Positions 1-64,000 of a DNA stretch of 64,000 bases are shown here, one piece after another (position 1 is the stretch's first letter; the number at the start of each line of letters is the position of its first letter). The notes beneath the pieces are model-generated. The model was given only the letters and a program-made list of their open reading frames with translations, did not search any database and was not told the DNA's origin. Location of the stretch: NCBI GenBank assembly GCA_944325595.1, contig CALVAQ010000002.1, positions 1-64,000 of the forward strand, read 5' to 3'. The DNA is from Candidatus Gastranaerophilales bacterium. Its GTDB lineage: Bacteria; Cyanobacteriota; Vampirovibrionia; Gastranaerophilales; Gastranaerophilaceae. The translations under genes were made by a program, and so were the position numbers.

Positions 1-364
1 TGGGCTGCGCTTCCTTCCTCTCGTCCAAAGTGACATTTAGTCACTTCGTCCTCGGCAGAGTGCCACAGGCCCGTGGCAAATGTTATTCAGTTTTGTCTTT
101 GACATGTTTCATTTTTATACAACTGAGACTTCTTATTGCTTTGTCTTCTCACAAAGGATACTTAAACGTTTGTTCAGAAGATAAAGACAAGTCCATTGAT
201 TTTGCCAAACTCAAAACCCTGACAAATTATTTTATTGTCAACGGATTACACTGCCGTAAAAATATCTGCGAGTGAAAACCCCATAACAAAACGCTAATAA
301 GAAAATTTCTTAAAGAGCATATACATAAATTACCATCGACATACATAACGGTCAAGTAATTTAT
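1..364. other. Noncoding left edge with palindromic GC-richer start
   Basis: No convincing gene lies here. Bases 1-80 are visibly richer in G and C than the following AT-rich sequence and contain two hairpins: AAGTGAC/GTCACTT at 28-46 and GCCAC/GTGGC at 62-77. The style (runs like TTCCTTCCTCTCG and TCACTTCGTCCTCGG) recalls the repeat cluster around 25400, so this may be the end of a similar repeat, or a structured RNA cut off by the window edge. Bases 80-364 show only AT-rich sequence with a short palindrome (AAGAAAATTTCTT) downstream of the minus-strand gene at 365. Confidence 0.5.
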
Positions 365-1126
365 TTAGACATCTTGTTTTTCCTGAACAGAATTTTGTTG
401 CGCACCAAGAAACTCATTTATCGTTTTAAGTCTGACAAAATTCTCATTTGTGTTCTTAACAGCAGCCTGTGATTCTTTGTTCAATCTCAACAATGCTGCA
501 ATTGCAATAGCAGGAGCAGCAACAAATGCAACTGTTTTCAAAGCGGCAGAGTGATAAGGGTGAGATGTCATAAATTTGTCAAAAGAATTGTTCAATTTTG
601 TATTAAAAGCTGTTTTGTTGATTACATTTTTTAATGTTGATTTTCCTGAACCAAATTTTTGGGACACACCGGGCAAAAGTTCCTTTGCTTTTTCTGCAAT
701 TTTTCCGCCAAAGCCTGAAAGAACTGACAAACCTCCGAACAATGCAGCAAAATCGATAACGAAAGACATAGCCGGATGCTTTTTATCAAATTCTTTCAAT
801 GGTTTTACATTATTGTTAACAGCTTTTTTTATGCCGAATACACCGAGAGCAACAGCAAACATTGCACCCCATTTACCGAGAATTACTGCTGATTTTGAAA
901 GTTTTGAAGTTAATGCACCATTTTGTGCTGCGCCGCCTAAAAATGCATCAACAATCGGAGCCGCAATAATAACTGTTTTTGCGGTCTTTTTTGAAACATC
1001 AGAAAGTCTGTGCAGCGGACCATTTGATGCTGCTGCATACATCTGATCATCAGAGTTATACAAAAGGGCATGCTCATTGTCCTGAGCAGACTTAAAAGAT
1101 ACTGAATTTATGCTGTTTATAGGCAT
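365..1126 (-). CDS. Hypothetical membrane protein with I-N-S-V-S-F N-terminal motif
   Basis: The product is 253 residues with no family I recognise. It starts with a short polar stretch containing INSVSFKS at residues 6-13, a motif type that recurs at the N-termini of other proteins in this window (13328, 24303, 41778). Hydrophobic, Ala/Gly-rich segments lie near residues 51-68, 82-99, 120-140 and 196-213, so it is probably an integral membrane protein; lysine-rich stretches lie between them. The start is supported by an AAAGG ribosome site upstream of the ATG and by a TATAAT at 1160-1165 on the minus strand. It is divergent from the tRNA methylthiotransferase gene. Function unknown. Confidence 0.75.
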   Translation of the reverse strand: MPINSINSVSFKSAQDNEHALLYNSDDQMYAAASNGPLHRLSDVSKKTAKTVIIAAPIVDAFLGGAAQNGALTSKLSKSAVILGKWGAMFAVALGVFGIKKAVNNNVKPLKEFDKKHPAMSFVIDFAALFGGLSVLSGFGGKIAEKAKELLPGVSQKFGSGKSTLKNVINKTAFNTKLNNSFDKFMTSHPYHSAALKTVAFVAAPAIAIAALLRLNKESQAAVKNTNENFVRLKTINEFLGAQQNSVQEKQDV

Positions 1127-1159
1127 GTTGAATTACCTTTTTGCAACTTTGAGACATAT

Positions 1160-1165
1160 ATTATA
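1160..1165 (-). promoter_or_regulatory. -10 box for the 365-1126 gene
   Basis: A perfect TATAAT on the minus strand lies about 34 bases before the ATG at 1126. No good -35 box is visible, so this is a modest call. Confidence 0.35.
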
Positions 1166-1218
1166 CTACACAAATAAAATTTTGTTTATACAAAATTTTT
1201 ATGATACTAAAATATATT

Positions 1219-2505
1219 ATGAAAAAGTTTTTGATAAAAACAAACGGATGCAAAGCAAACCAGCTTGAAAGCGAAATTATAAAAGAAAAATTACTCAATT
1301 CCGGCTATGCGGAAGCAAAAAATATAAATGATGCAGAAATTTATATTCTAAACTCATGTTCTGTTACGGAAAATGCCGATATCGATGCTCTGCGTGCACT
1401 CAGAAATATAAAAAGCAAAAACAATGCTGTTTATACAGTGATTACCGGCTGCAGTGCGCAGCTTAACGCAGAAAATATAAAAGAACTGGACTATATAGAC
1501 TTAATTCTCGGCAATGATGACAAATTTGGAATTGTTGATGCCATAAAAGAAAATACAGGAAAAGTCAGCGATATTTTTAAAGTCAAAACATTTAACAATC
1601 AACCAATTCACAACTATTCAAAAACAAGAGGATATGTAAAAATCCAGGACGGGTGCAACAACTACTGCTCATACTGCACAATTCCCCTTGCCAGAGGAAA
1701 CAGCAGAAGCAACAATATTGAAAATATTCTTGAACAAATAAAAATATATTCAGATGCAAATATAAAAGAAATTGTATTGACGGGTATTCATATAGGTCAA
1801 TGGGGAGAGGACTTTGACACCCCCGCAGATTTTTTAAGACTAATTGAAGAGATTGAAAAAACTGATATAAAAAGATACCGCCTTGGTTCTTTAAATCCAT
1901 TGGAAATATCAGATAATTTGCTGAAAGTTCTTTCACAATCAGAGAAATTCTGTCCTCATTTTCATCTGTCGTTACAGTCATTAAACGACAGGGTTTTGTA
2001 CAACATGAACAGACACTACAGTGCACAAGAATGTCTTGAGTTAACAGACAAAATCGAACAGCATTTCAATATTCCGTTTATCGGCAGCGACATTATTGTC
2101 GGTTTTCCTGACGAGTCGGACGAGGACTTTGAGATTACTTGCAATAATGCAATTAAAGCAAAATTGTCGAACATCCACGTTTTTCCGTATTCAATCAGAA
2201 GAAATACAAAAGCAGCAGAAATGAAAAATCAAGTACCGGAAAAAGTAAAACATTTACGTGCTGAAAAGCTGCATAAAATTGCAAATGAAAAATATAAGAA
2301 TTTTATTGAAAAAAACATAGGAACAACAGCAGAAATACTAGTTGAAAAAAGACCTGACAAACATACAGGATTTCCTAAGGGCATAACAAAAAATTATTTA
2401 ACAATACACCTCAATGACACAAACAAAGACATTTATAACACAATACAAAATGTAAGAATCGAAGCTGTTGATAGTATCGGACATATAACAGGTAAAATAA
2501 TTTAA
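1219..2505 (+). CDS. mtaB: tRNA methylthiotransferase, MiaB/MtaB family (radical SAM)
   Basis: This enzyme family inserts a methylthio group into modified adenosines next to tRNA anticodons; the MtaB branch acts on t6A37. From the ATG at 1219 the protein has 428 residues. Cys11, Cys47 and Cys78 (in TNGCKANQ, NSCSVT, TGCSAQ) match the N-terminal cluster ligands, and Cys146, Cys150 and Cys153 (DGCNNYCSYCTIP) form the CxxxCxxC radical-SAM site. A C-terminal TRAM-like region follows. The ATG at 1201 would add six residues not typical of the family, so 1219 is preferred, although neither start has a clear Shine-Dalgarno sequence. MtaB fits the short GCKANQ-type N-terminus better than MiaB or RimO, but the exact tRNA target is inferred. 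Confidence 0.88.
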   Translation: MKKFLIKTNGCKANQLESEIIKEKLLNSGYAEAKNINDAEIYILNSCSVTENADIDALRALRNIKSKNNAVYTVITGCSAQLNAENIKELDYIDLILGNDDKFGIVDAIKENTGKVSDIFKVKTFNNQPIHNYSKTRGYVKIQDGCNNYCSYCTIPLARGNSRSNNIENILEQIKIYSDANIKEIVLTGIHIGQWGEDFDTPADFLRLIEEIEKTDIKRYRLGSLNPLEISDNLLKVLSQSEKFCPHFHLSLQSLNDRVLYNMNRHYSAQECLELTDKIEQHFNIPFIGSDIIVGFPDESDEDFEITCNNAIKAKLSNIHVFPYSIRRNTKAAEMKNQVPEKVKHLRAEKLHKIANEKYKNFIEKNIGTTAEILVEKRPDKHTGFPKGITKNYLTIHLNDTNKDIYNTIQNVRIEAVDSIGHITGKII

Positions 2506-2509
2506 TATT

Positions 2510-2538
2510 CTGTCAGCAATAATAATTTGTAATATAAT
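2510..2538 (+). promoter_or_regulatory. Promoter giving a leaderless amidase mRNA
   Basis: CTGTCA (2510-2515), a 17-base spacer and TATAAT (2533-2538) are followed by exactly six bases and the ATG at 2545. Transcription would be expected to begin at or next to the A of the start codon, so the mRNA is probably leaderless; no Shine-Dalgarno sequence is present. Confidence 0.6.
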
Positions 2539-2544
2539 TTTAAA

Positions 2545-3378
2545 ATGAAATTAAAAATATTACTTGTACAAAACAGCGCAATAATCGGCAACAAAAAAGC
2601 AACATTCAACAATGTTGAAACGCTTTTGGAACAATATGAAGAAGGAAAACCTGACTTGATAATATTTCCTGAAGTCTGGTCTATAGGCTGGTATTGCAAA
2701 AACTTTCAGGATGAAGCTGAAGAGATTGAAAACAGCGAAACGATTTCATTTTTAAAAAACGTTGCACTAAATTTTAATTCAACGGTAATAGGCGGCTCAT
2801 TTATATGCAAACACCCAAATAATGTATATAAAAACACATGTCCTGTAATTGACAAGGCAGGCAAACTGGTTACGACATATGACAAAATGCATTTATTTTC
2901 TCATATAGGTTCTGAAGAGAATAAATTTGTAACAACAGGTGACGAACTGAAAATATTAAATTTAAACGGAACGAAAATAGGTTTGTCTATTTGCTATGAT
3001 ATCAGATTTCCTGAATTATACAGAGAATATTCAAAACATGGTGTAGAAGTTTTTGTAAACATGGCAGCATGGTCAAACAAAAAACCGAAGCACTGGGCAG
3101 TTATGCACAAAGCCCGTGCAATTGAAAACCAGTGTTTTATGATTACTGTTGACCAAACAGGAAAAATTGTAGATGATGAATACAATCTGGGTCATTCCAT
3201 GATTATTGACCCTTGGGGCGAAACAGAAGAAATGCTGCATGAAGAAGAAGCTTGTCTGCTGTACGAAATCGATACTTACAAAGCAAAAAACCTCAGGCAG
3301 AATTTCCCTCTTCTCAAAGATAGACGGGATGAAAATACAAAGTACTTTAATGTTCGGGAGATAAAATTGTATGAATAA
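2545..3378 (+). CDS. Carbon-nitrogen hydrolase (nitrilase/omega-amidase family)
   Basis: The protein has 277 residues, a normal length for the family, which hydrolyses small amides in the cytoplasm. The catalytic triad is visible as Glu43 (IIFPEVW), Lys114 (TYDKMHLF) and Cys150 (SICYDIRFPELY). The YDIRFPELYR context resembles Nit2/YafV-type omega-amidases, which act on alpha-ketoglutaramate or ketosuccinamate; that substrate is inferred from family resemblance only. No signal peptide is present. The gene overlaps the next one by eight bases, so the two are probably cotranscribed. Confidence 0.88.
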   Translation: MKLKILLVQNSAIIGNKKATFNNVETLLEQYEEGKPDLIIFPEVWSIGWYCKNFQDEAEEIENSETISFLKNVALNFNSTVIGGSFICKHPNNVYKNTCPVIDKAGKLVTTYDKMHLFSHIGSEENKFVTTGDELKILNLNGTKIGLSICYDIRFPELYREYSKHGVEVFVNMAAWSNKKPKHWAVMHKARAIENQCFMITVDQTGKIVDDEYNLGHSMIIDPWGETEEMLHEEEACLLYEIDTYKAKNLRQNFPLLKDRRDENTKYFNVREIKLYE

Positions 3379-4717
3379 GTTAAAAATATTATTATTAAGT
3401 TTCATTTTTCTTTTTACCGGTACATATGCCGGTGCTGCCAATTTGGACAGCCTTATTCATAAATCACAGCTCGACAAAATGTCTACAGTTGCGGTTTCGG
3501 TAAAAGATGCAAAATCAGGCAGAGTTGTTTATGAATACAACCAAAACAAGCTCATGAATCCCGCTTCGGTACAAAAAATCTTTACCATGTACAGCGCATA
3601 TAATGAACTTGGCTCAGACTATACATTTAAAACAACTGCCTATATTGATAAAAAGAGAAATCTTTACATAAAACTCGGCGCTGACCCCACACTAACAAAA
3701 GGCTCGCTTGTAACGCTTTTAAAATTGGTAAAGGAAAAATGCAATAAACCGATAGAAGATATTGTTTTTGATACATCAGTAATCGATAACAAACAGTGGG
3801 GCACCGGCTGGATGTGGGATGATGACACAAATCCGCTTTTGCCCAAAATATCACCGCTGTCTGTCAATGAAAATAAAATCGAAGTTGTTATAGCACCTGC
3901 AAAAAACGGTACTTTAACAGAAATTAAAAACAAAAGTTCATATACCATGAATTTTGTAAACCATGCTCAAAAAGGCAGCAAAAACGAAATTATACTTGAA
4001 CGAAATCCGTGGACAACAGCAGATTTGACATATATTTACGGAACAATAAACACACCGCAAAAAGTTATTCTGCCGGTATCTTCAACAGAAAGATATTTTA
4101 CAGGTGAATTTAATTCAGCACTTGCTGCAGCAGGAATAAAACACAACGGTGCATTCAAATACGCACCTTTGCCGTCCGATGTCGTAAAAGTTGCAGAAAT
4201 TTCAAGTGTTCCGTTGAGTGAAATCATTTCTTCAACATTAAAAAACAGCAACAACTTTTATTCCGAAATGATATTTAAAGTTGCTGGAGGACACTATGCA
4301 AAAAGCAAAGGGTCAACAGACAATGCTGTTAAGTTGTTTGAAAAACAGTTTTCCGGTATAAAATCAGATTCGCATATTGTTGCGGATGCATGTGGAATTT
4401 CGAGAAACAATCTTGTCAGTGCAGATTGGATTACTTCAGCGCTAAACCAAATATATAAAAGCGGTGATTTTGAACAGTATTCGGTATTACTGCCCAAACC
4501 GATTGAAGGCACTCTTTCAAACAGATTGCTGAACATTTCCTTAAAACTCAGAGCAAAGACAGGCACGGCTAGCGGTATAAGCACTATAGCAGGATATATC
4601 GATACAAAATCCGGTAAAAAATACAGCTTTGCTATATTAATCCAAAATCACAATACAAAGGTCATAGACGTAAAGAAATTTGAAGATTCACTAATCAATG
4701 AAATATACAAAATGTAA
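3371..4717 (+). CDS. dacB: D-Ala-D-Ala carboxypeptidase/endopeptidase, PBP4 (peptidase S13)
   Basis: This is a 448-residue low-molecular-weight penicillin-binding protein that would trim or cut peptidoglycan cross-links outside the cytoplasmic membrane. A signal peptide occupies residues 1-23 (hydrophobic core then AYAGAA). The three active-site motifs are S66-V-Q-K69, S293-N-N295 and K396-T-G398, in the order and spacing of the S13 family, with the large insert between the first two motifs that marks PBP4. It overlaps the amidase gene by eight bases and is followed by 122 AT-rich bases with no obvious terminator. Confidence 0.93.
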   Translation: MNKLKILLLSFIFLFTGTYAGAANLDSLIHKSQLDKMSTVAVSVKDAKSGRVVYEYNQNKLMNPASVQKIFTMYSAYNELGSDYTFKTTAYIDKKRNLYIKLGADPTLTKGSLVTLLKLVKEKCNKPIEDIVFDTSVIDNKQWGTGWMWDDDTNPLLPKISPLSVNENKIEVVIAPAKNGTLTEIKNKSSYTMNFVNHAQKGSKNEIILERNPWTTADLTYIYGTINTPQKVILPVSSTERYFTGEFNSALAAAGIKHNGAFKYAPLPSDVVKVAEISSVPLSEIISSTLKNSNNFYSEMIFKVAGGHYAKSKGSTDNAVKLFEKQFSGIKSDSHIVADACGISRNNLVSADWITSALNQIYKSGDFEQYSVLLPKPIEGTLSNRLLNISLKLRAKTGTASGISTIAGYIDTKSGKKYSFAILIQNHNTKVIDVKKFEDSLINEIYKM

Positions 4718-4839
4718 TAACTTAAACATTTTAGACCATATATATTAGGCAAATTTAAATAAAATGTAATATAATCTAAACATAGAGTTGATTTAATAAA
4801 AAATATTATTAAAAAGTAATTAGCAAAGGATATAGAGGT

Positions 4840-5598
4840 ATGAAGCTTAAAAATTTAGTTGTAGGATTAGTAATGTTTATATTTATGGCAATGCAAACAG
4901 CATGTATTGCCGGTGCATCAACTGCATCAGATGTAAAAAAACTCGTTTCGCTGTACCGTTCACAGAATTATCTGGGCTGTGTGCAAACATCTCAAAAAAT
5001 GATTGATGAAAATCCGTCAAATATATATGCACACTATTATATGGGTTTGTCATATTTGCAATTAGGCAAAAACACACAAGCAATTGATGCTTTTAACGCA
5101 GTTGTATCCCTTAATTCAAACAAAACACTTGTTGAATATGCAAACAGAGGAATTGCCTGCTTAAACAAACCTGAAGATTGTGCAAAATATGCTGAAACGA
5201 CCAGTGATTTAGAAAATTTCATTAAATCAAATAAATTCTATGATAAATCGGTTCAAGCAGAAGTAAATGAAAGAAAGCTTGATAGAATTAAAGAAAATAT
5301 AAACAATGAACTTGGTCCGAATGCCAATAAAAAATCTGAAATGCCGACAAATGATGAAATCGCAAATGCCGTAAAAACACTTGCAAAAGTCGGTATAAAT
5401 CCTATGTCAGGAATGAATCAGGCAATGATGACTAATCCTGAGCTTATGCAAATGAACATGCTTTTAGGAAACAACAATCAGTATGGTAACGGCATGAACA
5501 ATATGCTGCCATACCTTTTAATGGGACAAAACAGCGGACAGAATTTGTCTCCGGAATTGATTCAATCAATGATGATGTCACAAATACAAATGTACTAA
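4840..5598 (+). CDS. Secreted TPR-containing protein
   Basis: A 252-residue protein with an N-terminal hydrophobic signal (residues 5-25) is followed by about two TPR-like helical repeats (residues 30-115; YLGCVQTSQKMI, AHYYMGLSYLQLGK, AIDAFNAVVSLN). The rest is a charged linker and a Met/Asn/Gln-rich tail, which has low complexity. Cys22 sits close to the cleavage region, but the preceding residues (MQTAC) do not fit a good lipobox. It lies 27 bases before fliW, so it may belong to the fliW-csrA transcription unit. A role in scaffolding or protein interaction is only a guess. Confidence 0.75.
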   Translation: MKLKNLVVGLVMFIFMAMQTACIAGASTASDVKKLVSLYRSQNYLGCVQTSQKMIDENPSNIYAHYYMGLSYLQLGKNTQAIDAFNAVVSLNSNKTLVEYANRGIACLNKPEDCAKYAETTSDLENFIKSNKFYDKSVQAEVNERKLDRIKENINNELGPNANKKSEMPTNDEIANAVKTLAKVGINPMSGMNQAMMTNPELMQMNMLLGNNNQYGNGMNNMLPYLLMGQNSGQNLSPELIQSMMMSQIQMY

Positions 5599-5625
5599 TA
5601 TCTTAATTTTTAACTTGGGGAAAAA

Positions 5626-6054
5626 ATGAATTTAAATACGACAAAGTTTGGTGAAATACAAATTGATGAAAACCTGATTTTTGATTTTGTAGAGCCTGTT
5701 ATAGGCTATGACAATCTTCGAAAATATGTATTGGTTGAACATTCAGAAAATTCTGCTTTCAGATGGCTGCAGTCCGTTGAAGATGCGGATTTAGCTTTTC
5801 CTGTTACTTCACCGGCAAGTTTTGATATTGATTATCAGTTTGAAATTCCAACTGACAAAGCAGAAAAAATCGGGCTTAGCTCAGTTGAAACCTTAATATC
5901 TTTAAATATAGTTACCATTCCTGCAGGAAATCCAAGAAAAGCGACAATAAACCTTTTGGCTCCTATTATAATCAATGCGGCAACAAAACAAGGAATGCAG
6001 ATAATACTGTCTAATTCAAACTACCCTGTGAAGGAACCACTCATAAAAGACTGA
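5626..6054 (+). CDS. fliW: Flagellar assembly factor FliW
   Basis: The 142-residue product matches FliW across its whole length (N-terminal FGEIQIDENLIFDF, IGYDNLRKYVLVE, FRWLQSVEDADLAFPV, and the C-terminal NPRKATINLLAPIIIN). FliW binds CsrA and is released when flagellin is exported, coupling flagellin translation to assembly. Here it sits 40 bases upstream of csrA, the classic pairing. The ATG is preceded by CTTGGGG. No flagellin or other filament gene is present in the window. Confidence 0.93.
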   Translation: MNLNTTKFGEIQIDENLIFDFVEPVIGYDNLRKYVLVEHSENSAFRWLQSVEDADLAFPVTSPASFDIDYQFEIPTDKAEKIGLSSVETLISLNIVTIPAGNPRKATINLLAPIIINAATKQGMQIILSNSNYPVKEPLIKD

Positions 6055-6073
6055 ATTTTGACAGAAGCCCAAA

Positions 6074-6088
6074 TACACAGGATAGGAG
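6074..6088 (+). promoter_or_regulatory. Candidate CsrA-binding sites overlapping the csrA ribosome site
   Basis: The csrA leader reads TACACAGGATAGGAG, holding two GGA cores just before the start codon. The first (ACAGGATA) is close to the known CsrA consensus ACARGGAUG, and the second overlaps the Shine-Dalgarno sequence. This suggests autoregulation by CsrA, as in other bacteria; it has not been shown here. Confidence 0.4.
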
Positions 6089-6094
6089 AAGAAA

Positions 6095-6373
6095 ATGCTT
6101 GTACTTGCAAGAAAAATTGGCGAAAAAATAATTGTTAATGACAATATAGAAATAATTGTACTTGATGCAAATCAAAATACTGTTCGTATCGGAATCAATG
6201 CACCTCAAAATGTTTCCGTATACAGAGAAGAATTGTACAAAGAAATCAAATCGGCAAACAAAGACAGTATTGATGCATCTGAATCCACAATGAATGAACT
6301 TCATAATCTTGTAAAAGCAAAGTCTTTTTCAAATACAAATTACGAATTATTCACAAATAAGATTAATCATTAA
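6095..6373 (+). CDS. csrA: Carbon storage regulator CsrA with C-terminal extension
   Basis: CsrA is a dimeric RNA-binding protein that represses translation at GGA-containing leaders. The N-terminus MLVLARKIGEKI and the RNA-contact segment APQNVSVYREELY are clear; Leu4, Arg6 and the Arg of VYREE correspond to known RNA-contacting positions. At 92 residues it is about 30 longer than the usual 61-residue CsrA; the polar tail (ASESTMNELHN onward) might contact FliW or RNA, but this is speculation. It follows fliW with a strong AGGAG ribosome site. Confidence 0.95.
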   Translation: MLVLARKIGEKIIVNDNIEIIVLDANQNTVRIGINAPQNVSVYREELYKEIKSANKDSIDASESTMNELHNLVKAKSFSNTNYELFTNKINH

Positions 6374-6379
6374 TTTACT

Positions 6380-7063
6380 ATGCAAAAATCAGAATTAATG
6401 ACAGAGTTTTATGTAAACAAGAACTATGAAGGATTAAAGTCTATATTAATAAGCTCGTCAGATGCTGTTGAGCTTGAATATTTGGCAAGAATTTATCAAA
6501 AAGAACAGAATTATAAAAAAGCTGCCGAAATATATAAAAAACTTGGTTTACTGTATGAATACGGACGCTGTGAACTTTTACAGGGTAATTTGAATATCAC
6601 AAAAGACATTTGGTCGAATATAAAAGATGAAAATCCTGCAGTTTTGTGGGGAAAATCACTACTCGGGTTTATTGAACTGTATGTTACTAGAGTACCAACT
6701 TTTTTTCAAATCAGAGCATTTTTGGAAGTTGACCTCGATGCTTTGCTTAAAGCAAGGCTAATCACGTATTGTGAAAATATAGTAAACGGTGCGCACTTTC
6801 TTGAACAAAACAACCAAGAGAGCTACAAATTTATCGGAAGAGTATTTGTAAATAATAATTATTTTGAATTAGCCGAACTGTTTCTCAACAAGGCAAAAGA
6901 TGTTTGTTACGTTGACCCGGAAGTGCACCTTATGCTGGCAAAATGCCACTTATACAAAAACAATATTGAAGCCGCAAAAAATTCGTTAAAAATCAGTATG
7001 GAAAAGGGATATGGCTATTTTCCGGCAAAAAGAATGCTTGAACAACTGGAAAATACAAAATAA
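6380..7063 (+). CDS. TPR-like repeat protein downstream of csrA
   Basis: The product is 227 residues, almost entirely alpha-helical repeats of TPR/Sel1 style (YLARIYQKEQNYKKAAEIYKK, then ELAELFLNKAKDV, and HLMLAKCHLYKNNIEAAKNS). It has no signal peptide or membrane segment. Only six bases separate it from csrA, with no separate ribosome site, which suggests translational coupling in a TPR-fliW-csrA-TPR unit. An adaptor role in the FliW/CsrA circuit is an inference from position alone. Confidence 0.75.
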   Translation: MQKSELMTEFYVNKNYEGLKSILISSSDAVELEYLARIYQKEQNYKKAAEIYKKLGLLYEYGRCELLQGNLNITKDIWSNIKDENPAVLWGKSLLGFIELYVTRVPTFFQIRAFLEVDLDALLKARLITYCENIVNGAHFLEQNNQESYKFIGRVFVNNNYFELAELFLNKAKDVCYVDPEVHLMLAKCHLYKNNIEAAKNSLKISMEKGYGYFPAKRMLEQLENTK

Positions 7064-7122
7064 AGAAAAAATAAAATTGTTGAAACAAAAGCATATTATG
7101 AGGTAAAATAAAGTCAAATAAG

Positions 7123-7128
7123 TATAAT
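7123..7128 (+). promoter_or_regulatory. -10 box upstream of clpC
   Basis: TATAAT lies 45 bases before the clpC ATG in an AT-rich gap. The -35 region is not convincing. No CtsR-type direct repeat is evident to me. Confidence 0.3.
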
Positions 7129-7172
7129 TACATCAAATTATGCTTAAATATACGGACAACAGGAGTTAATAA

Positions 7173-9635
7173 ATGTTTGAACGTTTTACAGAAAAAGCGA
7201 TAAAAGTAATAATGCTTGCACAAGAAGAAGCAAGAAGACTCGGTCACAACTTTGTCGGTACCGAGCAGGTATTGCTCGGATTAATTGGCGAGGGCACCGG
7301 TGTTGCTTCAAAGACATTGAAGTCAATGGGTATTACACTCAAAGATGCAAGAGCTGAAGTCGAAAAAATAATCGGAAGAGGCTCGGGATTTGTTGCTGTT
7401 GAAATACCTTTTACACCAAGAGCAAAAAGAGTTCTTGAGCTTTCCTGGGATGAAGCAAGACAACTCGGACACAACTACATCGGAACGGAACACCTTTTAT
7501 TAGGACTTATCAGAGAAGGCGAAGGTGTAGCAGCCAGAGTGTTGGAAAATCTGGGCGTAGATTTGAACAAACTTAGAAGCAATATTATAAAAATGCTAGG
7601 CGAGTCAAAGCCGACAGCACAAACAGCTACGGCAGGCACAGCATCAGGAGGAAAAACCAAAACTCCTTCTTTGGATGAATTCGGTACAGATTTGACTCTT
7701 GCTGCTCAGGAGCAAAGACTTGACCCTGTTGTCGGAAGAGAAAAAGAAATTGAGCGTGTAATTCAAATTCTTGCAAGAAGAACAAAAAACAATCCCGTAT
7801 TGATAGGTGAACCCGGTGTTGGTAAAACAGCTGTAGCAGAAGGTCTTGCTATCAGAATCGTAAATTCTGACGTACCTGATATTCTGGAAGGTAAGAAGAT
7901 TATTCAGCTTGATATGGGACTTCTTGTGGCAGGCACGAAATACAGAGGCGAATTTGAAGAACGTCTTAAAAAGATTATGGATGAAATCAGACAGGCAGGA
8001 AATGTCATTCTTGTTATTGATGAAATGCATACTCTTATCGGTGCCGGTGCAGCGGAAGGTGCAATTGATGCAGCAAACATACTGAAACCTGCATTATCAA
8101 GAGGCGAAATTCAGGTTATCGGTGCAACAACACTCGATGAATACAGAAAATATGTAGAAAAAGATGCTGCTCTTGAAAGAAGATTTCAACCTGTAATAAT
8201 TGATGAACCTTCAATTGATGAATCAATAGAAATCATTAGAGGTTTAAAATCAAAATACGAAGAACACCATAGGCTAACAATTTCAGACGAAGCAATTATT
8301 GCTGCGGTTTCATTGTCAGACAAATATATTACTGACAGATTTCTGCCTGATAAAGCAATTGATATTATTGATGAAGCCAGCTCAAAGGTTCGTTTGAATG
8401 TAAGCTCTCTGCCGCCTGAGGGTAAAGAACTCGAAAAAGAACTTAAAGGAATAATCAAACAAAAAGAAGATGCTATCAGAAATCAGGAATTTGAACTGGC
8501 ATCAAACCTGCGTGACAAAGAAGCTGATTTAAAAGACAAAATCAGAGATATGTCACAGCAATGGAAGGATGCTCATGATGCCAACAAACCTGTTGTAACA
8601 GCAGAAAATGTTGCAGAAGTTGTCAGCATTATGACAGGTATTCCTACAACAAAGATTACCGAAAAAGAATCAGAAAGACTTTTAAAACTCGAAGATACTC
8701 TTCACCAAAGAGTTATTGGTCAGGATCAGGCTGTTGTTTCACTGGCAAAAGCAATCAGACGTGCCAGAGTCGGCTTGAAATCACCAAACAGACCGATAGG
8801 AAGCTTTATATTTGCAGGTCCTACCGGTGTTGGTAAGACAGAGTTGGCTAAAGCTCTCGCTGAGGCAGTATTCGGCTCGGAAGACAACATGATAAGAGTG
8901 GATATGTCTGAATTTATGGAAAAACATTCTACTGCAAAACTTATCGGTTCTCCTCCGGGCTATGTTGGATACGATGACGGTGGACACCTGACAGAAACAA
9001 TACGTAAAAAACCGTATTCTGTCATACTTTTTGATGAAATTGAAAAGGCACATCCGGATGTATTTAACATCATGCTGCAAATACTTGATGACGGTCGTTT
9101 GACGGATGCAAAAGGCAGACATATCAACTTTAAAAATACTATCATTATTATGACAAGTAACGTCGGTGCCAGCATGATTACAACATCGTCAAAACTCGGT
9201 TTCTCTGTTGCTGATGATGAATCAAAAGACAAATACGAACACCTCAAAGATACTGTTATGGAAGAAATGAAAAAAGCATTCCGACCGGAATTCCTTAACA
9301 GAATTGATGATATTATTGTATTCTCACATCTCAGCAAACCTGAAATCAGAGAAATCGTTGATCTTATGTTTAAAGACCTTGTCAAACGTATTCAGTCACA
9401 CGATTTCACAATTGAGGTTTCAGACGAAGTCAAAGATTACCTTGCAGATGAAGGATACTCTGAAGCATACGGTGCAAGACCGCTTAGAAGAGTTATTCAA
9501 AAGAAAATTGAAGACACTCTTGCCGAAGAGATTCTCAACGGCAAATACAAAGCTGGTGACGTAATTTCAGCAAAACTGGATGACAAAAAGATTGTCTTTG
9601 AAAAAGTTGAAGAAAAAGCTGAATCGGCAAAGTAG
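7173..9635 (+). CDS. clpC: ATP-dependent Clp protease ATPase ClpC
   Basis: This 820-residue Hsp100 unfoldase feeds substrates to ClpP. The order is a double Clp-N repeat (residues 1-145), AAA module 1 with Walker A GEPGVGKT at 212-219 and Walker [10 protein letters not shown], a middle region with a UVR motif ([20 protein letters not shown]) that distinguishes ClpC from ClpA/B, and AAA module 2 with GPTGVGKT and [11 protein letters not shown], then the C-terminal D2-small domain ([12 protein letters not shown]). An AGGAG ribosome site precedes the ATG. It is a single-gene unit: no mcsA, mcsB or ctsR neighbours, as in cyanobacteria rather than Firmicutes. A hairpin terminator follows at 9661. 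Confidence 0.97.
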
Positions 9636-9660
9636 GAGACTTAAACATATTTGTTAAACA

Positions 9661-9689
9661 AAAAGGAAAGCCCTGAGCTTTCCTTTTTT
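9661..9689 (+). terminator. Intrinsic terminator of clpC
   Basis: AAAAGGAAAGC and GCTTTCCTTTT form an 11-bp perfect stem with a CCTGA loop, ending in a run of six T. Confidence 0.9.
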
Positions 9690-9728
9690 GTATTTATGAT
9701 ATTTAACATCCAATCCAGTGTCTCAGAT

Positions 9729-9778
9729 ACCGCCGGCTCTCCTGAAATCAGCCGCTGGCGGCTTTTGTTTGGCAGAGT
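9729..9778 (+). terminator. Possible second hairpin before gyrA
   Basis: CCGCCGGCT and AGCCGCTGGCGG form an imperfect GC-rich stem followed by TTTTGTTT. It may be a back-up terminator for clpC. Nothing else is seen between 9690 and the gyrA promoter. Confidence 0.4.
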
Positions 9779-9831
9779 CTTATCTCGAATTTTTCTCGGA
9801 CAATTTTTATGGCAAATATATTTAACAAAAT

Positions 9832-9859
9832 TTGCACCGCAATGTGTTTATGCTAGAAT
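9832..9859 (+). promoter_or_regulatory. gyrA promoter
   Basis: TTGCAC (9832-9837), a 16-base spacer and TAGAAT (9854-9859) with an extended -10 TGC directly before it. This leaves a leader of roughly 27 bases before the TTG start. Confidence 0.6.
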
Positions 9860-9892
9860 ATAGCTATACACAGTAGAATTAGGGGTGGAGAA

Positions 9893-12469
9893 TTGAGCCA
9901 GCAGAATTTATTTGAAGACGGAAAAATAGTTCCCGTAAATATAAGAGATGAAATGAAGCGTTCTTACATCGATTATGCGATGTCAGTTATTGTAGGACGT
10001 GCGCTTCCTGATGTAAGAGACGGTCTAAAACCCGTTCACAGACGTATTTTGTTTGCTATGAACGAACTCGGTATGACTCCGGATAAACCGTTCAAGAAAA
10101 GCGCCAGAATCGTCGGTGAAGTTCTCGGTAAATATCACCCTCACGGTGATAGTGCTGTATACGAATCTTTGGTTCGTATGGCACAGGATTTTTCCACCAG
10201 ATATCAAACAATTGACGGTCATGGAAACTTCGGCTCCGTAGATGGCGACTCTGCAGCCGCTATGCGTTATACAGAAGCAAGAATGCACAAAATCACACAA
10301 TCAATGCTTGCTGATATTGACTGCGAAACTGTTGATTTCACTCCCAACTTTGACGGTTCACTTGAAGAGCCGACTGTACTGCCGGTTAGATTGCCGATGT
10401 TGCTATTGAACGGTGTTTCAGGTATTGCGGTTGGCATGGCAACAAACATTCCTCCGCACAACCTGTGCGAAATTGTAGACGGTACTGTTGCTTTGATTGA
10501 TAATCCTGAAATTACCGTTGAAGGACTAATGGAATACATTAAAGGTCCCGATTTTCCGACAGCTGCTACAATAGTCGGATTACTGGATATAAAACAAGCT
10601 TACATGACCGGTCGCGGCTCAATAAAAATGAGAGCAGTTGCGCAGTTTGAAGAAATCCCCGGAGGCGGCGGACGTCAGGGCAGAACTGCTATTATTGTTA
10701 CGGAAATCCCGTATCAGGTTAACAAGGCAATGCTTATAGAAAAGATTGCCGAGCTTGTTCGTGATAAAAAGATTGACGGTATCTCGGATTTGAGAGACGA
10801 ATCCGACCGTGAAGGCATGAGAATTGTCATAGAACTCAAACGTGATGCAAAGCCCGAAGTTGTTAAAAACAACCTCTTCAAATACACTCAATTGAGCACT
10901 ACTTTCGGTGTAAATATGGTTGCTCTTGTCGGAAAGCAACCGAGGCTGATGAACCTTTATGAAGTATTGAACGAATTTGTTGAACACAGGGTAGAAGTTG
11001 TTACAAGAAGAACAATCTTCTTCCTCAAAAAAGCAAAAATCAGAGCCCATATCTTGGAAGGTTTGATTATTGCTCTTGGCAGCCTCGATGAGGTAATTGA
11101 ATTAATCAAAAAATCTAAAACTACTGATGAAGCTAGAGTCGGTTTGATGAGCAGATTCGGACTTGATGCAGATCAGGCAAATGCCATTCTTGAAATGCAA
11201 TTGAGACGTTTAACAGGACTCGAACAAGACAAAATTAAATCAGAGTACGATGATTTGAGAAAGAAAATTGCAGAATATGAAGCAATTCTTGCTGACAGAC
11301 AAAAAGTTTTGAATATCATCAAAGAAGAGTTGCTTGAAGATAAAGAAAAATACGGCGATGACAGAAGAACACATATCGTTCCGGAAGCCGATGAAATGAC
11401 AATTGAAGATTTGACTCCGAATGTTCCTATGGCGGTATTTATTACCCGTCAGGGATATTTAAAAAGAATAGCTCTAGATACATTTGAACGTCAAAACAGA
11501 GCGACAAGAGGCAAAGGCGGAATAAAAACAAAAGAAGATGATGATGTCGAACAGTTCTTTACTGCAATGATGCACGACAAAGTCCTGTTCTTCAGCTCAA
11601 AAGGTACGGTATACAGCCTGAATGTATACGAATTTCCTGAAGGCGGACGTCAGGCAAAAGGTTTGCCTATTATCAATGTTTTGCCGCTTGAACAGGATGA
11701 ACAAATCACGGCAGTTGTTCCTGTCAGTGATTTTAAATCCGCATCAAACCTTATTATGCTTACCCAAAAAGGCTATATCAAGAGAATATCTCTGGATAAC
11801 TTCGAAAATATCAGAAAAAGCGGCATAATCGCTATAGGACTTGAAGAAGGCGATACACTCTGCTGGGTAAAACAGGCAAAAGACAACGATGAGGTTATAA
11901 TCGGCACCTCATGCGGCATGGCAATCAGATTCCCGATAAACGACTTAAGACCGCTTGGAAGAAGTGCAAGAGGTGTAAATTCTATGAAACTCAGAACCGG
12001 TGACAAGCTTATCGGTTGTGATATTGTTCCTCGTGATTACGATGCCGATTTGCTTGTTGTTACATCAGACGGATTTGGCAAACGTTCAAAACTTTCTGAA
12101 TTCAGACCCCAAAACAGAGGCGGTATAGGCTTGATTGCTACAAAATTCAAATCATCCGCATCAAGACTTGTTGCCTTGACAATTGTGGAAGACAAAGATG
12201 AAATTATGGTAGTAACACAAAACGGTGTTGTTTCCAGAATCAAAGCTGACTGCATTTCACGTCAGGGCAGACCGGCAACAGGTGTAAAAATACAGAATCT
12301 CTCAGACGGAGATATGGTCTGCACAATCAACAAAATTGTAGATCCTGATTCAGGTGAAGATTCTGATGCAGCATGCAATCTTCCTGCGGATAACAATCCT
12401 TCAGAAGATACATCTGTACAACAAACAACATTTGATGGTATAAATACAGAAGATAATAGTGAAGAATAA
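9893..12469 (+). CDS. gyrA: DNA gyrase subunit A
   Basis: The 858-residue subunit breaks and rejoins DNA in the gyrase A2B2 complex. The catalytic tyrosine is Tyr126 (AAMRYTEAR). The quinolone region GDSAVYESL has Ser87 and Glu91 where E. coli has Ser83 and Asp87. The C-terminal DNA-wrapping domain contains a GyrA-box-like [10 protein letters not shown], which is not a perfect match to the QRRGGKG consensus, so a ParC function cannot be wholly excluded by the box alone; overall length and blades favour GyrA. The last 45 residues are an acidic Asp/Glu/Asn/Ser tail. The start is a TTG preceded by GGGGTGGAG. Confidence 0.95.
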
Positions 12470-12486
12470 TAAGAAAGGTTTTTAAG

Positions 12487-13263
12487 ATGAAAAGAATAGA
12501 TTCATTCAAAAAAGATTTGGCAGCAAAAAGAGCGGTAAAAATCATTGCAGGTATCGACAATTTTGATATCGACAGAGTCAAAAGCGTTGTTATAGCTGCT
12601 GACAGAGCAAAGGCAAGTGCTGTAGATGTTAGCGCAAATGAAGAAATTATTAAAATGGCAAAAGAAAACACAACACTGCCGGTATTTGTTTCTTCAATAG
12701 TTCCGGAAGATTTGGCAATGGCGGTAAAAGCAGGTGCAGATGCTATCGAAATCGGTAACTTTGATGCTTTATACAAAAAAGGCATGAGAATGTCTGCAAT
12801 GGAAATTCTTGATATTGTTAAAGAAACACTGGCTCTCATCAAAAAATCAAATGTTTTTGTATGTGTTACAGTTCCCGGACATATTGCTATTGCTGACCAA
12901 ATCAATCTTGCAAAAGAACTTGAAGCTCTCAATGTTGACTTAATTCAAACTGAAGGTGCTGCTACTGTTGAAGCACAATCTGAAGGTGCAAGAGGTCTTT
13001 TGGAAACAGCAGAAGTTTCTATTGCAAATACAATTGAACTTGCAAGAAATGTTGAAATTCCTGTTATGACAGCTTCAGGTTTGACTACCACAACTGTTCC
13101 TATGGCATTGGCTGCAGGTGCATCTGCCGTTGGTGTAGGTTCTTGTGTAAACAAACTCAAATCAGATATTGAGATGATTGCCGCTGCTACAGCTATTGTA
13201 GAGTCTGTTGAGTCAGTAAGAGGTTCAAGAGAAGCTGAAAAAGAAGCTGAAGTTGTTGCATAA
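12487..13263 (+). CDS. Ycf23/DUF561 family TIM-barrel protein
   Basis: The 258-residue protein resembles Ycf23 (DUF561), a family best known from cyanobacteria and plastids. Its pattern of alternating strands and helices with glycine-rich ends (KAGADAIEIGNFDALY, VPGHIAIADQINLA, TEGAATVEAQSEGARG, TASGLTTTTVPMALAAGASAVGVGS) fits a phosphate-binding TIM barrel. The biochemical role of the family is not established. It follows gyrA by 17 bases with an AAAGG ribosome site, so the two are probably cotranscribed. Its presence is a main hint of cyanobacterial-phylum ancestry. The assignment is from sequence pattern memory, not a search. Confidence 0.75.
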   Translation: MKRIDSFKKDLAAKRAVKIIAGIDNFDIDRVKSVVIAADRAKASAVDVSANEEIIKMAKENTTLPVFVSSIVPEDLAMAVKAGADAIEIGNFDALYKKGMRMSAMEILDIVKETLALIKKSNVFVCVTVPGHIAIADQINLAKELEALNVDLIQTEGAATVEAQSEGARGLLETAEVSIANTIELARNVEIPVMTASGLTTTTVPMALAAGASAVGVGSCVNKLKSDIEMIAAATAIVESVESVRGSREAEKEAEVVA

Positions 13264-13280
13264 AACATGATGATAAAATA

Positions 13281-13317
13281 AAAAAGAGTCTCAAATAAAA
13301 TTTGAGGCTCTTTTTTT
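13281..13317. terminator. Bidirectional terminator between ycf23-like and glucosyltransferase genes
   Basis: AAAAAGAG(T)CTCAAA pairs with TTTGAG(G)CTCTTTTT around a short AT loop. A-run and T-run flanks allow use from both sides. Confidence 0.9.
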
Positions 13318-13327
13318 GTACTCTGTT

Positions 13328-16189
13328 TTATACAGCAGGTACGGTTTCAGGAGCAAAAACTTTTAAATCTGTTAAAAGTTTTGTGTACCCGTCTATTGGT
13401 CCGTTATTTACAAGCCAGCCATGGTCGGCGTTTAACGATTCTTTGAGCATATTGCCGAATTTTTCTTTATCCTGATAGATATTTACTGCTTTTTCGAAGA
13501 TTTTTCCGAGATTTTCTCCATTAATTTTTGTTGCATCAATATTTGGATCAAATCTGTGCTGGAATTTTACAAATAAAGCATTAATTTCATCCGAAAGATT
13601 TGCTGTCAGCCCGCCTACCTCATTTGTAATCGGGACAGCGCCGTTAAATTTTGCTATTTCTTTGTGTACAAGCCCGAATGGCTCAAACCAGCTTGTCATC
13701 GGTGTAAAGTCTGTCATCATCTTGCAGCCTTCATATCTTCCAGGCTCGCTGAAAAGACCCGCAGCAACCATTCTTTGTGCTGCCTTGGGATTTGTTTTTG
13801 CAAGTTCTGTTTTTGCATCAAGAAAATACTTCAAAAACTCGGGTTTTCCGCTGCCCTGCAGGTAGAATACCGGATATTCAGTGCCTTTGTAATTTTTGTA
13901 AAATTCAAGAATGCCTTTTGCGTATATATCTATACCCTTCTGGTCTTCTATTCGACCAGCAACCGCAAAAACTGGAGTATCCGCATTAACTCCGGTTAAA
14001 TCGGTAGCTTCCGGCATGTATAATTTCATCGGATTTTCTTTTCCGTTTGTTAATTTTGCCTGTTCTACCTCTTTTATTACGTTCTCAAGGTATACATTTT
14101 TGTTTTTGTTATGCCATTCCAAAAGATTCACATCTTTGGAATACGGAGTGATAGAGCCTTCTTGCAACCCTAATTTTGCTTCAATATCTCTTGCAATTTT
14201 TTCTGAGAGAATATTATTTGAAGTGTCACATCCGTTATTCACTCCGACAAGTGTTTTTTGAGGTGAATACAATTTTGTATCCAGATTATTTTTAAGAATT
14301 ACACTTTTTACAAAATCTTCGTTTTCAAATTCAAATTTTCTGGCTCTCATTTTGAATATGTCATGCACAGAGCCGCCAAAACCTCTGTGAGAAGCAATTT
14401 CTCCGGCATAATTTTCTGATACGGGTATGAGTATGTCAGAATAGCTGGCTGCCATCATTTGCGGATTTACTTCTCTTCCTGTCATCATTGCATTCCAGAG
14501 ATACTCAGGCAGTCCGGGTTTGTTTGCCTGTACGGCAACATCAGGCATAAATGCATTTTCAACAATTTTGGCAGCATGTTCACCGAACATAATATTGAAC
14601 ATTCTCTCCTGACTGAACCCGACAGCACCTTTGTACTCGACGTTATGAAGCAGAGTCATTATCGGAATATTCTGGAGTTTATCAGCTTTTTGCGGATCCA
14701 TTCCATAATATTTTTTGACTGTCGTGAGCTGTCTTAAGATAGCAGAAATCGGACCTGTATGCCAATCGTTGCCGATGATTGCATCTGCACCGAGTTTTAT
14801 AAATTCTTTTTCCGGTTGTTTTGTTTCTTTGTTTATAATTACATTTCCTTTTTCATTAAGCTTGTCCAGTGTTTTTAAGACAAATTTGCTTTCATCTGAG
14901 TTGTATAACTGCTCAGTAAAGAATTTTGAAAAATATGTCATTCTCTCTGTTTCGCCGGATGAAAGTGTATCATTTCTGTATAAATTAAATTTTTCACCAT
15001 CATTCAGCTTCCTTGCAGACATATCAAATTTCTTTGAGTCATAGAAAACAGTTCTGTACTTTCCATATGCTTCTATTTCATTTGTTTTGGCATCTCTTTT
15101 AATTTTTACAAAATCAGTTTCATATGACCTGCCTTCATTCAGAGCTTTGTCAATCGTTGCTTTTGTTTCTTCAGGCAGCCTTGCTCTCAATGCTTCCCAA
15201 TCAACAGGCGCCTCCATTGCATCTGTGATATATACATTGACTTTTTCTTTAATTATTCCTTTTTCTGTATGCATAGGAACAATCATTTCTTGCACTTCAT
15301 TAAGGGTTGCTAGTGTCTGTTTTTCCCACTTACCTTTTTTGTTGTTAAAACTTGTTCTGATATATTCATACTGCCCTTCAAATTTTCCTGTTTCAGGAGA
15401 TATTTTTGCTACTTTTGACAGGAATGTATCAGCGGCTGTTTGACCTGTGTATAAAGGAGTATCCAGAATCATAGCGCCTTTTTGGGCTCTTCCTTCCATT
15501 ATGGCGGCAAGATTACTTGCCAAATCTTTCGGCACAACCGCCATACCTCCGGCTTTTGTAAACGGGACAAGCTCAGAGGTTGGCATCCTTACAACTGCAT
15601 ATCTGGGTGGAGTATTTGTCCTTTGAATTAATCCAAAAATTCTCTTAGTCGGCTCATTGCGAAGAAGTGTTCTCATTTCTTCTTCAACTTTGCCGGTAAT
15701 TTCACTTACAATCGTACCGAGATTCATTTCAACACCGTATACATTCACTTTTCTTGTTTGATATATTCCCGGTACTTCAAAATTCGGTTTGGGAAGACTG
15801 CTTATTCTGTAATTTGTATTATTTATGGCTTCTTTAGTCTTTGCTTCAACTCCTGAAAGTCTTTGACCAAAACTTTCAGTTGCAGCGCTAAATCTGTTTA
15901 TTGCACTGTCAATTTTTCCGTCAAGCTTTGAAGAAAGCTCAGAAATGAGTTTTTCTGTATTTTTAGCCGCTTTAAAATTTCTGCTCAATACAACACCTGC
16001 AACGCCCAATGATGTCAAAGCAAGCGCCGAGCTGACATACAATGCAGTTTTCATCTTTTTTTCATTGGTAAAACCGCTTTGCTGTTTGACTGCTTGTGAA
16101 GTTTCAGGTGTCGGTTTTGCCGGCATTAAATTTAGTCCGTTTTTGAGCAGACTTTCCCCATGGAACGAAATTTTTTGAATTGCACACAT
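13328..16189 (-). CDS. Membrane-anchored GT5-type glycogen/starch synthase-like protein
   Basis: This is a 953-residue protein, about twice the usual length of a glycogen synthase. Residues 1-12 carry the I-Q-K-I-S-F-H-G motif; a hydrophobic segment spans about 48-69; a helical, probably coiled-coil region follows to about 125. The GT5 signature K212-A-G-G215 (VPFTKAGGMAVVPKDLA) matches the ADP-glucose-binding KxGG site. The C-terminal GT-B half shows VFAVAGRIEDQKGID and WFEPFGLVHKE, equivalent to the donor-binding and E-x-F-G motifs, plus ITNEVGGL. The middle holds long inserts not typical of the family. It probably transfers glucose to an alpha-glucan, but a membrane anchor on such an enzyme is odd. 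It could instead be a related GT-B enzyme. It is a lone gene, convergent with ycf23. Confidence 0.75.
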   Translation of the reverse strand: MCAIQKISFHGESLLKNGLNLMPAKPTPETSQAVKQQSGFTNEKKMKTALYVSSALALTSLGVAGVVLSRNFKAAKNTEKLISELSSKLDGKIDSAINRFSAATESFGQRLSGVEAKTKEAINNTNYRISSLPKPNFEVPGIYQTRKVNVYGVEMNLGTIVSEITGKVEEEMRTLLRNEPTKRIFGLIQRTNTPPRYAVVRMPTSELVPFTKAGGMAVVPKDLASNLAAIMEGRAQKGAMILDTPLYTGQTAADTFLSKVAKISPETGKFEGQYEYIRTSFNNKKGKWEKQTLATLNEVQEMIVPMHTEKGIIKEKVNVYITDAMEAPVDWEALRARLPEETKATIDKALNEGRSYETDFVKIKRDAKTNEIEAYGKYRTVFYDSKKFDMSARKLNDGEKFNLYRNDTLSSGETERMTYFSKFFTEQLYNSDESKFVLKTLDKLNEKGNVIINKETKQPEKEFIKLGADAIIGNDWHTGPISAILRQLTTVKKYYGMDPQKADKLQNIPIMTLLHNVEYKGAVGFSQERMFNIMFGEHAAKIVENAFMPDVAVQANKPGLPEYLWNAMMTGREVNPQMMAASYSDILIPVSENYAGEIASHRGFGGSVHDIFKMRARKFEFENEDFVKSVILKNNLDTKLYSPQKTLVGVNNGCDTSNNILSEKIARDIEAKLGLQEGSITPYSKDVNLLEWHNKNKNVYLENVIKEVEQAKLTNGKENPMKLYMPEATDLTGVNADTPVFAVAGRIEDQKGIDIYAKGILEFYKNYKGTEYPVFYLQGSGKPEFLKYFLDAKTELAKTNPKAAQRMVAAGLFSEPGRYEGCKMMTDFTPMTSWFEPFGLVHKEIAKFNGAVPITNEVGGLTANLSDEINALFVKFQHRFDPNIDATKINGENLGKIFEKAVNIYQDKEKFGNMLKESLNADHGWLVNNGPIDGYTKLLTDLKVFAPETVPAV

Positions 16190-16495
16190 ATCTATATACC
16201 CTATCTAAATTGCACCCGCTGCAGAAAACTATTCATACAAAACGTATAAATATTTTTTTTTGCTACTTAAATCCCCTTATATAAACGAAAGTTTACATAA
16301 AATTTAGTGCAGTATACTAATAAACACAGGTTTATTTCTAAACCATGGACGATTATATTATCCGTCATGGTTTTTTGTCAACAATATTATGATTAGCCGG
16401 CATGTCCAGTCACAAAATAATTACAATTTGCTTTACTATTTCTTATGTTTCTAAGAAAATAATTTTGTACGGATGATAAAAAAGAGAGGTGTACT
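16190..16495. other. Intergenic region between divergent glucosyltransferase and pgk genes
   Basis: The 306 bases hold the promoters of both genes. The clearest structure is the hairpin pair at 16329-16376, described separately. A TATACT at 16313-16318 upstream of it is a candidate -10 box for a short plus-strand transcript. The pgk ribosome site AGAGAGGTG lies just before 16496. No small gene is evident. Confidence 0.5.
16329..16376 (+). promoter_or_regulatory. Overlapping hairpins with intrinsic terminator upstream of pgk
   Basis: GGTTTA (16329-16334) pairs with TAAACC (16339-16344). The last four bases AACC also begin a second stem, AACCATG-G-ACG (16341-16351), which pairs with CGTCATGGTT (16363-16372) and is followed by six T. 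The two hairpins cannot form together, the arrangement of a transcription attenuator, or the second simply ends a very short RNA. The terminator is 120 bases before pgk. Confidence 0.55.
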
Positions 16496-17701
16496 ATGAA
16501 AAAATCAGTTCATGATTTGGGAGATATCAAAGGAAAAAGAGCTCTTGTCCGTGTTGATATCAATGTCCCGATGGATGAAAACAAAAATGTTACTGATGAT
16601 ACAAGAATCAGAGCTATATTGCCTACATTGCAATTCTTAAAAGATAAAGGTGCAAAAATTATTCTTATGGCTCACCTTGGCAGACCGAAAGGCGAATGGA
16701 AAGTTGATGAATTTTCTTTGGAACCTGTTGCAAAATATATGTCCAAACTTCTCGGCGAAGACGTATTGTTTGTAAAATCTCCCGTAGGAAAGGGTGCAGA
16801 CAAAGAACTCGAAGCACTCAAAGACGGACAGGTTGCTTTGCTTGAAAATATCAGATTTTACAAAGAAGAAGAAGCAAAAGACGACGATATGACTTTTGCT
16901 CAAGAACTTGCAAAACTCGGTGATTTCTATGTGAACGATGCCTTCGGCGCCGCTCACAGAAAACATACATCTACTGCAAAAGTTGCTCATATCCTCAAAC
17001 CGGCTGTTTCAGGTCTTTTGATGGAAAAAGAGCTCAGATGTCTTTCACAGGCTCTTGATAATCCTGTAAGACCTTTCACTGCAGTAGTCGGCGGTGCAAA
17101 AGTTTCTTCAAAAATCGGCGTTCTTGAAAACCTGATTGACAAAGTTGACAATTTGATTATCGGCGGCGGTATGGCTTATACATTTGTAAAAGCAAACGGC
17201 GGCAAAATCGGTAATTCAATCTGTGAAGATGACCAGATGGATGTGGCTAAAGCAATTGAAAAGAAAGCTGCTGATAAAGGCGTAAAAATTATTATGGCAA
17301 CTGATGTACTTGTTACAGATGACTTCTCCGGTAACGGAACAAATAAAGTTACATCAGTAAACGACATTCCGGACGGATTTGAAGGCGTTGATGCAGGTCC
17401 GCAAACACAAAAAGCTTTTGAAGAAGTAATTAAAAATTCAAAAACAATTTTGATGAACGGACCGGTTGGTGCATTTGAAAATCCTGCTTTTGCTGAAGGT
17501 ACAAAAGCTGTATTGAAGGCAATTGTTGAAGCTACAAAAAACGGTGCTGTTTCTGTAATCGGCGGCGGCGACTCAGTTTCTGCAGCAAAAAAATTCTGCA
17601 ATGCAGAAGACTTCACTCACGTTTCAACCGGCGGCGGTGCTTCTCTTGAATTTATAGAAGGAAAAGTTCTTCCGGGCGTTGATGCATTAGACGAAAAGTA
17701 A
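16496..17701 (+). CDS. pgk: Phosphoglycerate kinase
   Basis: The 401-residue glycolytic enzyme converts 1,3-bisphosphoglycerate and ADP to 3-phosphoglycerate and ATP. The N-terminal substrate-binding signatures RALVRVDINVPMDE and MAHLGRPKG, the AAHRKHTST segment, the hinge region and the C-terminal nucleotide loop VIGGGDSVSAAKK with STGGGASLEF are all present. The ATG follows AGAGAGGTG. It is a single-gene unit with a terminator at each side. Confidence 0.98.
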   Translation: MKKSVHDLGDIKGKRALVRVDINVPMDENKNVTDDTRIRAILPTLQFLKDKGAKIILMAHLGRPKGEWKVDEFSLEPVAKYMSKLLGEDVLFVKSPVGKGADKELEALKDGQVALLENIRFYKEEEAKDDDMTFAQELAKLGDFYVNDAFGAAHRKHTSTAKVAHILKPAVSGLLMEKELRCLSQALDNPVRPFTAVVGGAKVSSKIGVLENLIDKVDNLIIGGGMAYTFVKANGGKIGNSICEDDQMDVAKAIEKKAADKGVKIIMATDVLVTDDFSGNGTNKVTSVNDIPDGFEGVDAGPQTQKAFEEVIKNSKTILMNGPVGAFENPAFAEGTKAVLKAIVEATKNGAVSVIGGGDSVSAAKKFCNAEDFTHVSTGGGASLEFIEGKVLPGVDALDEK

Positions 17702-17721
17702 TAGAAATACTTTTGCAAAAT

Positions 17722-17759
17722 AAAAAGAGTCTGTATTATTTTCTACAGGCTCTTTTTTT
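17722..17759 (+). terminator. Intrinsic terminator of pgk
   Basis: AAAAAGAG(T)CTGTA pairs with TACAG(G)CTCTTTTT and ends in T7. The 5' half is very like the terminator at 13281. Confidence 0.9.
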
Positions 17760-17881
17760 ACAAAATTTTTATCAATTTATTATTTCCGGTTATGCTCATT
17801 GCGTATTTTTGGGTATGTAATATAAGTATTTGCTATTTTAAAAACATGATAAATAATAAAAATATACAGGAGTAATAAAAT

Positions 17882-18760
17882 ATGGAAATAATAAAAGTAG
17901 TAACACCAAGAGGACTTGAACTAAAAGGCGCAATGTTCGGCGGCAATGCAAATGATACTGTTCTTGTAATGCTAACGGGCATATGTTCAAATATATTTCA
18001 AAATGAACTGCTGTACACTACGGGCAAATTGCTGGAAGCAAACGGTATTAGCTGTATAATTGCCCATGCACACGATTCTTTTTCCTGTTTTGCATACAGC
18101 GATTATTCAACAGGAAAACAAAAACATGCCGGCACATTTAACGCTGACTTCAATATGGTTTACGAAGACGTTGAAAGCTATGTCAAATATGCAAAAGAAG
18201 AAATTGGATTTAAAAATATAATACTTGCGGGACATTCATTGGGTTCAAATAAAATTATACATTATCTTGGCAATACTCCCGATAATTTTGTTGACTACTT
18301 TATTGTGTCTTCACCTGTCGATATTATGCACTGGTGGAAAATTATGCCAAATATCGACAAATGTTTTGAAATGGCAAAAAGCCTCGTTAAAGCAGGAAGA
18401 GGCGAGGAAATTTTACCTTTCTTGTTTGGAGGATTTTCTCCAATGACAGCAAATACAGTCCTTGGATTTCACAATGCCGACAATCTCAAGAACTGTCCTG
18501 TTTTAAGCGGTGAAGGAGAAACAGATTCTTTGTATAACATAAAATGTAAAGGCTCTTTTGTGATAGGCTCAAAAGATTCTGTTACAGGTGACTGCCCAAA
18601 AGCTTTTATGGAAACACTAAACTCCTGGACACGCAGTCCCGAATGTAATCAGGTCATAGAAGTAGAAAACGCCTCACATATTTTTTACGGCAAACACGAT
18701 ATCTATGCGCAGGTTATACTGGATTGTATTCAAATCCATTGCAGCCTCGCATTGGCATAG
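17882..18760 (+). CDS. Alpha/beta hydrolase
   Basis: The 292-residue cytoplasmic protein has an alpha/beta-hydrolase nucleophile elbow A-G-H-S119-L-G (IILAGHSLGSNKIIHYLG) and a late histidine in NASHIFYGKH that would complete the triad. The N-terminal part (VLVMLTGICSNIFQN) forms the usual oxyanion-loop region. It resembles uncharacterised esterase-like proteins; the substrate is unknown. An AGGAG site lies ten bases before the ATG. It is followed 26 bases later by a second hydrolase, so the two form a probable operon. Confidence 0.8.
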   Translation: MEIIKVVTPRGLELKGAMFGGNANDTVLVMLTGICSNIFQNELLYTTGKLLEANGISCIIAHAHDSFSCFAYSDYSTGKQKHAGTFNADFNMVYEDVESYVKYAKEEIGFKNIILAGHSLGSNKIIHYLGNTPDNFVDYFIVSSPVDIMHWWKIMPNIDKCFEMAKSLVKAGRGEEILPFLFGGFSPMTANTVLGFHNADNLKNCPVLSGEGETDSLYNIKCKGSFVIGSKDSVTGDCPKAFMETLNSWTRSPECNQVIEVENASHIFYGKHDIYAQVILDCIQIHCSLALA

Positions 18761-18786
18761 TTTAATAAGAAACAGAAAGGAAAGCT

Positions 18787-19821
18787 ATGAAGCTAAAACC
18801 TATCATTGGTACTCTGATTACGTTTGGAATATTAATTACAGGAGGGGCTCTTATGAGTGAAGCAAAAGTAAATAACTGGGACAAAACTTTTCCGAAAAGC
18901 AACAAGGTAAATGTTCAAAAAGTTCATTTCAAAAACAGATACGGAATAGAATTGACAGGTGATTTGTATACACCGAAAACTCTGCCTTCCGCCAAAACTG
19001 CCGGTATTGCAATCAGCGGTCCGTTCGGTGCAGTAAAAGAGCAAGCTTCCGGTTTTTATGCACAAACATTGGCAGAAAGAGGATTTATAACTCTTGCTTT
19101 TGATCCGTCATATACAGGAGAAAGTGCAGGAAAACCAAGAGATGTAGCATCTCCGGATATAAATACGGAAGATTTCAGTGCTGCGGTTGATTTCTTGAGT
19201 AATTACAAAGACGTTGATTCTGAAAGAATAGGTATCATTGGAATATGCGGATTCGGCGGATTTGGTTTGAATGCGGCTGTTATAGATACAAGAATTAAAG
19301 CAACCGTTACTTCTACAATGTATGATATGTCCAGAGTTAATGCCAACGGATATTTTGATGCAATGGATGAAAAAGCACGCTATGAGCTTAGGCAAACACT
19401 TAATAAACAAAGAACTGAGGACTTTAAGAAAGGAACGTATGCCAAAGGAACAGGGCTGCCTGAAAAATTGACAGGAGAAGAACCCCAGTTTGTAAAAGAC
19501 TATTACGGATATTACAAAACTCCGAGAGGTTTTCATAAACGCTCCATTAATTCAAACGGAAACTGGAATATGACATCTTCATTATCATTTATGAATATGC
19601 CGATACTCACATACAGTAATGAAATTCAAAGTGCAGTATTGATGATTCACGGTGAAAAAGCACACAGCAGATATTTTTCGGAAGATGCCTTCAAACAGTT
19701 AAAAGGCGACAACAAGGAATTATACATTGTACCGGATGCAAATCATGTAGATTTGTATGACAATCTTGAAAAAATCCCGTTTGACAAGATTGAAGCTTTC
19801 TTCAAAGAATATTTAAAGTAA
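18787..19821 (+). CDS. Exported alpha/beta hydrolase with cysteine nucleophile elbow
   Basis: This 344-residue protein starts with a hydrophobic segment (residues 5-23) that should export or anchor it. The nucleophile elbow reads G-I-C154-G-F-G, a cysteine where most relatives have serine, as in dienelactone hydrolase-like and YcjY-like proteins. A plausible acid and the histidine of PDANHVDLYDN complete the fold. The IAISGPFGAVKEQ stretch is the oxyanion region. Substrate unknown. A short GGAAAGC ribosome site precedes the ATG. A bidirectional terminator follows. Confidence 0.8.
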   Translation: MKLKPIIGTLITFGILITGGALMSEAKVNNWDKTFPKSNKVNVQKVHFKNRYGIELTGDLYTPKTLPSAKTAGIAISGPFGAVKEQASGFYAQTLAERGFITLAFDPSYTGESAGKPRDVASPDINTEDFSAAVDFLSNYKDVDSERIGIIGICGFGGFGLNAAVIDTRIKATVTSTMYDMSRVNANGYFDAMDEKARYELRQTLNKQRTEDFKKGTYAKGTGLPEKLTGEEPQFVKDYYGYYKTPRGFHKRSINSNGNWNMTSSLSFMNMPILTYSNEIQSAVLMIHGEKAHSRYFSEDAFKQLKGDNKELYIVPDANHVDLYDNLEKIPFDKIEAFFKEYLK

Positions 19822-19839
19822 TCAGTTAAATTCAGCAAC

Positions 19840-19868
19840 ATAAAAGGCAGGAACCCCCTGCCTTTTAT
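19840..19868. terminator. Bidirectional terminator between hydrolase and tag genes
   Basis: ATAAAAGGCAGG pairs with CCTGCCTTTTAT. The stem runs into the stop codon of tag on the minus strand. Confidence 0.85.
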
Positions 19869-20410
19869 CGGTACTTAAAACAGTCTTTTTCGTGGTCATC
19901 AACAACCCCGATTGCCTGAAGATATGAGTAGACAATGACGGTTCCTGTGTATTTCATTCCTCTTTTTTTCAGGTCTTTTGATATTTTGTCAGACAGCTCT
20001 GTGTGTGCCGGCAGTTTTTCATAGTCTTTTTTTACAACTTTATTATCAGTGAAACTCCAGATATATTTGGAAAAACTTCCGTACTGTTTTTGTATTTCTA
20101 TGAATATCTTTGCGTTATTTATTGCAGCCTCGATTTTGTTTTTACTTCTTATGATTTTTTCATTCTTTAAAAGCGAAGTAATTTTTTGTTCATCGTAATT
20201 TGCAACTTTACTTACATCAAAATTATCAAAAGCAGCTTTGAAAGCCTCTCTTTTTTTCAAAACAGTGAGCCATGATAAACCGGCTTGAAATGACTCCAAA
20301 ACGAGAAGTTCAAACAGGTCTCTGTCATCGTATTTTGGGATACCCCATTCTTCATCGTGATATTTTTTGTATATTTCGGATTTTTCGTTAACCCAGCTGC
20401 AACGATTCAT
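19865..20410 (-). CDS. tag: DNA-3-methyladenine glycosylase I
   Basis: The 181-residue enzyme removes 3-methyladenine from alkylated DNA, starting base excision repair. The N-terminus MNRCSWVNE, YHDEEWG and the long helix FELLVLESFQAGLSW are diagnostic. The zinc snap is visible as Cys4, His18, His173 and Cys177 (DDHEKDC). It starts eight bases after the upstream flavoprotein stop codon on the same strand, so the pair is probably one operon. Confidence 0.95.
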   Translation of the reverse strand: MNRCSWVNEKSEIYKKYHDEEWGIPKYDDRDLFELLVLESFQAGLSWLTVLKKREAFKAAFDNFDVSKVANYDEQKITSLLKNEKIIRSKNKIEAAINNAKIFIEIQKQYGSFSKYIWSFTDNKVVKKDYEKLPAHTELSDKISKDLKKRGMKYTGTVIVYSYLQAIGVVDDHEKDCFKYR

Positions 20411-20418
20411 ATGCTATC

Positions 20419-21042
20419 CTATCTGATAAAATTTGTTTTTATCTTTGCATCCAAAACAGGATGAGAAATACCTGCAGCTTTGCCTGCTTCGATACATTTC
20501 AAAATCCAGGACATATTCTCCCCGATGTGCCGCATAATCTGCATACCCTCTAAGTCCTGTTTTACTTCATCCGGCGTGTTTCCATGAACCATGTTCCAGT
20601 ATGAAGAAGCAATTACAGGCATATTTGTGATGGTAAAATGCTTTTGGATTGCATCAAGTGATGCTGTAGTTCCGGCACGTCTGGCAGACACAATTGCCGC
20701 AGCAGGTTTAAAAGCAAATACACTGCCTGATGAGTAAAAAGCTCTGTCCATCAATGAAAGCAGTCTTCCTGACGGGTGAGCATAATATACAGGTGAGCCG
20801 AACACAAAACCGTCGCACTCTTTTGCTTTATCTATAAGTTTATTGACTATATCATCAAAAATACATTTGTTGTCTAGTTCTCTGCATTTCTGACAGCCGC
20901 AGCAATCTCTAATCTCAAGATTGCCGGTTTGAAATATTTCTGTTTCAATTCCGTTAGCTTCAAGTGCTTTTGCAACTTCCTGCAGAGCTGTATATGTACA
21001 GCCATTGCTTTTTGCACTGCCGTTTACGAGTAATACTTTCAT
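20419..21042 (-). CDS. NADPH-dependent FMN reductase/iron-sulfur flavoprotein family
   Basis: The 207-residue protein has a flavodoxin-like fold: the phosphate-binding loop VNGSAKSNGCTY near the N-terminus and FGSPVYYAHPSGRLLSLMDR for the flavin. Between them lies a compact cysteine cluster (DCCGCQKCRELDNKC) that in related iron-sulfur flavoproteins binds a 4Fe-4S centre; whether it does so here is not known. It probably moves electrons in the cytoplasm. It has a GGGGG ribosome site and is upstream of tag. Confidence 0.82.
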   Translation of the reverse strand: MKVLLVNGSAKSNGCTYTALQEVAKALEANGIETEIFQTGNLEIRDCCGCQKCRELDNKCIFDDIVNKLIDKAKECDGFVFGSPVYYAHPSGRLLSLMDRAFYSSGSVFAFKPAAAIVSARRAGTTASLDAIQKHFTITNMPVIASSYWNMVHGNTPDEVKQDLEGMQIMRHIGENMSWILKCIEAGKAAGISHPVLDAKIKTNFIR

Positions 21043-21209
21043 AATGCCCCCGTTTATTTTGTTTCAGACCAATATCATACTGAAAAGTTTATTGTTTGTT
21101 AAAATTTTTGTCAATATTTCAGATAATATTCAAATTATATAGTAAAATAATTCTTGTAAATAATGGTTTTTTTAATAAAATCTAGGTATAGCAAAAAGGA
21201 GACTTATTG

Positions 21210-21671
21210 ATGAAAAACGGTATTAAGTATCTTGCTCTTACATTGAGTGCATTCGTAATAGGTATGACAGTGAACAATTTTGCAGTATCAAATGTTCCTT
21301 CAAAAATCGCTGTAGTTGATGTACAAAAAGTTGTTTCTTCTTCCACACAGGTTAAAAACCTCAGAGCAGAAAGAGCAGCAAAAGTTAAAGATTTGGCAGA
21401 CTTTGTTAAAACAGCCAGAGCAAACGTAGCAAAAGAGACTAACGCAACTAAAAAGAAAGCTCTTGAAGACAAGTACAACAAAGAACTTAATCAGAAAAGA
21501 AATGCAATTCAAAATGATTACTCAAAAAAATTGGCAGCAATTGACAAAAGCATTTCAAGCGTAATTGCTCAAAAAGCAAAAGCAGCAAACTATGATATCG
21601 TAATTGCAAAAGGCGTAGTTCTCTACGGCGGAACTGATATCACAGCTGAAATCACAAAATCAATAAAATAA
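21210..21671 (+). CDS. OmpH/Skp family periplasmic chaperone
   Basis: The 153-residue protein has an N-terminal hydrophobic signal (residues 5-25), then KIAVVDVQKVV, the start of the Skp domain, a long charged coiled-coil hairpin (residues 45-110), and the returning strand YDIVIAKGVVLYGGTDIT. Skp holds unfolded outer-membrane proteins in the periplasm, so this suggests a two-membrane envelope. The ATG at 21210, eight bases after AAGGAG, is preferred over the TTG just before it. Confidence 0.85.
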   Translation: MKNGIKYLALTLSAFVIGMTVNNFAVSNVPSKIAVVDVQKVVSSSTQVKNLRAERAAKVKDLADFVKTARANVAKETNATKKKALEDKYNKELNQKRNAIQNDYSKKLAAIDKSISSVIAQKAKAANYDIVIAKGVVLYGGTDITAEITKSIK

Positions 21672-21687
21672 AAAATCCAAACAATAA

Positions 21688-21722
21688 AAAAATACTCCGA
21701 ACAAATATTCGGAGTATTTTTT
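21688..21722. terminator. Bidirectional terminator between skp-like gene and hydG
   Basis: AAAATACTCCGAA pairs with TTCGGAGTATTTT around CAAATA, with A and T runs on the two flanks. Confidence 0.9.
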
Positions 21723-21735
21723 TTATAAAAATCGG

Positions 21736-23157
21736 TTAAAATCTAAAATCTCTTTCACCGTGTTCAATTTTTATCAAATCTTCTTCAACCGCAGTTTTAA
21801 TTTTTTCACCGCTTTCAAGAATATCCATCTCATGTTTTATGAATTTTTCTCCGAGAGCTTTTGTCTCTGCAGATGCATAGTCTTCAAGATATTCTTTCAA
21901 TGTAATAATAGCATTCGGGTGGCAAAAGTTGTGTATTTGCTGGCTTTTGCACACTTCCATAAATCTCTCGCCTGTTCTGCCTGCACGATAGCATGCTGTG
22001 CAAAAACTCGGCAGATAGCCAAGCTCCATAAGCCATTTTATTACTTCATCAAGTGGTCTTCTGTCTGAAACATCAAACTGGGCAGAATCTTCACTGTCGG
22101 GCATTGGTTTGAAATATCCGCCTACACTGGTTTTTGAACCTCCAGACATTTGAGAGATACCAAGTTTCAACAGTCTTTCTCTGCATTGTTCGGATTCTCT
22201 TGTTGAAATAATCATACCTGTATAAGGAGTTGCTATACGAATACAGGCTACGATTTTTGCAAATGTATCATCATCAATGCCATTGTCAAATGCACTAGGA
22301 TCAATGTCATCAGCTCTTTTAATTCTGGGAACGCTGATTGCATGCGGACCAACACCAAACGCAGCCTCCAGATGCTCTGCATGCATCATAAGAGCAGTAA
22401 ACTCGTATCTGTATAGTTCCAAACCGAATAACACACCAAGGCTAACATCATCAATACCGGCTTCCATTGCTCTATCCATAGCTTCCGTATGGTATGCGTA
22501 ATTGTGTTTTGGTCCTGTCGGATGAAGTCTTTCGTAGGTCTCTTTGTTATAAGTTTCCTGGAAGAGGACATATGTTCCGATGCCTGCTTCATGCAGCTTT
22601 TTGTAATTTTCGACGGATGTAGCCGCAATATTTACGTTTACACGTCGAATTGCACCGTTTTTGTGTTTTACGGAATAAATAGTTTTTAAAGACTCAAGAA
22701 TATACTCAATAGGATTGTTAACAGGATCTTCGCCTGATTCTATTGCGAGTCTTTTGTGTCCCATATCCTGAAGAGCAATTACTTCGTTTTTGATTTCTTC
22801 CTGAGTTAGTTTTCTTCTCGGTATATGTCTGTTCTGATTATGATAAGGGCAGTAGACACAACCGTTGACACAGTAATTTGAGAGGTACAACGGAGCAAAA
22901 AGAACAATTCTGTTACCGTAATAGTCCTGTTTTATTTCCATTGCAAGATCAAAGATTTCTTTATTTTTTTCTTCAATTTCACAGTCCAGCAGCACAGCAG
23001 CTTCTCTGTGAGTAAGCCCTTTTTTCTTTCTTGCTTTTTCTAAAATTTTATCTATAACTTCAATATTATTTTTATTTTTTTCTGCATATTCAAGAGTTTC
23101 CAAAACTTCTTCATGGCAAATAAACTCTTCGGCTTTGTGTGATTTAGGATTGTACAT
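21736..23157 (-). CDS. hydG: [FeFe]-hydrogenase maturation radical SAM enzyme HydG
   Basis: HydG cleaves tyrosine to make the CO and cyanide ligands of the hydrogenase H-cluster. The 473-residue protein has the radical-SAM site Cys96-x3-Cys100-x2-Cys103 (NYCVNGCVYCPYHNQ) and the HydG-specific C-terminal cluster C-x2-C-x22-C (SFCTACYRAGRTGERFM and HNFCHPNA). The C-terminal cluster separates it from ThiH. HydE, HydF and the hydrogenase itself are not in the window, so the gene stands alone here. A good promoter lies at 23189-23218. Confidence 0.95.
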   Translation of the reverse strand: MYNPKSHKAEEFICHEEVLETLEYAEKNKNNIEVIDKILEKARKKKGLTHREAAVLLDCEIEEKNKEIFDLAMEIKQDYYGNRIVLFAPLYLSNYCVNGCVYCPYHNQNRHIPRRKLTQEEIKNEVIALQDMGHKRLAIESGEDPVNNPIEYILESLKTIYSVKHKNGAIRRVNVNIAATSVENYKKLHEAGIGTYVLFQETYNKETYERLHPTGPKHNYAYHTEAMDRAMEAGIDDVSLGVLFGLELYRYEFTALMMHAEHLEAAFGVGPHAISVPRIKRADDIDPSAFDNGIDDDTFAKIVACIRIATPYTGMIISTRESEQCRERLLKLGISQMSGGSKTSVGGYFKPMPDSEDSAQFDVSDRRPLDEVIKWLMELGYLPSFCTACYRAGRTGERFMEVCKSQQIHNFCHPNAIITLKEYLEDYASAETKALGEKFIKHEMDILESGEKIKTAVEEDLIKIEHGERDFRF

Positions 23158-23188
23158 TTTCTTTACTTCTTTCTAGTCCAACAAGACT

Positions 23189-23218
23189 ATTATATCACGC
23201 GGTTATTTTCCGAAACAA
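23189..23218 (-). promoter_or_regulatory. hydG promoter
   Basis: On the minus strand TTGTTT (23213-23218), an 18-base spacer and a perfect TATAAT (23189-23194) give a start site about 25 bases before the ATG. Confidence 0.6.
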
Positions 23219-23241
23219 AAGATTTATCCAAATTGAGTCAT

Positions 23242-23255
23242 CCGGCTATAGCCGG
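23242..23255. repeat. Perfect 14-bp palindrome between hydG and mlaD
   Basis: CCGGCTATAGCCGG is a perfect inverted repeat in the divergent intergenic region. It could be an operator or a remnant of a hairpin repeat; a T-run lies a little further downstream but too far for a standard terminator. Confidence 0.45.
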
Positions 23256-23300
23256 CAAGCTGATTTAATCTTTTTTTCAACAATATAGATTATTTTTATT

Positions 23301-24251
23301 ATGAAAAGAATAATAGAATATTTTGCTAAACACAAAAATTTCATACACCTCATACTCATTGCAGGGGTAATTTTGCTGTGTGTCCATATTTACAATCTTT
23401 TTCAATACAAATATATTTCTATAGAATTTCAGGAACTACGCCCGACACACGAGAAAATTTATATTTATTACAAAGGAATAAAAGTCGGACATGTTAGAAA
23501 AATCGAACTCTGTCAGGATTGCAAAAGTTCCATGGCAAAGTCCGTTCTTACATACAGAAACCTGATGCTGCCAATCAATACAACTGCAAAGTTAAAGAAA
23601 GAGAAAAAGCACAAAAAAGAATACGATTTTATTGAACTGATTTATCCCGAAAAGCCTTCTAATGTTTTGATATCAAACGGTGCTGTCTTGCAGGGAAAAG
23701 CAACTGTAGATATTGATACATTTATGAAAAATCAGGATTCTGATGACCTTGAAACTATCCGCAGAAATATTGCACAGAGCACAGAAGAACTCGAAGTTGT
23801 ACTGAGTTCACTCGGTGATTTGTTTGTTATCCTTCAAGATGTTGTAAAAGAAAATGAAAACAATATCTATATTTCAACAAAAAATCTTTCAGGTGCAATA
23901 GGCAATCTTAATCAAATTACAAGAAAGTTTGACAGAGCAATAAAACAGCAGACACTTGATTCTTCTGTATCAAATATAGACAAAACACTGTCTAATATCA
24001 CCCAAACAACAAAAACACTCGATTCATTAACTGGAAATTTTAACAACACCTCAAACAGTATTAACAAAGAAACTATGCCGCAAGTTCAGTCTACGCTTTA
24101 CAAAACAGAATGTCTTGTTGCAAATTTGAATGAAATAACATGCGGGGTAAAAGATACACTGAAAAAACGTTTTGGCGGTATAAGACTGATGTTTGGCAAA
24201 GTAATTGACAGTGACAATGTAAACTCGGGCTGCTCAGATTGTTGCGAATAA
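23301..24251 (+). CDS. MlaD/MCE-domain lipid-transport protein
   Basis: The 316-residue protein has one membrane anchor (residues 14-31), then an MCE domain recognised by IYIYYKGIKVGHVRKIEL, and a long C-terminal helical, Asn/Thr-rich coiled region (from about residue 145). MCE proteins form hexameric tubes that shuttle phospholipids between membranes. Unlike mla operons, no MlaE permease or MlaF ATPase is adjacent. Cysteines near 75-79 (CQDCK) and at the C-terminus (CSDCC) are unusual. No clear ribosome site is seen before the ATG. Confidence 0.85.
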   Translation: MKRIIEYFAKHKNFIHLILIAGVILLCVHIYNLFQYKYISIEFQELRPTHEKIYIYYKGIKVGHVRKIELCQDCKSSMAKSVLTYRNLMLPINTTAKLKKEKKHKKEYDFIELIYPEKPSNVLISNGAVLQGKATVDIDTFMKNQDSDDLETIRRNIAQSTEELEVVLSSLGDLFVILQDVVKENENNIYISTKNLSGAIGNLNQITRKFDRAIKQQTLDSSVSNIDKTLSNITQTTKTLDSLTGNFNNTSNSINKETMPQVQSTLYKTECLVANLNEITCGVKDTLKKRFGGIRLMFGKVIDSDNVNSGCSDCCE

Positions 24252-24302
24252 CAATTTATGCGATATCATAAAAACATACAAGTATGAAGAAAGTATGGTT
24301 TT

Positions 24303-24635
24303 ATGAGAATTAACGCTATCCCCCCATTTAAAAATGCATCTGATTTGATTGCTGCACCTAAAAAACAAAGCTGGCTGGAAAAATTCCATACCGCAACAAA
24401 AAACTCTGCCGATATGACAGATACTATAGTTGTTCCTAGAACGATTTTTAAGGGATATCTCGGCATAATGAGCGGTACTACACTGGCAACAATTGGGACA
24501 TTGCTTGCTTCAAAAATGCAAAAGACATCCAAAGTTCTTTCTATATCAGGTCTATTGCTGTCGTTGTACGGTACATATGCATTTGTCCGACCGTTTGTTA
24601 TTAAGGATGCACCCGGTGTAGAAAAGACAAAATAA
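24303..24635 (+). CDS. Small membrane protein with I-N-A-I-P-P-F N-terminal motif
   Basis: The 110-residue product begins MRINAIPPFKNAS, resembling the N-terminal motif of the genes at 365, 13328 and 41778. Two hydrophobic segments (about 52-70 and 78-95) predict a helical hairpin in the membrane. No family is recognised. Its stop codon is only 13 bases before the tRNA-Ser, so the two may share a transcript. Confidence 0.7.
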   Translation: MRINAIPPFKNASDLIAAPKKQSWLEKFHTATKNSADMTDTIVVPRTIFKGYLGIMSGTTLATIGTLLASKMQKTSKVLSISGLLLSLYGTYAFVRPFVIKDAPGVEKTK

Positions 24636-24648
24636 AATTTCATAAAAA

Positions 24649-24736
24649 GGAGAGGTGTCCGAGTGGCTTAAGGTGCGGATCTCGAAAGTCTGTGTGCAGC
24701 AATGCACCGTGGGTTCAAATCCCACCCTCTCCGCCA
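24649..24736 (+). tRNA. tRNA-Ser (anticodon CGA)
   Basis: The 88-base gene has a GGAGAGG/CCTCTCC acceptor stem, the D-loop AGTGGCTTAAGG typical of tRNA-Ser, an anticodon stem CGGAT/GTCTG with loop CTCGAAA (anticodon CGA, reads UCG), a long variable arm (TGTGCAGCAATGCAC region), T arm GTGGG-TTCAAAT-CCCAC, discriminator G and an encoded CCA. The last 16 bases are repeated twice downstream. Confidence 0.95.
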
Positions 24737-24912
24737 TATTTTTATGATTTTCTGAACCCACGGTGCCATGGGATAATTTATAATGTTTCGAGCTATGGCT
24801 CAAAACGTCCCACCCTCTCCGCCATATTTTTATGATTTCCTGAACCCACGGTGCCGTGGGATAATTTATAATGTTTCGAGCTAAGGCTCAAAACGTCCCA
24901 CCCGCTCCGCCA
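24721..24912 (+). repeat. 88-bp tandem repeat built from the tRNA-Ser 3' end
   Basis: CCCACCCTCTCCGCCA, the 3' end of the tRNA, recurs at 24809-24824 and (one change) at 24897-24912, giving a period of exactly 88. Between copies lies a 72-base module with few differences. Each module holds TGAACCCACGGTGC (24753-24766 and 24841-24854), a perfect 14-base reverse complement of the tRNA at 24704-24717, and GTTTCGAGC/GCTCAAAAC hairpins. The second module forms a better CCCAC/GTGGG stem than the first. These are not extra tRNA genes, since the 5' half is missing. Confidence 0.85.
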
Positions 24913-24920
24913 TTTAATAA

Positions 24921-24952
24921 AAAAAGGTTGGCTTTAGCCAAACCTATTTTTT
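24921..24952 (+). terminator. Terminator after the tRNA-Ser repeat
   Basis: AAGGTTGGCT and AGCCAAACCT pair with one bulged A and are followed by ATTTTTT. It would end the tRNA-Ser transcript after both repeat modules. Confidence 0.7.
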
Positions 24953-25115
24953 ATATTAAGGATTGTGGCGGAACACACAAAGCAAAGCTTTGTCAGTAGG
25001 TTTATTATGGTTTATCAGGACATTTGAGATAAGGGTTTTGAGTCTAAATCGCCGAGTTGTTGGGACTTTGAGGCTAATTTATAGTCCGCTTTGAGAAAAA
25101 CTGCCAATAACGTAG

Positions 25116-25135
25116 GTCGGATTTACTAATCCGAC
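25116..25135. repeat. Short palindrome GTCGGATT/AATCCGAC
   Basis: A perfect 8-bp stem with a TACT loop, preceded by GTAG and followed by AAAC. Palindromes of the form GTAGGTCGGATT...AATCCGACA are common extragenic repeats in many bacteria, which I recall as a general pattern. Confidence 0.55.
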
Positions 25136-25140
25136 AAACT

Positions 25141-25270
25141 GTCATTCTGAAGCATTTTGAAGGCTTTGCTGCGAGGATATGGCTGTGTTCAGAATCTTTC
25201 CGGTTTGGTGTGTAGTCACTTATCCGGTAAGATCCTGAGCTCGCTCGCTATGCTCACTCCTCAGGATGAC
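25141..25270. repeat. Imperfect inverted-repeat element bounded by GTCATTCTGA/TCAGGATGAC
   Basis: The ends GTCATTCTGA (25141-25150) and TCAGGATGAC (25261-25270) are inverted repeats with one mismatch. Inside the right half ATCCTGAG (25232-25239) pairs perfectly with CTCAGGAT (25260-25267). This is the layout of a widespread family of extragenic palindromes or small non-autonomous elements. No transposase is present. Confidence 0.55.
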
Positions 25271-25388
25271 GGTAATAATGGCGTTAGAAACAAAAGTTAT
25301 ATTAATTTCAAACGGGGTTCGGTGCGGAGCCCTGATGTGGTTTCGGTTAGAGATTTTTTAATTAAGAACAAAGATTTCTGCTTTATCT

Positions 25389-25610
25389 TTCACCCGTCCG
25401 GAAATTCGCTGTCTTGGATTTCCTTCTCGCTCGGTATTACCGTTCGCTTCGCTTTTGCTGGTGCTCACTTCATACCTCGCTCCTCGGGTTTCACCCGTCC
25501 GGAAATCCGCTGTCTTGGATTTCCTTCTCGCTCGGTATTGCCGTTCGCTTCGCTTTTGCTGGTGCTCACTTCATACCTCGCTCCCCGGGTTTCACCCGTC
25601 CGGAAATCCG
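25389..25610. repeat. 101-bp tandem repeat
   Basis: CACCCGTCCGGAAAT(T/C)CGCT starts at 25391, 25492 and 25593, giving two full 101-bp units and a partial third. The first two units differ at only a few positions. The unit contains TTCCTTCTCGCTCGGTATT and GCTCACTTCATACCTCGCTC. Since 101 is not a multiple of three, it is not a protein repeat. Confidence 0.8.
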
Positions 25611-25833
25611 CTCTTGGATTATTGGCGTTCACAAGGTTTAGTATTCCGTTTCGAATTTTTATTCTAAAAATTCTTTACTTCATCAACCTTGTTCACATGG
25701 CTGTTCGCTCACTTCGTTCGACTCCACAGCCGCTCAAAATCCGCTCTTGGATTATTGGCGTTCACAAGGTTTTGCATTCCGTTTCGAATTTTTATTCTAA
25801 AAATTCTCCACTTCATTAACCTTGTTCACATGG
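25604..25833. repeat. 133-bp repeat with nested inverted repeats (two copies)
   Basis: AAATCCGCTCTTGGATTATT begins at 25604 and 25737, and the copies run to GTTCACATGG at 25700 and 25833 with a different filler at 25701-25736. Each copy has an outer inverted repeat ACAAGGTT/AACCTTGT (25631-25692 and 25764-25825) and an inner one GAATTTTTA/TAAAAATTC (first copy 25653-25673). The start overlaps the third partial 101-bp unit, so the two repeat types share a junction sequence. It looks like a duplicated hairpin element. Confidence 0.75.
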
Positions 25834-25880
25834 GCACTGGGTTCGGTATTACCTCACACGGCGTGCCCGCTCAAAATCCG

Positions 25881-25910
25881 CAAAAAAAAAGCTCTAATTT
25901 TCATTAGAGC
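25881..25910 (-). terminator. Intrinsic terminator on the minus strand
   Basis: GCTCTAAT/ATTAGAGC is a perfect 8-bp stem with a four-base loop, followed on the minus strand by nine T. There is no T-run on the plus side, so it serves the minus strand. No minus-strand protein gene lies upstream of it. Confidence 0.8.
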
Positions 25911-26015
25911 AATACTTTTAATAGGAAGGGAAGGTTAGGAAGTTAGGTAGGTTAGTTAGTGTGAAAGTGTCTCGTCTATTTTTATGTTTGATTTTTTCTC
26001 GTTTTGTTTATTTAA
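25881..26015 (-). ncRNA. Candidate small RNA with CU-rich region
   Basis: A minus-strand transcript is suggested by a strong terminator at 25881-25910 and a possible promoter (TTGGAG at 26045-26050, 17-base spacer, TATATG at 26022-26027). The predicted RNA, about 135 bases, has no reading frame of note. Its middle is a pyrimidine-rich, probably unpaired stretch (complement of 25921-25955) with CUUCC, CCUUCCC and CUACC, able to pair with ribosome-binding sites such as AGGAAGG. Promoter strength and expression are unproven. Confidence 0.45.
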
Positions 26016-26032
26016 TGCTTACATATATATAA

Positions 26033-26238
26033 AGTATATACAAACTCCAAAATTTCACTCATGAGTATATACTGTTACATTTCTTTACAAAACATCGGTT
26101 AACACAAAAAATAATTCCATCTAGTTAAAATATTACGAAATATTAATAAAGTATATATCATACACTTAAAACCGGAATTGCTGATATAATTGACTTTTAA
26201 GACATAAAAGAATAAACTGATTAACGAAAAAGTATATA
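26033..26238. repeat. Four spaced AGTATATA boxes
   Basis: AGTATATA followed by C or T occurs at 26033, 26064, 26150 and 26231 in the same orientation, three of the four preceded by AA. The spacings are 31, 86 and 81 bases. The boxes lie in very AT-rich sequence, so chance is possible, but the eight-base identity and shared orientation suggest protein-binding sites or repeated promoter elements. Confidence 0.4.
26190..26218 (+). promoter_or_regulatory. Candidate promoter for the 26345 gene
   Basis: TTGACT (26190-26195), a 17-base spacer and TAAACT (26213-26218). One AGTATATA box lies just downstream at 26231. Confidence 0.45.
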
Positions 26239-26344
26239 TCAAAAAAATTTTTTCTGTTAAACTAGCAAAAAAAAATTACTTTGTGTTTTTAAGCATGACG
26301 AAGAACACGAAAGAGATAAAATACATAATTTCCGGAGAGAAATA

Positions 26345-26713
26345 ATGACAGATATAAACAACAATGTAAATTTGAATAATGTTAGAAGCACATACACCCC
26401 CGGTGTAAAAAAAGAAGATACAAAATCTTTTGCAGCTGCAGAAAACATGCCTCAAGAAGTATTAAATGACGGCACAAATGCTGCTGATTCGTACGGGCGT
26501 GTGCTTGTTAATCAGGCAGGAAAAATCGACAATCCCGAGACTGTAAAATGCATCAAAGACTCAGTTGATTTCTTTTTGAACAATCCTGAACTTGCTGCTG
26601 TTGCAATGAAAGCCTGTGATGATGCATATGAACTGCTTGAGGCTGACGGCTGTGAACACGCATATGAAAAAGCGTGCTGCGGAAGCTGCAATGCAGCGTA
26701 TGACAGAGTATAA
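26345..26713 (+). CDS. Hypothetical 122-residue protein, cysteine-rich C-terminus
   Basis: No family is recognised. The N-terminus (MTDINNNVNLNNVRS) is Asn-rich and may be a weak variant of the I-N motif seen elsewhere in the window. The central and C-terminal parts are acidic and helical (CIKDSVDFFLNNPELAAVAMKACDDAYELLE), ending in a cluster of cysteines (GCEHAYEKACCGSCNAAYDRV) that could bind metal or form disulfides. It has a GGAGAG ribosome site and no signal peptide or membrane segment. It is 50 bases upstream of nadK, which has its own -10 box. Confidence 0.7.
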   Translation: MTDINNNVNLNNVRSTYTPGVKKEDTKSFAAAENMPQEVLNDGTNAADSYGRVLVNQAGKIDNPETVKCIKDSVDFFLNNPELAAVAMKACDDAYELLEADGCEHAYEKACCGSCNAAYDRV

Positions 26714-26751
26714 ATTTATATTCAAAAATAGCCGAAACTTTGCAATTATAG

Positions 26752-26757
26752 TATAAT
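26752..26757 (+). promoter_or_regulatory. -10 box placing the nadK start at the mRNA 5' end
   Basis: TATAAT is followed by exactly six bases and the ATG at 26764, implying a leaderless mRNA. No -35 box or Shine-Dalgarno sequence is recognisable. Confidence 0.5.
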
Positions 26758-26763
26758 CCGTCT

Positions 26764-27594
26764 ATGGATAATTTGTTGTCATTCAAAAATATTTCGATAA
26801 TTTACAATAAAGACGTAAAAGAGTCATATGACATAGCCCTTTTGGTACATAAAACTTTTGAAACAAAAGGCATAAAATCTACTGTCACTACATCTCATAA
26901 TCTGGATAATCAAGCAACTCTGGCAGTGACTATCGGAGGAGACGGCACATTACTCAAAGCCGCAAGGTTTTATGCCCCTCTTAATGTTCCAGTTTTTGGC
27001 ATAAACCTTGGTCGTCTCGGATTTTTGGCACAGGCAAACATTGATGAAATTGATTCATCTATAGACAAACTGATTAACGGCAAATACAAAATTCAAAACA
27101 GAATGATGCTCGAGGTTGCATCCGGACACGATATGCTTGCTTTAAACGATATTGTTATAAAAGGAGACAGTTTTTCCAGAACATCAAAGCTCTTTTTATC
27201 TATAAACGGTAAAGTAGTATGTGATTATCTTGCAGACGGGTTAATCATCTCCACACCAACCGGTTCAACAGCATATACACTATCAGCCGGCGGACCTGTT
27301 GTCTCTCCGGATTTGCTCGCAATAGTAATTGTTCCTATATGCCCGCATACATTGACATCCAGACCGCTTGTTATTCCTGCTGATGAAAATATAACAGTAA
27401 CAAGCTGCAACTCAGGTAATATGCTAAAAATGTCAGCTGACGGACAGGAAACCGTAGAAGTCCCCGCAAACAAAGAAATCAAAATCAACAAAAGCAATGT
27501 TATGGCAAGACTCGTAATACTTGAAAAAGAAGATAATGAGTTTTATTCTATACTTAGAGAGAAGCTGCAATGGGGAGTTGCGCCGGAGCGATAA
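26764..27594 (+). CDS. nadK: NAD kinase
   Basis: The 276-residue enzyme phosphorylates NAD to NADP. The ATP-binding GGDGT motif is at residues 58-62 (VTIGGDGTLLKAARF), and the glycine-rich GLIISTPTGSTAYTLSAGGP motif is intact. The usual N-E pair before the nucleotide loop reads ALNDIVI here, a conservative Glu-to-Asp change. It abuts recN, whose ATG directly follows the nadK stop codon. Confidence 0.95.
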   Translation: MDNLLSFKNISIIYNKDVKESYDIALLVHKTFETKGIKSTVTTSHNLDNQATLAVTIGGDGTLLKAARFYAPLNVPVFGINLGRLGFLAQANIDEIDSSIDKLINGKYKIQNRMMLEVASGHDMLALNDIVIKGDSFSRTSKLFLSINGKVVCDYLADGLIISTPTGSTAYTLSAGGPVVSPDLLAIVIVPICPHTLTSRPLVIPADENITVTSCNSGNMLKMSADGQETVEVPANKEIKINKSNVMARLVILEKEDNEFYSILREKLQWGVAPER

Positions 27595-29247
27595 ATGATA
27601 AAAACACTCGAAATAAATGATTTTATAATTATAGACAATTTAAAACTTGAGTTTGACAAGGGATTTAACATAATCACAGGTGAAACCGGTGCTGGCAAAA
27701 GCATCATAATAAATGCAATTGACCTTGCATTCGGTGCACGTGCAAACAAAGAGCTTATAAAAACCGGTTGTTCAAGAGCAATGATAGAAGTAGTTCTGGA
27801 TATAGACAACAAGTTTCCTGAAGCGTTCTTTACCGAATACGGCATAGAAAGATTCGGCAACGAAATAATACTGTCACGTGAAATCACAGAAACCGGCTCC
27901 CGCTCAAGGATTAACGGTGTAATGGTCACTCAAGACGTAATAAAAGCTCTCAGAGAATCTGTTATCGATATTCATAACCAGCATATGACTTATACATATA
28001 TACAGCCCAAGTATCATATTTCTTTGCTGGACGGCTATGGAGACTATAATCATCAAGAACTGCTTCAAAATTACAAATCTATATACTCAGAATACATCAA
28101 TGTCTTAAAGCAGCTTGAAGATGCGCTAAATGCCACTCAAAAATCAGAACAGCAGATAGACTTTTTGAAATTTCAAATCGATGAAATAGAAAATGCAAGA
28201 ATTGATGATATCGAAGAGGACAAAAAGCTTGAAGAAGAATTGAACATTCTTGCCAATGTAGAAAAGCTAAAAGAGTTGACATATTCATCATACTGGGCAA
28301 TGTATGGAGACGATACCTGTATTTTGTCAGCGCTTGGTAAAGTAAAAACAAACATTTCAAAAGCTGCCGAGATGGATTCAAATTTGTCAGAGTTTGAAAC
28401 AGAAATCATAAATGCACAAGAGACACTAAGGGAGCTGTCTTCAAATCTGCGTAATTATTCAGAAGCACTTGAACTTGATGAACAGCGTCTGGATGAAGTT
28501 CAGCAGAGAATTGATGAACTGGACAAAATAAAAAGGAAATACGGTTCAACTCTTGAAACTGTACTGGAAAATTACGACAATTTTGTGAAAGAATACAACT
28601 CTATTGAATTTTCACAAGAAGAAATCGAACGATTGGAAACCAGAAAAAGCGAATTATCCGAACAATTAAAACACTCCTCAGATAACCTGTCAAACTCAAG
28701 AAAGAAATTGTCAACCAACCTGTCAGAGCTTATGCGTAATCAGTTAGAACAGCTGGATATGCCGAAAGTTAAGTTTGAAATACAAATACAGCCATGCGAA
28801 TACAACTCTCTTGGTGCGGACAATGTTGAATTTCTGATTTCAACAAACATATCAGAAGAGCCGAAACCGCTCGCAAAAATTGCTTCAGGCGGTGAAATTT
28901 CGAGAGTAATGCTTGCAATAAAAACAATATTTGCAAATACAGACAACATCAGTACAATTATATTTGATGAAATTGATACAGGTATATCGGGCAATGCATG
29001 TCAGGCTGTAGCACAGACTATTACAAAACTAGCAAAGTCACACCAGATTATTTCTATCACACATCAGCCGATTATTGCGGCAAAATCAGACAGACATTTT
29101 TATGTTGCCAAAACACAGGACGAAAAAACTAATGTAAAAGTTTACACACTGGATGAGCAAAATAAAATAAAAGCCATAGCTATGCTGGCTGCCGGTGAAA
29201 TTACTGATGATTCTGTCAATTTTGCAAAACAACTCATTTATAATTGA
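27595..29247 (+). CDS. recN: DNA repair protein RecN
   Basis: This 550-residue SMC-like ATPase acts in double-strand-break repair. Walker A is GETGAGKS at residues 29-36; two coiled-coil arms flank the middle; the ABC signature IASGGEISRVMLAIK and Walker B TIIFDEIDTGISG are near the C-terminus. It is fused in transcription with nadK, an arrangement known in several phyla. No separate ribosome site is needed because of the stop-start junction. Confidence 0.96.
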   Translation: MIKTLEINDFIIIDNLKLEFDKGFNIITGETGAGKSIIINAIDLAFGARANKELIKTGCSRAMIEVVLDIDNKFPEAFFTEYGIERFGNEIILSREITETGSRSRINGVMVTQDVIKALRESVIDIHNQHMTYTYIQPKYHISLLDGYGDYNHQELLQNYKSIYSEYINVLKQLEDALNATQKSEQQIDFLKFQIDEIENARIDDIEEDKKLEEELNILANVEKLKELTYSSYWAMYGDDTCILSALGKVKTNISKAAEMDSNLSEFETEIINAQETLRELSSNLRNYSEALELDEQRLDEVQQRIDELDKIKRKYGSTLETVLENYDNFVKEYNSIEFSQEEIERLETRKSELSEQLKHSSDNLSNSRKKLSTNLSELMRNQLEQLDMPKVKFEIQIQPCEYNSLGADNVEFLISTNISEEPKPLAKIASGGEISRVMLAIKTIFANTDNISTIIFDEIDTGISGNACQAVAQTITKLAKSHQIISITHQPIIAAKSDRHFYVAKTQDEKTNVKVYTLDEQNKIKAIAMLAAGEITDDSVNFAKQLIYN

Positions 29248-29268
29248 TTTTATGAACAAAAAATGAGT

Positions 29269-29274
29269 TATAAT
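29269..29274 (+). promoter_or_regulatory. -10 box at the xer gene, leaderless start
   Basis: TATAAT is followed by six bases and the ATG at 29281. TTGATT at 29244-29249 is a possible -35 box, but at a long 19-base spacing. Confidence 0.5.
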
Positions 29275-29280
29275 ACTTTT

Positions 29281-30150
29281 ATGCTGATACAGTACATTGC
29301 AGAATATCTTGAATATCTTCAAGCGGAAAGAGGACTCTCTCAAAATACGCTCGATGCATATCGCAGAGATTTGGAAGCTTTTTGCAACTTTTTGTACTCT
29401 CAGAATACAATAGACGAACTTTCCGAAATCAAACGTACACATATAAATCTTTTTTTAAAAGATTTACATGACAAAAATTACAGTATGACCAGCATCACAA
29501 GGAAAATTGCGGCAATAAGAGGCTGGTTCAGATGGCTTTTTGCTACTGAAATAATTTCGCAAGACCCGAGTCTCGGGGTTGAACTGCCAAAACTTACAAA
29601 GAAACTTCCCAAAGTGATGTCTGTTGCTGAAATAGAGAAAATATTAAAAAACAACTTGACTGATACTGAAGCTGTAATTATGGAACTGCTGTACGGGGCA
29701 GGACTAAGAGTTTCGGAACTCGTGAATCTAAATGTAAATAATATTGACTTGTCCTCACGCTATGTCAGATGTTACGGCAAAGGGTCAAAAGAAAGAATAA
29801 TTCCTATCGGAGACAAGGCAAAAAAAGCAGTTCTGAAATACTTAAAAGACAGAGAACTTATCGTAAAAAAATACAAACTTGAAACAAAAAAATTCCTTTT
29901 GAAAGAAAGCGGACACGACGTAACTAGGCAGGATGTTTATGTTTTTATCAGAAATCAAGGAGAACTTTTGAAAAAACACATATCTCCTCACACACTGCGC
30001 CACAGTTTTGCTACACATATGCTCGAAAACGGAGCAGATTTGAGAGTTGTACAAGAGCTATTAGGACATAGCGATGTATCAACAACACAGCTCTACACAC
30101 ATGTAAGCAAAAAAAGATTGAAAGAGGTATATTTCGCAATCAACGGATAG
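29281..30150 (+). CDS. Tyrosine recombinase XerC/XerD
   Basis: The 289-residue protein resolves chromosome dimers at dif sites. All six catalytic residues are present: Arg143, Lys167, His237, Arg240, His263 and Tyr272 (YGAGLRVSEL, YGKGSKERIIP, SPHTLRHSFATH, LGHSDVSTTQLYTHV). The N-terminal SAM-like DNA-binding domain (YLEYLQAERGLSQNTLDAYRRDL) is standard. The ATG at 29281 is preferred over 29263 because it fits both the family N-terminus and the six-base spacing from TATAAT. XerC and XerD cannot be told apart with confidence. A chromosomal Xer, not an element integrase, is most likely given its length and neighbours. Confidence 0.92.
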   Translation: MLIQYIAEYLEYLQAERGLSQNTLDAYRRDLEAFCNFLYSQNTIDELSEIKRTHINLFLKDLHDKNYSMTSITRKIAAIRGWFRWLFATEIISQDPSLGVELPKLTKKLPKVMSVAEIEKILKNNLTDTEAVIMELLYGAGLRVSELVNLNVNNIDLSSRYVRCYGKGSKERIIPIGDKAKKAVLKYLKDRELIVKKYKLETKKFLLKESGHDVTRQDVYVFIRNQGELLKKHISPHTLRHSFATHMLENGADLRVVQELLGHSDVSTTQLYTHVSKKRLKEVYFAING

Positions 30151-30406
30151 GTTTGCTGTCAGAAAGTTTTAAAACCGCCTTTAATGCAACTAAATCCTCA
30201 TAGGCTGCTCCCGCTTCAGCAAGCTCTTCCGCATTTATTCCAAAAAGGCTGATTATATCTTTTGTCGCATCGCTAAAATCATTGTTGTCTATTTTTCTTA
30301 TTACTTCTTTTATTGCATCTTCACGAGAAAGCGACGGAGCGTTCAGATTGATGGCGGCACCTGATTTTGAAAGATTATAAAAATTTCTCTTTTTGGCTTT
30401 TCCCAT
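30140..30406 (-). CDS. Hypothetical 88-residue protein downstream of gltD
   Basis: The product starts MGKAKKRNFYNLSKSG and is otherwise an acidic helical protein (EDAIKEVIRKIDNNDF, ELAEAGAAYEDLVALKAVLKL). No family is recognised. A start six codons earlier (TTG at 30424) would overlap gltD, so the ATG at 30406, five bases after the gltD stop codon, is chosen. The 3' end overlaps the convergent xer gene by 11 bases, leaving no room for a terminator. Confidence 0.65.
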   Translation of the reverse strand: MGKAKKRNFYNLSKSGAAINLNAPSLSREDAIKEVIRKIDNNDFSDATKDIISLFGINAEELAEAGAAYEDLVALKAVLKLSDSKPIR

Positions 30407-30411
30407 GTCAG

Positions 30412-31800
30412 CTATTTTGCACAAATTGCTTTTAAATATTCATCAATGGCTTTTGCGGCACGCTTGCCTGCCCCCATAGCATTGATAGCATTTGATTCAC
30501 CAGTAGGTGCAACGTCACCTCCGGCATACACTCCGGGGATAGATGTTTCACCGGTTTGTTCATTTACAACGATATAGCCCCTGTTGTTCGTTTCCAGCTC
30601 TAGTCCTTCTTTTTGAGCTGATTTTTGGATAATCGGATTCGGACCTGTACCGAGTGCAACAATCACGGCATCAAGCTCAACAGTATCGGATTTGCCTGTC
30701 GGAACAGGTCGTCTTCTGCCGGATGCATCAGGTTCTCCAAGTTCCATGATGTCAAATTTCATAGCTTTCACCCAGCCGTCTTCACCAATGATTTCCGAAG
30801 GTGCATGCAGGAACTTGAATACAACGCCTTCTTCTTTTGCATGCCTGATTTCTTCGAGTCGTGCAGGAAGCTCTTTTTCTGTTCTTCTGTATGCGATATA
30901 GACTTCTTTGTATCCGACTCTCACGGCTGTTCTGGCAGCATCCATGGCGACATTTCCCCCGCCTATAACAGCAACTTTTTCGCCCACTTTGAGAGGTGTC
31001 GGTGTACTTTCTTCATTAGCATGCATCAAATTGACTCTTGTCAAAAATTCATTTGCACTGTATACACCGTTTAAGTTTTCGCCCGGAATATTCATCATTT
31101 TCGGCAGACCCGCACCGGAACAGAGAAAAATAGCTTTAAATCCGTCTTCTTTGAGCTGGTTTATCGTAATTGATTTTCCGACAATTACATTCTTTTCAAA
31201 TTTGACACCAATTGCTTTTAATCCGTCAATTTCCCTGTCCAAAACAGTTCTGGGAAGTCTGAAAGGCGGAATTCCATATCTGAGTACACCGCCTAATTTG
31301 TGAAGAGCTTCGAAAACAGTAACATCATAGCCTGCTTTTCTTAAATCCGCAGCGGCAGTGATACCGGCACAACCTGAGCCGACGATTGCAACTTTTATGC
31401 CGTTATCTTTTATTTCGCCAGTTTGGGCTTCAGTTTTGTCTCCTACATATCTTTCGAGTGCGCCAATTGCTACCGGCTTGTCTTTGATTCCAAGGATACA
31501 ATTGCCTTCGCACTGTCTTTCCTGCGGACAGACTCTGCCGCATACAGAAGGGAGCATACTTGTTTGTCTGATAATATCACCCGCTTTATCCACATCATTT
31601 TCTTTTATAGCGGCAATAAAATCAGGGATTTGAATATTAACGGGACAGCCTTTTACACATCTTGCGTTCTTACAATGCAAACATCTTGAAGCTTCCAAAG
31701 ATGCCTGCTCGTCAGTAAAATTGCTTTCTACCGCATCAAAATTCGTTCTTCTAATCTGAGGGTCCTGCTCAACAGGGTGTTGTCTTTCAACTTTTTCCAT
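30412..31800 (-). CDS. gltD: Glutamate synthase small-subunit type NADPH oxidoreductase
   Basis: The 462-residue flavoprotein has the GltD pattern: an N-terminal domain with two cysteine groups for 4Fe-4S clusters (CLHCKNARCVKGCP and CGRVCPQERQCEGNC), then an FAD Rossmann motif AIVGSGCAGITAAADLRKAGY and an NADPH motif AVIGGGNVAMDAARTA. It feeds electrons from NADPH for glutamate formation or, in related enzymes, for other reductions. No large subunit (gltB) is in the window, so it may act alone or with a distant partner. The adjacent minus-strand gene upstream is glnA, supporting a role in ammonium assimilation. Confidence 0.9.
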   Translation of the reverse strand: MEKVERQHPVEQDPQIRRTNFDAVESNFTDEQASLEASRCLHCKNARCVKGCPVNIQIPDFIAAIKENDVDKAGDIIRQTSMLPSVCGRVCPQERQCEGNCILGIKDKPVAIGALERYVGDKTEAQTGEIKDNGIKVAIVGSGCAGITAAADLRKAGYDVTVFEALHKLGGVLRYGIPPFRLPRTVLDREIDGLKAIGVKFEKNVIVGKSITINQLKEDGFKAIFLCSGAGLPKMMNIPGENLNGVYSANEFLTRVNLMHANEESTPTPLKVGEKVAVIGGGNVAMDAARTAVRVGYKEVYIAYRRTEKELPARLEEIRHAKEEGVVFKFLHAPSEIIGEDGWVKAMKFDIMELGEPDASGRRRPVPTGKSDTVELDAVIVALGTGPNPIIQKSAQKEGLELETNNRGYIVVNEQTGETSIPGVYAGGDVAPTGESNAINAMGAGKRAAKAIDEYLKAICAK

Positions 31801-31855
31801 TATTCATATGCTCCATAACTCACAAGAAAATTATAATATAAATATTTTCGTTTGA

Positions 31856-33178
31856 TTACACATCGAGATACTTTTTCAACTCCCATGGGGTAACCTGTTT
31901 TCTGTAATCATTCCATTCTTTTTTCTTTGAGGTAATAAATTCCTCAAAGATATAATCCCCGAGAGCAGCTTTTGACACAAAGCTCTTTTCCATTTCATCC
32001 AGTGCTGTAAACATGTTTCTTGGTAATGACTTTATTTTTCGCTGTTTTATTTCGTTGCTCGACAAAAGGAACAAGTTTTTCTCCACAGGTTTTGGAGGAT
32101 CAATTTTGTTTCTTATTCCGTCGAGACAGGTTTGAAAAATAACAGCAAAAGCAAGATAAGGATTTGTAGCACAGTCGGGTGAACGCAATTCCAGTCGGGT
32201 TGATTTACCCCTTTTTGAAGGTATTCTGACAAGAGCGCTTCTTGTAACCACTGACCAGACTATATATATAGGAGCTTCATAGTCTTTAACCAATCGTTTA
32301 TAACTATTAACGGTAGGATTCAAAACAGCAGTGATACCTTTTATATTTTTTAAAAGTGAACCTATTGAATACATAGCTTTTTCCGACAATTTATGTTCTG
32401 ACATTTCATCAAAAAACAAATTCTTTTTACCGTCGGTTAAAGAGATATTCAAATGCAGTCCGGAACCGTTTTGACCATATATTGGCTTTGGCATAAAAGA
32501 TGCCTTAAAACCAAAGACATCTGCTATCACCTTTGTAACAAACTTGAATGTAATCAGGTTGTCAGCTGATTTCAAAATATCTTCATGTCCCAAATCCACC
32601 TCATGTTGAAAAGGAGCCCCCTCATGGTGTAAGGCTTCAACCTCAAACCCCATTTCTTGCAGAGCGGTAAGTATCTGCAAAAGAGTGTCGTCATATTTAT
32701 GGCAGCGATTTGCATCATAATAGCCTGTTTTTTCATCGCCCGGGATAATGTTGTTTTCTGCATCCGTTTTTAACAAAAAGAACTCGACTTCAGGTCCTAT
32801 TTGCATTTTATAACCCAGCTCTTTTGCTTTTTCTACAATCTTTTTCAGATTTGAACGGGGACATCCGGCAAAAGGCGTATTATCCGCATTATGAATGTCA
32901 CATATAAATCTGGCTGTGTACTGCAGTTTAGAAAACTTAAACGGAAATATCAAAAATGTCTCTTTATCCGGACACAGTCTCAAATCCATCGTTTCATTTT
33001 CACGAAAGCCGCTTATTGAAGAACCGTCAAACATAATCTCGCCGTTTAGTATAGTTTCTATTTGATTAGACGGCATTGCAAGTGTTTTTATGTGTCCGTG
33101 TATATCAACAAACTGCAAATAGATTGTTTTTATATTATTTTCTTTAATCTTTTTCTTTATTTCAAGGTCGGATAGCAT
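31856..33178 (-). CDS. glnA: Glutamine synthetase, type I
   Basis: The enzyme makes glutamine from glutamate, ammonia and ATP as a dodecamer. Typical segments are FVDIHGHIKTL, MFDGSSISGF, the metal ligands in QIGPEVEFFLL, the ATP loop NPTVNSYKRLVKDYEAP and ELRSPDCATNPYLAFA. At 440 residues it matches the shorter GSI-alpha class and lacks an obvious adenylylation tyrosine site near the C-terminus. The ATG at 33178 is preferred over 33205 because it is exactly six bases after a GATAAT box with a matched -35, and the protein then begins MLSDLEIKKKIKE as expected for the family. Confidence 0.94.
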   Translation of the reverse strand: MLSDLEIKKKIKENNIKTIYLQFVDIHGHIKTLAMPSNQIETILNGEIMFDGSSISGFRENETMDLRLCPDKETFLIFPFKFSKLQYTARFICDIHNADNTPFAGCPRSNLKKIVEKAKELGYKMQIGPEVEFFLLKTDAENNIIPGDEKTGYYDANRCHKYDDTLLQILTALQEMGFEVEALHHEGAPFQHEVDLGHEDILKSADNLITFKFVTKVIADVFGFKASFMPKPIYGQNGSGLHLNISLTDGKKNLFFDEMSEHKLSEKAMYSIGSLLKNIKGITAVLNPTVNSYKRLVKDYEAPIYIVWSVVTRSALVRIPSKRGKSTRLELRSPDCATNPYLAFAVIFQTCLDGIRNKIDPPKPVEKNLFLLSSNEIKQRKIKSLPRNMFTALDEMEKSFVSKAALGDYIFEEFITSKKKEWNDYRKQVTPWELKKYLDV

Positions 33179-33184
33179 ATGATG

Positions 33185-33213
33185 ATTATCGTTTATGCCG
33201 TGCATTTTTGCAA
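33185..33213 (-). promoter_or_regulatory. glnA promoter giving a leaderless start
   Basis: On the minus strand TTGCAA (33208-33213), a 17-base spacer and GATAAT (33185-33190) are followed by six bases and the ATG at 33178. It lies inside the region that a longer glnA start at 33205 would use. Confidence 0.6.
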
Positions 33214-33335
33214 GTAAATTAATTTAACATTTCTTAATAATATTTATATAAAAAAGCAATATTTTTTAAATAACAGACTTTATATATGTGAGAGGAAACA
33301 AAAGCAAAACAGACTAGAGAGAAAAGGGTATTATT

Positions 33336-33494
33336 ATGGAAAAGAATGTGAAATATTCGTACAACTACATGGCTAAATCAAAAGAGGCGGACCCAAAATT
33401 ATTTAATCCGAATCTTGTTTTGAAATTACCCAAAATCAAAATGACACTGCCTAAAATCAACTTGTGCAGCAACTTTGAACTAGCATTTTGTTAG
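33336..33494 (+). CDS. Small hypothetical protein, 52 residues
   Basis: The open frame begins MEKNVKYSYNYMAK and ends NFELAFC, with a repeated L-P-K-I-x pattern (LPKIKMTLPKINLC). AAGGG lies about nine bases before the ATG. The upstream region has TTTATATAAAAAAG at 33243-33256, an exact 14-base match to the region upstream of the ribbon-helix-helix gene at 39983. The protein is basic and has no recognised family. It is convergent with the 33502 gene seven bases away. That it is translated is plausible, not proven. Confidence 0.5.
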   Translation: MEKNVKYSYNYMAKSKEADPKLFNPNLVLKLPKIKMTLPKINLCSNFELAFC

Positions 33495-33501
33495 TTTACC
33501 G

Positions 33502-33729
33502 TTATTTACCGGATTTGTAATCCAGTGATGGCAAAAAGTTGTATACAGGCTTTATCCGTACCGGATAGTCAAAGCTTTTTGTGTTCAAAATATATTCAAG
33601 ATTTTTTACTGCATCATACTCTGTATGACCGTAGCCAATAAGTTTTTTTATTATACAGTTTGCAACAAATACGTTGTTTTTCTTGCTTTTATATACAAGT
33701 GCAGGGTATATAACTGCTGTTTGATTCAT
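33502..33729 (-). CDS. HicB-like small protein
   Basis: The 75-residue protein resembles the N-terminal half of HicB antitoxins: YPALVYKSKKNNVFVAN matches the first beta hairpin and LIGYGHTEYDAVKNLEYIL the helix of the partial RNase H fold. No HicA toxin is adjacent, so it may be a stand-alone regulator. A GGTGG ribosome site is just before the ATG and is preceded by a hairpin at 33738-33770. The family assignment is by pattern only. Confidence 0.55.
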   Translation of the reverse strand: MNQTAVIYPALVYKSKKNNVFVANCIIKKLIGYGHTEYDAVKNLEYILNTKSFDYPVRIKPVYNFLPSLDYKSGK

Positions 33730-33737
33730 GATTTACC

Positions 33738-33770
33738 ACCGTTTATTTCTTAGTAGAAATAACGGTTTTT
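33738..33770. terminator. Hairpin in front of the HicB-like gene
   Basis: ACCGTTTATTTCT pairs with AGAAATAACGGT (one bulge) and is followed on the plus strand by TTTTT. It could end plus-strand transcription, or, on the minus strand, fold directly upstream of the HicB-like ribosome site. Confidence 0.6.
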
Positions 33771-33902
33771 GTGTTTGATAATTTAAATGTATTTTAAATA
33801 TTTCATATTTATGAAGTATTTGCTTAATAATATTTAAAAATATAGAAAAGCAAACAGTGCTTGTGTTAAGATTTTAGAAAGCAGAAAAAACGGGTGCGGA
33901 CT

Positions 33903-34421
33903 ATGAGAGGATTAAACAAATTATTTTTGTCATTATTTACTGTATTGCTTTCGGTTAATTCATCATTTGCAGTTGATATTCCTGATTCAATGAAACAGGC
34001 AATGGCTACAGAGACTGTAGGAATGCCCAGTATGCTGCAGCTTGTTGTCTCTATGGTCGTTGTAATCGCCTTGATATACGTTACAGGCTGGATTTACAGC
34101 AAGCTCAATATAGTTAACAGAAACAATTTAAAAAAACTTGCACAAAAAGAATTTGATACAGACAGATTTACAGTATTGCAATCAATGTCATTAGGACAGC
34201 AAAGACACCTTTATTCAATTGAAATGAACGGAAAAGTTTTGCTCGTCGGCTCAACACCAAGTCATATCAATTTGATAAAAGAATTTGATAAAGATGAAGA
34301 AATACGATTAAATGAACAGTTCGAAAAGCTTTCCGATACAGAAACAAACACAAATCCGCAATCTGCAGAAAACACCAAAAGTCTGAACATTGATGAAATA
34401 TACAAAAAATATAAAAAGTAG
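33903..34421 (+). CDS. fliO: Flagellar biosynthetic protein FliO
   Basis: The 172-residue protein has a signal-like N-terminus (residues 1-24), a single strong membrane segment (LQLVVSMVVVIALIYVTGWIY) and the FliO cytoplasmic domain FTVLQSMSLGQQRHLYSIEM followed by GKVLLVGSTPSHINLI. FliO helps assemble the FliP ring of the flagellar type III export gate. FliP, FliQ and FliR are not next to it, as they usually are. A GTG at 33894 would add three residues; neither start has a good ribosome site. It begins a tight run with neuB, a HAD phosphatase, a TPR protein and lysC. Confidence 0.85.
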   Translation: MRGLNKLFLSLFTVLLSVNSSFAVDIPDSMKQAMATETVGMPSMLQLVVSMVVVIALIYVTGWIYSKLNIVNRNNLKKLAQKEFDTDRFTVLQSMSLGQQRHLYSIEMNGKVLLVGSTPSHINLIKEFDKDEEIRLNEQFEKLSDTETNTNPQSAENTKSLNIDEIYKKYKK

Positions 34422-34457
34422 CCTTTGCACAGTAAACAGGTCAAACAGGAGCACATC

Positions 34458-35345
34458 GTGAGAAAAGAAGTTATCATAGGAAACAAAAAAATATCAGATA
34501 ATGACCCTTGCTTTATCATTGCAGAAATCGGTATAAACCATAACGGTTCCGTTGATTTGGCAAAAAAAATGATAGATGAAGCGGTAATGGCAGGATGTGA
34601 TGCAGTAAAATTCCAAAAGAGAACGGTTACCAAAGTATATACACCGGAAGAGCTCGATGTGTACAGACCAAACTACTACGGCAGCACAAACAGAGACCTC
34701 AAAAACGGGCTGGAGCTTACCTATGATGACTACAAAATAATTGATGAATACTGCAAAGCAAAAAAAATTATGTGGTTTGCATCATGCTGGGACAAAGACT
34801 CTGTTGATTTTATTGAACAGTTCAATGTTCCTTGCCACAAAATTGCATCTGCACTTTTGACCGACGATGACTTGCTCTTATATATCAAAAAGCTCGGAAA
34901 ACCGATACTTCTGTCTACTGGTATGAGCACAATGGAAGAAATAAGACATGCGGTCAAACTGCTTGGCGAAGATAATCTTGTTTTGTTCCACTGCACGTCT
35001 ACATATCCGACAGACCACAATGAAATCAATCTGAGGGTTATTTTGGCTTTCAGAGAGGAATTTTCTTGTCCGATAGGATACAGCGGACATGAAAGAGGAC
35101 TTTTGCCGTCTATTTTGTCTGTCGAACTTGGAGCCGCAGCGGTAGAAAGACATATTACGGTTGACAGGACACTCTGGGGCTCCGATCAGGCAGCCAGCCT
35201 TGAACCGGAAGGTCTCAGAAGAATGGTTAGAGACATAAGAGAGGTTAAAAAGGTTCTGGGAAACGGTACAAAAGTGGTTTACGATTCGGAAATACCCGTT
35301 AAAAACAAATTGAGAAAAACCAAAAAGGTCACAGCCGATGTATAA
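34458..35345 (+). CDS. N-acetylneuraminate synthase-family protein (NeuB-like, short form)
   Basis: The family condenses phosphoenolpyruvate with a six-carbon sugar to give nine-carbon acidic sugars. Motifs include FIIAEIGINHNGSVDLAKKM, VKFQKRT, STGMSTMEEI, LFHCTSTYPT, IGYSGHERG and RHITVDRTLWGSDQAASLEPEGL. At 295 residues it ends right after the TIM barrel and lacks the C-terminal SAF (antifreeze-like) domain of standard NeuB. The GTG at 34458 has AGGAG seven bases upstream and is preferred over a TTG at 34425. The next gene overlaps by eight bases and encodes a KdsC-like phosphatase, consistent with a sugar-phosphate pathway such as KDN or related nonulosonic acids (inference). Confidence 0.88.
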   Translation: MRKEVIIGNKKISDNDPCFIIAEIGINHNGSVDLAKKMIDEAVMAGCDAVKFQKRTVTKVYTPEELDVYRPNYYGSTNRDLKNGLELTYDDYKIIDEYCKAKKIMWFASCWDKDSVDFIEQFNVPCHKIASALLTDDDLLLYIKKLGKPILLSTGMSTMEEIRHAVKLLGEDNLVLFHCTSTYPTDHNEINLRVILAFREEFSCPIGYSGHERGLLPSILSVELGAAAVERHITVDRTLWGSDQAASLEPEGLRRMVRDIREVKKVLGNGTKVVYDSEIPVKNKLRKTKKVTADV

Positions 35346-35847
35346 AACACTGGAACTTTCTTCAAAAATCAAACTCATCGTGAGTGATTTTGACGGAATT
35401 TTTACCGATAATTCCGTTTATATACTGGACGAGGAAACAAAACTTAAAAAGCTCAGCTTTAAAGATTTAATGGGGATATCGGTATGTTTGAAAAACGGAA
35501 TAAAATTTGCAATTATTTCCGGTGAGAAGTGTCCTCAAATTGATTATGTTGCAGAAAAGTTTGCACTCGAAGATATCCATCAGGGCATTAGAAACAAACT
35601 GCCTGTATTGCAGCAAATTAAGGAAAAATATTCTCTTGCTGATGATGAAATTTTGTATGTCGGTGATGATATAAACGATATTGAGTGCCTGAACAGCGTA
35701 AAATATGCAATAACAGTGCCGGAAGCTAATTACAAAGTTAAAGAAATTAAGCATCTGCAATATACAAAATCATGCGCAGGCAACGGTGCTTTCAGAGAAA
35801 TTGTAGACAACCTTGTTGAACTCAAAAATACAATCGTTCAAGTTTAG
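35338..35847 (+). CDS. KdsC/YrbI-type HAD phosphatase
   Basis: The 169-residue C0-type HAD hydrolase has the nucleophile pair Asp17 and Asp19 (LIVSDFDGIFTDNSVY), SLKD-region FKDLMGISVCLKNG, and YVGDDINDIECL for the metal-binding acids. Family members dephosphorylate KDO-8-phosphate or KDN-9-phosphate. With the NeuB-like gene overlapping it upstream, a nonulosonic-acid phosphate is the likely substrate, which is an inference. No CMP-sugar synthetase is found in the window. Confidence 0.88.
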   Translation: MYKTLELSSKIKLIVSDFDGIFTDNSVYILDEETKLKKLSFKDLMGISVCLKNGIKFAIISGEKCPQIDYVAEKFALEDIHQGIRNKLPVLQQIKEKYSLADDEILYVGDDINDIECLNSVKYAITVPEANYKVKEIKHLQYTKSCAGNGAFREIVDNLVELKNTIVQV

Positions 35848-35849
35848 TT

Positions 35850-37583
35850 ATGAAGAATAAACTTTCCAAAATCAAAGAAAATATTTCAAAAAGAATAAAA
35901 AAGCTCGATGCTTTTGTAGACAGATACAAAAGCTCCGCAGTAAATACTCAAATCCCAAATATGGCATACACAAACTGGGGAATACAGCTGGCAGACGAGG
36001 GCAGACTCGATGATGCATTGGACAAATTTTATACCGCATCGTTGATGATAAACCAGCACCCGAGTGTGTATGTAAATATCGGTATTGCCCTGATGAAGCA
36101 GCAAAAATTTGAAGAGGCAATAAAAAATTTCAGAAAAGCAATAAAGCTGGATAAATCTAACTCTAAGGCTTATGCAATGTGGGCATCATCACTTTCTGAA
36201 ATCGGCGATCTTGACGGAGCAATAAAAATATACAACATTGCCGAAAAATATGACCCGAGAGACCCGGAAACATACTTAAACTGGGGGGTCTCATTAGCAA
36301 AAGCCGGCAAAAAAATTGAAGCGGAAGAAAAACTTAGAAAATCCGCGGCACTAAATCCCCTGAACCCGATTACACCGTTTTTGTGGGGGTTAATCCTGTT
36401 TGAACAGGAAAAATATGACGAAGCAATTAACAAATTTAATCATTGCAGTACATATACAGACAATAAATATGACTCACTGTACTATACTGCGCTGTGCTAT
36501 CTGAAAAAATCAGATTACAAATCGGCTTTAGACTGTGCACAAAAAGCAAATAAAGAAGACAAAACAAATGTTGACCCATATATTATTATGGCAGACTGTT
36601 ATTTAAATACAGGAAAAAAAGATGACTGTCTTCGTTCATTTGTGGATGCTGAAAACAATGCAATTACAAATGCCAGATTTTATACAAACTGGGGTATGGC
36701 GTTACAAAAATACGGATATATAGATGAAGCAAGAGAAAAGCTATATAAAGCACTAATGATAGAACCGAATCAAGAAACAGTACTCTTCAATCTCGGTGTC
36801 AATTTTATGCTTGCAAGAGAAAATACACAGGCAGAAGAGTTTTTTTCAAAAGTTCTGGAGCTCAACCCGCAGAATCCTCAGGCGCTTTTTAACCTTGCAA
36901 CACTTGCATACAACAGACTGGATTTTGATTATGCGCTAAAAAACTATCTTGCTGCATACGATGCGGATAAAAAGAATTATGCGGTCTATTTTAATATTGC
37001 AAACTGTTATCACAGAAAAAAAGAATACTCTCAGGCAAAAGTTTATTTCAAAAAATGCATTGAATACTGTCCAAAGTTTATTCAAGCATATTTGAACTAT
37101 GCCAATTTGCTACTTGAACTCGGAGAAAATACAGAAGCAAAAAGAAAAGCCAGAGCTGCTTTTTTGCTGGATAAAGATTCATCGTATACAAATTTTGCTT
37201 ACGGTGTTGTGCTTTTGAAAATAGGTGAATACATTGAAGCAAAAGAAAAATTTGAAACAGTTTTAAAAATTGATTCCTCAAACGACATGGGATATCTTGG
37301 ATTGTGTGAAGTACATCTGAATTTGAAACAATATGACAAATGCTTTGAAAACCTATTGTCAGTTTCAAAAGAAGGAAGAAGCCTCAGAGAGTTTGATGAG
37401 CTTGAGACCAGAACATTTGCTCATATCGCAAATCCGGAAGAAAACAATGATAAAATCTCTATTGATGTCATAAATCATGCATTTGAATATTGTAATAAAA
37501 TCTTAGAGAGTTATAATAACGATAAGGTACTGGCTTTTAGAAATATTTTGTCAGAGAAGTATAATTTTGAGGCTAATCAATAG
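35850..37583 (+). CDS. Large TPR-repeat protein
   Basis: The 577-residue protein is almost wholly tetratricopeptide repeats from about residue 36 to 500, with the classic W/Y-G-A-L-P spacing (YTNWGIQLADEGRLDDAL, YVNIGIALMKQQKFEEAI, AYAMWASSLSEIGDLDGAI, LFNLGVNFMLARENTQAEEF). It has a basic N-terminus and no signal peptide. It sits two bases after the HAD gene and shares a TAGTG stop-start with lysC. A role as a scaffold in the sugar or flagellar pathway is possible from position alone. Confidence 0.88.
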   Translation: MKNKLSKIKENISKRIKKLDAFVDRYKSSAVNTQIPNMAYTNWGIQLADEGRLDDALDKFYTASLMINQHPSVYVNIGIALMKQQKFEEAIKNFRKAIKLDKSNSKAYAMWASSLSEIGDLDGAIKIYNIAEKYDPRDPETYLNWGVSLAKAGKKIEAEEKLRKSAALNPLNPITPFLWGLILFEQEKYDEAINKFNHCSTYTDNKYDSLYYTALCYLKKSDYKSALDCAQKANKEDKTNVDPYIIMADCYLNTGKKDDCLRSFVDAENNAITNARFYTNWGMALQKYGYIDEAREKLYKALMIEPNQETVLFNLGVNFMLARENTQAEEFFSKVLELNPQNPQALFNLATLAYNRLDFDYALKNYLAAYDADKKNYAVYFNIANCYHRKKEYSQAKVYFKKCIEYCPKFIQAYLNYANLLLELGENTEAKRKARAAFLLDKDSSYTNFAYGVVLLKIGEYIEAKEKFETVLKIDSSNDMGYLGLCEVHLNLKQYDKCFENLLSVSKEGRSLREFDELETRTFAHIANPEENNDKISIDVINHAFEYCNKILESYNNDKVLAFRNILSEKYNFEANQ

Positions 37584-38842
37584 TGGGAATAATCGTTCAA
37601 AAATTCGGCGGTACATCTGTCGCAGATACAGATAAAATAAAAAATGTAGCTTCAGCTGTTATTAAAGAAAAAAATAACGGAAATGATGTTATTGTAGTTG
37701 TTTCTGCAATGGGACATACTACGGATTATCTTGTAAAAATGGCTAATGAAATAACATCGAAGCCAAACTCAAGAGAACTCGACATGCTGCTTGCCACAGG
37801 AGAGCAGGTGTCTATTGCACTTTTAACAATGGCAATTCAGGCTCAAGGCTATGCCGCAGTAAGTATGAATGCAATGCAGGTTGGTATTATTACGGAATGT
37901 GTTCATTCAAAAGCAAGAATCGTTGATATAAAAACCAACAAATTGAAAGAACATCTAAACAAAGGTGAGATAGTTGTTGTTGCCGGTTTTCAGGGAGTAA
38001 CACCAGAAGGAGAAATTACCACTCTCGGCAGGGGCGGTTCTGACACCTCCGCTGTTGCGATTGCCGGTGCCCTGCATGCTGACAGATGCGACATTTATAC
38101 AGACGTGGAAGGTGTATATACAACAGACCCGAGAATTGTTCCCAGAGCTACGAAATTAAAAGAAATTTCTTATGAAGAAATGCTGGAACTTGCATATGTC
38201 GGAGCAAACGTATTGCATCCCCGCTCTGTAGAAACAGCAAAACAGTATCATGTACCTCTGCGTGTTCGCAGTACCTTCAAATTAGACGATTTAGGCACTT
38301 ATATTATAGGAGTTGATGAAATGGAAATAAACAAACCGGTAGCAGGTGTTGCATCTGATTTGTCTCAGGTAAGAATTGTTATAACAGATGTTCCTGACAG
38401 ACCCGGTAATGCCGCAAAAATATTTGAACTTCTCTCAGAAGCCGATATAAGCGTTGACATGATTATCCAATCATACGGCCGCAATGATGACACAAACGAT
38501 ATTGCCTTTACCGTCGGAAAAGCAGACTACGATAAAACAATGGAAATTGTCAAAAAAGCAATAAAAGAAATCAATGCGACAAATGTTCTTGTTGACGAAG
38601 ATATTGCCAAAGTTTCTATTGTCGGGGCAGGCATGGTTGACAGACCGGGTATTGCCGCATCAATGTTTAAGGCTCTTGCAGAGGCGGGAATCAACATAAA
38701 AATGATTTCAACAAGTGAAATTAAAATCAGCTGTCTTGTAGAAAAAGACCAGTCAAATGAAGCAATAAAAGCACTTCACAGCGCATTTCATCTTGACTCA
38801 AAAGAAGAAGCTGTTGTTATGGGCGATTTGCCTAATCTATAA
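37583..38842 (+). CDS. lysC: Aspartate kinase
   Basis: The 419-residue enzyme makes aspartyl phosphate, the first step to lysine, threonine and methionine. The N-terminal kinase site IIVQKFGGTSVADTDKI, the FQGVTPEGEITTLGRGGSDTSAVAIA loop pieces and YTDVEGVYTTDPR are clear. Two C-terminal ACT domains (about 265-340 and 345-415) would sense the end products. Cyanobacterial relatives often have four ACT domains, so this is the shorter common form. It starts with a GTG that overlaps the TPR stop codon by one base. Confidence 0.95.
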   Translation: MGIIVQKFGGTSVADTDKIKNVASAVIKEKNNGNDVIVVVSAMGHTTDYLVKMANEITSKPNSRELDMLLATGEQVSIALLTMAIQAQGYAAVSMNAMQVGIITECVHSKARIVDIKTNKLKEHLNKGEIVVVAGFQGVTPEGEITTLGRGGSDTSAVAIAGALHADRCDIYTDVEGVYTTDPRIVPRATKLKEISYEEMLELAYVGANVLHPRSVETAKQYHVPLRVRSTFKLDDLGTYIIGVDEMEINKPVAGVASDLSQVRIVITDVPDRPGNAAKIFELLSEADISVDMIIQSYGRNDDTNDIAFTVGKADYDKTMEIVKKAIKEINATNVLVDEDIAKVSIVGAGMVDRPGIAASMFKALAEAGINIKMISTSEIKISCLVEKDQSNEAIKALHSAFHLDSKEEAVVMGDLPNL

Positions 38843-38847
38843 GTTTT

Positions 38848-38880
38848 TTAAGCACTTTGCATTTTTTGTAAAGTGCTTAA
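38848..38880 (+). terminator. Hairpin after lysC
   Basis: TTAAGCACTTT pairs perfectly with AAAGTGCTTAA. The following TATTTATTAATTTTT is only a loose U-tract, but this is the probable end of the fliO-to-lysC unit. Confidence 0.6.
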
Positions 38881-38941
38881 TATTTATTAATTTTTCAAAA
38901 GAAATTAACAAATTTTTCAATTTACGGGTATTTGGAATCGT

Positions 38942-39799
38942 ATGCAAATGTTAATAGACAAAGAGCAAAACTCAAAAGACAAGATAGTTAAACCGGATTT
39001 TTCAACAAAAACCGGTCGAGAGTTTCTTGCGTTTTATCTTCAAACAAAGTTCAAACAAATTTTGCAATACGACAAAAAGACTCAAACTCCCATATTCAAA
39101 GAAATTAATCCAAACTTTATTTCAAAGTTTTCAAGAAGACTCATTGAAAACCCCCACAAAAAATTTCTCATCGGTGTGAGCGGAGAATCTGCCAGCGGCA
39201 AAACAACTATATGTAAACAAATAAAAAAGACCAGCAATGATTTGAAATTTCCGCTTGAATATTTGAGTATTGACAATTATTTTAACGATATATCTGATTT
39301 AATCAAAAAATACGGAACATTTGATGCGCTCAGAGATAACGGTTATGATGTTGATTCTCCTGAAAGTTTCCAGCTTGAACTTCTTAAAGAGGATTTGACA
39401 AAACTTTCTAACGGCGAAGACATAAAAGCGCCTGAATACTTAATCAACGGTACAGGTATCAGCGTTCCGAATTCTATTCCGATAAAATCCGAAAAATTTA
39501 TACTTGTTGAAGGCATGGCTGCTATGTATAAAGACATCAAAGATTTGTTTGATGTAAAAATATACATAGATATTGACCCCAAAATCCAGAAAAAATGGTT
39601 TATGGAACGTGCTGCAAAAAGAAATCAAGATCAGGAAAATGCATTAAAACACTGGAAATATGTTGGCGATGCCGCTGAAAAATACATCAGACCGGCAAAA
39701 GGTGATGCGGATATTATCATAAACGGTGCATCTTCTCTTGGGTATTTTTCACAAATTATTGAATTTATTCACGCAGCTACAAATTGCTTTATATCTTAG
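38942..39799 (+). CDS. Uridine-kinase/phosphoribulokinase-like P-loop protein (paralogue 1)
   Basis: The 285-residue protein has a Walker A motif G81-ESAS-G86-K87-T88 (FLIGVSGESASGKTTICKQ), a conserved LSIDNYFNDIS that matches the acceptor-binding loop of uridine kinases, and KYIRPAKGDADIIINGAS near the C-terminus. It is paralogous to the protein at 60148, which has the same length and motifs. An N-terminal 70-residue extension precedes the kinase domain. The substrate is unknown; uridine, another nucleoside or pantothenate-like acceptors are possible. The ATG has no good ribosome site. Confidence 0.8.
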   Translation: MQMLIDKEQNSKDKIVKPDFSTKTGREFLAFYLQTKFKQILQYDKKTQTPIFKEINPNFISKFSRRLIENPHKKFLIGVSGESASGKTTICKQIKKTSNDLKFPLEYLSIDNYFNDISDLIKKYGTFDALRDNGYDVDSPESFQLELLKEDLTKLSNGEDIKAPEYLINGTGISVPNSIPIKSEKFILVEGMAAMYKDIKDLFDVKIYIDIDPKIQKKWFMERAAKRNQDQENALKHWKYVGDAAEKYIRPAKGDADIIINGASSLGYFSQIIEFIHAATNCFIS

Positions 39800-39982
39800 A
39801 ATTGAATTCTAATTTCGTAATATAACTGTCTTTTTGGCAGATTATATTAAGTTTTGTAAAGCAAAATATACTTTTTATATAAAAAAGAAGCAATTTTTAT
39901 ATGAAAAAATTTTTTATATAAGTACGAGAGATAATTAAGAGAGAACAAAACAAGAGAGTAGAAAACCACAGGAGGAAACTTT

Positions 39983-40171
39983 ATGTCAAGAGTACTTATT
40001 TCTATGCCGGAAAAATTTTTGGATGAAATCGATCAAGTTGCAGAAACAGAAAATCGTTCAAGAAGCGAACTCATTCGTGAAGCTCTAAGAACATACATCC
40101 ACAGAAATAAAGTCAGAGAAAATACACTGGCTGCAAAAAATGCAACAATTCTGGAAGCATTACTTGACTAA
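39983..40171 (+). CDS. Ribbon-helix-helix (CopG-family) DNA-binding protein
   Basis: The 62-residue protein reads MSRVLISMPEKFLDEIDQVA and NRSRSELIREALRTYI, a textbook ribbon-helix-helix: a beta strand then two helices. Such proteins bind DNA as dimers of dimers and are often antitoxins or plasmid regulators. No toxin gene is next to it; the downstream neighbour is convergent. A very strong AGGAGG ribosome site is present. The leader (39874-39982) is AT-rich and shares a 14-base identity with that of the 33336 gene. Confidence 0.88.
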   Translation: MSRVLISMPEKFLDEIDQVAETENRSRSELIREALRTYIHRNKVRENTLAAKNATILEALLD

Positions 40172-40290
40172 AAAAGCTTTAATTTAACAAACACCGGCTA
40201 TGAGATTTGGGGAAATTACAACAGCAAAACCGGACTAAAAATTAATTAGGCAATACTAGACTAATAGGGAATAAGGAAAAAGGGCTATAA

Positions 40291-40320
40291 AAAAGCGGTT
40301 TCATTTGAAACCGCTTTTTA
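40291..40320. terminator. Bidirectional terminator
   Basis: AAAGCGGTTTC pairs with GAAACCGCTTT around ATTT, an 11-bp perfect stem with A and T runs on both sides. It separates the ribbon-helix-helix gene from the minus-strand gene at 40338. Confidence 0.92.
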
Positions 40321-40337
40321 TTATTTATTTAACCCAA

Positions 40338-41612
40338 TTATTTTATAAAGAAATTAGGATTAAGTTGTGCATTATATCCGTTGCTCAAGGAATTGGAATT
40401 GAGCTGTGTATTGTACCCGTTGTTCTGAAAATTCGGAACAGGCATTGCTTGAGCGCTTGTTACCTGATTGCTGTATTGAGTCATATCGTATCCCATTCCG
40501 TTGAAACCGGGAACAGTCGGAATACCTGCGAAAGAGACAAACTGTTGTTGAGGTACTGCTGCTGTCTGCTGTTGAACTGCAGTTTGTGCTGCAGGTGCAG
40601 TTTGTTGAGCTTCAGAAAGAATTTTCAAAGCTGCTTCTTTTGCGGCAAGTGCATCTTTGTTTGTTGGATCTTGTGCAAGAATTTCTTCTGCCTGTTGATA
40701 TGCCAGCTGAGCAGCTTGAAGTTTTGCCTGCGGATCCTGCTCCAGCATTTGTACATATTGCTGAGTTTGTTCTTTCTGATGTTTTTCAAGTTCGCTCGGT
40801 CCGACTACTTTCTTTGTCAAACGACCGGCAAGAGAACAACCGACCATACCGCCTAAGAAGCCGCCGATAAATCCGCCGATTGCTGTACCGATACCGGGGC
40901 AAATCAGAGTACCTATTGCAGAACCGATTGCTTTACCTGCAGCATCGCCGCCTAACCATCCTGCAGTACCTGCAGCAACTTTTACTGTTGATTTACCAAG
41001 CTGTTTAAAACCAGCACCTGCACCCAGCTGACTGAATGTCGGAACGACATTAGTCAAAAGTTCTACGCCACCGTCGATTGCCATCATCATTCCTGCGCCG
41101 GATTTTTTGAGAGCCTGACCGAAACCGCTTGAACGTAATGTTTTATATCCGGGAATTTTGTCCATCAATTTACCGAATGTACCTGTAGGTTCAGCTACTG
41201 TAGTTTTGGTAAATAAATTTCCGTAATCTTTTGTAACTCTGTCGATACCGGATTTTATTGCTTCGCTTCTTGTATAATTATATCTAGATTTTACTCTGTT
41301 TAATGTTTCGGCAAATTTCCAACCTTCAACTGTTTTTGCTTTTCTTGCAGCTTTAAAAGCTTCTTTTTCTGCGCCGACATAACCGTTATTTCTAAAGGTT
41401 GAATAAGCTTCAATACCGCCGAAAAGCGCCATAAATGGAAGTGTGCTTTTTACTTCCTGACCAATAGTCATTTTATTGTCAAAAGACATCGGCTGTCCGT
41501 TTATAAATCTAACCAGATTTTCCATATCATTTTGATGCAGTACAGCATTTGTACTTACTGCGCTGTAAAGAGGTGTGTATGAATTTGAATAACCTGAAAT
41601 ACTGCTAACCAT
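40338..41612 (-). CDS. Glycine-zipper, Q/N-rich hypothetical protein
   Basis: The 424-residue protein has a Ser/Tyr-rich N-terminus (MVSSISGYSNSYTPL), a basic helical region (80-170), then a glycine-zipper block at about 213-264 (GGDAAGKAIGSAIGTLICPG, GGFIGGFLGGMVG) of the type found in membrane-inserting or pore-like proteins. After it come an Ala/Gln-rich helix (270-355) and a Gln/Asn-rich tail (356-424) with an imperfect repeat of NGYNTQLNSN and NGYNAQLNPN. No signal peptide. No family is recognised; the layout suggests a membrane-associated structural or secreted protein of this lineage. Confidence 0.75.
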   Translation of the reverse strand: MVSSISGYSNSYTPLYSAVSTNAVLHQNDMENLVRFINGQPMSFDNKMTIGQEVKSTLPFMALFGGIEAYSTFRNNGYVGAEKEAFKAARKAKTVEGWKFAETLNRVKSRYNYTRSEAIKSGIDRVTKDYGNLFTKTTVAEPTGTFGKLMDKIPGYKTLRSSGFGQALKKSGAGMMMAIDGGVELLTNVVPTFSQLGAGAGFKQLGKSTVKVAAGTAGWLGGDAAGKAIGSAIGTLICPGIGTAIGGFIGGFLGGMVGCSLAGRLTKKVVGPSELEKHQKEQTQQYVQMLEQDPQAKLQAAQLAYQQAEEILAQDPTNKDALAAKEAALKILSEAQQTAPAAQTAVQQQTAAVPQQQFVSFAGIPTVPGFNGMGYDMTQYSNQVTSAQAMPVPNFQNNGYNTQLNSNSLSNGYNAQLNPNFFIK

Positions 41613-41777
41613 ATTTTTCCTACCCGTAATAAAATATATCTAACCTTATTTATATAAAAAATTTTTCCGGCTAAAAATTTACTTTAAATTAAAATTTTGT
41701 AAACAATTCGTAACAATATATCAAATTACCCTCTTGATATGTTTTATTCTATTGTCAGAAGTGTTGAAAGTTACAGC

Positions 41778-43385
41778 ATGCAAATCAATAATTACAGTTT
41801 TTATAACAAGCCGAACTTTGGACAGAGTCTTTTAAATACAATGTCCTCAAAAAATAGTTCAAATTCGCCGCAAGCTGTCCCGCAAAACGGAGAAACCAGA
41901 GTAAAGCATCTTTACGCAAACGATTTGCACGGATATATGTACGGTTTCAGAAAGCTAAAATCCGCAATAGATGAGTTTAAAGCGGCAAACCCGGACGGAG
42001 AGGTTTTTCTCTCTGGAGACGACTGGGTAGGCGCATTTGAGAAAAAAAATGAAGCTATTCTTCGTATAATGAACCTTATGAAGCCAACAGCAGTAACAAT
42101 GGGGAACCACAACTTTGACAACAAGGGCTCTTTAGGTGTTTCCAAAATGTTGGACAATGCTACATTCAAGACCCTTGCTTTAAATATTGTTCCATCCGAA
42201 GAAGCAATAAAAACAGGCAGTTATGCACTTCAGGATGACATTGATGCAGGCAGACTTGCAAAATCAGAAATAATTGAAAAAGACGGTCAAAAATTCGGAT
42301 ACATAGGGCTTGTTCCTTCTGACATGAGAGCCAGACTCAGCCAGCAGAGTCAGGATTTTGCAAAGGACATGAAGGTTCTTGATTTAAAAGAAACAGAAGC
42401 AGCACTGCAAAAAGAAGTAGATAAACTGGAAGCCCAGGGCGTAAATAAAATTACACTAATTTCACATATGGGACTTGATGCAGACAAATATATCGCTCAA
42501 AATGTAAACGGCATAGACATTATTCACGGCGGTCACTCGCATCATATTTTGAAAGGACTTGTTCCGGGAGAAAATTACTTTACCTCAAAAAGAGGTGAAC
42601 CAGTAATAATCACACAGGCAGGCAAAAACGGTCACAATTTTGGTGAACTTGATGTGGTTTTTGATAACAAAACTGGAACGATAACAAAAGCCAAAAACGA
42701 AATTAAAGATTTGAGCATTTATCCTGACAGCCTTGCAGTAAGAACAGTAGAAAATATATTTCTTGGCAAACCGGAAGTCATAGGAGAAATTGCGCAGGAT
42801 GTAAAAGCACTGCCGGAAGCAGTACTTAAAGAAAGTCCGCTGTGTTCGTTTCTCGCAGACGGTTACAGAAAATATACAGGTGCAGATATAGTATTAAACA
42901 ATGCGGGTACAATGAGGCTGAGTCTGTCCAGAGGTCCTATTACCGACAGAAGAGTTATCGACATGATGCCATATTACAATGATGTTTATACATTCAAAAT
43001 GAGTGAAAAAGACATCATTGATGTACTCAACAGCGCTGTACAAGCAACAAGAAAGTTCAACAGAACAGGCGCTCTTCAGGTCAGCGGCATGAAATATACA
43101 ATAGGCAAAGATGATAAGGTGAAAGATGTATACCTTTTAAAAGATGACGGCTCACAGGAAAAAATGGACTGGACAAACCCGAGTCCGAACAAATTCTACA
43201 CGGTTGCATACAATTCATTCCTTGCCGGCGGTTCCGAAGGTGTTGAATCTCTAAAAGCACCTGAAAAAATGATAAAAAAATTCGACAAAACCGAAACTGA
43301 CATTTTGATTGATTATATAAAATCATTTAACGGAAAACCGATATTAATTGAACCTGACGGAAGAATTATGCACGAAGGCGAATAG
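41778..43385 (+). CDS. 5'-nucleotidase/metallophosphatase family protein without signal peptide
   Basis: The 535-residue protein has the UshA-type layout: an N-terminal metallophosphatase domain with metal-binding sets ANDLHGY (Asp49, His51), LSGDDW, MGNHNFD (Asn110, His111), ISHMG and HGGHSHH, and a C-terminal 5'-nucleotidase domain (NAGTMRLSLSRGPIT, FKMSEKDIIDVLN, NSFLAGGSEG). Such enzymes normally carry a Sec signal and act outside the cytoplasm, but this one begins MQINNYSFYNKPNFGQSL, the recurrent I-N-x-x-S-F motif, with no hydrophobic segment. The start at 41778 is preferred over 41739 because it places the motif at the N-terminus, as in the other proteins. Confidence 0.85.
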   Translation: MQINNYSFYNKPNFGQSLLNTMSSKNSSNSPQAVPQNGETRVKHLYANDLHGYMYGFRKLKSAIDEFKAANPDGEVFLSGDDWVGAFEKKNEAILRIMNLMKPTAVTMGNHNFDNKGSLGVSKMLDNATFKTLALNIVPSEEAIKTGSYALQDDIDAGRLAKSEIIEKDGQKFGYIGLVPSDMRARLSQQSQDFAKDMKVLDLKETEAALQKEVDKLEAQGVNKITLISHMGLDADKYIAQNVNGIDIIHGGHSHHILKGLVPGENYFTSKRGEPVIITQAGKNGHNFGELDVVFDNKTGTITKAKNEIKDLSIYPDSLAVRTVENIFLGKPEVIGEIAQDVKALPEAVLKESPLCSFLADGYRKYTGADIVLNNAGTMRLSLSRGPITDRRVIDMMPYYNDVYTFKMSEKDIIDVLNSAVQATRKFNRTGALQVSGMKYTIGKDDKVKDVYLLKDDGSQEKMDWTNPSPNKFYTVAYNSFLAGGSEGVESLKAPEKMIKKFDKTETDILIDYIKSFNGKPILIEPDGRIMHEGE

Positions 43386-43387
43386 CA

Positions 43388-46300
43388 TTACTCTTTAAAA
43401 TCATCGGGTATGCTGTTCAAAAAGTCGGGAGAAGTTTTTTCCTGCTGATATGGTTCCGGCATAACGGAGGAATTATCATTTGTTTGCGGCTTTGTATCGT
43501 TTTGTACCGGCTGCGAAATATTTTCGGGCAATGCTTCTTTTATAGCAGCTTGAGCTTCTTGGGAAAGCACTTTGGCTTTCGTACCCGGCGGATTTACCCA
43601 GGTAAATGATTTAACAGCTTTCACGCTGTTTGTATCACCGTTTATAAGCACTCTAAAGTTCTTTGTTTGATATTTCATATCGGGTGACAATTCAGGTATT
43701 TTAGAGATATTAACTTCTGGCAGATCAATATTGTAAGAATTGAATAATTTTTCTACAGTCTGTCCGTATTTTGTATGATTATCTAAAAAGTCTTTTATCG
43801 TCATTGAACCGAAATCTCCAAGTGTACTTGAAATTTCTGATGAAACTTTACCAAGAATTTCAAAATCAACTGTATTTGATTCAGGATACATTGAACCAGT
43901 AATATACATACTCATCTGCGGTCCGGAAGTTGTAATCGGAGAAAAATAGACAGAGCCCCGCTTAAAATTCAAAGTTCCTCTAAGGTCGCTGAAATGACCT
44001 GTATCTTTCGGACTGATTGCCTGTTTTGCACTGTTTATACTGGCATATATAAATCTCTGAGAAAGCAGGTTCTGTGCATACAAAAAGTGTTCAAATCTTC
44101 CCAGAGTACCAAGATGACCGTTTTTTACAACAACATCAGTTTTTCCTTGAAGAGTTTTCATCTGCTGTTTTGTATCGGAACCATACATTGTAATATCCGC
44201 ATCAAAATTCAGCTTCCCTGAAATTCTCTGCTCTTTAGGTAAGAGAACATCGGATACGCTGCCTGAATCCATGTTCCTGCCTTGCAAAACAGCTTTGATT
44301 GTATAATACGGAAAGTTGTATGAAATTTTTCCGCCTATACTGCCGGTATATGCATTTGCACGCAAATTACTCAAATAAAGCATATTCTCTTTTGAAGATA
44401 TATCTGCAAAAACATTTTCAGCTTTGATTAAACCGTTTTTAAAAGACTTTATATACAGCTTTCCATCCGAGATGATATAAGGGAATTCACATCCTGCAGA
44501 ATATTTTGACTGCTCAAGAAACGGCAGTGCTGAAGCGAGAGACAAAAGGTATTCCAAATCTATGTACTGAGCATTAATTTTGACATAATCAATTTTTTTC
44601 GTATTCAAAAAGTCATACGGACTATCAATCTCAATAGATATGTTGGTGTTCTTTACCTTCAGGCTGTCAATTCTTGTTTTAATTTTGTTTTTCAAAAGTA
44701 CAATGTCAGCTTTTGCCGCTTTTATACAATACTGCGGAATATCCAAATTTGAGATATAAATATTTCCGCTTATTTGCGGATTATTAACTGTACCGTTCAA
44801 AGATATATCTGTTTTTACTTCTGCTTTGGATTTTTTTAAATCAGGTATTTCGATATTCAGGTATTCCGGTGTTTGGATTTTTACATTGTTAAAGACAAGA
44901 TTGTCCCTGTCCTGATTGATGTTACCCCTAACTGTCAGTGCTTTTTTATATTTTAAAAGAATCGGATTGCCGCTCAGGCTGTTCAAATCCGGAGTATAAT
45001 ACATTGTAATTTCATTATTGAATGAAGATTTTTCGGCTGATTTTATCAGAAGATGAGTAAGCATATTTGTATCAGCAAAACTGCTGACAAAAACAGGTGT
45101 TACATAGTTCATCCGATTAGAGAGTATTTTTACATCTGCCGTTATATTATTCCGGCTTAATTTGATTATTGCATTTACCGGCAAATAGCCTTTTGCATGC
45201 AATTTCACATCTTTTATCAGTGATTTTATAAAAAATGCATCTATAGTTCCTTTGATATTAATAAAAGCATCAGGTTCTTTAATATAGTTTTTTATCTCTC
45301 CGAGTAAAGTGAGATTGGCATTGCCTGTTGTGAATTTTGAAGGTTTAATTTTTATTATTTTGTTGTCAACAACCGCCGAAACTGCTTCCGAATACAATGA
45401 ATTTGAATTGTTTGATAAATTACTGCTTTTTATATATACATTTCTTACATCGACAAAGCCTTTGTATGCCGATTTTTGTATGTCGGTGTTAATTGAAATT
45501 TTTTGTGCGGAAGTATGCAGATTGTGTTTTATATCTGAAGTACTAAAGTTTGTAACAATGGCTTTAACAGTTGAATGCGGGGCGGATAAACTGCCGTTTA
45601 GTACAGCATCAAAAGAAAGCAGTCCTGATTTGATATTTATATCCTGCGGAATTTTTATTAAAGGAAAAGCCTTTATCAGATTGCACAGTGACAAATTTTG
45701 GGCACTGATTTGCAGTTTACCTTTTGCATTGTTATCAATATTTCCGCTTACATGCATTGGCTGATTATTAATAAAAATATCTGAAGGATTTATTTTTATG
45801 GAATTGTTTGAAAAATCTATTGAGGAATTGAATTTTGAAACGGTAAAAGGAATGTTTTTATGAACTATATCCGCATTTTTAATTTTTAAAGTACCTTTTG
45901 ATTTGATAGTTTTCAAATCAGTTTTTATATCAAAATCAGCACTCAATGTACCGGAGGTTTTGAACTCATTGAGATTGTTTTTTATTTTTAACAGCTTCAA
46001 TACAGCAATAGAAACCTGCTGTAAATTTGAGATGTCGGCTTTTTTACACTTACAATTTATTTCCGTATAAAAGGGTTTTGTTGTCTTTATCTTGGCAAGA
46101 ATATCTGTCAATTCATTGTCATCAGTATAGAATTTTGATGAGACATAGGCATAGCCTTTGTCAAAGTTTATATGAAAATAGCTCTCCGGCAGTTTTTTTT
46201 GACCAAGAGTAATAACAAAATCATCTATATCTGTTTTCCCGCTCAAATAGTCAAAAGAATCATTCTTGGTATGAATTTTTAAATCAGCATTGATTTTGGC

Positions 46301-47023
46301 AAAAAAGTTATAGCGGTACAAATCATCAAATGATACATCAAAGAGCTGTTTATTTACCTCATTGAATAGTTTTTGGGGAAAAGCAAGCTTTATATTGTAT
46401 GCGGCATATTTCTTATCAAAACAATATAAACTGCCGTTCATTGAGAGCGTTAAGTATCTCAAATCTTTGTTTTTAGTAACTTTCAAGTTTTTACCTGAAA
46501 ATTTAAATTTTTGACCTGACGGGCCATCTTTTATCTTAATTGTATAGTTTTCTATAAAAATACCCGGAATATGGTCTGAAAAAGCTATATCAGATTTTTT
46601 CCTTTTTAAATTATCATCCAGATATTGTTGAAATGTTGTCTTTCCGTTTTCAAGAAGTTTTGTCGAAAACTGAAATTGTTTTGCTTTGACTGTGTTGATT
46701 TTTACTTCTTTTTTTAAAAGATGCAAACCGGAAATATATACATCTGCATCTTTTATATCCATTATCTGTTTTTTGTCAGGATAAAAAAGCTGTACACTGT
46801 CTGCTTTCAGGTTAATTTCAAGAAGGGGGGATACTTTTAGCCTGTAGTTATTTATCAGCAAAACCAGTCCTGATTGCTTTTCCAGGTTTTGTGTGATGAC
46901 TTTTGAATAATCTTTTTTATTTAAAAAATATGGCAAAAACAAGTATACTGCCAGATACAAAAGCACAAGACAGCATATAAAGCCCAAACCAATTTTTTTT
47001 AGAACTCCCACCAGATTTTTCAT
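43388..47023 (-). CDS. AsmA-like giant envelope protein
   Basis: At 1211 residues this is an AsmA/TamB-type bridge protein. It has one N-terminal membrane anchor (about residues 10-32, LGFICCLVLLYLAVYLFLPYF) followed by the AsmA N-domain (DYSKVITQNLEKQSGLVL, LEINLKADSVQL) and a very long beta-rich groove. The C-terminal part (ISGKLNFDADITMYGSD, GTLNFKRGSVYFSPITTSGP) is typical of AsmA C-domains, and a Pro/Gln-rich tail ends the protein. Such proteins are thought to carry phospholipids to the outer membrane. It is convergent with the 5'-nucleotidase gene with only two bases between stop codons. Confidence 0.85.
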   Translation of the reverse strand: MKNLVGVLKKIGLGFICCLVLLYLAVYLFLPYFLNKKDYSKVITQNLEKQSGLVLLINNYRLKVSPLLEINLKADSVQLFYPDKKQIMDIKDADVYISGLHLLKKEVKINTVKAKQFQFSTKLLENGKTTFQQYLDDNLKRKKSDIAFSDHIPGIFIENYTIKIKDGPSGQKFKFSGKNLKVTKNKDLRYLTLSMNGSLYCFDKKYAAYNIKLAFPQKLFNEVNKQLFDVSFDDLYRYNFFAKINADLKIHTKNDSFDYLSGKTDIDDFVITLGQKKLPESYFHINFDKGYAYVSSKFYTDDNELTDILAKIKTTKPFYTEINCKCKKADISNLQQVSIAVLKLLKIKNNLNEFKTSGTLSADFDIKTDLKTIKSKGTLKIKNADIVHKNIPFTVSKFNSSIDFSNNSIKINPSDIFINNQPMHVSGNIDNNAKGKLQISAQNLSLCNLIKAFPLIKIPQDINIKSGLLSFDAVLNGSLSAPHSTVKAIVTNFSTSDIKHNLHTSAQKISINTDIQKSAYKGFVDVRNVYIKSSNLSNNSNSLYSEAVSAVVDNKIIKIKPSKFTTGNANLTLLGEIKNYIKEPDAFINIKGTIDAFFIKSLIKDVKLHAKGYLPVNAIIKLSRNNITADVKILSNRMNYVTPVFVSSFADTNMLTHLLIKSAEKSSFNNEITMYYTPDLNSLSGNPILLKYKKALTVRGNINQDRDNLVFNNVKIQTPEYLNIEIPDLKKSKAEVKTDISLNGTVNNPQISGNIYISNLDIPQYCIKAAKADIVLLKNKIKTRIDSLKVKNTNISIEIDSPYDFLNTKKIDYVKINAQYIDLEYLLSLASALPFLEQSKYSAGCEFPYIISDGKLYIKSFKNGLIKAENVFADISSKENMLYLSNLRANAYTGSIGGKISYNFPYYTIKAVLQGRNMDSGSVSDVLLPKEQRISGKLNFDADITMYGSDTKQQMKTLQGKTDVVVKNGHLGTLGRFEHFLYAQNLLSQRFIYASINSAKQAISPKDTGHFSDLRGTLNFKRGSVYFSPITTSGPQMSMYITGSMYPESNTVDFEILGKVSSEISSTLGDFGSMTIKDFLDNHTKYGQTVEKLFNSYNIDLPEVNISKIPELSPDMKYQTKNFRVLINGDTNSVKAVKSFTWVNPPGTKAKVLSQEAQAAIKEALPENISQPVQNDTKPQTNDNSSVMPEPYQQEKTSPDFLNSIPDDFKE

Positions 47024-47121
47024 ATAATATTCCGCTGATTATATGCCAATTATTATATTACATTTTACGATTGGTGTCATTATTGTGCTATATTTATATA
47101 AAACGATATTGCAGAGGTGAT

Positions 47122-48006
47122 ATGAACTGTTACACAAACAAATTCGGCATATCAGATTCAAACAAAATAAAAGCATTTTTTGAACAAAGTAATGCTTCAA
47201 TGACAGATGTTCAAAATGCATTATGGTGTGCGAAAGGCAAAGGATATTCCGCAACTTTTTATAAAACAGGAAAATTGCTGATACAGGGAGCTGATGTTTC
47301 TGATATAGCACGGGGATTACAAATTTATCTCGGCTTGAATGATAACACACAAAAGGACACAGCAGAACATCAGGAACAAAAACCTTTTCCCCGAATCGGC
47401 GTTGATGAATCAGGGAAAGGTGATTTCTTTGGTCCGCTTGTTATTGCCGGTGTAATGGTGGATGAAAACAACTCAAAAATCCTTACCGAAGCAGGGGTCA
47501 AAGACTGTAAAATGGTGGATGACAAAAATATAAACAAGCTTGCAGCGTTAATAAAAAACAACTGCGTTTTCTCGGTTGTTACAATCAATCCTACAAAATA
47601 CAATGAACTGTACAAAAAGTTCAACAACCTAAATCGCCTTCTCGCATGGGGTCACGCCAGAGCAATAGAAAACATTCTTGAAAAAGCAGAGTGTTCTTAC
47701 GCATTGTCTGACAAATTTGGTGATGAAAAGCTTATACAAAATGCCTTACTTGAAAAAGGCAGAAACATCAAACTGGAGCAAAGATGCAAAGCTGAAAGCG
47801 ATATCGCTGTGGCTGCCGCATCTATAATCGCAAGAGCACAATTTTTGTCAATAATATCGCAGCTGTCACAGAAATACGGTATTATCCTTCCAAAAGGCGC
47901 CTCTGACAAAGTTATACAAACAGCAAAAGAAATTAAACAAAAATATTCCAAAGAAGAATTGATGAATGTTTCAAAAACACATTTCAAAACTTATTCACAG
48001 ATTTAA
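47122..48006 (+). CDS. rnhC: Ribonuclease HIII
   Basis: The 294-residue enzyme cuts RNA in RNA-DNA hybrids. The N-terminal TBP-like domain (residues 1-80) and the catalytic start RIGVDESGKGDFFGPLVIAG with Asp95 and Glu96 identify RNase HIII rather than HII; the Gly-Lys-Gly in the motif is typical. Later acidic residues lie in CKMVDDKNI and CKAESDIAVAAASI. The ATG at 47122, just after GAGGTG, is preferred over 47071, which would add 17 unrelated residues. Confidence 0.94.
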   Translation: MNCYTNKFGISDSNKIKAFFEQSNASMTDVQNALWCAKGKGYSATFYKTGKLLIQGADVSDIARGLQIYLGLNDNTQKDTAEHQEQKPFPRIGVDESGKGDFFGPLVIAGVMVDENNSKILTEAGVKDCKMVDDKNINKLAALIKNNCVFSVVTINPTKYNELYKKFNNLNRLLAWGHARAIENILEKAECSYALSDKFGDEKLIQNALLEKGRNIKLEQRCKAESDIAVAAASIIARAQFLSIISQLSQKYGIILPKGASDKVIQTAKEIKQKYSKEELMNVSKTHFKTYSQI

Positions 48007-48014
48007 TTACTTTC

Positions 48015-48043
48015 TTGACATAATACAAAAAATAGTCTAAAAC
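48015..48043 (+). promoter_or_regulatory. gcv cluster promoter
   Basis: A perfect TTGACA (48015-48020), a 17-base spacer and TAAAAC (48038-48043). The remaining leader of about 25 bases is too short for a glycine riboswitch. Confidence 0.65.
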
Positions 48044-48073
48044 TAAACTATAGCTATCGACGAAGGGTATTTT

Positions 48074-49180
48074 GTGGGGAAAAAGACTGTACTTTATGAT
48101 ACACATCAAAAACTTGGCGCAAAGATGGTTGAGTTTGGCGGCTGGGATATGCCTGTGCAATATACTGGTATTATAGACGAACACAATACGGTTCGAAATC
48201 ATGCCGGCATTTTTGATGTATCCCATATGGGACAGATATTTGTTTCAGGAAATGATGCACTGCCGTTTTTGCAAAAGGTTGTGCCTCAAGACATTTCAAA
48301 ACTGCAGCCAAATGCAGCGGTTTACTGCCAGCTTCCTTATGAAGCAGGCGGGCTTGTTGATGACCTTATTATTTACAGGCTTGAAGATGACAAATATCTT
48401 GTGATAGCAAATGCTTCAAATGTTGAAAAAGACTTTAACTGGTTCAAAAAGAATGCAACTCAGTACGATGTAAAAATAGACAACCGCTCTGACGAGTTTT
48501 CAATGTTTGCAATTCAAGGTCCTAATGCATGCAAAATAGTGGAAAAATCAGGCATAAATGAGTTAAAACAGCCCAAATTCTTTACTATTACCAAAACCGA
48601 AATATCCGGCTATCCCGTTTACATTTCAAGAACCGGCTATACGGGTGAAGACGGATTTGAAATTATTGTAAGAAACGAAAATGCGCTTGTTCTTTGGGAT
48701 TTGCTTATGGACAAAGGCGGGGAATTCGGCTTAAAACCAATAGGTCTCGGTGCAAGAGACACATTGAGGCTTGAGGCAGCACTGATGCTGTACGGAAATG
48801 ATCTTAGTGAATCAACAACACCGGTTGAAGCCGGATTAAAATGGTCAATACCTCAGGACAAAAAAGAAGATTATAACGGAAAATCTGTCATAATGTCACA
48901 GATAGAATCCGGTGTTCAAAAAAAACTAATCGGTTTTGAAATGATTGACAGGGCAATTGCCCGTCACGAATATGAAATATACTATAACGGGCAGAAAGCG
49001 GGTATTGTTACTAGCGGAGGATTTTCTCCGACTTTAAACAAAAATATCGGTATGGGGTACATTGATACAAAATATGATATAAAACTGGACTCAGTGATAC
49101 AAATTATGGTAAGAAATAAGTTATACAATGCAAAAGTTGTCAAAAGACCGTTTGTAAAAAAAAGATATAAGAATAGTTAG
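48074..49180 (+). CDS. gcvT: Glycine cleavage system T protein (aminomethyltransferase)
   Basis: The 368-residue enzyme moves the methylene group from the H protein to tetrahydrofolate, releasing ammonia. Signatures include [30 protein letters not shown], the folate-site [14 protein letters not shown] and [18 protein letters not shown]. It starts with GTG. It heads a tight gcvT-gcvH-gcvPA run on one strand. Confidence 0.96.
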
Positions 49181-49200
49181 ATATACGATAGGAGAAACGA

Positions 49201-49587
49201 ATGATGCTGATACCCGAGGGTATTTTATGTTCAAAGAGCCATGAATATTTGCTTGAAGGCGAAAATGGCATTTTTACTGTAGGACTCACGGATTATGCTG
49301 TGGAACAGCTTGGGGACATTGTGTTTGTTGAGTTGCCTGAAGCAGGTTCAGAGTTTGAAAAAGGTGAAGTTTTTGCTACCGTTGAGTCTGTAAAAGCTGC
49401 ATCAGAAATTTATATGCCTGCCGGCGGAAAAATCATTGAAGTCAATGAAAAAATAGTTGAAAATCCTGAAATTTTAAATGAAAGTCCTTTCGAAGAAGGA
49501 TGGCTTGTAAAAATTGAAGGAGAAAATATCCATGCAGATTCCGGCGATTTGCTGGAATACGCTGACTATAAGGAAGAAATTGAGTAA
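49201..49587 (+). CDS. gcvH: Glycine cleavage system H protein
   Basis: This 128-residue lipoyl carrier shuttles the aminomethyl group between the P, T and L proteins. The lipoylated lysine is Lys65 in FATVESVKAASEI, and SHEYLLEGENGIFTVGLTDYA is the standard N-terminal part. An AGGAG ribosome site precedes the ATG. The lipoylation and L-protein genes are not in the window. Confidence 0.97.
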   Translation: MMLIPEGILCSKSHEYLLEGENGIFTVGLTDYAVEQLGDIVFVELPEAGSEFEKGEVFATVESVKAASEIYMPAGGKIIEVNEKIVENPEILNESPFEEGWLVKIEGENIHADSGDLLEYADYKEEIE

Positions 49588-49600
49588 ATACAGGCTGAAC

Positions 49601-50854
49601 ATGAGTAATTTTACCGCACATACTGAACAAGAAAGACAGGAAATGCTGTCACAAATAGGACTTTCATCAGTTAAGGAATTGTATAAGGATATACCTGATG
49701 CCGTTCGTATACATGGCTTATCTTTACCCGATGAATTATCTGAACAAGAACTGACTAAAGAAATAAAAAAACTGGCTGAAGCCAACAAAATTGACTATGC
49801 TTGTTTTCTCGGTGCAGGTGCGGCAAAAAGATTTATACCTGCAGCTGTTACCCAAGTTTCTTCACGATTTGAGTTTAATACTGCTTACACTCCTTATCAG
49901 GCAGAAATTTCGCAAGGAACGCTTCAGGCAATTTATGAATATCAGTCTATAATCTGTAATTTAACAGGAATGGATGTATCAAACGCATCTATGTATGATG
50001 CGGCAACAGCCTGCGCAGAAGCAATCTTGATGGCGGCAAGAATTACCGGCAGAAAAAAAGCTCTGGTTTGCAAACGTATAAACCCACAATACAGACAGGT
50101 TATAAATACATATGCAGAGGCTGCGGATATTGAAATTTCAGATGACCTGTCCCAAATAGGAAACGATATTGCATGTGTATTGCTTCAAACACCGGACTAC
50201 TACGGAGCTATACACGATGTTGATATTGTCAAAGAAAAGATTGCCGATGAAAAGACAATGCTGATATGCTGCTGTGATATTTTGTCGCTTTCTGTGCTCG
50301 TACCGCCAAAATGCGATATAATGGTCGGAAATTTGCAGCCCGCAGGTAATAACATTTCCTTTGGCGGGCCGTATGCGGCATATTTTGCCTGTCTTGACAA
50401 ATATAAAAGACAAATGCCCGGCAGGGTAGTCGGCAGAACAGTTGACAAAGACGGAAATCAGGCTTTCTGTCTAACTTTACAGACCAGAGAACAGCACATC
50501 AGACGTGAAAAAGCGACGAGTAATATCTGTTCAAATCAGTCTCTTGTAGCGCTGCAAAGCCTTATTTATTTCACTTTACTGGGTGAGTCCGGTATAAAAC
50601 AAATTACTCTAAAATCCGTTGACAATGCTCATAAACTGGCTAAAAAGCTGGTTGATAAAGGTTTTGAAATACAATCAAAAAACTTCTTTAATGAATTCGT
50701 TTTAAAAGTTAAAAACGCAGATGCTTTTTTGGAAAATTTAAAAGAAAATAAAATTCTGGGAGGCATAAAGCTTGATGAAAACAGAATTCTTGTCTGTGCT
50801 ACAGAAATGAATTCTGATGAAGAAATTGAAAATTATGTCTATTTTGCGGTATAA
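49601..50854 (+). CDS. gcvPA: Glycine dehydrogenase (decarboxylating) subunit 1
   Basis: The 417-residue protein is the N-terminal half of a split P protein. Key segments are FLGAGAAKRFIPAAV, FNTAYTPYQAEISQGTLQAIYEYQS, NASMYDAATACAEA and RREKATSNICSNQSL. The PLP lysine lies in the other subunit, GcvPB, which normally follows directly but is missing here: the next gene is rpe on the opposite strand. The ATG at 49601 fits the family (MSNFTAHTEQERQEML) and begins 13 bases after the gcvH stop codon; an earlier in-frame ATG at 49514 would overlap gcvH by 74 bases. Confidence 0.93.
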   Translation: MSNFTAHTEQERQEMLSQIGLSSVKELYKDIPDAVRIHGLSLPDELSEQELTKEIKKLAEANKIDYACFLGAGAAKRFIPAAVTQVSSRFEFNTAYTPYQAEISQGTLQAIYEYQSIICNLTGMDVSNASMYDAATACAEAILMAARITGRKKALVCKRINPQYRQVINTYAEAADIEISDDLSQIGNDIACVLLQTPDYYGAIHDVDIVKEKIADEKTMLICCCDILSLSVLVPPKCDIMVGNLQPAGNNISFGGPYAAYFACLDKYKRQMPGRVVGRTVDKDGNQAFCLTLQTREQHIRREKATSNICSNQSLVALQSLIYFTLLGESGIKQITLKSVDNAHKLAKKLVDKGFEIQSKNFFNEFVLKVKNADAFLENLKENKILGGIKLDENRILVCATEMNSDEEIENYVYFAV

Positions 50855-50874
50855 GACACTTATACCTAAACGCC

Positions 50875-51519
50875 TTAGTCTTTAAGTGAATTTATTGCTT
50901 CTTCCATATCCGGAGATTTGAATATGTACGAACCAGCAACAAACGAATTTGCGCCGAGATTTTTACATACCTTTGCTGTTTTGTCATTGATACCGCCATC
51001 GACCTGTATAATCAGATTTTCCGGCGCATTTTGTTTTATTATCGGGATTTTTTTTGCGCAATCTTCCATAAATGTCTGACCGCCAAAACCCGGTTCCACA
51101 GTCATAACTAAAACCATATCAACCATCAACAGGTATTTTAAAATTTCCTGCGGCTCTGTTTTTGGCTTGATTGACAATCCGACGAGTATGTCATGAGACT
51201 TAATGTGAGAGATTATATCCTCGGTCAGGTCTTTTGCAGCTTCGTAGTGAAAAGTAATTATATCGGCACCTGCTTTTACAAAATCCTCTATATAATTTTG
51301 CGGATTATCAATCATTAAATGTACATCAAGAGGAATTGAACAGTGCGGTTTTATTGCTTTTACAACAGGAGCACCAATTGTCAGATTGGGAACAAAGTGT
51401 CCGTCCATTACATCGACATGAATCCAATCTGCACCGCATTTTTCCAGCTCTTCCACTTCATTTTGCAGATTTGCAAAATCTGCAGACAATATCGAAGGTG
51501 ATACAATAATCTCACTCAT
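50875..51519 (-). CDS. rpe: Ribulose-phosphate 3-epimerase
   Basis: The 214-residue TIM-barrel enzyme interconverts ribulose-5-phosphate and xylulose-5-phosphate. Typical motifs are IVSPSILSADFANL, WIHVDVMDGHFVPNLTIG, DVHLMIDNP, FHYEAAKDL, MTVEPGFGGQTFM and QVDGGINDKTA. The metal-binding His and Asp residues are all in place. The ATG at 51519 overlaps the end of rnc by eight bases. A farther AUG at 51549 would give an N-terminal tail unlike the family. AAAGGAG lies 12 bases upstream. Confidence 0.95.
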   Translation of the reverse strand: MSEIIVSPSILSADFANLQNEVEELEKCGADWIHVDVMDGHFVPNLTIGAPVVKAIKPHCSIPLDVHLMIDNPQNYIEDFVKAGADIITFHYEAAKDLTEDIISHIKSHDILVGLSIKPKTEPQEILKYLLMVDMVLVMTVEPGFGGQTFMEDCAKKIPIIKQNAPENLIIQVDGGINDKTAKVCKNLGANSFVAGSYIFKSPDMEEAINSLKD

Positions 51520-52246
51520 TTGTTTTTTGTTCTCCTTTAATAAGACCAAGTTTTACGCAGGCATTATATGCAGCCTCCTGCTGCGCCTGTTTTTTTGTTT
51601 TACCCTCTGCTTGCGCTAGGATATTGCCATTGTAGGAAACAGCAATATAAAAAGTTTTGTTATGTGCCTTACCTTTTTCTGCAACTACCTCATAAGACGG
51701 TAATTCTTTGCTCAGAGACTGAGTATATTCCTGAAGCAGCGCCTTGGCGTTATAAACCGTTTTGTTATTTACAATATCGTCAATAATCGGGACAAGACTT
51801 TTGACAATAAAATCTCTTAAAGCCTTTTTGTCAGATGAAAGATACAATGCCCCGAACATAGCCTCCATTACGCATGCTTGAATAGATTCCAGCTTTTTGC
51901 CACCGCATTTTTCTTCCGCTTCGCTGACTATTATGTATGGCTCAATATTAATTTTTTGCGCAACCTTATACAGTATTTCATCGCTGACAGCGATGCTTCT
52001 GATTTTTGTTAGTTCACCTTCATGCGCATCGGGATATTTTTCATATAAATAATCCGTTACAACCATTTTGAGTACGGCATCACCGAGAAACTCGAGACGT
52101 TCATAGCATTTGTCATACTCAAGATTGTGTTCTTTAGTAAAAGAACTGTGCGTGAATGCGGTTTTGACAAGTTCTTCAGAAAACTTGCCAAAGCCTAACT
52201 CTTTTATATATCTATACAAATTCTTCTCACTACAGTCCGACTGCAT
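51512..52246 (-). CDS. rnc: Ribonuclease III
   Basis: The 244-residue enzyme processes double-stranded RNA, including rRNA precursors. The catalytic signature CYERLEFLGDAVLKM is at about residues 45-60, with the second acidic cluster in VMEAMFGALYL, and a dsRNA-binding domain at the C-terminus (ALLQEYTQSLSKELPSYEV and AQAEGKTKKQAQQEAAYNA). The ATG at 52246, with AAAGG upstream, overlaps the end of cdsA by 17 bases and is preferred over 52264. Confidence 0.95.
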   Translation of the reverse strand: MQSDCSEKNLYRYIKELGFGKFSEELVKTAFTHSSFTKEHNLEYDKCYERLEFLGDAVLKMVVTDYLYEKYPDAHEGELTKIRSIAVSDEILYKVAQKINIEPYIIVSEAEEKCGGKKLESIQACVMEAMFGALYLSSDKKALRDFIVKSLVPIIDDIVNNKTVYNAKALLQEYTQSLSKELPSYEVVAEKGKAHNKTFYIAVSYNGNILAQAEGKTKKQAQQEAAYNACVKLGLIKGEQKTNE

Positions 52247-53138
52247 GCAAGGCCTTTCTGGCAAAACTTATAAAATCAATAGTCAGCTGATTGCTTACAA
52301 CAAAATAATTGAAGTAGAAATAAGCAATCGGCGTACTGAACAGATAGCTGTCAGCTCTATCCAAAAATCCTCCGTGACCAGGCAGAGAGTTTCCTGAATC
52401 TTTGACACCGGCATCTCTTTTTATGAGAGATTCGGCAAGGTCGCCCAGCTGTGCGAATGCAGTAATCAATATTCCTGCAATCAACGCCTGATACCACTCA
52501 ATATGGATTATAAAACCGATAAGCATTGCAACAGCTATTGCAAGTATAGAACCGCCTATCGAGCCTTCAACAGTTTTTTTCGGACTGACAACAGGAGCCA
52601 GAGGGGTTTTCCCAAATTTTGAACCGAATACGTACCCGCCGACATCTGTCATAAGTATTGTAAAGAACAACAACACCAAAAAACCGAGTCCCGAACTCAT
52701 TTTTACGCATAAAAAGCCCAGCGAATCCTGATTTAACTGTCTCAGGAGTATAACAAAGCAAGGAAGCCAGCCGCCATAGATAAAGCCGAGAACTGTCGTT
52801 GCAACGTTTGCAATATAAGGCTGCCGCCCTTTCCACAGCACAAGAGTAAATGCACCTATTGTACCCAGCGTGAGTACAACAGGAACAAGATCAAACCTCT
52901 TAAGTGCAGTAAGTATTACAAAGCAAATATCAGCAATAATTATCAAATGTAAAAAAGGACGGAATCCTTTTTTTTGCAAAATGTCAACATACTCTTTTGA
53001 GCCGATGTATGCAACATACATTACAAGCAGCATCAATGGAATTCCGCCTGTTATAACACAGGCGAAAACCAATATACCTATTGCAAAACCCGTAATCAAC
53101 CTTAGTGTTGAGTTGTTAAAAAGCCCGAGGATATTCAC
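52230..53138 (-). CDS. cdsA: Phosphatidate cytidylyltransferase
   Basis: The 302-residue membrane enzyme makes CDP-diacylglycerol from phosphatidate and CTP, the precursor of phospholipids. About eight hydrophobic segments precede the C-terminal family signature VSPKKTVEGSIGGSILA and GDLAESLIKRDAGVKDSGN followed by LPGHGGFLDRADSYLF. Its product would feed the CDP-alcohol phosphatidyltransferase encoded at 62898. The start overlaps the frr stop by one base, in the common pyrH-frr-cdsA order. Confidence 0.95.
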   Translation of the reverse strand: MNILGLFNNSTLRLITGFAIGILVFACVITGGIPLMLLVMYVAYIGSKEYVDILQKKGFRPFLHLIIIADICFVILTALKRFDLVPVVLTLGTIGAFTLVLWKGRQPYIANVATTVLGFIYGGWLPCFVILLRQLNQDSLGFLCVKMSSGLGFLVLLFFTILMTDVGGYVFGSKFGKTPLAPVVSPKKTVEGSIGGSILAIAVAMLIGFIIHIEWYQALIAGILITAFAQLGDLAESLIKRDAGVKDSGNSLPGHGGFLDRADSYLFSTPIAYFYFNYFVVSNQLTIDFISFARKALHAVGL

Positions 53139-53698
53139 TATACAGTCATAACCTCTTTTTCTTTTTCTGCAGCTACATCATCAATAACTTTGACGTATTT
53201 GTCAGTTAATTTCTGGATTTTATCCTGATTATCTTTTACAACATCTTCCGGAAGATTTTCTTCTTTTTCAACTTTTTTCAAGTGATCTGTCATATCACGT
53301 CTGATATTTCTGATTGCAACTTTAGCATCTTCCGCTGTTTTTTTAACGTCTTTTGAAATTTCTTTTCTTCTGTCTTCAGTTAACGGAGGGAATGTCAATC
53401 TGATTACAATACCGTCAGAGTTTGGAGTAATTCCGAGTTCCGCTTTTATCATTGCTTTTTCAATTTCTTTGATTATAGTTTTGTCATAAGGCGTAATAAC
53501 GAGAGTTTGACCGTCTTGTACATTGACCTGTGACATTTGTCTCAAAGGTGTCGGTACACCGTAATAATCGACTACAACTTTATCAAGAATAAGCGGATTT
53601 GCTCTGCCTGTACGGATAGATGCGAATTCTTTTTTCAAAGAAGCTACCGCTTTTTCCATTTTTTCTTCACCGTTTAAAAACAATTCATCAGTTGGCAT
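53138..53698 (-). CDS. frr: Ribosome recycling factor
   Basis: The 186-residue protein splits post-termination ribosomes with EF-G. The helix MEKAVASLKKEFASIRTGRA, VDYYGVPTPLRQMSQV and LTEDRRKEISKDVKKTAEDA are diagnostic. It lies between pyrH (four bases upstream) and cdsA (one-base overlap). Confidence 0.97.
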   Translation of the reverse strand: MPTDELFLNGEEKMEKAVASLKKEFASIRTGRANPLILDKVVVDYYGVPTPLRQMSQVNVQDGQTLVITPYDKTIIKEIEKAMIKAELGITPNSDGIVIRLTFPPLTEDRRKEISKDVKKTAEDAKVAIRNIRRDMTDHLKKVEKEENLPEDVVKDNQDKIQKLTDKYVKVIDDVAAEKEKEVMTV

Positions 53699-53702
53699 TT
53701 AT

Positions 53703-54428
53703 TCATTCTCCTACAAAAGTACCTAATTTTTCACCGTGTAACAATTTTGCGATACTGCCTTTGGCTGCAAAATCAAAAACAATAATCGGTATTTTGTTTT
53801 GTTTACACAATGCACAGGATGCAGTATCCATAACTTTTAAACCTTTAACAATTATATCGTCATATGAAATTCCGTCATATTTTTTTGCATCCGGATTAAC
53901 TCTCGGATCATCAGAATATACTCCGTCAACTCCATTTTTTGCCATAAGCATAACTTCCGCATCAATTTCCGAAGCACGCAGTGCAGCTGCCGTATCTGTT
54001 GTGAAAAAAGGATTACCGGTACCTGCCGCAAAAATGACTACCCTGCCTTTTTCAAGATGCCTGATTGCTTTAAATCTGATATATGGTTCGGCAATTTTGT
54101 CCATATCAATAGCTGATTGAACTCTGCAGGAAACATTAAGCTTTCGAAGTGCACTCTGTAAAGCAATAGCATTCATAACAGTAGCAAGCATCCCGACATA
54201 ATCACCGGAAGCCTGATCCATTCCAAGCTTTGCACTGTTTTTCATACCACGGAAAATATTTCCGCCACCGACAACAACTGCAATTTGGGCACCCATATCA
54301 TGTGCCTGTTTAATTTCATTTGCAATCATTTCAACAGGTTTTTGATCTATACCGAACTCTTGTTCCCCGAGTAATGCTTCTCCGCTGACTTTTAGCAGCA
54401 CTCTCTTGAATTTTAGGTCATTATCCAT
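53703..54428 (-). CDS. pyrH: UMP kinase
   Basis: The 241-residue amino-acid-kinase-fold enzyme makes UDP from UMP. FKRVLLKVSGEALLGEQEF, VVVGGGNIFRGM, DYVGMLATVMNAIALQ and AGTGNPFFTTDTAAALRA are typical. It is the first gene of the pyrH-frr-cdsA-rnc-rpe block, which is transcribed leftward; the gap to the hypothetical gene upstream (54429-54499) is only 71 bases and may carry the promoter. Confidence 0.97.
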   Translation of the reverse strand: MDNDLKFKRVLLKVSGEALLGEQEFGIDQKPVEMIANEIKQAHDMGAQIAVVVGGGNIFRGMKNSAKLGMDQASGDYVGMLATVMNAIALQSALRKLNVSCRVQSAIDMDKIAEPYIRFKAIRHLEKGRVVIFAAGTGNPFFTTDTAAALRASEIDAEVMLMAKNGVDGVYSDDPRVNPDAKKYDGISYDDIIVKGLKVMDTASCALCKQNKIPIIVFDFAAKGSIAKLLHGEKLGTFVGE

Positions 54429-54499
54429 TTGTTATCCAATCTAAAAGTCTATATAAACCCAATTATACAGAAAATCTTTAATTCTGTAAACGAAAAACT

Positions 54500-55594
54500 C
54501 TAATTATATACAGGACTGATTTCTATATCATAATTTGTTGTTCTTACGCTGTTTACCGGCTTTATATACAAAGAGTGAGAAGGGTCAAATTTTGCATATC
54601 TGCCCGTTAACTGGCTTTTTAATATAGTTTTTTGGGCACGTTGTGAACCATTATCCATACCTATTGTTATGGAACTGCCGTTATCTCTCATATCAACAGA
54701 CTCAAGTATATTCATATCATCCTTTGGCATAGTTTTTTGAAACAACAGACTGTGATATACCAGAATTCCGTTTTGTTCTTTATAAAGGTAGAATTTGGTA
54801 TTCACATATTTTGCATAAGATGGAGTATTATTTTTATCGTAGTATGCTAAGACAAAAAATCTTGATCCGTCAATGGTAAAATCAAAAACCAGTATACAAT
54901 CGCTGGCTGGAGATCCGCTAGGATTTATAATTGTATACCCCCAATAGTTACTCTCATTTTCTGAAACATTTAAGCTATTATTTGTTTCTTTTATTGTAAA
55001 CGTTTTGTTTTGAGCGATATTCGAGCCATTTTGATTAAACCCGATTATAAAACTGTTACCATTTGCAGAAATTGAAGTAGGTTTTAGTCCTTTGCCATTA
55101 TTATTATATATTTCTCCCTGCCAATTAAGTTTTCCGTCTTTTGAAAAAAAGTATAACAGAATTACATTATTGTCACTTTTGGGATTTTGTGCAATTGCAT
55201 AATATTTTCCGTCAAAGACTTTTGTAATTAGACCAAAATCTTTTTCCGATGTATCGAAAGAATCAAATTTTGAAGAATGAATAATATAAGAACGAATATT
55301 TCTTTCCTGCTTGACAGGTTCTGTATTTGTTTGAATTTCGTTAACAGGAGGTTGTCCAATATCAATATTATTTTCAATTATTGCATCATTTTGAGCATCA
55401 GTTGTATTGTTTTGTTCTTCAACCCTTACTTCATCCTCACTCACGACAAGACTCTCATGCTGCGCATTTCGCTGTCTTATCAATTCATTTTCTCTTTCAA
55501 TTTTTTGATCAGCTTGCTTTGAAAGCAAAACCAAAAGAAAGACCGCAAACAATATTATTGATGCATAAATAAGATATTTTGTTTTTTTGTACAT
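54500..55594 (-). CDS. Hypothetical membrane-anchored protein between pyrH and pnp
   Basis: The 364-residue protein has one N-terminal hydrophobic helix (about residues 7-25) followed by a charged, then Asn/Asp/Glu-rich low-complexity linker (to about 105). The rest has a beta-rich look (FDSFDTSEKDFGLITKVFDG, NVILLYFFSKDGKLNWQGEI, DCILVFDFTIDGSRFFVLAY) suggestive of a periplasmic beta-propeller- or lipocalin-like fold, but no family is recognised. An AGGAAG ribosome site is present. It interrupts an otherwise conserved housekeeping block. Confidence 0.75.
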   Translation of the reverse strand: MYKKTKYLIYASIILFAVFLLVLLSKQADQKIERENELIRQRNAQHESLVVSEDEVRVEEQNNTTDAQNDAIIENNIDIGQPPVNEIQTNTEPVKQERNIRSYIIHSSKFDSFDTSEKDFGLITKVFDGKYYAIAQNPKSDNNVILLYFFSKDGKLNWQGEIYNNNGKGLKPTSISANGNSFIIGFNQNGSNIAQNKTFTIKETNNSLNVSENESNYWGYTIINPSGSPASDCILVFDFTIDGSRFFVLAYYDKNNTPSYAKYVNTKFYLYKEQNGILVYHSLLFQKTMPKDDMNILESVDMRDNGSSITIGMDNGSQRAQKTILKSQLTGRYAKFDPSHSLYIKPVNSVRTTNYDIEISPVYN

Positions 55595-55646
55595 TTTTAC
55601 AACTTCCTAAATACTAATTCCAGATATTATTTTACTTGATTTATAG

Positions 55647-55677
55647 AAAAAAGGGAACTTGTTAAAAGTTCCCTTTT
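55647..55677 (-). terminator. Intrinsic terminator of pnp
   Basis: AAAAGGGAACTT pairs with AAGTTCCCTTTT. On the minus strand the stem ends in six T, 17 bases after the pnp stop codon. Confidence 0.88.
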
Positions 55678-55693
55678 ATTTCTTAATCAAATT

Positions 55694-57823
55694 TTATACA
55701 GAAGCTTTTTCTTCTTCCGTAACACCTTTGACTGTCAAATTGACTCTGCCTTTGTCATCAATTTTGATAACCTTGACAACGACTTCGTCACCTACATTCA
55801 AATGCGGTTCTATTGATTCAATTCTCTCATTGCAAACTTGAGAGATGTGTACCATACCGTCTTTGCCCGGAGCAAGTTCTACAAATGCACCGATAGGAAT
55901 AATTCTGACAACTTTGCCTTTTCTAACCATACCGACTTCTGGTTTGAATGTAATTGCATCAATCATCTTGATAGCAATATCTGTACCTTCTTTGTCGTTG
56001 CTTGTGATAGTAACAGTACCATCATCTTGAATATCAATTTCTGCACCTGAGCACTCAATGATATGTCTGATATTTTTACCGCCAGGTCCGATTACTGCTC
56101 CGATATCTTCATTCGCAATTTTCATTGTATGAATTCTCGGTGCGTATGGTGACATTTCCTTAGCAGGTTCGGTGATTACTTCTCTCATCTTACTCAGGAT
56201 GTGCAATCTTCCTTCTTTAGCCTGCAAGAGAGCTCTTCTCAAGGTTTCGTTTGAAATACCTTTAGCTTTCATATCCATTTGAAGAGCTGTAATACCTTCG
56301 TCGTTACCCGTAACTTTGAAGTCCATATCGCCCAAGAAGTCTTCAATACCTTGAATATCAGTCAAAACTATATCTTCATCAGGCTCTTTGATAAGACCCA
56401 TTGCCACACCGCCTATCATACATTTAACAGGTACGCCGGCATTCATCAAAGCCATTGAAGTTGCACAGGTTGAACCCATTGATGTTGAACCGTTTGATTC
56501 CAATACATCTGAGGTAACTCTGATTGTATAACCGAATTCTTCCTGAGACGGCAATGCAGGAACATTGGCTCTTTCAGCCAAATGACCGTGTCCCACTTCA
56601 CGTCTGCCGGGACCTCTTAACGGCTTAACTTCTCCAACTGAAAAACCGGGGAAGATGTATTTGTGCATGAAGGTTTTCTTTGTTTCGGGATCTACGCCGT
56701 CAAGCTCCTGAGCCATACCGGGACCGGCAAGAGTAGCAACAGACATAATCTGAGTTTGACCTCTTGTAAACACAGCCGAACCATGTGCTCTTGGAACAAC
56801 GCCGACTTCGCACCAGATAGGGCGAACTTCGTTAAACTTACGACCGTCAGCTCTGACTCTTTCTTCTTTAATCATCTTTCTCATGATTTTCTTTTCGAGA
56901 GCCTTAAATTCTTCAGCAACAAAATCAATACCGGTTTCTGCCATCATAATTTTTGCTTCATGGTCATCGCCGTATGAATCGAATTCTGCTTTAACCATTT
57001 TTTTTGCTTCGTCCAATTTTGCTTTTCTGCCTTCTCTGTCAAAATCATGATATGCTTCCGTAACTTTGTCATAGGCAATATCATTAATTATTTTGGCAAT
57101 TGCTGTTGTGTCGTAAGGATTTACAAATTCCGGTTTCACTACACCGCAGTCATTCATAAACTGAACCTGAAGCTCGCACTGTCTTGCTATTTCTTTTTGT
57201 GCAAATTCAACAGCATTCATAATGTCGTCTTCAGTAACAAATTTTGCACCGGCTTCAACCATAATTACAGAATCATGTGTACCTGCAACAACAATATCAA
57301 TATCTGATTTTGCCGCATCTGCATAAGACGGGTTAGCAATGAATTGACCGTCAATTCTACCGACTCTGACAGCACCGATAGGACCTTCAAAAGGAGCTTC
57401 TGTCAGCATCAATGCTGTAGAAGCGCCAAGCATTGCCAGAGTATCAGGTTGATTGTCATGGTCAAGGCTGACAAGCTGTGCAACAATTTGAACATCATTT
57501 CTGTATCCCTTAGGAAATAAAGGTCTAATAGGTCTATCAATTAATCTTGAAATCAAGATTGCTTTATCTGAAGCTTTTCCTTCACTTCTGTTATAACCGC
57601 CCGGGATTCTTCCTACAGCGGACATTCTTTCTTCATAATCAATAAGCAGAGGGAAAAAGTCTATCCCTACTCTCGGTTCAGGGCTGACTACAGCATGAAC
57701 CAACAGCATTGTGTCGCCGCAACGAACAACTACCGAACCACTCGCTGATTTGGCATACTTTCCTGTTTCAATAGTAACAACTTTGTTACCTACAGGAATT
57801 TCAATTCTTTTAACATCTACCAT
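55694..57823 (-). CDS. pnp: Polynucleotide phosphorylase
   Basis: The 709-residue exoribonuclease degrades RNA with phosphate. Two RNase PH domains are seen (VVRCGDTMLLVHAVV, RVGIDFFPLLIDYEERM, and later ADGRKFNEVRPIWCEVGV, HGSAVFTRGQTQIMSVATL), joined by a helical domain, then a KH domain with the GPGGKN loop (IGAVIGPGGKNIRHIIE) and a C-terminal S1 domain (GAFVELAPGKDGMVHISQV). A well-matched promoter lies at 57874-57902 and a terminator directly follows the stop. Confidence 0.98.
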   Translation of the reverse strand: MVDVKRIEIPVGNKVVTIETGKYAKSASGSVVVRCGDTMLLVHAVVSPEPRVGIDFFPLLIDYEERMSAVGRIPGGYNRSEGKASDKAILISRLIDRPIRPLFPKGYRNDVQIVAQLVSLDHDNQPDTLAMLGASTALMLTEAPFEGPIGAVRVGRIDGQFIANPSYADAAKSDIDIVVAGTHDSVIMVEAGAKFVTEDDIMNAVEFAQKEIARQCELQVQFMNDCGVVKPEFVNPYDTTAIAKIINDIAYDKVTEAYHDFDREGRKAKLDEAKKMVKAEFDSYGDDHEAKIMMAETGIDFVAEEFKALEKKIMRKMIKEERVRADGRKFNEVRPIWCEVGVVPRAHGSAVFTRGQTQIMSVATLAGPGMAQELDGVDPETKKTFMHKYIFPGFSVGEVKPLRGPGRREVGHGHLAERANVPALPSQEEFGYTIRVTSDVLESNGSTSMGSTCATSMALMNAGVPVKCMIGGVAMGLIKEPDEDIVLTDIQGIEDFLGDMDFKVTGNDEGITALQMDMKAKGISNETLRRALLQAKEGRLHILSKMREVITEPAKEMSPYAPRIHTMKIANEDIGAVIGPGGKNIRHIIECSGAEIDIQDDGTVTITSNDKEGTDIAIKMIDAITFKPEVGMVRKGKVVRIIPIGAFVELAPGKDGMVHISQVCNERIESIEPHLNVGDEVVVKVIKIDDKGRVNLTVKGVTEEEKASV

Positions 57824-57873
57824 GTTTTTTTCCTTTTTCTTTTCTACTATGCACTTTTACTGTGTTCTTGAAT

Positions 57874-57902
57874 AGTATATCTTAAACATAGCAGTTATAC
57901 AA
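57874..57902 (-). promoter_or_regulatory. pnp promoter
   Basis: On the minus strand TTGTAT (57897-57902), a 17-base spacer and TATACT (57874-57879), leaving a leader of about 45 bases. Confidence 0.65.
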
Positions 57903-57925
57903 AATATTAATAAAAATAATACCTG

Positions 57926-57964
57926 AAAAAATCAGACATGCTTTGTATTCATACAAAATGCTGA
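57926..57964 (-). terminator. Probable terminator of the U32-yqeG unit
   Basis: On the minus strand CAG(CAT)TTTGTAT pairs imperfectly with ATACAAAG(CATGT)CTG and is followed by six T. It lies about 90 bases past the yqeG stop; the sequence between (57965-58056) holds nothing I recognise. Confidence 0.5.
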
Positions 57965-58056
57965 CTGAGCTTTGCTATTTTGTATAAAACCAAGCAGGAT
58001 TCGGGGTAATTTGATTCAAACAGGGATTACGCAGGCGGTTATGTGCCTTTCAGTAT

Positions 58057-58533
58057 TTAGATGTTTACTATTCTTTCAAGCTTTCTTACAAATCTGACGA
58101 CAGGTCTTTCTTCCTGCCAGCTTATTGAATCAACGAGAACAGTTTTGCATCCGAGCAGTTTGCCGAACAATATATCAGTAAGCGGTCTGTCGCCAATCAT
58201 TACTATATCTTTGGGTGCTATATTTTGTTCCTTCAAAAACGCCCTTGATATAGATGTTGCCGGTTTTTTTGCAGGAGCAATCACAGGAAAATCAATCTGG
58301 CTTGCGGCTTTTGATATATATTCTATATTATGGTTGTTGGAAATTATTAATAGTGAAAAGTCTTTTTTTAGTTTTTCAAACAACAGCAATGTTTCTTTTG
58401 AAAACTCTCCTGATTTTGATTTCATAACAGTGCTGTCCAGGTCAAAAGCAATGACTTTTATACCGGAGTCTTTCAATTTATCATAATTTACTTCAAAAAC
58501 CGTTTTTGCTTCGTAATCCGCTTTAAGTATCAT
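58057..58533 (-). CDS. YqeG-family HAD phosphatase
   Basis: The 158-residue protein is a small class IIIA HAD phosphatase. Asp31 and Asp33 in AFDLDSTVMKSKSGE form the nucleophile motif, LLIISNNHN is motif II and DIVMIGDRPLTDILFGKLLG is the acidic motif. YqeG proteins in other bacteria include phosphatidylglycerophosphate phosphatase relatives, so a role near the CDP-alcohol phosphatidyltransferase pathway is possible but unproven. The start is eight bases after the U32 peptidase stop codon, with an AGAGGA ribosome site. Confidence 0.88.
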   Translation of the reverse strand: MILKADYEAKTVFEVNYDKLKDSGIKVIAFDLDSTVMKSKSGEFSKETLLLFEKLKKDFSLLIISNNHNIEYISKAASQIDFPVIAPAKKPATSISRAFLKEQNIAPKDIVMIGDRPLTDILFGKLLGCKTVLVDSISWQEERPVVRFVRKLERIVNI

Positions 58534-58541
58534 AAAATCCT

Positions 58542-59789
58542 CTATCCTGCATTTTTTATGCCGATTGTTCTTGCAATGGCGTATTTGTATTCTTCGGGTT
58601 CAACACTGAGTTCGACCCAGATTTCGTCGTTTGTATTTCCTACTTCTTTTTCAAAAAAATCTTTATCATAAATTTTGTTTACCGTTGTCTCAAAACATTC
58701 GGTCGGTGTTATGATTTCTATTTTGTCTTCGGGCAATATTTTGTTTTTTATCTTTACTTTATACAAATTTTTGCTGTCTTTTGCGGCTTTGTCCCAGACC
58801 TCAAACAAAAAATCAGCACCTGCAAGCCCTTTTGATACATCATAGCTATATCCTTCATGATCCTGCTCGTCCAGATAAAAGCCTGTTGTGTATCCCCTGT
58901 TTCCGATTTTTAAAAGCTGTTCAAACATTTCTTTTTCGTCAATTTTTTCGTTGTTGTAGTATGCATCAATTGCTTGTCTGTATGCCTTTGCAACAGCTGA
59001 GACATAATATAAACTTTTTGTTCTGCCTTCAATTTTTAAGGAATCAACGCCTGCCTCAATAAGTTGAGGAACATAATTTATGAGAGCCAAATCTTTGGTG
59101 CTCAGGATATGTGTACCACGTGCTGTTTCTTCTATTTCGTAATATTCTCCCGGTCTGGTTTCTTCTAGCAGCTTGTATTTCCACCTGCAGGGCTGAGAAC
59201 ATCCGCCATGGTTTGCTTTTCTTTCTCCGTGAGTCATATAGTCGCTCAAAAGGCATCTTCCCGACAAAGATACGCACTGTGCACCGTGCACAAAGACTTC
59301 CAGCTCAATATCAGGCACATTTTTTTTGATTTGAGCAATTTGCTTTATAGAAAGCTCTCTTGCAAGAATAACCCTTGAGGCGCCAAAATCTCTCCAGAAC
59401 TTGACGGCTTCAGAGTTCAGTGTATTAGTCTGCGTGCTAATATGTATGTCTGTATCAGGCATTTTTTCTTTTAAAATTTTTAAAATCCCGAAATCACTTA
59501 CAATGAGTGCATCAGGATTAGCATCTTTTATGACCTCAATATTTTCATGTAATTTTTCTATATCTTCATCGTAAGCATAGATATTCAACGTCATATAGAC
59601 TTTTTTTCCGTAAGAATGTGCAAGCTCCACTGCTTTTTTGAGGTTGTCTTCGGTAATAATTTCACCTTTTCTCATAGAACGCAGACTAAAATCAACCATA
59701 CCCATATAGACGGCATCAGCGCCGTAGTTTATGGCATAATCAAGCTTTTCTATATTCCCTGCGGGCAATAATAATTCAACTTTTTTCAT
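58542..59789 (-). CDS. Peptidase U32 family protein
   Basis: The 415-residue protein begins KVELLLPAGNIEKLDYAINYGADAVYMG and has the U32 signature EVFVHGAQCVSLSGRCLLSDY with the cysteine group continuing in GGCSQPCRWKY. U32 members include collagenase-like PrtC and the RNA-hydroxylation proteins RlhA and TrhP (P1/P2), which use an iron-sulfur site; the tRNA-hydroxylation role is therefore a serious alternative to proteolysis. It is followed by yqeG and is divergent from rpsU. Confidence 0.9.
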   Translation of the reverse strand: MKKVELLLPAGNIEKLDYAINYGADAVYMGMVDFSLRSMRKGEIITEDNLKKAVELAHSYGKKVYMTLNIYAYDEDIEKLHENIEVIKDANPDALIVSDFGILKILKEKMPDTDIHISTQTNTLNSEAVKFWRDFGASRVILARELSIKQIAQIKKNVPDIELEVFVHGAQCVSLSGRCLLSDYMTHGERKANHGGCSQPCRWKYKLLEETRPGEYYEIEETARGTHILSTKDLALINYVPQLIEAGVDSLKIEGRTKSLYYVSAVAKAYRQAIDAYYNNEKIDEKEMFEQLLKIGNRGYTTGFYLDEQDHEGYSYDVSKGLAGADFLFEVWDKAAKDSKNLYKVKIKNKILPEDKIEIITPTECFETTVNKIYDKDFFEKEVGNTNDEIWVELSVEPEEYKYAIARTIGIKNAG

Positions 59790-59830
59790 AGCAGTATTAT
59801 TGTAGTATAAACAATATTTTTACTCCACTC

Positions 59831-59859
59831 TTGAAATCTCAATATTTGCGTGTTAGTAT
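59831..59859 (+). promoter_or_regulatory. rpsU promoter
   Basis: TTGAAA (59831-59836), a 17-base spacer and TAGTAT (59854-59859), with a leader of about 40 bases. Confidence 0.6.
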
Positions 59860-59905
59860 GACAACACAGTGTAACAAAACTTATGCGAAGGTGGTGAAAA
59901 CAGGA

Positions 59906-60079
59906 ATGCCAGAAGTAAGAGTCGGTGAAAACGAAAGTATTGAAAGCGCTCTTAAGAGATTTAAGAAAAAAATTCAAAAAGCAGGAATTTTGTCTGAAAT
60001 CAAAAGACGTGAAACATACGAAAAACCAAGCATAAAAAGAAAACGTAAATCTGAAGCTGCAAGAAAACGCAGAGTTTAG
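59906..60079 (+). CDS. rpsU: 30S ribosomal protein S21
   Basis: The 57-residue basic protein ([19 protein letters not shown], then [18 protein letters not shown] and a [13 protein letters not shown] tail) is S21 of the small subunit. The ATG at 59906 follows AAGGTGGTG and gives the normal length; an earlier ATG would add 25 residues not found in S21. It stands between divergent U32 and convergent kinase genes. Confidence 0.95.
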
Positions 60080-60095
60080 GTTTTGGATAGATATA

Positions 60096-60130
60096 AAAAG
60101 GCTCTTGAATTTTTTTCAAGAGCCTTTTTT
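60096..60130. terminator. Bidirectional terminator after rpsU
   Basis: AAAAAGGCTCTTGAA pairs with TTCAAGAGCCTTTTT around a T-rich loop; A and T runs flank both sides. Confidence 0.92.
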
Positions 60131-60147
60131 AATAGACCTTTTATTTT

Positions 60148-61005
60148 TTAAACAGCAGGTTCAAGACCTTTTGAAATATTGTCGATTGTTCTGAATATTT
60201 TTTCTGTCATTTCCTGAATATATTCACTTGAAACAACACCGTTCATAACAATATCCGCACACTGCATAGCCGGTCTGATATATGTCTGGGCGGTCATATT
60301 TACGTTTTCAAACTGCATATCAGCGGCAACACCGGTTTTTCCTCTTGATTCGGCACGTCTGTACCATCTGTCTTTTATGATATCGAACGGCGTAAAGATA
60401 TAAACCTTTACATCCATAATGTCTCTTAAACCTTCGTTTAGGACATACAAGCCTTCGTTAACAATAATTTTTGCAGGCTTTTTGAGAACACCGTGAGGAA
60501 AACTTTCACAGGTAGTAAAATTGTAATCCGGACTGCGAACGGCGGAACCGTTTTTGAGTGACACAAGATGCTCTTTCATCAAATCAAGATTAATCGCTTT
60601 TGGTGTGTCAAAACTGTACCCTTTTGCAAAAAATGCTTCGTAGCTTCCGGCTTCTTTAAGCTCTTTTGACCAGTCATAATAATAATCATCGCAGCAAACT
60701 ATTGTATAAACATCAGTTCTTTCTTCGGCTATGCAAGAACGAATTGCATTCTGTACAAATGTTGTTTTTCCCGAAGCAGACTCACCTGCAATCCCGATAA
60801 GAAAACGGCAGCCACGCTCACTCAAAGCCCGGCGGGCAAGATTGAAAATGACAGACTCTTTTACGTTAATAAAAAGCGGATTTTTTTGCTTTTTATCTTC
60901 TTCAAGAATTTTTTTCAAACTTTCTACTATTTTTACAACAATAGGAAAATTCGAAGTCTGCTCGTTTTGTACTGTATTGTCTGTGTTTTCTGTAGTTAGC
61001 TGCAT
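60148..61005 (-). CDS. Uridine-kinase/phosphoribulokinase-like P-loop protein (paralogue 2)
   Basis: This 285-residue protein parallels the one at 38942: Walker A G74-ESAS-G79-K80-T81 (FLIGIAGESASGKTTFVQN), the loop VCCDDYYYDWSKEL, and the C-terminal TYIRPAMQCADIVMNG. A 60-residue N-terminal extension precedes the kinase domain. An LVEGM-like strand reads IIVNEGLYVLNEGL. The substrate is unknown. A GGGG ribosome site lies before the ATG. It converges on rpsU. Confidence 0.82.
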   Translation of the reverse strand: MQLTTENTDNTVQNEQTSNFPIVVKIVESLKKILEEDKKQKNPLFINVKESVIFNLARRALSERGCRFLIGIAGESASGKTTFVQNAIRSCIAEERTDVYTIVCCDDYYYDWSKELKEAGSYEAFFAKGYSFDTPKAINLDLMKEHLVSLKNGSAVRSPDYNFTTCESFPHGVLKKPAKIIVNEGLYVLNEGLRDIMDVKVYIFTPFDIIKDRWYRRAESRGKTGVAADMQFENVNMTAQTYIRPAMQCADIVMNGVVSSEYIQEMTEKIFRTIDNISKGLEPAV

Positions 61006-61135
61006 ATCTTAACCCCATTCATAATAAATATATTAGAATAAAATCGGTCAAATATCTTAATTGTAACTTAAAATGTAAAAAAAATTAATGTTGCTAGTTT
61101 TAACCTGTTATATTAAGTATTTGTTATAAAACGGG

Positions 61136-61163
61136 TTGTAATAATATTTTCTTGCTCTATAAT
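61136..61163 (+). promoter_or_regulatory. rpsT promoter
   Basis: TTGTAA (61136-61141), a 16-base spacer and a perfect TATAAT (61158-61163). The resulting leader is about 85 bases, long enough for regulation, with no structure that I can assign. Confidence 0.65.
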
Positions 61164-61253
61164 AAAATTACTCACCAAACCTCTTTGCAGATTTTAAAGG
61201 AGCTGTGAACAAAACAGAACCTTGATAGTTGCAAAAGAAAGGAAAACAAAACA

Positions 61254-61523
61254 ATGGCTAATATTAAATCCGCTAAAAAAAGAGTACTTATAGCAGAAAG
61301 AAACAGATTGAAAAACGTTGCTGTAAAATCTGAAATCAAAACTGCTATCAGAAAAACTCTGGAACTAGCACAAGCCAAAAACGAAGCAGAATTGAAACCG
61401 GCTATGAGCCACGCATACAAACTGTGTGACAAGGCTGTTTCAAAAGGTGTTTTGCACAAAAACACTGCTGCAAGAAAAAAATCAAGATTGACTCTTGCCG
61501 TTAACAAACTTTTGGCAAAATAG
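61254..61523 (+). CDS. rpsT: 30S ribosomal protein S20
   Basis: The 89-residue lysine-rich helical protein begins MANIKSAKKRVLIAERNRL and ends LHKNTAARKKSRLTLAVNKL, matching S20 of the small subunit along its length. AAAGGA lies nine bases before the ATG. It is a single-gene unit followed by a hairpin. Confidence 0.97.
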   Translation: MANIKSAKKRVLIAERNRLKNVAVKSEIKTAIRKTLELAQAKNEAELKPAMSHAYKLCDKAVSKGVLHKNTAARKKSRLTLAVNKLLAK

Positions 61524-61537
61524 TTGATTAAAAGATT

Positions 61538-61579
61538 ACACAAAGAGTCCTGATGAATATTCATCGGGACTCTTTGTGT
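61538..61579 (+). terminator. Long hairpin after rpsT
   Basis: ACACAAAGAGTCCTGATGAAT pairs with ATTCATCGGGACTCTTTGTGT apart from one wobble, a stem of about 20 bp with almost no loop. The following GTATGTGAAAAAT is not a true U-tract, so it may act as an RNA-stabilising end or a weak terminator. Confidence 0.6.
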
Positions 61580-61605
61580 ATGTGAAAAATAAGCTTTAAC
61601 AATCT

Positions 61606-61723
61606 CAAAAAAAACCTCTTCTTAAAAAAACAAAGAAGAGGCGAGCACTAAGTACAAGCAATCAGAAGAGTTGAGGATTTACTATGACAATATAGCCTGT
61701 TTCTCGACGGTTTTCATTGCACA
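61606..61723 (-). ncRNA. Candidate small RNA in the rpsT-oxidoreductase gap
   Basis: On the minus strand a promoter-like TTGCCG (61753-61758), 17 bases, then ATATAA (61730-61735) is followed by about 118 bases ending in a strong terminator: CCTCTTCTT/AAGAAGAGG (61615-61623 and 61633-61641), a 9-bp perfect stem with eight T after it. There is no open frame of note. The middle carries UCCUCAACUCUUCU, again pyrimidine-rich. Expression is not shown. Confidence 0.45.
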
Positions 61724-61794
61724 AAATCGTTATATTGTTTTTTAATACTTTCCGGCAATGTGTTATTACTGCTTAATCTTTATATAGATTTAAT

Positions 61795-61824
61795 TTGATT
61801 TTTATTTTTGCTGGTTGATATAAT
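61795..61824 (+). promoter_or_regulatory. Oxidoreductase promoter
   Basis: TTGATT (61795-61800), an 18-base spacer and TATAAT (61819-61824) with an extended -10 TGA just before it. Confidence 0.65.
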
Positions 61825-61861
61825 GGTGAAGGAAATTGAGAATGTATACAGGGGACAATAA

Positions 61862-62872
61862 ATGAACGAACAAAAATCAGGTGTAAAAGTGGCGGTCTTG
61901 GGCGCCGGTATATGGGGAAAAAATCTTGTTCGTAACTTTTATAATTTGAATTATCTGGATACTGTTTGTGATATGGATCCGGAAAACAGAAAAAAAGTGG
62001 AATCGGAATACCCCGGTGTGAATCTTACTCCTGACTTTAATGATGTTTTGAACAACAAAGATATTGATGCCGTTGTTATAGCGACACCGAGTCATACTCA
62101 TTTCAAACTTGTAAAAATGGCTCTTGAGGCAGGCAAACATGTATATGTAGAAAAACCGATTGCTACTGCGAGCAAAGAAGCTCTTATTTTGAAAGAACTT
62201 GCGGAATCAAAAAATCTTGTTTTGATGGTCGGACATTTGCTTTTGTACCATCCGGCAGTTAACAGACTCAAAATGATTGTCCAATCGGGTGAGCTTGGCG
62301 AAATCAGATATGTTCAGTCAGACAGATTAAACATAAATTACTTTAAAAACGACAGAAGTGTAATGTGGGATTTGGCGCCGCATGATGTTTCTATGGTAAG
62401 CTACATTCTCGGTGAAGAGCCTAAAAGAGTAATTTCTGCTATGGGTGTAAGCTCAGAAGCAAATGAAATTATGGATATTACACACATTGAAATTGAATAC
62501 GAATCAGGCTGTGTCGCTCATATTTCAGACAGCTGGATTCATCCGCAAAAGCGTGTAAACCTTATGCTCAGAGGAACAAAAGGTTCTGCAATGTTTGACG
62601 ATACACTCAAAGAAAACAAACTGCAGGTGTTCAAAAATGACAAACCGAATTCCGGCAGTGTCGTTTCTCTGGATTATATTGAAATAGAGCCTCTAAAGCT
62701 CGAATGCGAACATTTTGTAAAATGCATAAAACAGGGTCTAAAAGCGAGAAGCGACGGTGAAAACGGTTATTTCGTCGTAAAAATTCTTGAAGATGCGGAA
62801 AAAATGATGCTCGGCGACAAACTAAAACTTCTTAACGAGCACAGTTTTGCTTCTTCACGTTCAAAACAATAA
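61862..62872 (+). CDS. Gfo/Idh/MocA-family oxidoreductase
   Basis: The 336-residue NAD(P)-dependent protein has a Rossmann fold start VAVLGAGIWGKNLVRNFYNL and the family signature HVYVEKPIATASKEALIL. The C-terminal alpha/beta domain holds MWDLAPHDVSMVSYILGE, whose Asp and His are the usual substrate-side residues. Members oxidise or reduce sugar and sugar-nucleotide substrates; relatives close to this pattern act in nucleotide-sugar pathways, which would fit the NeuB-like gene elsewhere, but the substrate is unknown. GGGGACAATAA precedes the ATG. Confidence 0.88.
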   Translation: MNEQKSGVKVAVLGAGIWGKNLVRNFYNLNYLDTVCDMDPENRKKVESEYPGVNLTPDFNDVLNNKDIDAVVIATPSHTHFKLVKMALEAGKHVYVEKPIATASKEALILKELAESKNLVLMVGHLLLYHPAVNRLKMIVQSGELGEIRYVQSDRLNINYFKNDRSVMWDLAPHDVSMVSYILGEEPKRVISAMGVSSEANEIMDITHIEIEYESGCVAHISDSWIHPQKRVNLMLRGTKGSAMFDDTLKENKLQVFKNDKPNSGSVVSLDYIEIEPLKLECEHFVKCIKQGLKARSDGENGYFVVKILEDAEKMMLGDKLKLLNEHSFASSRSKQ

Positions 62873-62897
62873 TAAATATAGTATTGAGGAGTATAAG

Positions 62898-63572
62898 ATG
62901 GCTAATTTAATTACTATTTTAAGAATGATTATCGCATTTATTGCAATATGTCTGTTGTTTTACCAGACACCGGCAAGTTACATTGCTGCATTTATTTTGA
63001 CTATTATCGCAATATGGTTTGACGGACTGGATGGCTTTGTTGCAAGACTGTTGAAAGAAAGCTCAAAATTTGGCGCAGTTCTCGATATTTTGGGTGACAG
63101 AGTCGTTGAAAATATTTACTGGATTGTTTTTGCGGTATTGGGATGGATTCCTGTCTGGATTCCTTTGATTGTTGTAACAAGAGGCATCCTGACTGACGGT
63201 GTCAGAAGTATCGCTCTCGAACAGGGCTATACAGCATTTGGCGCAACGACAATGATGAAAACAAAAGTCGGACACTTCCTTGTTGCTTCTAATTTTTCAA
63301 GAGGCACATATGCCGTTACAAAAGCGCTGGCTTTTGCTTTGATGATTTTGTGTAACTTCCCGTTTGCAAGTATGACATTCTTCCTGCAGGGAGAAGACCC
63401 TGTTCTGTCAGCACAGGCAATTTCCGCATGGACATCTTTTCACAACATTTGTACTGCAATATGTCCGTTTGCTCACTTCTGTGTATATGTAGCGGTTATA
63501 TTCTGCGTAATCCGCGGATTGCCGGTACTCATTGAGAGCAGAAGATTTTTTGTTGAAGATGAGAAAAAATAA
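62898..63572 (+). CDS. CDP-alcohol phosphatidyltransferase (PgsA-like)
   Basis: The 224-residue membrane enzyme has the exact family signature D-G-x2-A-R-x8-G-x3-D-x3-D (DGFVARLLKESSKFGAVLD then ILGD). NLITILRMIIAFIAICL matches the N-terminal helix of phosphatidylglycerophosphate synthase, the best guess, which uses CDP-diacylglycerol and glycerol-3-phosphate. About six hydrophobic segments are present. The ATG at 62898 follows GAGGAG and is preferred over an earlier start at 62847. It follows the oxidoreductase by 25 bases. Confidence 0.88.
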   Translation: MANLITILRMIIAFIAICLLFYQTPASYIAAFILTIIAIWFDGLDGFVARLLKESSKFGAVLDILGDRVVENIYWIVFAVLGWIPVWIPLIVVTRGILTDGVRSIALEQGYTAFGATTMMKTKVGHFLVASNFSRGTYAVTKALAFALMILCNFPFASMTFFLQGEDPVLSAQAISAWTSFHNICTAICPFAHFCVYVAVIFCVIRGLPVLIESRRFFVEDEKK

Positions 63573-63576
63573 TGCA

Positions 63577-63610
63577 AAAAGGCTTCTTCAAAACAGAAGC
63601 CTTTTGTTTT
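63577..63610 (+). terminator. Intrinsic terminator after the phosphatidyltransferase
   Basis: AAAAGGCTTC (63577-63586) pairs with GAAGCCTTTT (63596-63605), followed by GTTTT. Confidence 0.85.
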
Positions 63611-63624
63611 AGATTAGCTTTACT

Positions 63625-64000
63625 ATGGATATAAAAACCAAACTGAATATAGTCTTATATGAACCGGAAATTCCTCAAAATACGGGTAACATTGTCAGGC
63701 TGGCTGCCTGTACAAATGCCGATGTATATCTGGTTGGGAAATTGGGATTTTCAATAGACAGCAGGCACCTCAAAAGAGCCGGACTTGATTACTGGGATTC
63801 CGTAAATATCAAGAGAGTCGAACATCTTGAAGATTTATGGAAAGAATTTCCAAATAATGATTTTTATTACCTCACAACAAAGACAAAAAATATTTATACA
63901 GAGGTAAAATTCAAAGACGGAGATTTTCTCGTTTTTGGACCGGAAACCAGAGGACTGCCTGAAGATTTGATTTTTGCAAAAGGTGAAAATTCTATAACTA
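63625..64000 (+). CDS. trmL: tRNA (cytidine(34)-2'-O)-methyltransferase, partial
   Basis: The gene runs off the window; 125 codons are visible. The SPOUT-fold protein begins LNIVLYEPEIPQNTGNIVRL, then RHLKRAGLDYWD and the SAM-binding knot segment LVFGPETRGLPEDL, a close match to TrmL (YibK), which methylates the wobble base of tRNA-Leu. It lies just after a terminator with no visible ribosome site. Confidence 0.9.
   Translation, partial: MDIKTKLNIVLYEPEIPQNTGNIVRLAACTNADVYLVGKLGFSIDSRHLKRAGLDYWDSVNIKRVEHLEDLWKEFPNNDFYYLTTKTKNIYTEVKFKDGDFLVFGPETRGLPEDLIFAKGENSIT

Follow-up and report, generated by a model that had tools for sequence, protein, structure and literature searches.

Why should a serine tRNA gene be followed by two nearly identical units, each of which ends like the gene itself and carries part of its T arm in antisense orientation? 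The question is raised by a stretch of 64,000 nucleotides (hereafter the window; positions 1 to 64,000 of contig CALVAQ010000002.1, assembly GCA_944325595.1) from a Candidatus Gastranaerophilales bacterium whose genome comprises 1.9 Mb in 30 contigs. The original prediction, made from the letters of the window, had left two answers open: a precursor trailer that pairs with the T arm and competes with tRNA folding or 3' processing, or the scar of an element that copies tRNA ends.

The tRNA-Ser(CGA) gene is intact, encodes its CCA and occupies positions 24649..24736 of the forward strand (ARAGORN; Rfam RF00005), on which all features of this locus are given. Repeat finders delimited two 88-bp modules directly behind it, module 1 at 24737..24824 and module 2 at 24825..24912, with 97% identity to each other. 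Each unit closes with a copy of the last 17 nt of the tRNA, and the predicted 88-bp periodicity of the tRNA end was confirmed, with TCCCACCCTCTCCGCCAT at 24720, 24808 and 24896 and one mismatch in the third copy. Module 1 contains an antisense T-arm piece, TGAACCCACGGTGC (24753..24766), a sense copy of the T-stem 5' strand, CCATGGG (24766..24772), a hairpin termed type A in the place of the T loop (GTTTCGAGC-TATG-GCTCAAAAC; 24785..24806) and a copy of the tRNA 3' end made up of T-stem 3' strand, acceptor 3' strand and CCA (24808..24824). The corresponding parts of module 2 are the antisense piece, again an exact inverted match (24841..24854), the type A hairpin (24873..24894) and the end copy with the mismatch (CCCGCTCC; 24896..24912). 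The CCATGGG of module 1 has two possible pairing partners, the antisense piece and the T-stem 3' copy that closes the module; in units of this kind the antisense piece can likewise pair with the following CCATGGG or CCGTGGG, which can alternatively pair with the T-stem 3' copy at the unit end. A terminator was expected behind both modules, and the only terminator-like site at the locus does lie there: a hairpin, GGTTGGC-TTTA-GCCAAACC, followed by a T-run (~24926..24952). A decayed 28-nt piece of a larger module type (GAACACACAAAGCAAAGCTTTGTCAGTAGG; 93% identity) follows at 24974..25001. In Rfam searches of this locus the tRNA alone reached the gathering score and no other family did. Further on, 650-1000 bp behind the tRNA gene (25388-25800), the window also holds 2.3 tandem copies of a 101-bp repeat, together with another palindromic repeat family (GCTCTTGGATTATTGGCGTTCACAAGG...), which is also nested within the 3' module of tRNA-Leu(CAA).

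Both copies of the 14-nt piece TGAACCCACGGTGC are exact reverse complements of tRNA positions 24704-24717. When the spacer was shuffled 20,000 times with its dinucleotides preserved, antisense matches to the tRNA extended to 13 nt at most (two cases) and never to 14 nt; the match is therefore not a product of chance. The argument that such a match is improbable twice over stands in this respect, but the two matches represent one event and its tandem copy. The agreement between the unit length and the length of the tRNA proved to be a coincidence, as the units at tRNA-Ser(CGA) of relatives measure 87-90 bp and in other species ~185 bp.

Analysis of public genomes revealed exact matches to the type A hairpin exclusively in Candidatus Gastranaerophilales assemblies. 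Matches to the type A unit were present in 23 of the 23 genus genomes searched, and the tRNA-Ser(CGA) region was readable in most of these. Behind the gene, relatives carry zero, one, two or three small units, the larger unit of ~185 bp, or mixtures; one relative (G002) has two full identical copies of the larger unit and a partial third. All complete units at this gene terminate in the tRNA 3' end. Turnover between close relatives was observed: genomes G009 and G021 share 96.8% identity over the upstream 1.2 kb, yet have three and no small units beside the tRNA, respectively. The sequence CCATTAAATAAAAAAGAGGTTGGC stands immediately behind the tRNA gene in G021 and G010 and behind the third unit in G009. 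A terminator-like sequence closely similar to that of the window adjoins the tRNA in G021 and G010, where adjacent small modules are absent. Since G021 retains a hybrid remnant of a small unit further downstream, part of the turnover is loss, and turnover may consist mostly of loss and local expansion.

The comparison of relatives for decay of the 14-nt match, which had been proposed as a check, gave no random decay; the antisense T-arm core is retained in most modules, and of 11 aligned small units 10 have kept GAACCCACG. What recurs across relatives is the core GAACCCACGG alone, preceded by T or C; the last three bases, TGC, are common to some species only. The base before the core is T in units next to a TTCAAAT tRNA and C in units next to a TTCGAAT tRNA; the exception is G015, with a T-form antisense piece beside a TTCGAAT tRNA. 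The tRNA-Ser(CGA) gene itself occurs as two alleles distributed patchily in the genus, one with the variable arm CAGCAATG and TTCAAAT, the other with CAAGCGATTG and TTCGAAT. Together with one hybrid allele (G003), this patchiness suggests recombination at the gene. At about ten relatives' loci, a sequence beginning with TGTA lies ~40-190 bp behind the tRNA 3' end copy and contains repeated GTACGGATA..GATTATTTTGG motifs in several of them; by its sequence it looks like a Tn7-like transposon end.

The layout extends well beyond one serine tRNA. Among the 40 tRNA genes of the window's genome, units closing with the 3' end of their own tRNA were found behind Lys(CTT), Lys(TTT), Phe, Thr(CGT), Arg(CCG), Glu(CTC), Gln(TTG), Leu(CAA) and others, often two in tandem and often after an antisense T-arm piece. 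Mirror-image units occur upstream: they mostly measure 84-110 bp, stand in tandem arrays of up to six, usually lie 16-31 nt before the tRNA, and carry tRNA nucleotides 1 to 12-20 in sense and a strand of the D arm or anticodon arm in antisense. In the examples read, promoter-like sequence would lie outside the 5' units, which would thus belong to the precursor. Occupancy was counted in four Gastranaerophilales genomes with 135 tRNA genes for which both flanks were available, using 12-mers from the last 26 or first 26 nt of each tRNA within 600 nt of the gene and with other tRNAs masked. With this probe, which overlooks diverged units, 3' end copies were found downstream of 41/135 genes and upstream of none (Fisher p 2.5e-14), and 5' end copies upstream of 32/135 and downstream of none (Fisher p 6e-11). 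Counting either side, 18/35, 11/35, 15/30 and 17/35 genes were occupied in the four genomes, and which tRNAs are occupied varies between genomes. The copies are specific not only to the side but also to the gene: 44/139 downstream flanks matched their own tRNA, compared with 6/4926 pairings with other tRNAs of the same genome.

The ends of tmRNA genes are copied as well, with 3' copies downstream of 3/11 and 5' copies upstream of 3/11 genes and none on the wrong side. Taken with the side-specific copies of own-tRNA ends at both ends of tRNA genes, this gives strong support to the idea of an element that copies tRNA ends. Type B modules (described below) lie at tmRNA 3' ends in several species, in tandem in G009. 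None of 16 RNase P RNA genes has end copies, which excludes a general effect of non-coding RNA genes. One genome of another genus of the family had 3' copies at 3/43 and 5' copies at 0/43 tRNA genes, one genome of another family of the order 1/41 and 0/41, and one cyanobacterial genome no end copies at any of 36 tRNA genes; a phylum-wide feature is ruled out by these counts. With tmRNA positive, RNase P RNA negative and the other genomes poor, the modules are tied to tRNA-like genes and patchy among lineages. Their copy numbers are uncertain, because the Gastranaerophilales genomes are draft assemblies, many of them metagenome bins, several contigs end at tRNA genes and the window itself starts inside a unit; the module layout recurs independently across many assemblies. 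The start of the window, and of its contig (positions 1-73), lies inside a 5' module of type B whose end copy, GCCACAGGCCC, corresponds to the antisense 5' end of tRNA-Met(CAT), and the assembly probably breaks at that tRNA.

Comparison of the units revealed a common grammar. Read outward from the gene, the order is arm, acceptor strand, flank, inverted arm, in some cases a sense arm strand, a hairpin, the rest of the arm, acceptor strand and flank. Its outer portion amounts to an incomplete tRNA copy that holds a hairpin in the T loop on the 3' side and in the D loop on the 5' side; the borders of the copies fall in the T loop or T stem and in the D stem or D loop, respectively. The 3' units of tmRNA show the full grammar: GGAATCGAACCC, a small hairpin, GGGGTTC, TA, a CCTCTC..hairpin..GGCAGAGT and CCCTCGTCTCCACCA. 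Overall the units span ~84-230 bp and contain several hairpin families, and their parts are variably present; with a threshold of 10-11 nt, about half of the 3' units proved to have the antisense piece.

The hairpin families are shared across tRNAs to different degrees. In DNA searches type A was found among relatives at tRNA-Ser(CGA) only, and the type A unit had no significant match elsewhere in its own genome; the evidence for its mobility is thus the weak similarity to the units of other tRNAs. Type B, by comparison, spans ~45 bp, with CCTCTC, a stem with the loop ATTTA or ACTYA, and TCGGCAGAGT, and occurs on 24 5' sides and nine 3' sides in four genomes, in one outward orientation on 29 of the 33 sides, against four. 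Its stem covaries, pairs 2-5 being represented by three or four Watson-Crick types, in an alignment of 47 rows in which some are nested or tandem copies, so that its counts do not stand for independent events. Away from tRNAs, types B and C occur in the genome too, type C within larger palindromes. The window's genome contains such a dispersed palindrome family away from tRNAs, in which the type C hairpin (CATCCTGATTCGTACGGCTC..CGCCTACGACTCAAGC) is nested between the arms AAGAGAAA and TTTCTCTT. Short-period direct repeats of at least 14 nt were counted in 464 kb of this genome; five lie within 400 nt of the seven tRNA genes there and 26 elsewhere, several of the latter in coding repeats and at the tmRNA gene.

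The only close parallel found was the rtT repeats of E. coli tyrT. As with the modules described here, the tyrT/tyrV repeats consist of units behind a tRNA gene that each close with the tRNA 3' end (19 nt in tyrT). The order between tyrT and tyrV is GGGGAAGGAT (antisense T-stem/acceptor), GAGAAGC, AAGGTTCGACTC (sense T stem), hairpins and AATCCTTCCCCCACCACCA; in both systems the units contain a sense T stem (with TTCGA in tyrT) and hairpins where the T loop would be. The Gastranaerophilales modules thus share with RtT the tandem units behind a tRNA that close with its 3' end, as well as an antisense tRNA 3' region followed by a sense T stem and hairpins. The antisense piece differs, being taken from the T-stem 5' strand in type A units and from the T-stem 3'/acceptor strand in RtT. 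The E. coli locus examined has 3' units only, whereas in Gastranaerophilales both sides of tRNAs and tmRNA are involved, and in module-rich Gastranaerophilales, unlike at E. coli tyrT, the modules accompany roughly 30-50% of tRNA genes. The RtT covariance model RF00391 gave four matches in the E. coli control (cmscan) and none at the window locus (E up to 10) or at 10 Gastranaerophilales loci (E up to 1). By this test the modules are not RtT RNA; they are RtT-like in anatomy. RtT-like sequences have been linked with BIMEs and attenuation (PMC2965389), rttR has been listed as REP-bearing (PMC12306157), and RtT has been reported in Thioalkalivibrio (PMC8092127). Type B resembles REP/BIME elements in being a short, dispersed, non-coding hairpin with a covarying stem and conserved ends, and it forms such extragenic palindromes at many sites, while type A was seen at one gene; the modules differ from REP/BIME in that their hairpins sit within copied tRNA ends and mostly share one orientation. 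In the literature searched, nothing was found that links Gastranaerophilales with tRNA tandem repeats or mobile elements.

The resemblance to RtT, for which an RNA product is annotated in E. coli and whose structure is discussed and supported by covariation (PMC7657543, PMC8250186), raises the possibility that the modules are regulatory RNA transcribed with the tRNA, which would either compete with processing and with the folding of the T arm or be set free as a small RNA of the rtT kind. At tRNA-Ser(CGA) the position of the sole terminator-like site behind both modules agrees with this. Folding predictions, which are equilibrium values that leave out tRNA modification and co-transcriptional order, put the T-stem probability of the bare tRNA at 0.985; the value is 0.34 once the antisense piece is included, 0.90 with the next 7 nt, 0.02 with the whole first unit and 0.05 with both units and the terminator, compared with 0.90 on average for shuffled trailers; the real trailer is thus predicted to disrupt the fold far more than shuffled ones. 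The predicted competition between trailer and T arm is accordingly possible at equilibrium in thermodynamic terms. The tRNA is made first, however, and the sense T-stem copy that follows the antisense piece reclaims it at that stage, as the rise from 0.34 to 0.90 with seven more transcribed nucleotides indicates. In the four genomes a terminator-like hairpin separates the tRNA from the 3' module at 21 of 44 comparable loci, which makes a folding switch impossible as a general role. The occupied tRNAs also vary by genome, and a close relative does without adjacent modules. Interference with folding by the modules would be local at most, and we regard a regulatory role as unlikely.

Two other explanations place the origin of the modules at the DNA level. 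Plain slippage or tandem duplication beside tRNA genes, with the inverted pieces left by template-switch errors at tRNA hairpins, would need no element, and it agrees with the variable length of the direct repeats, the forward-inverse-forward order, the near-identity of tandem copies and the confinement of modules to tRNA-like genes. Duplication does not, however, supply hairpin families with a conserved loop, conserved ends and a covarying stem that recur at many tRNAs mostly in one outward orientation, and RNase P RNA, which is likewise rich in hairpins, has no copies; we consider slippage alone improbable. Alternatively, the modules could be satellites of a tyrosine recombinase whose attachment sites are tRNA 3' ends. 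Like the integrative elements of this class, they occur in tandem arrays in which a direct repeat of the tRNA 3' end bounds each unit, and an intact gene is restored. Unlike them, they use 5' ends nearly as often as 3' ends, and dozens of tRNA-specific end sequences, 5' ends included, stand in place of the one constant core expected of an integrase. The units of ~90 bp contain no genes, and the 88-bp unit has no capacity to encode an integrase. A satellite origin therefore appears very improbable.

We favor the explanation that rtT/REP-like hairpin elements are lodged in duplicated tRNA ends, forming small non-coding tRNA-end modules that act mainly at the DNA level, and consider it probable on the evidence at hand. 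According to this model, the outer part of the tRNA gene, reaching from the T loop to its 3' end or from the D loop to its 5' end, would be duplicated along with the flank. The duplicate would hold a hairpin element in its T or D loop, and an arm copy in inverted orientation would separate it from the intact tRNA. The antisense T arm would then be the inner strand of the module's own hairpin, derived from the tRNA. Modules would amplify in tandem and later be lost between the direct repeats. They would be tolerated, since the gene remains intact and processing removes its leader and trailer. Anatomy, specificity for side and gene, hairpin families common to different tRNAs and turnover among close relatives are direct observations; we infer that the hairpin element is mobile, and the modules themselves would be neutral rather than regulators. 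Against the model speak the occurrence of types B and C away from tRNAs and the possibility that turnover is mostly loss and local expansion.

Candidates for the copying machinery are a hairpin-recognising transposase or recombinase, or template switching at arm hairpins. The direct repeats vary in length (~18-41 nt), which disfavors a standard transposase, and a crude scan for HUH motifs in 464 kb of the 1.9-Mb genome (24%) gave no match and no RAYT-type motif. The forward-inverse-forward order would fit template switching at arm hairpins, although this alone leaves the shared hairpins unexplained. Retroviral-like copying of a primer-binding site up to m1A58 was also considered and excluded, as the borders of the 3' copies range from T stem to T loop. 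A more far-reaching proposal, put forward tentatively and with less than even confidence, is that in some Gastranaerophilales the D or T loops of tRNA and tmRNA genes are the specific targets of a mobile hairpin element, which inserts there, duplicating the gene end and writing an inverted arm while the gene always survives, and that RtT is what remains of this process in E. coli, which belongs to another phylum.

In E. coli the tyrT/rtT repeats give the impression of a peculiarity limited to a single tRNA operon. This study found their layout in a distant phylum, where some genomes have it at about one third to one half of their tRNA genes, mirrored at 5' and 3' ends, and at tmRNA too. Owing to this broad occurrence the origin of the layout becomes testable, as tRNA-directed insertion or as template switching at tRNA arms. 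That assemblies of these genomes break at tRNA genes is likely due in part to the modules, and in these bacteria the processing machinery must handle long precursor leaders and trailers that contain inverted copies of tRNA arms.
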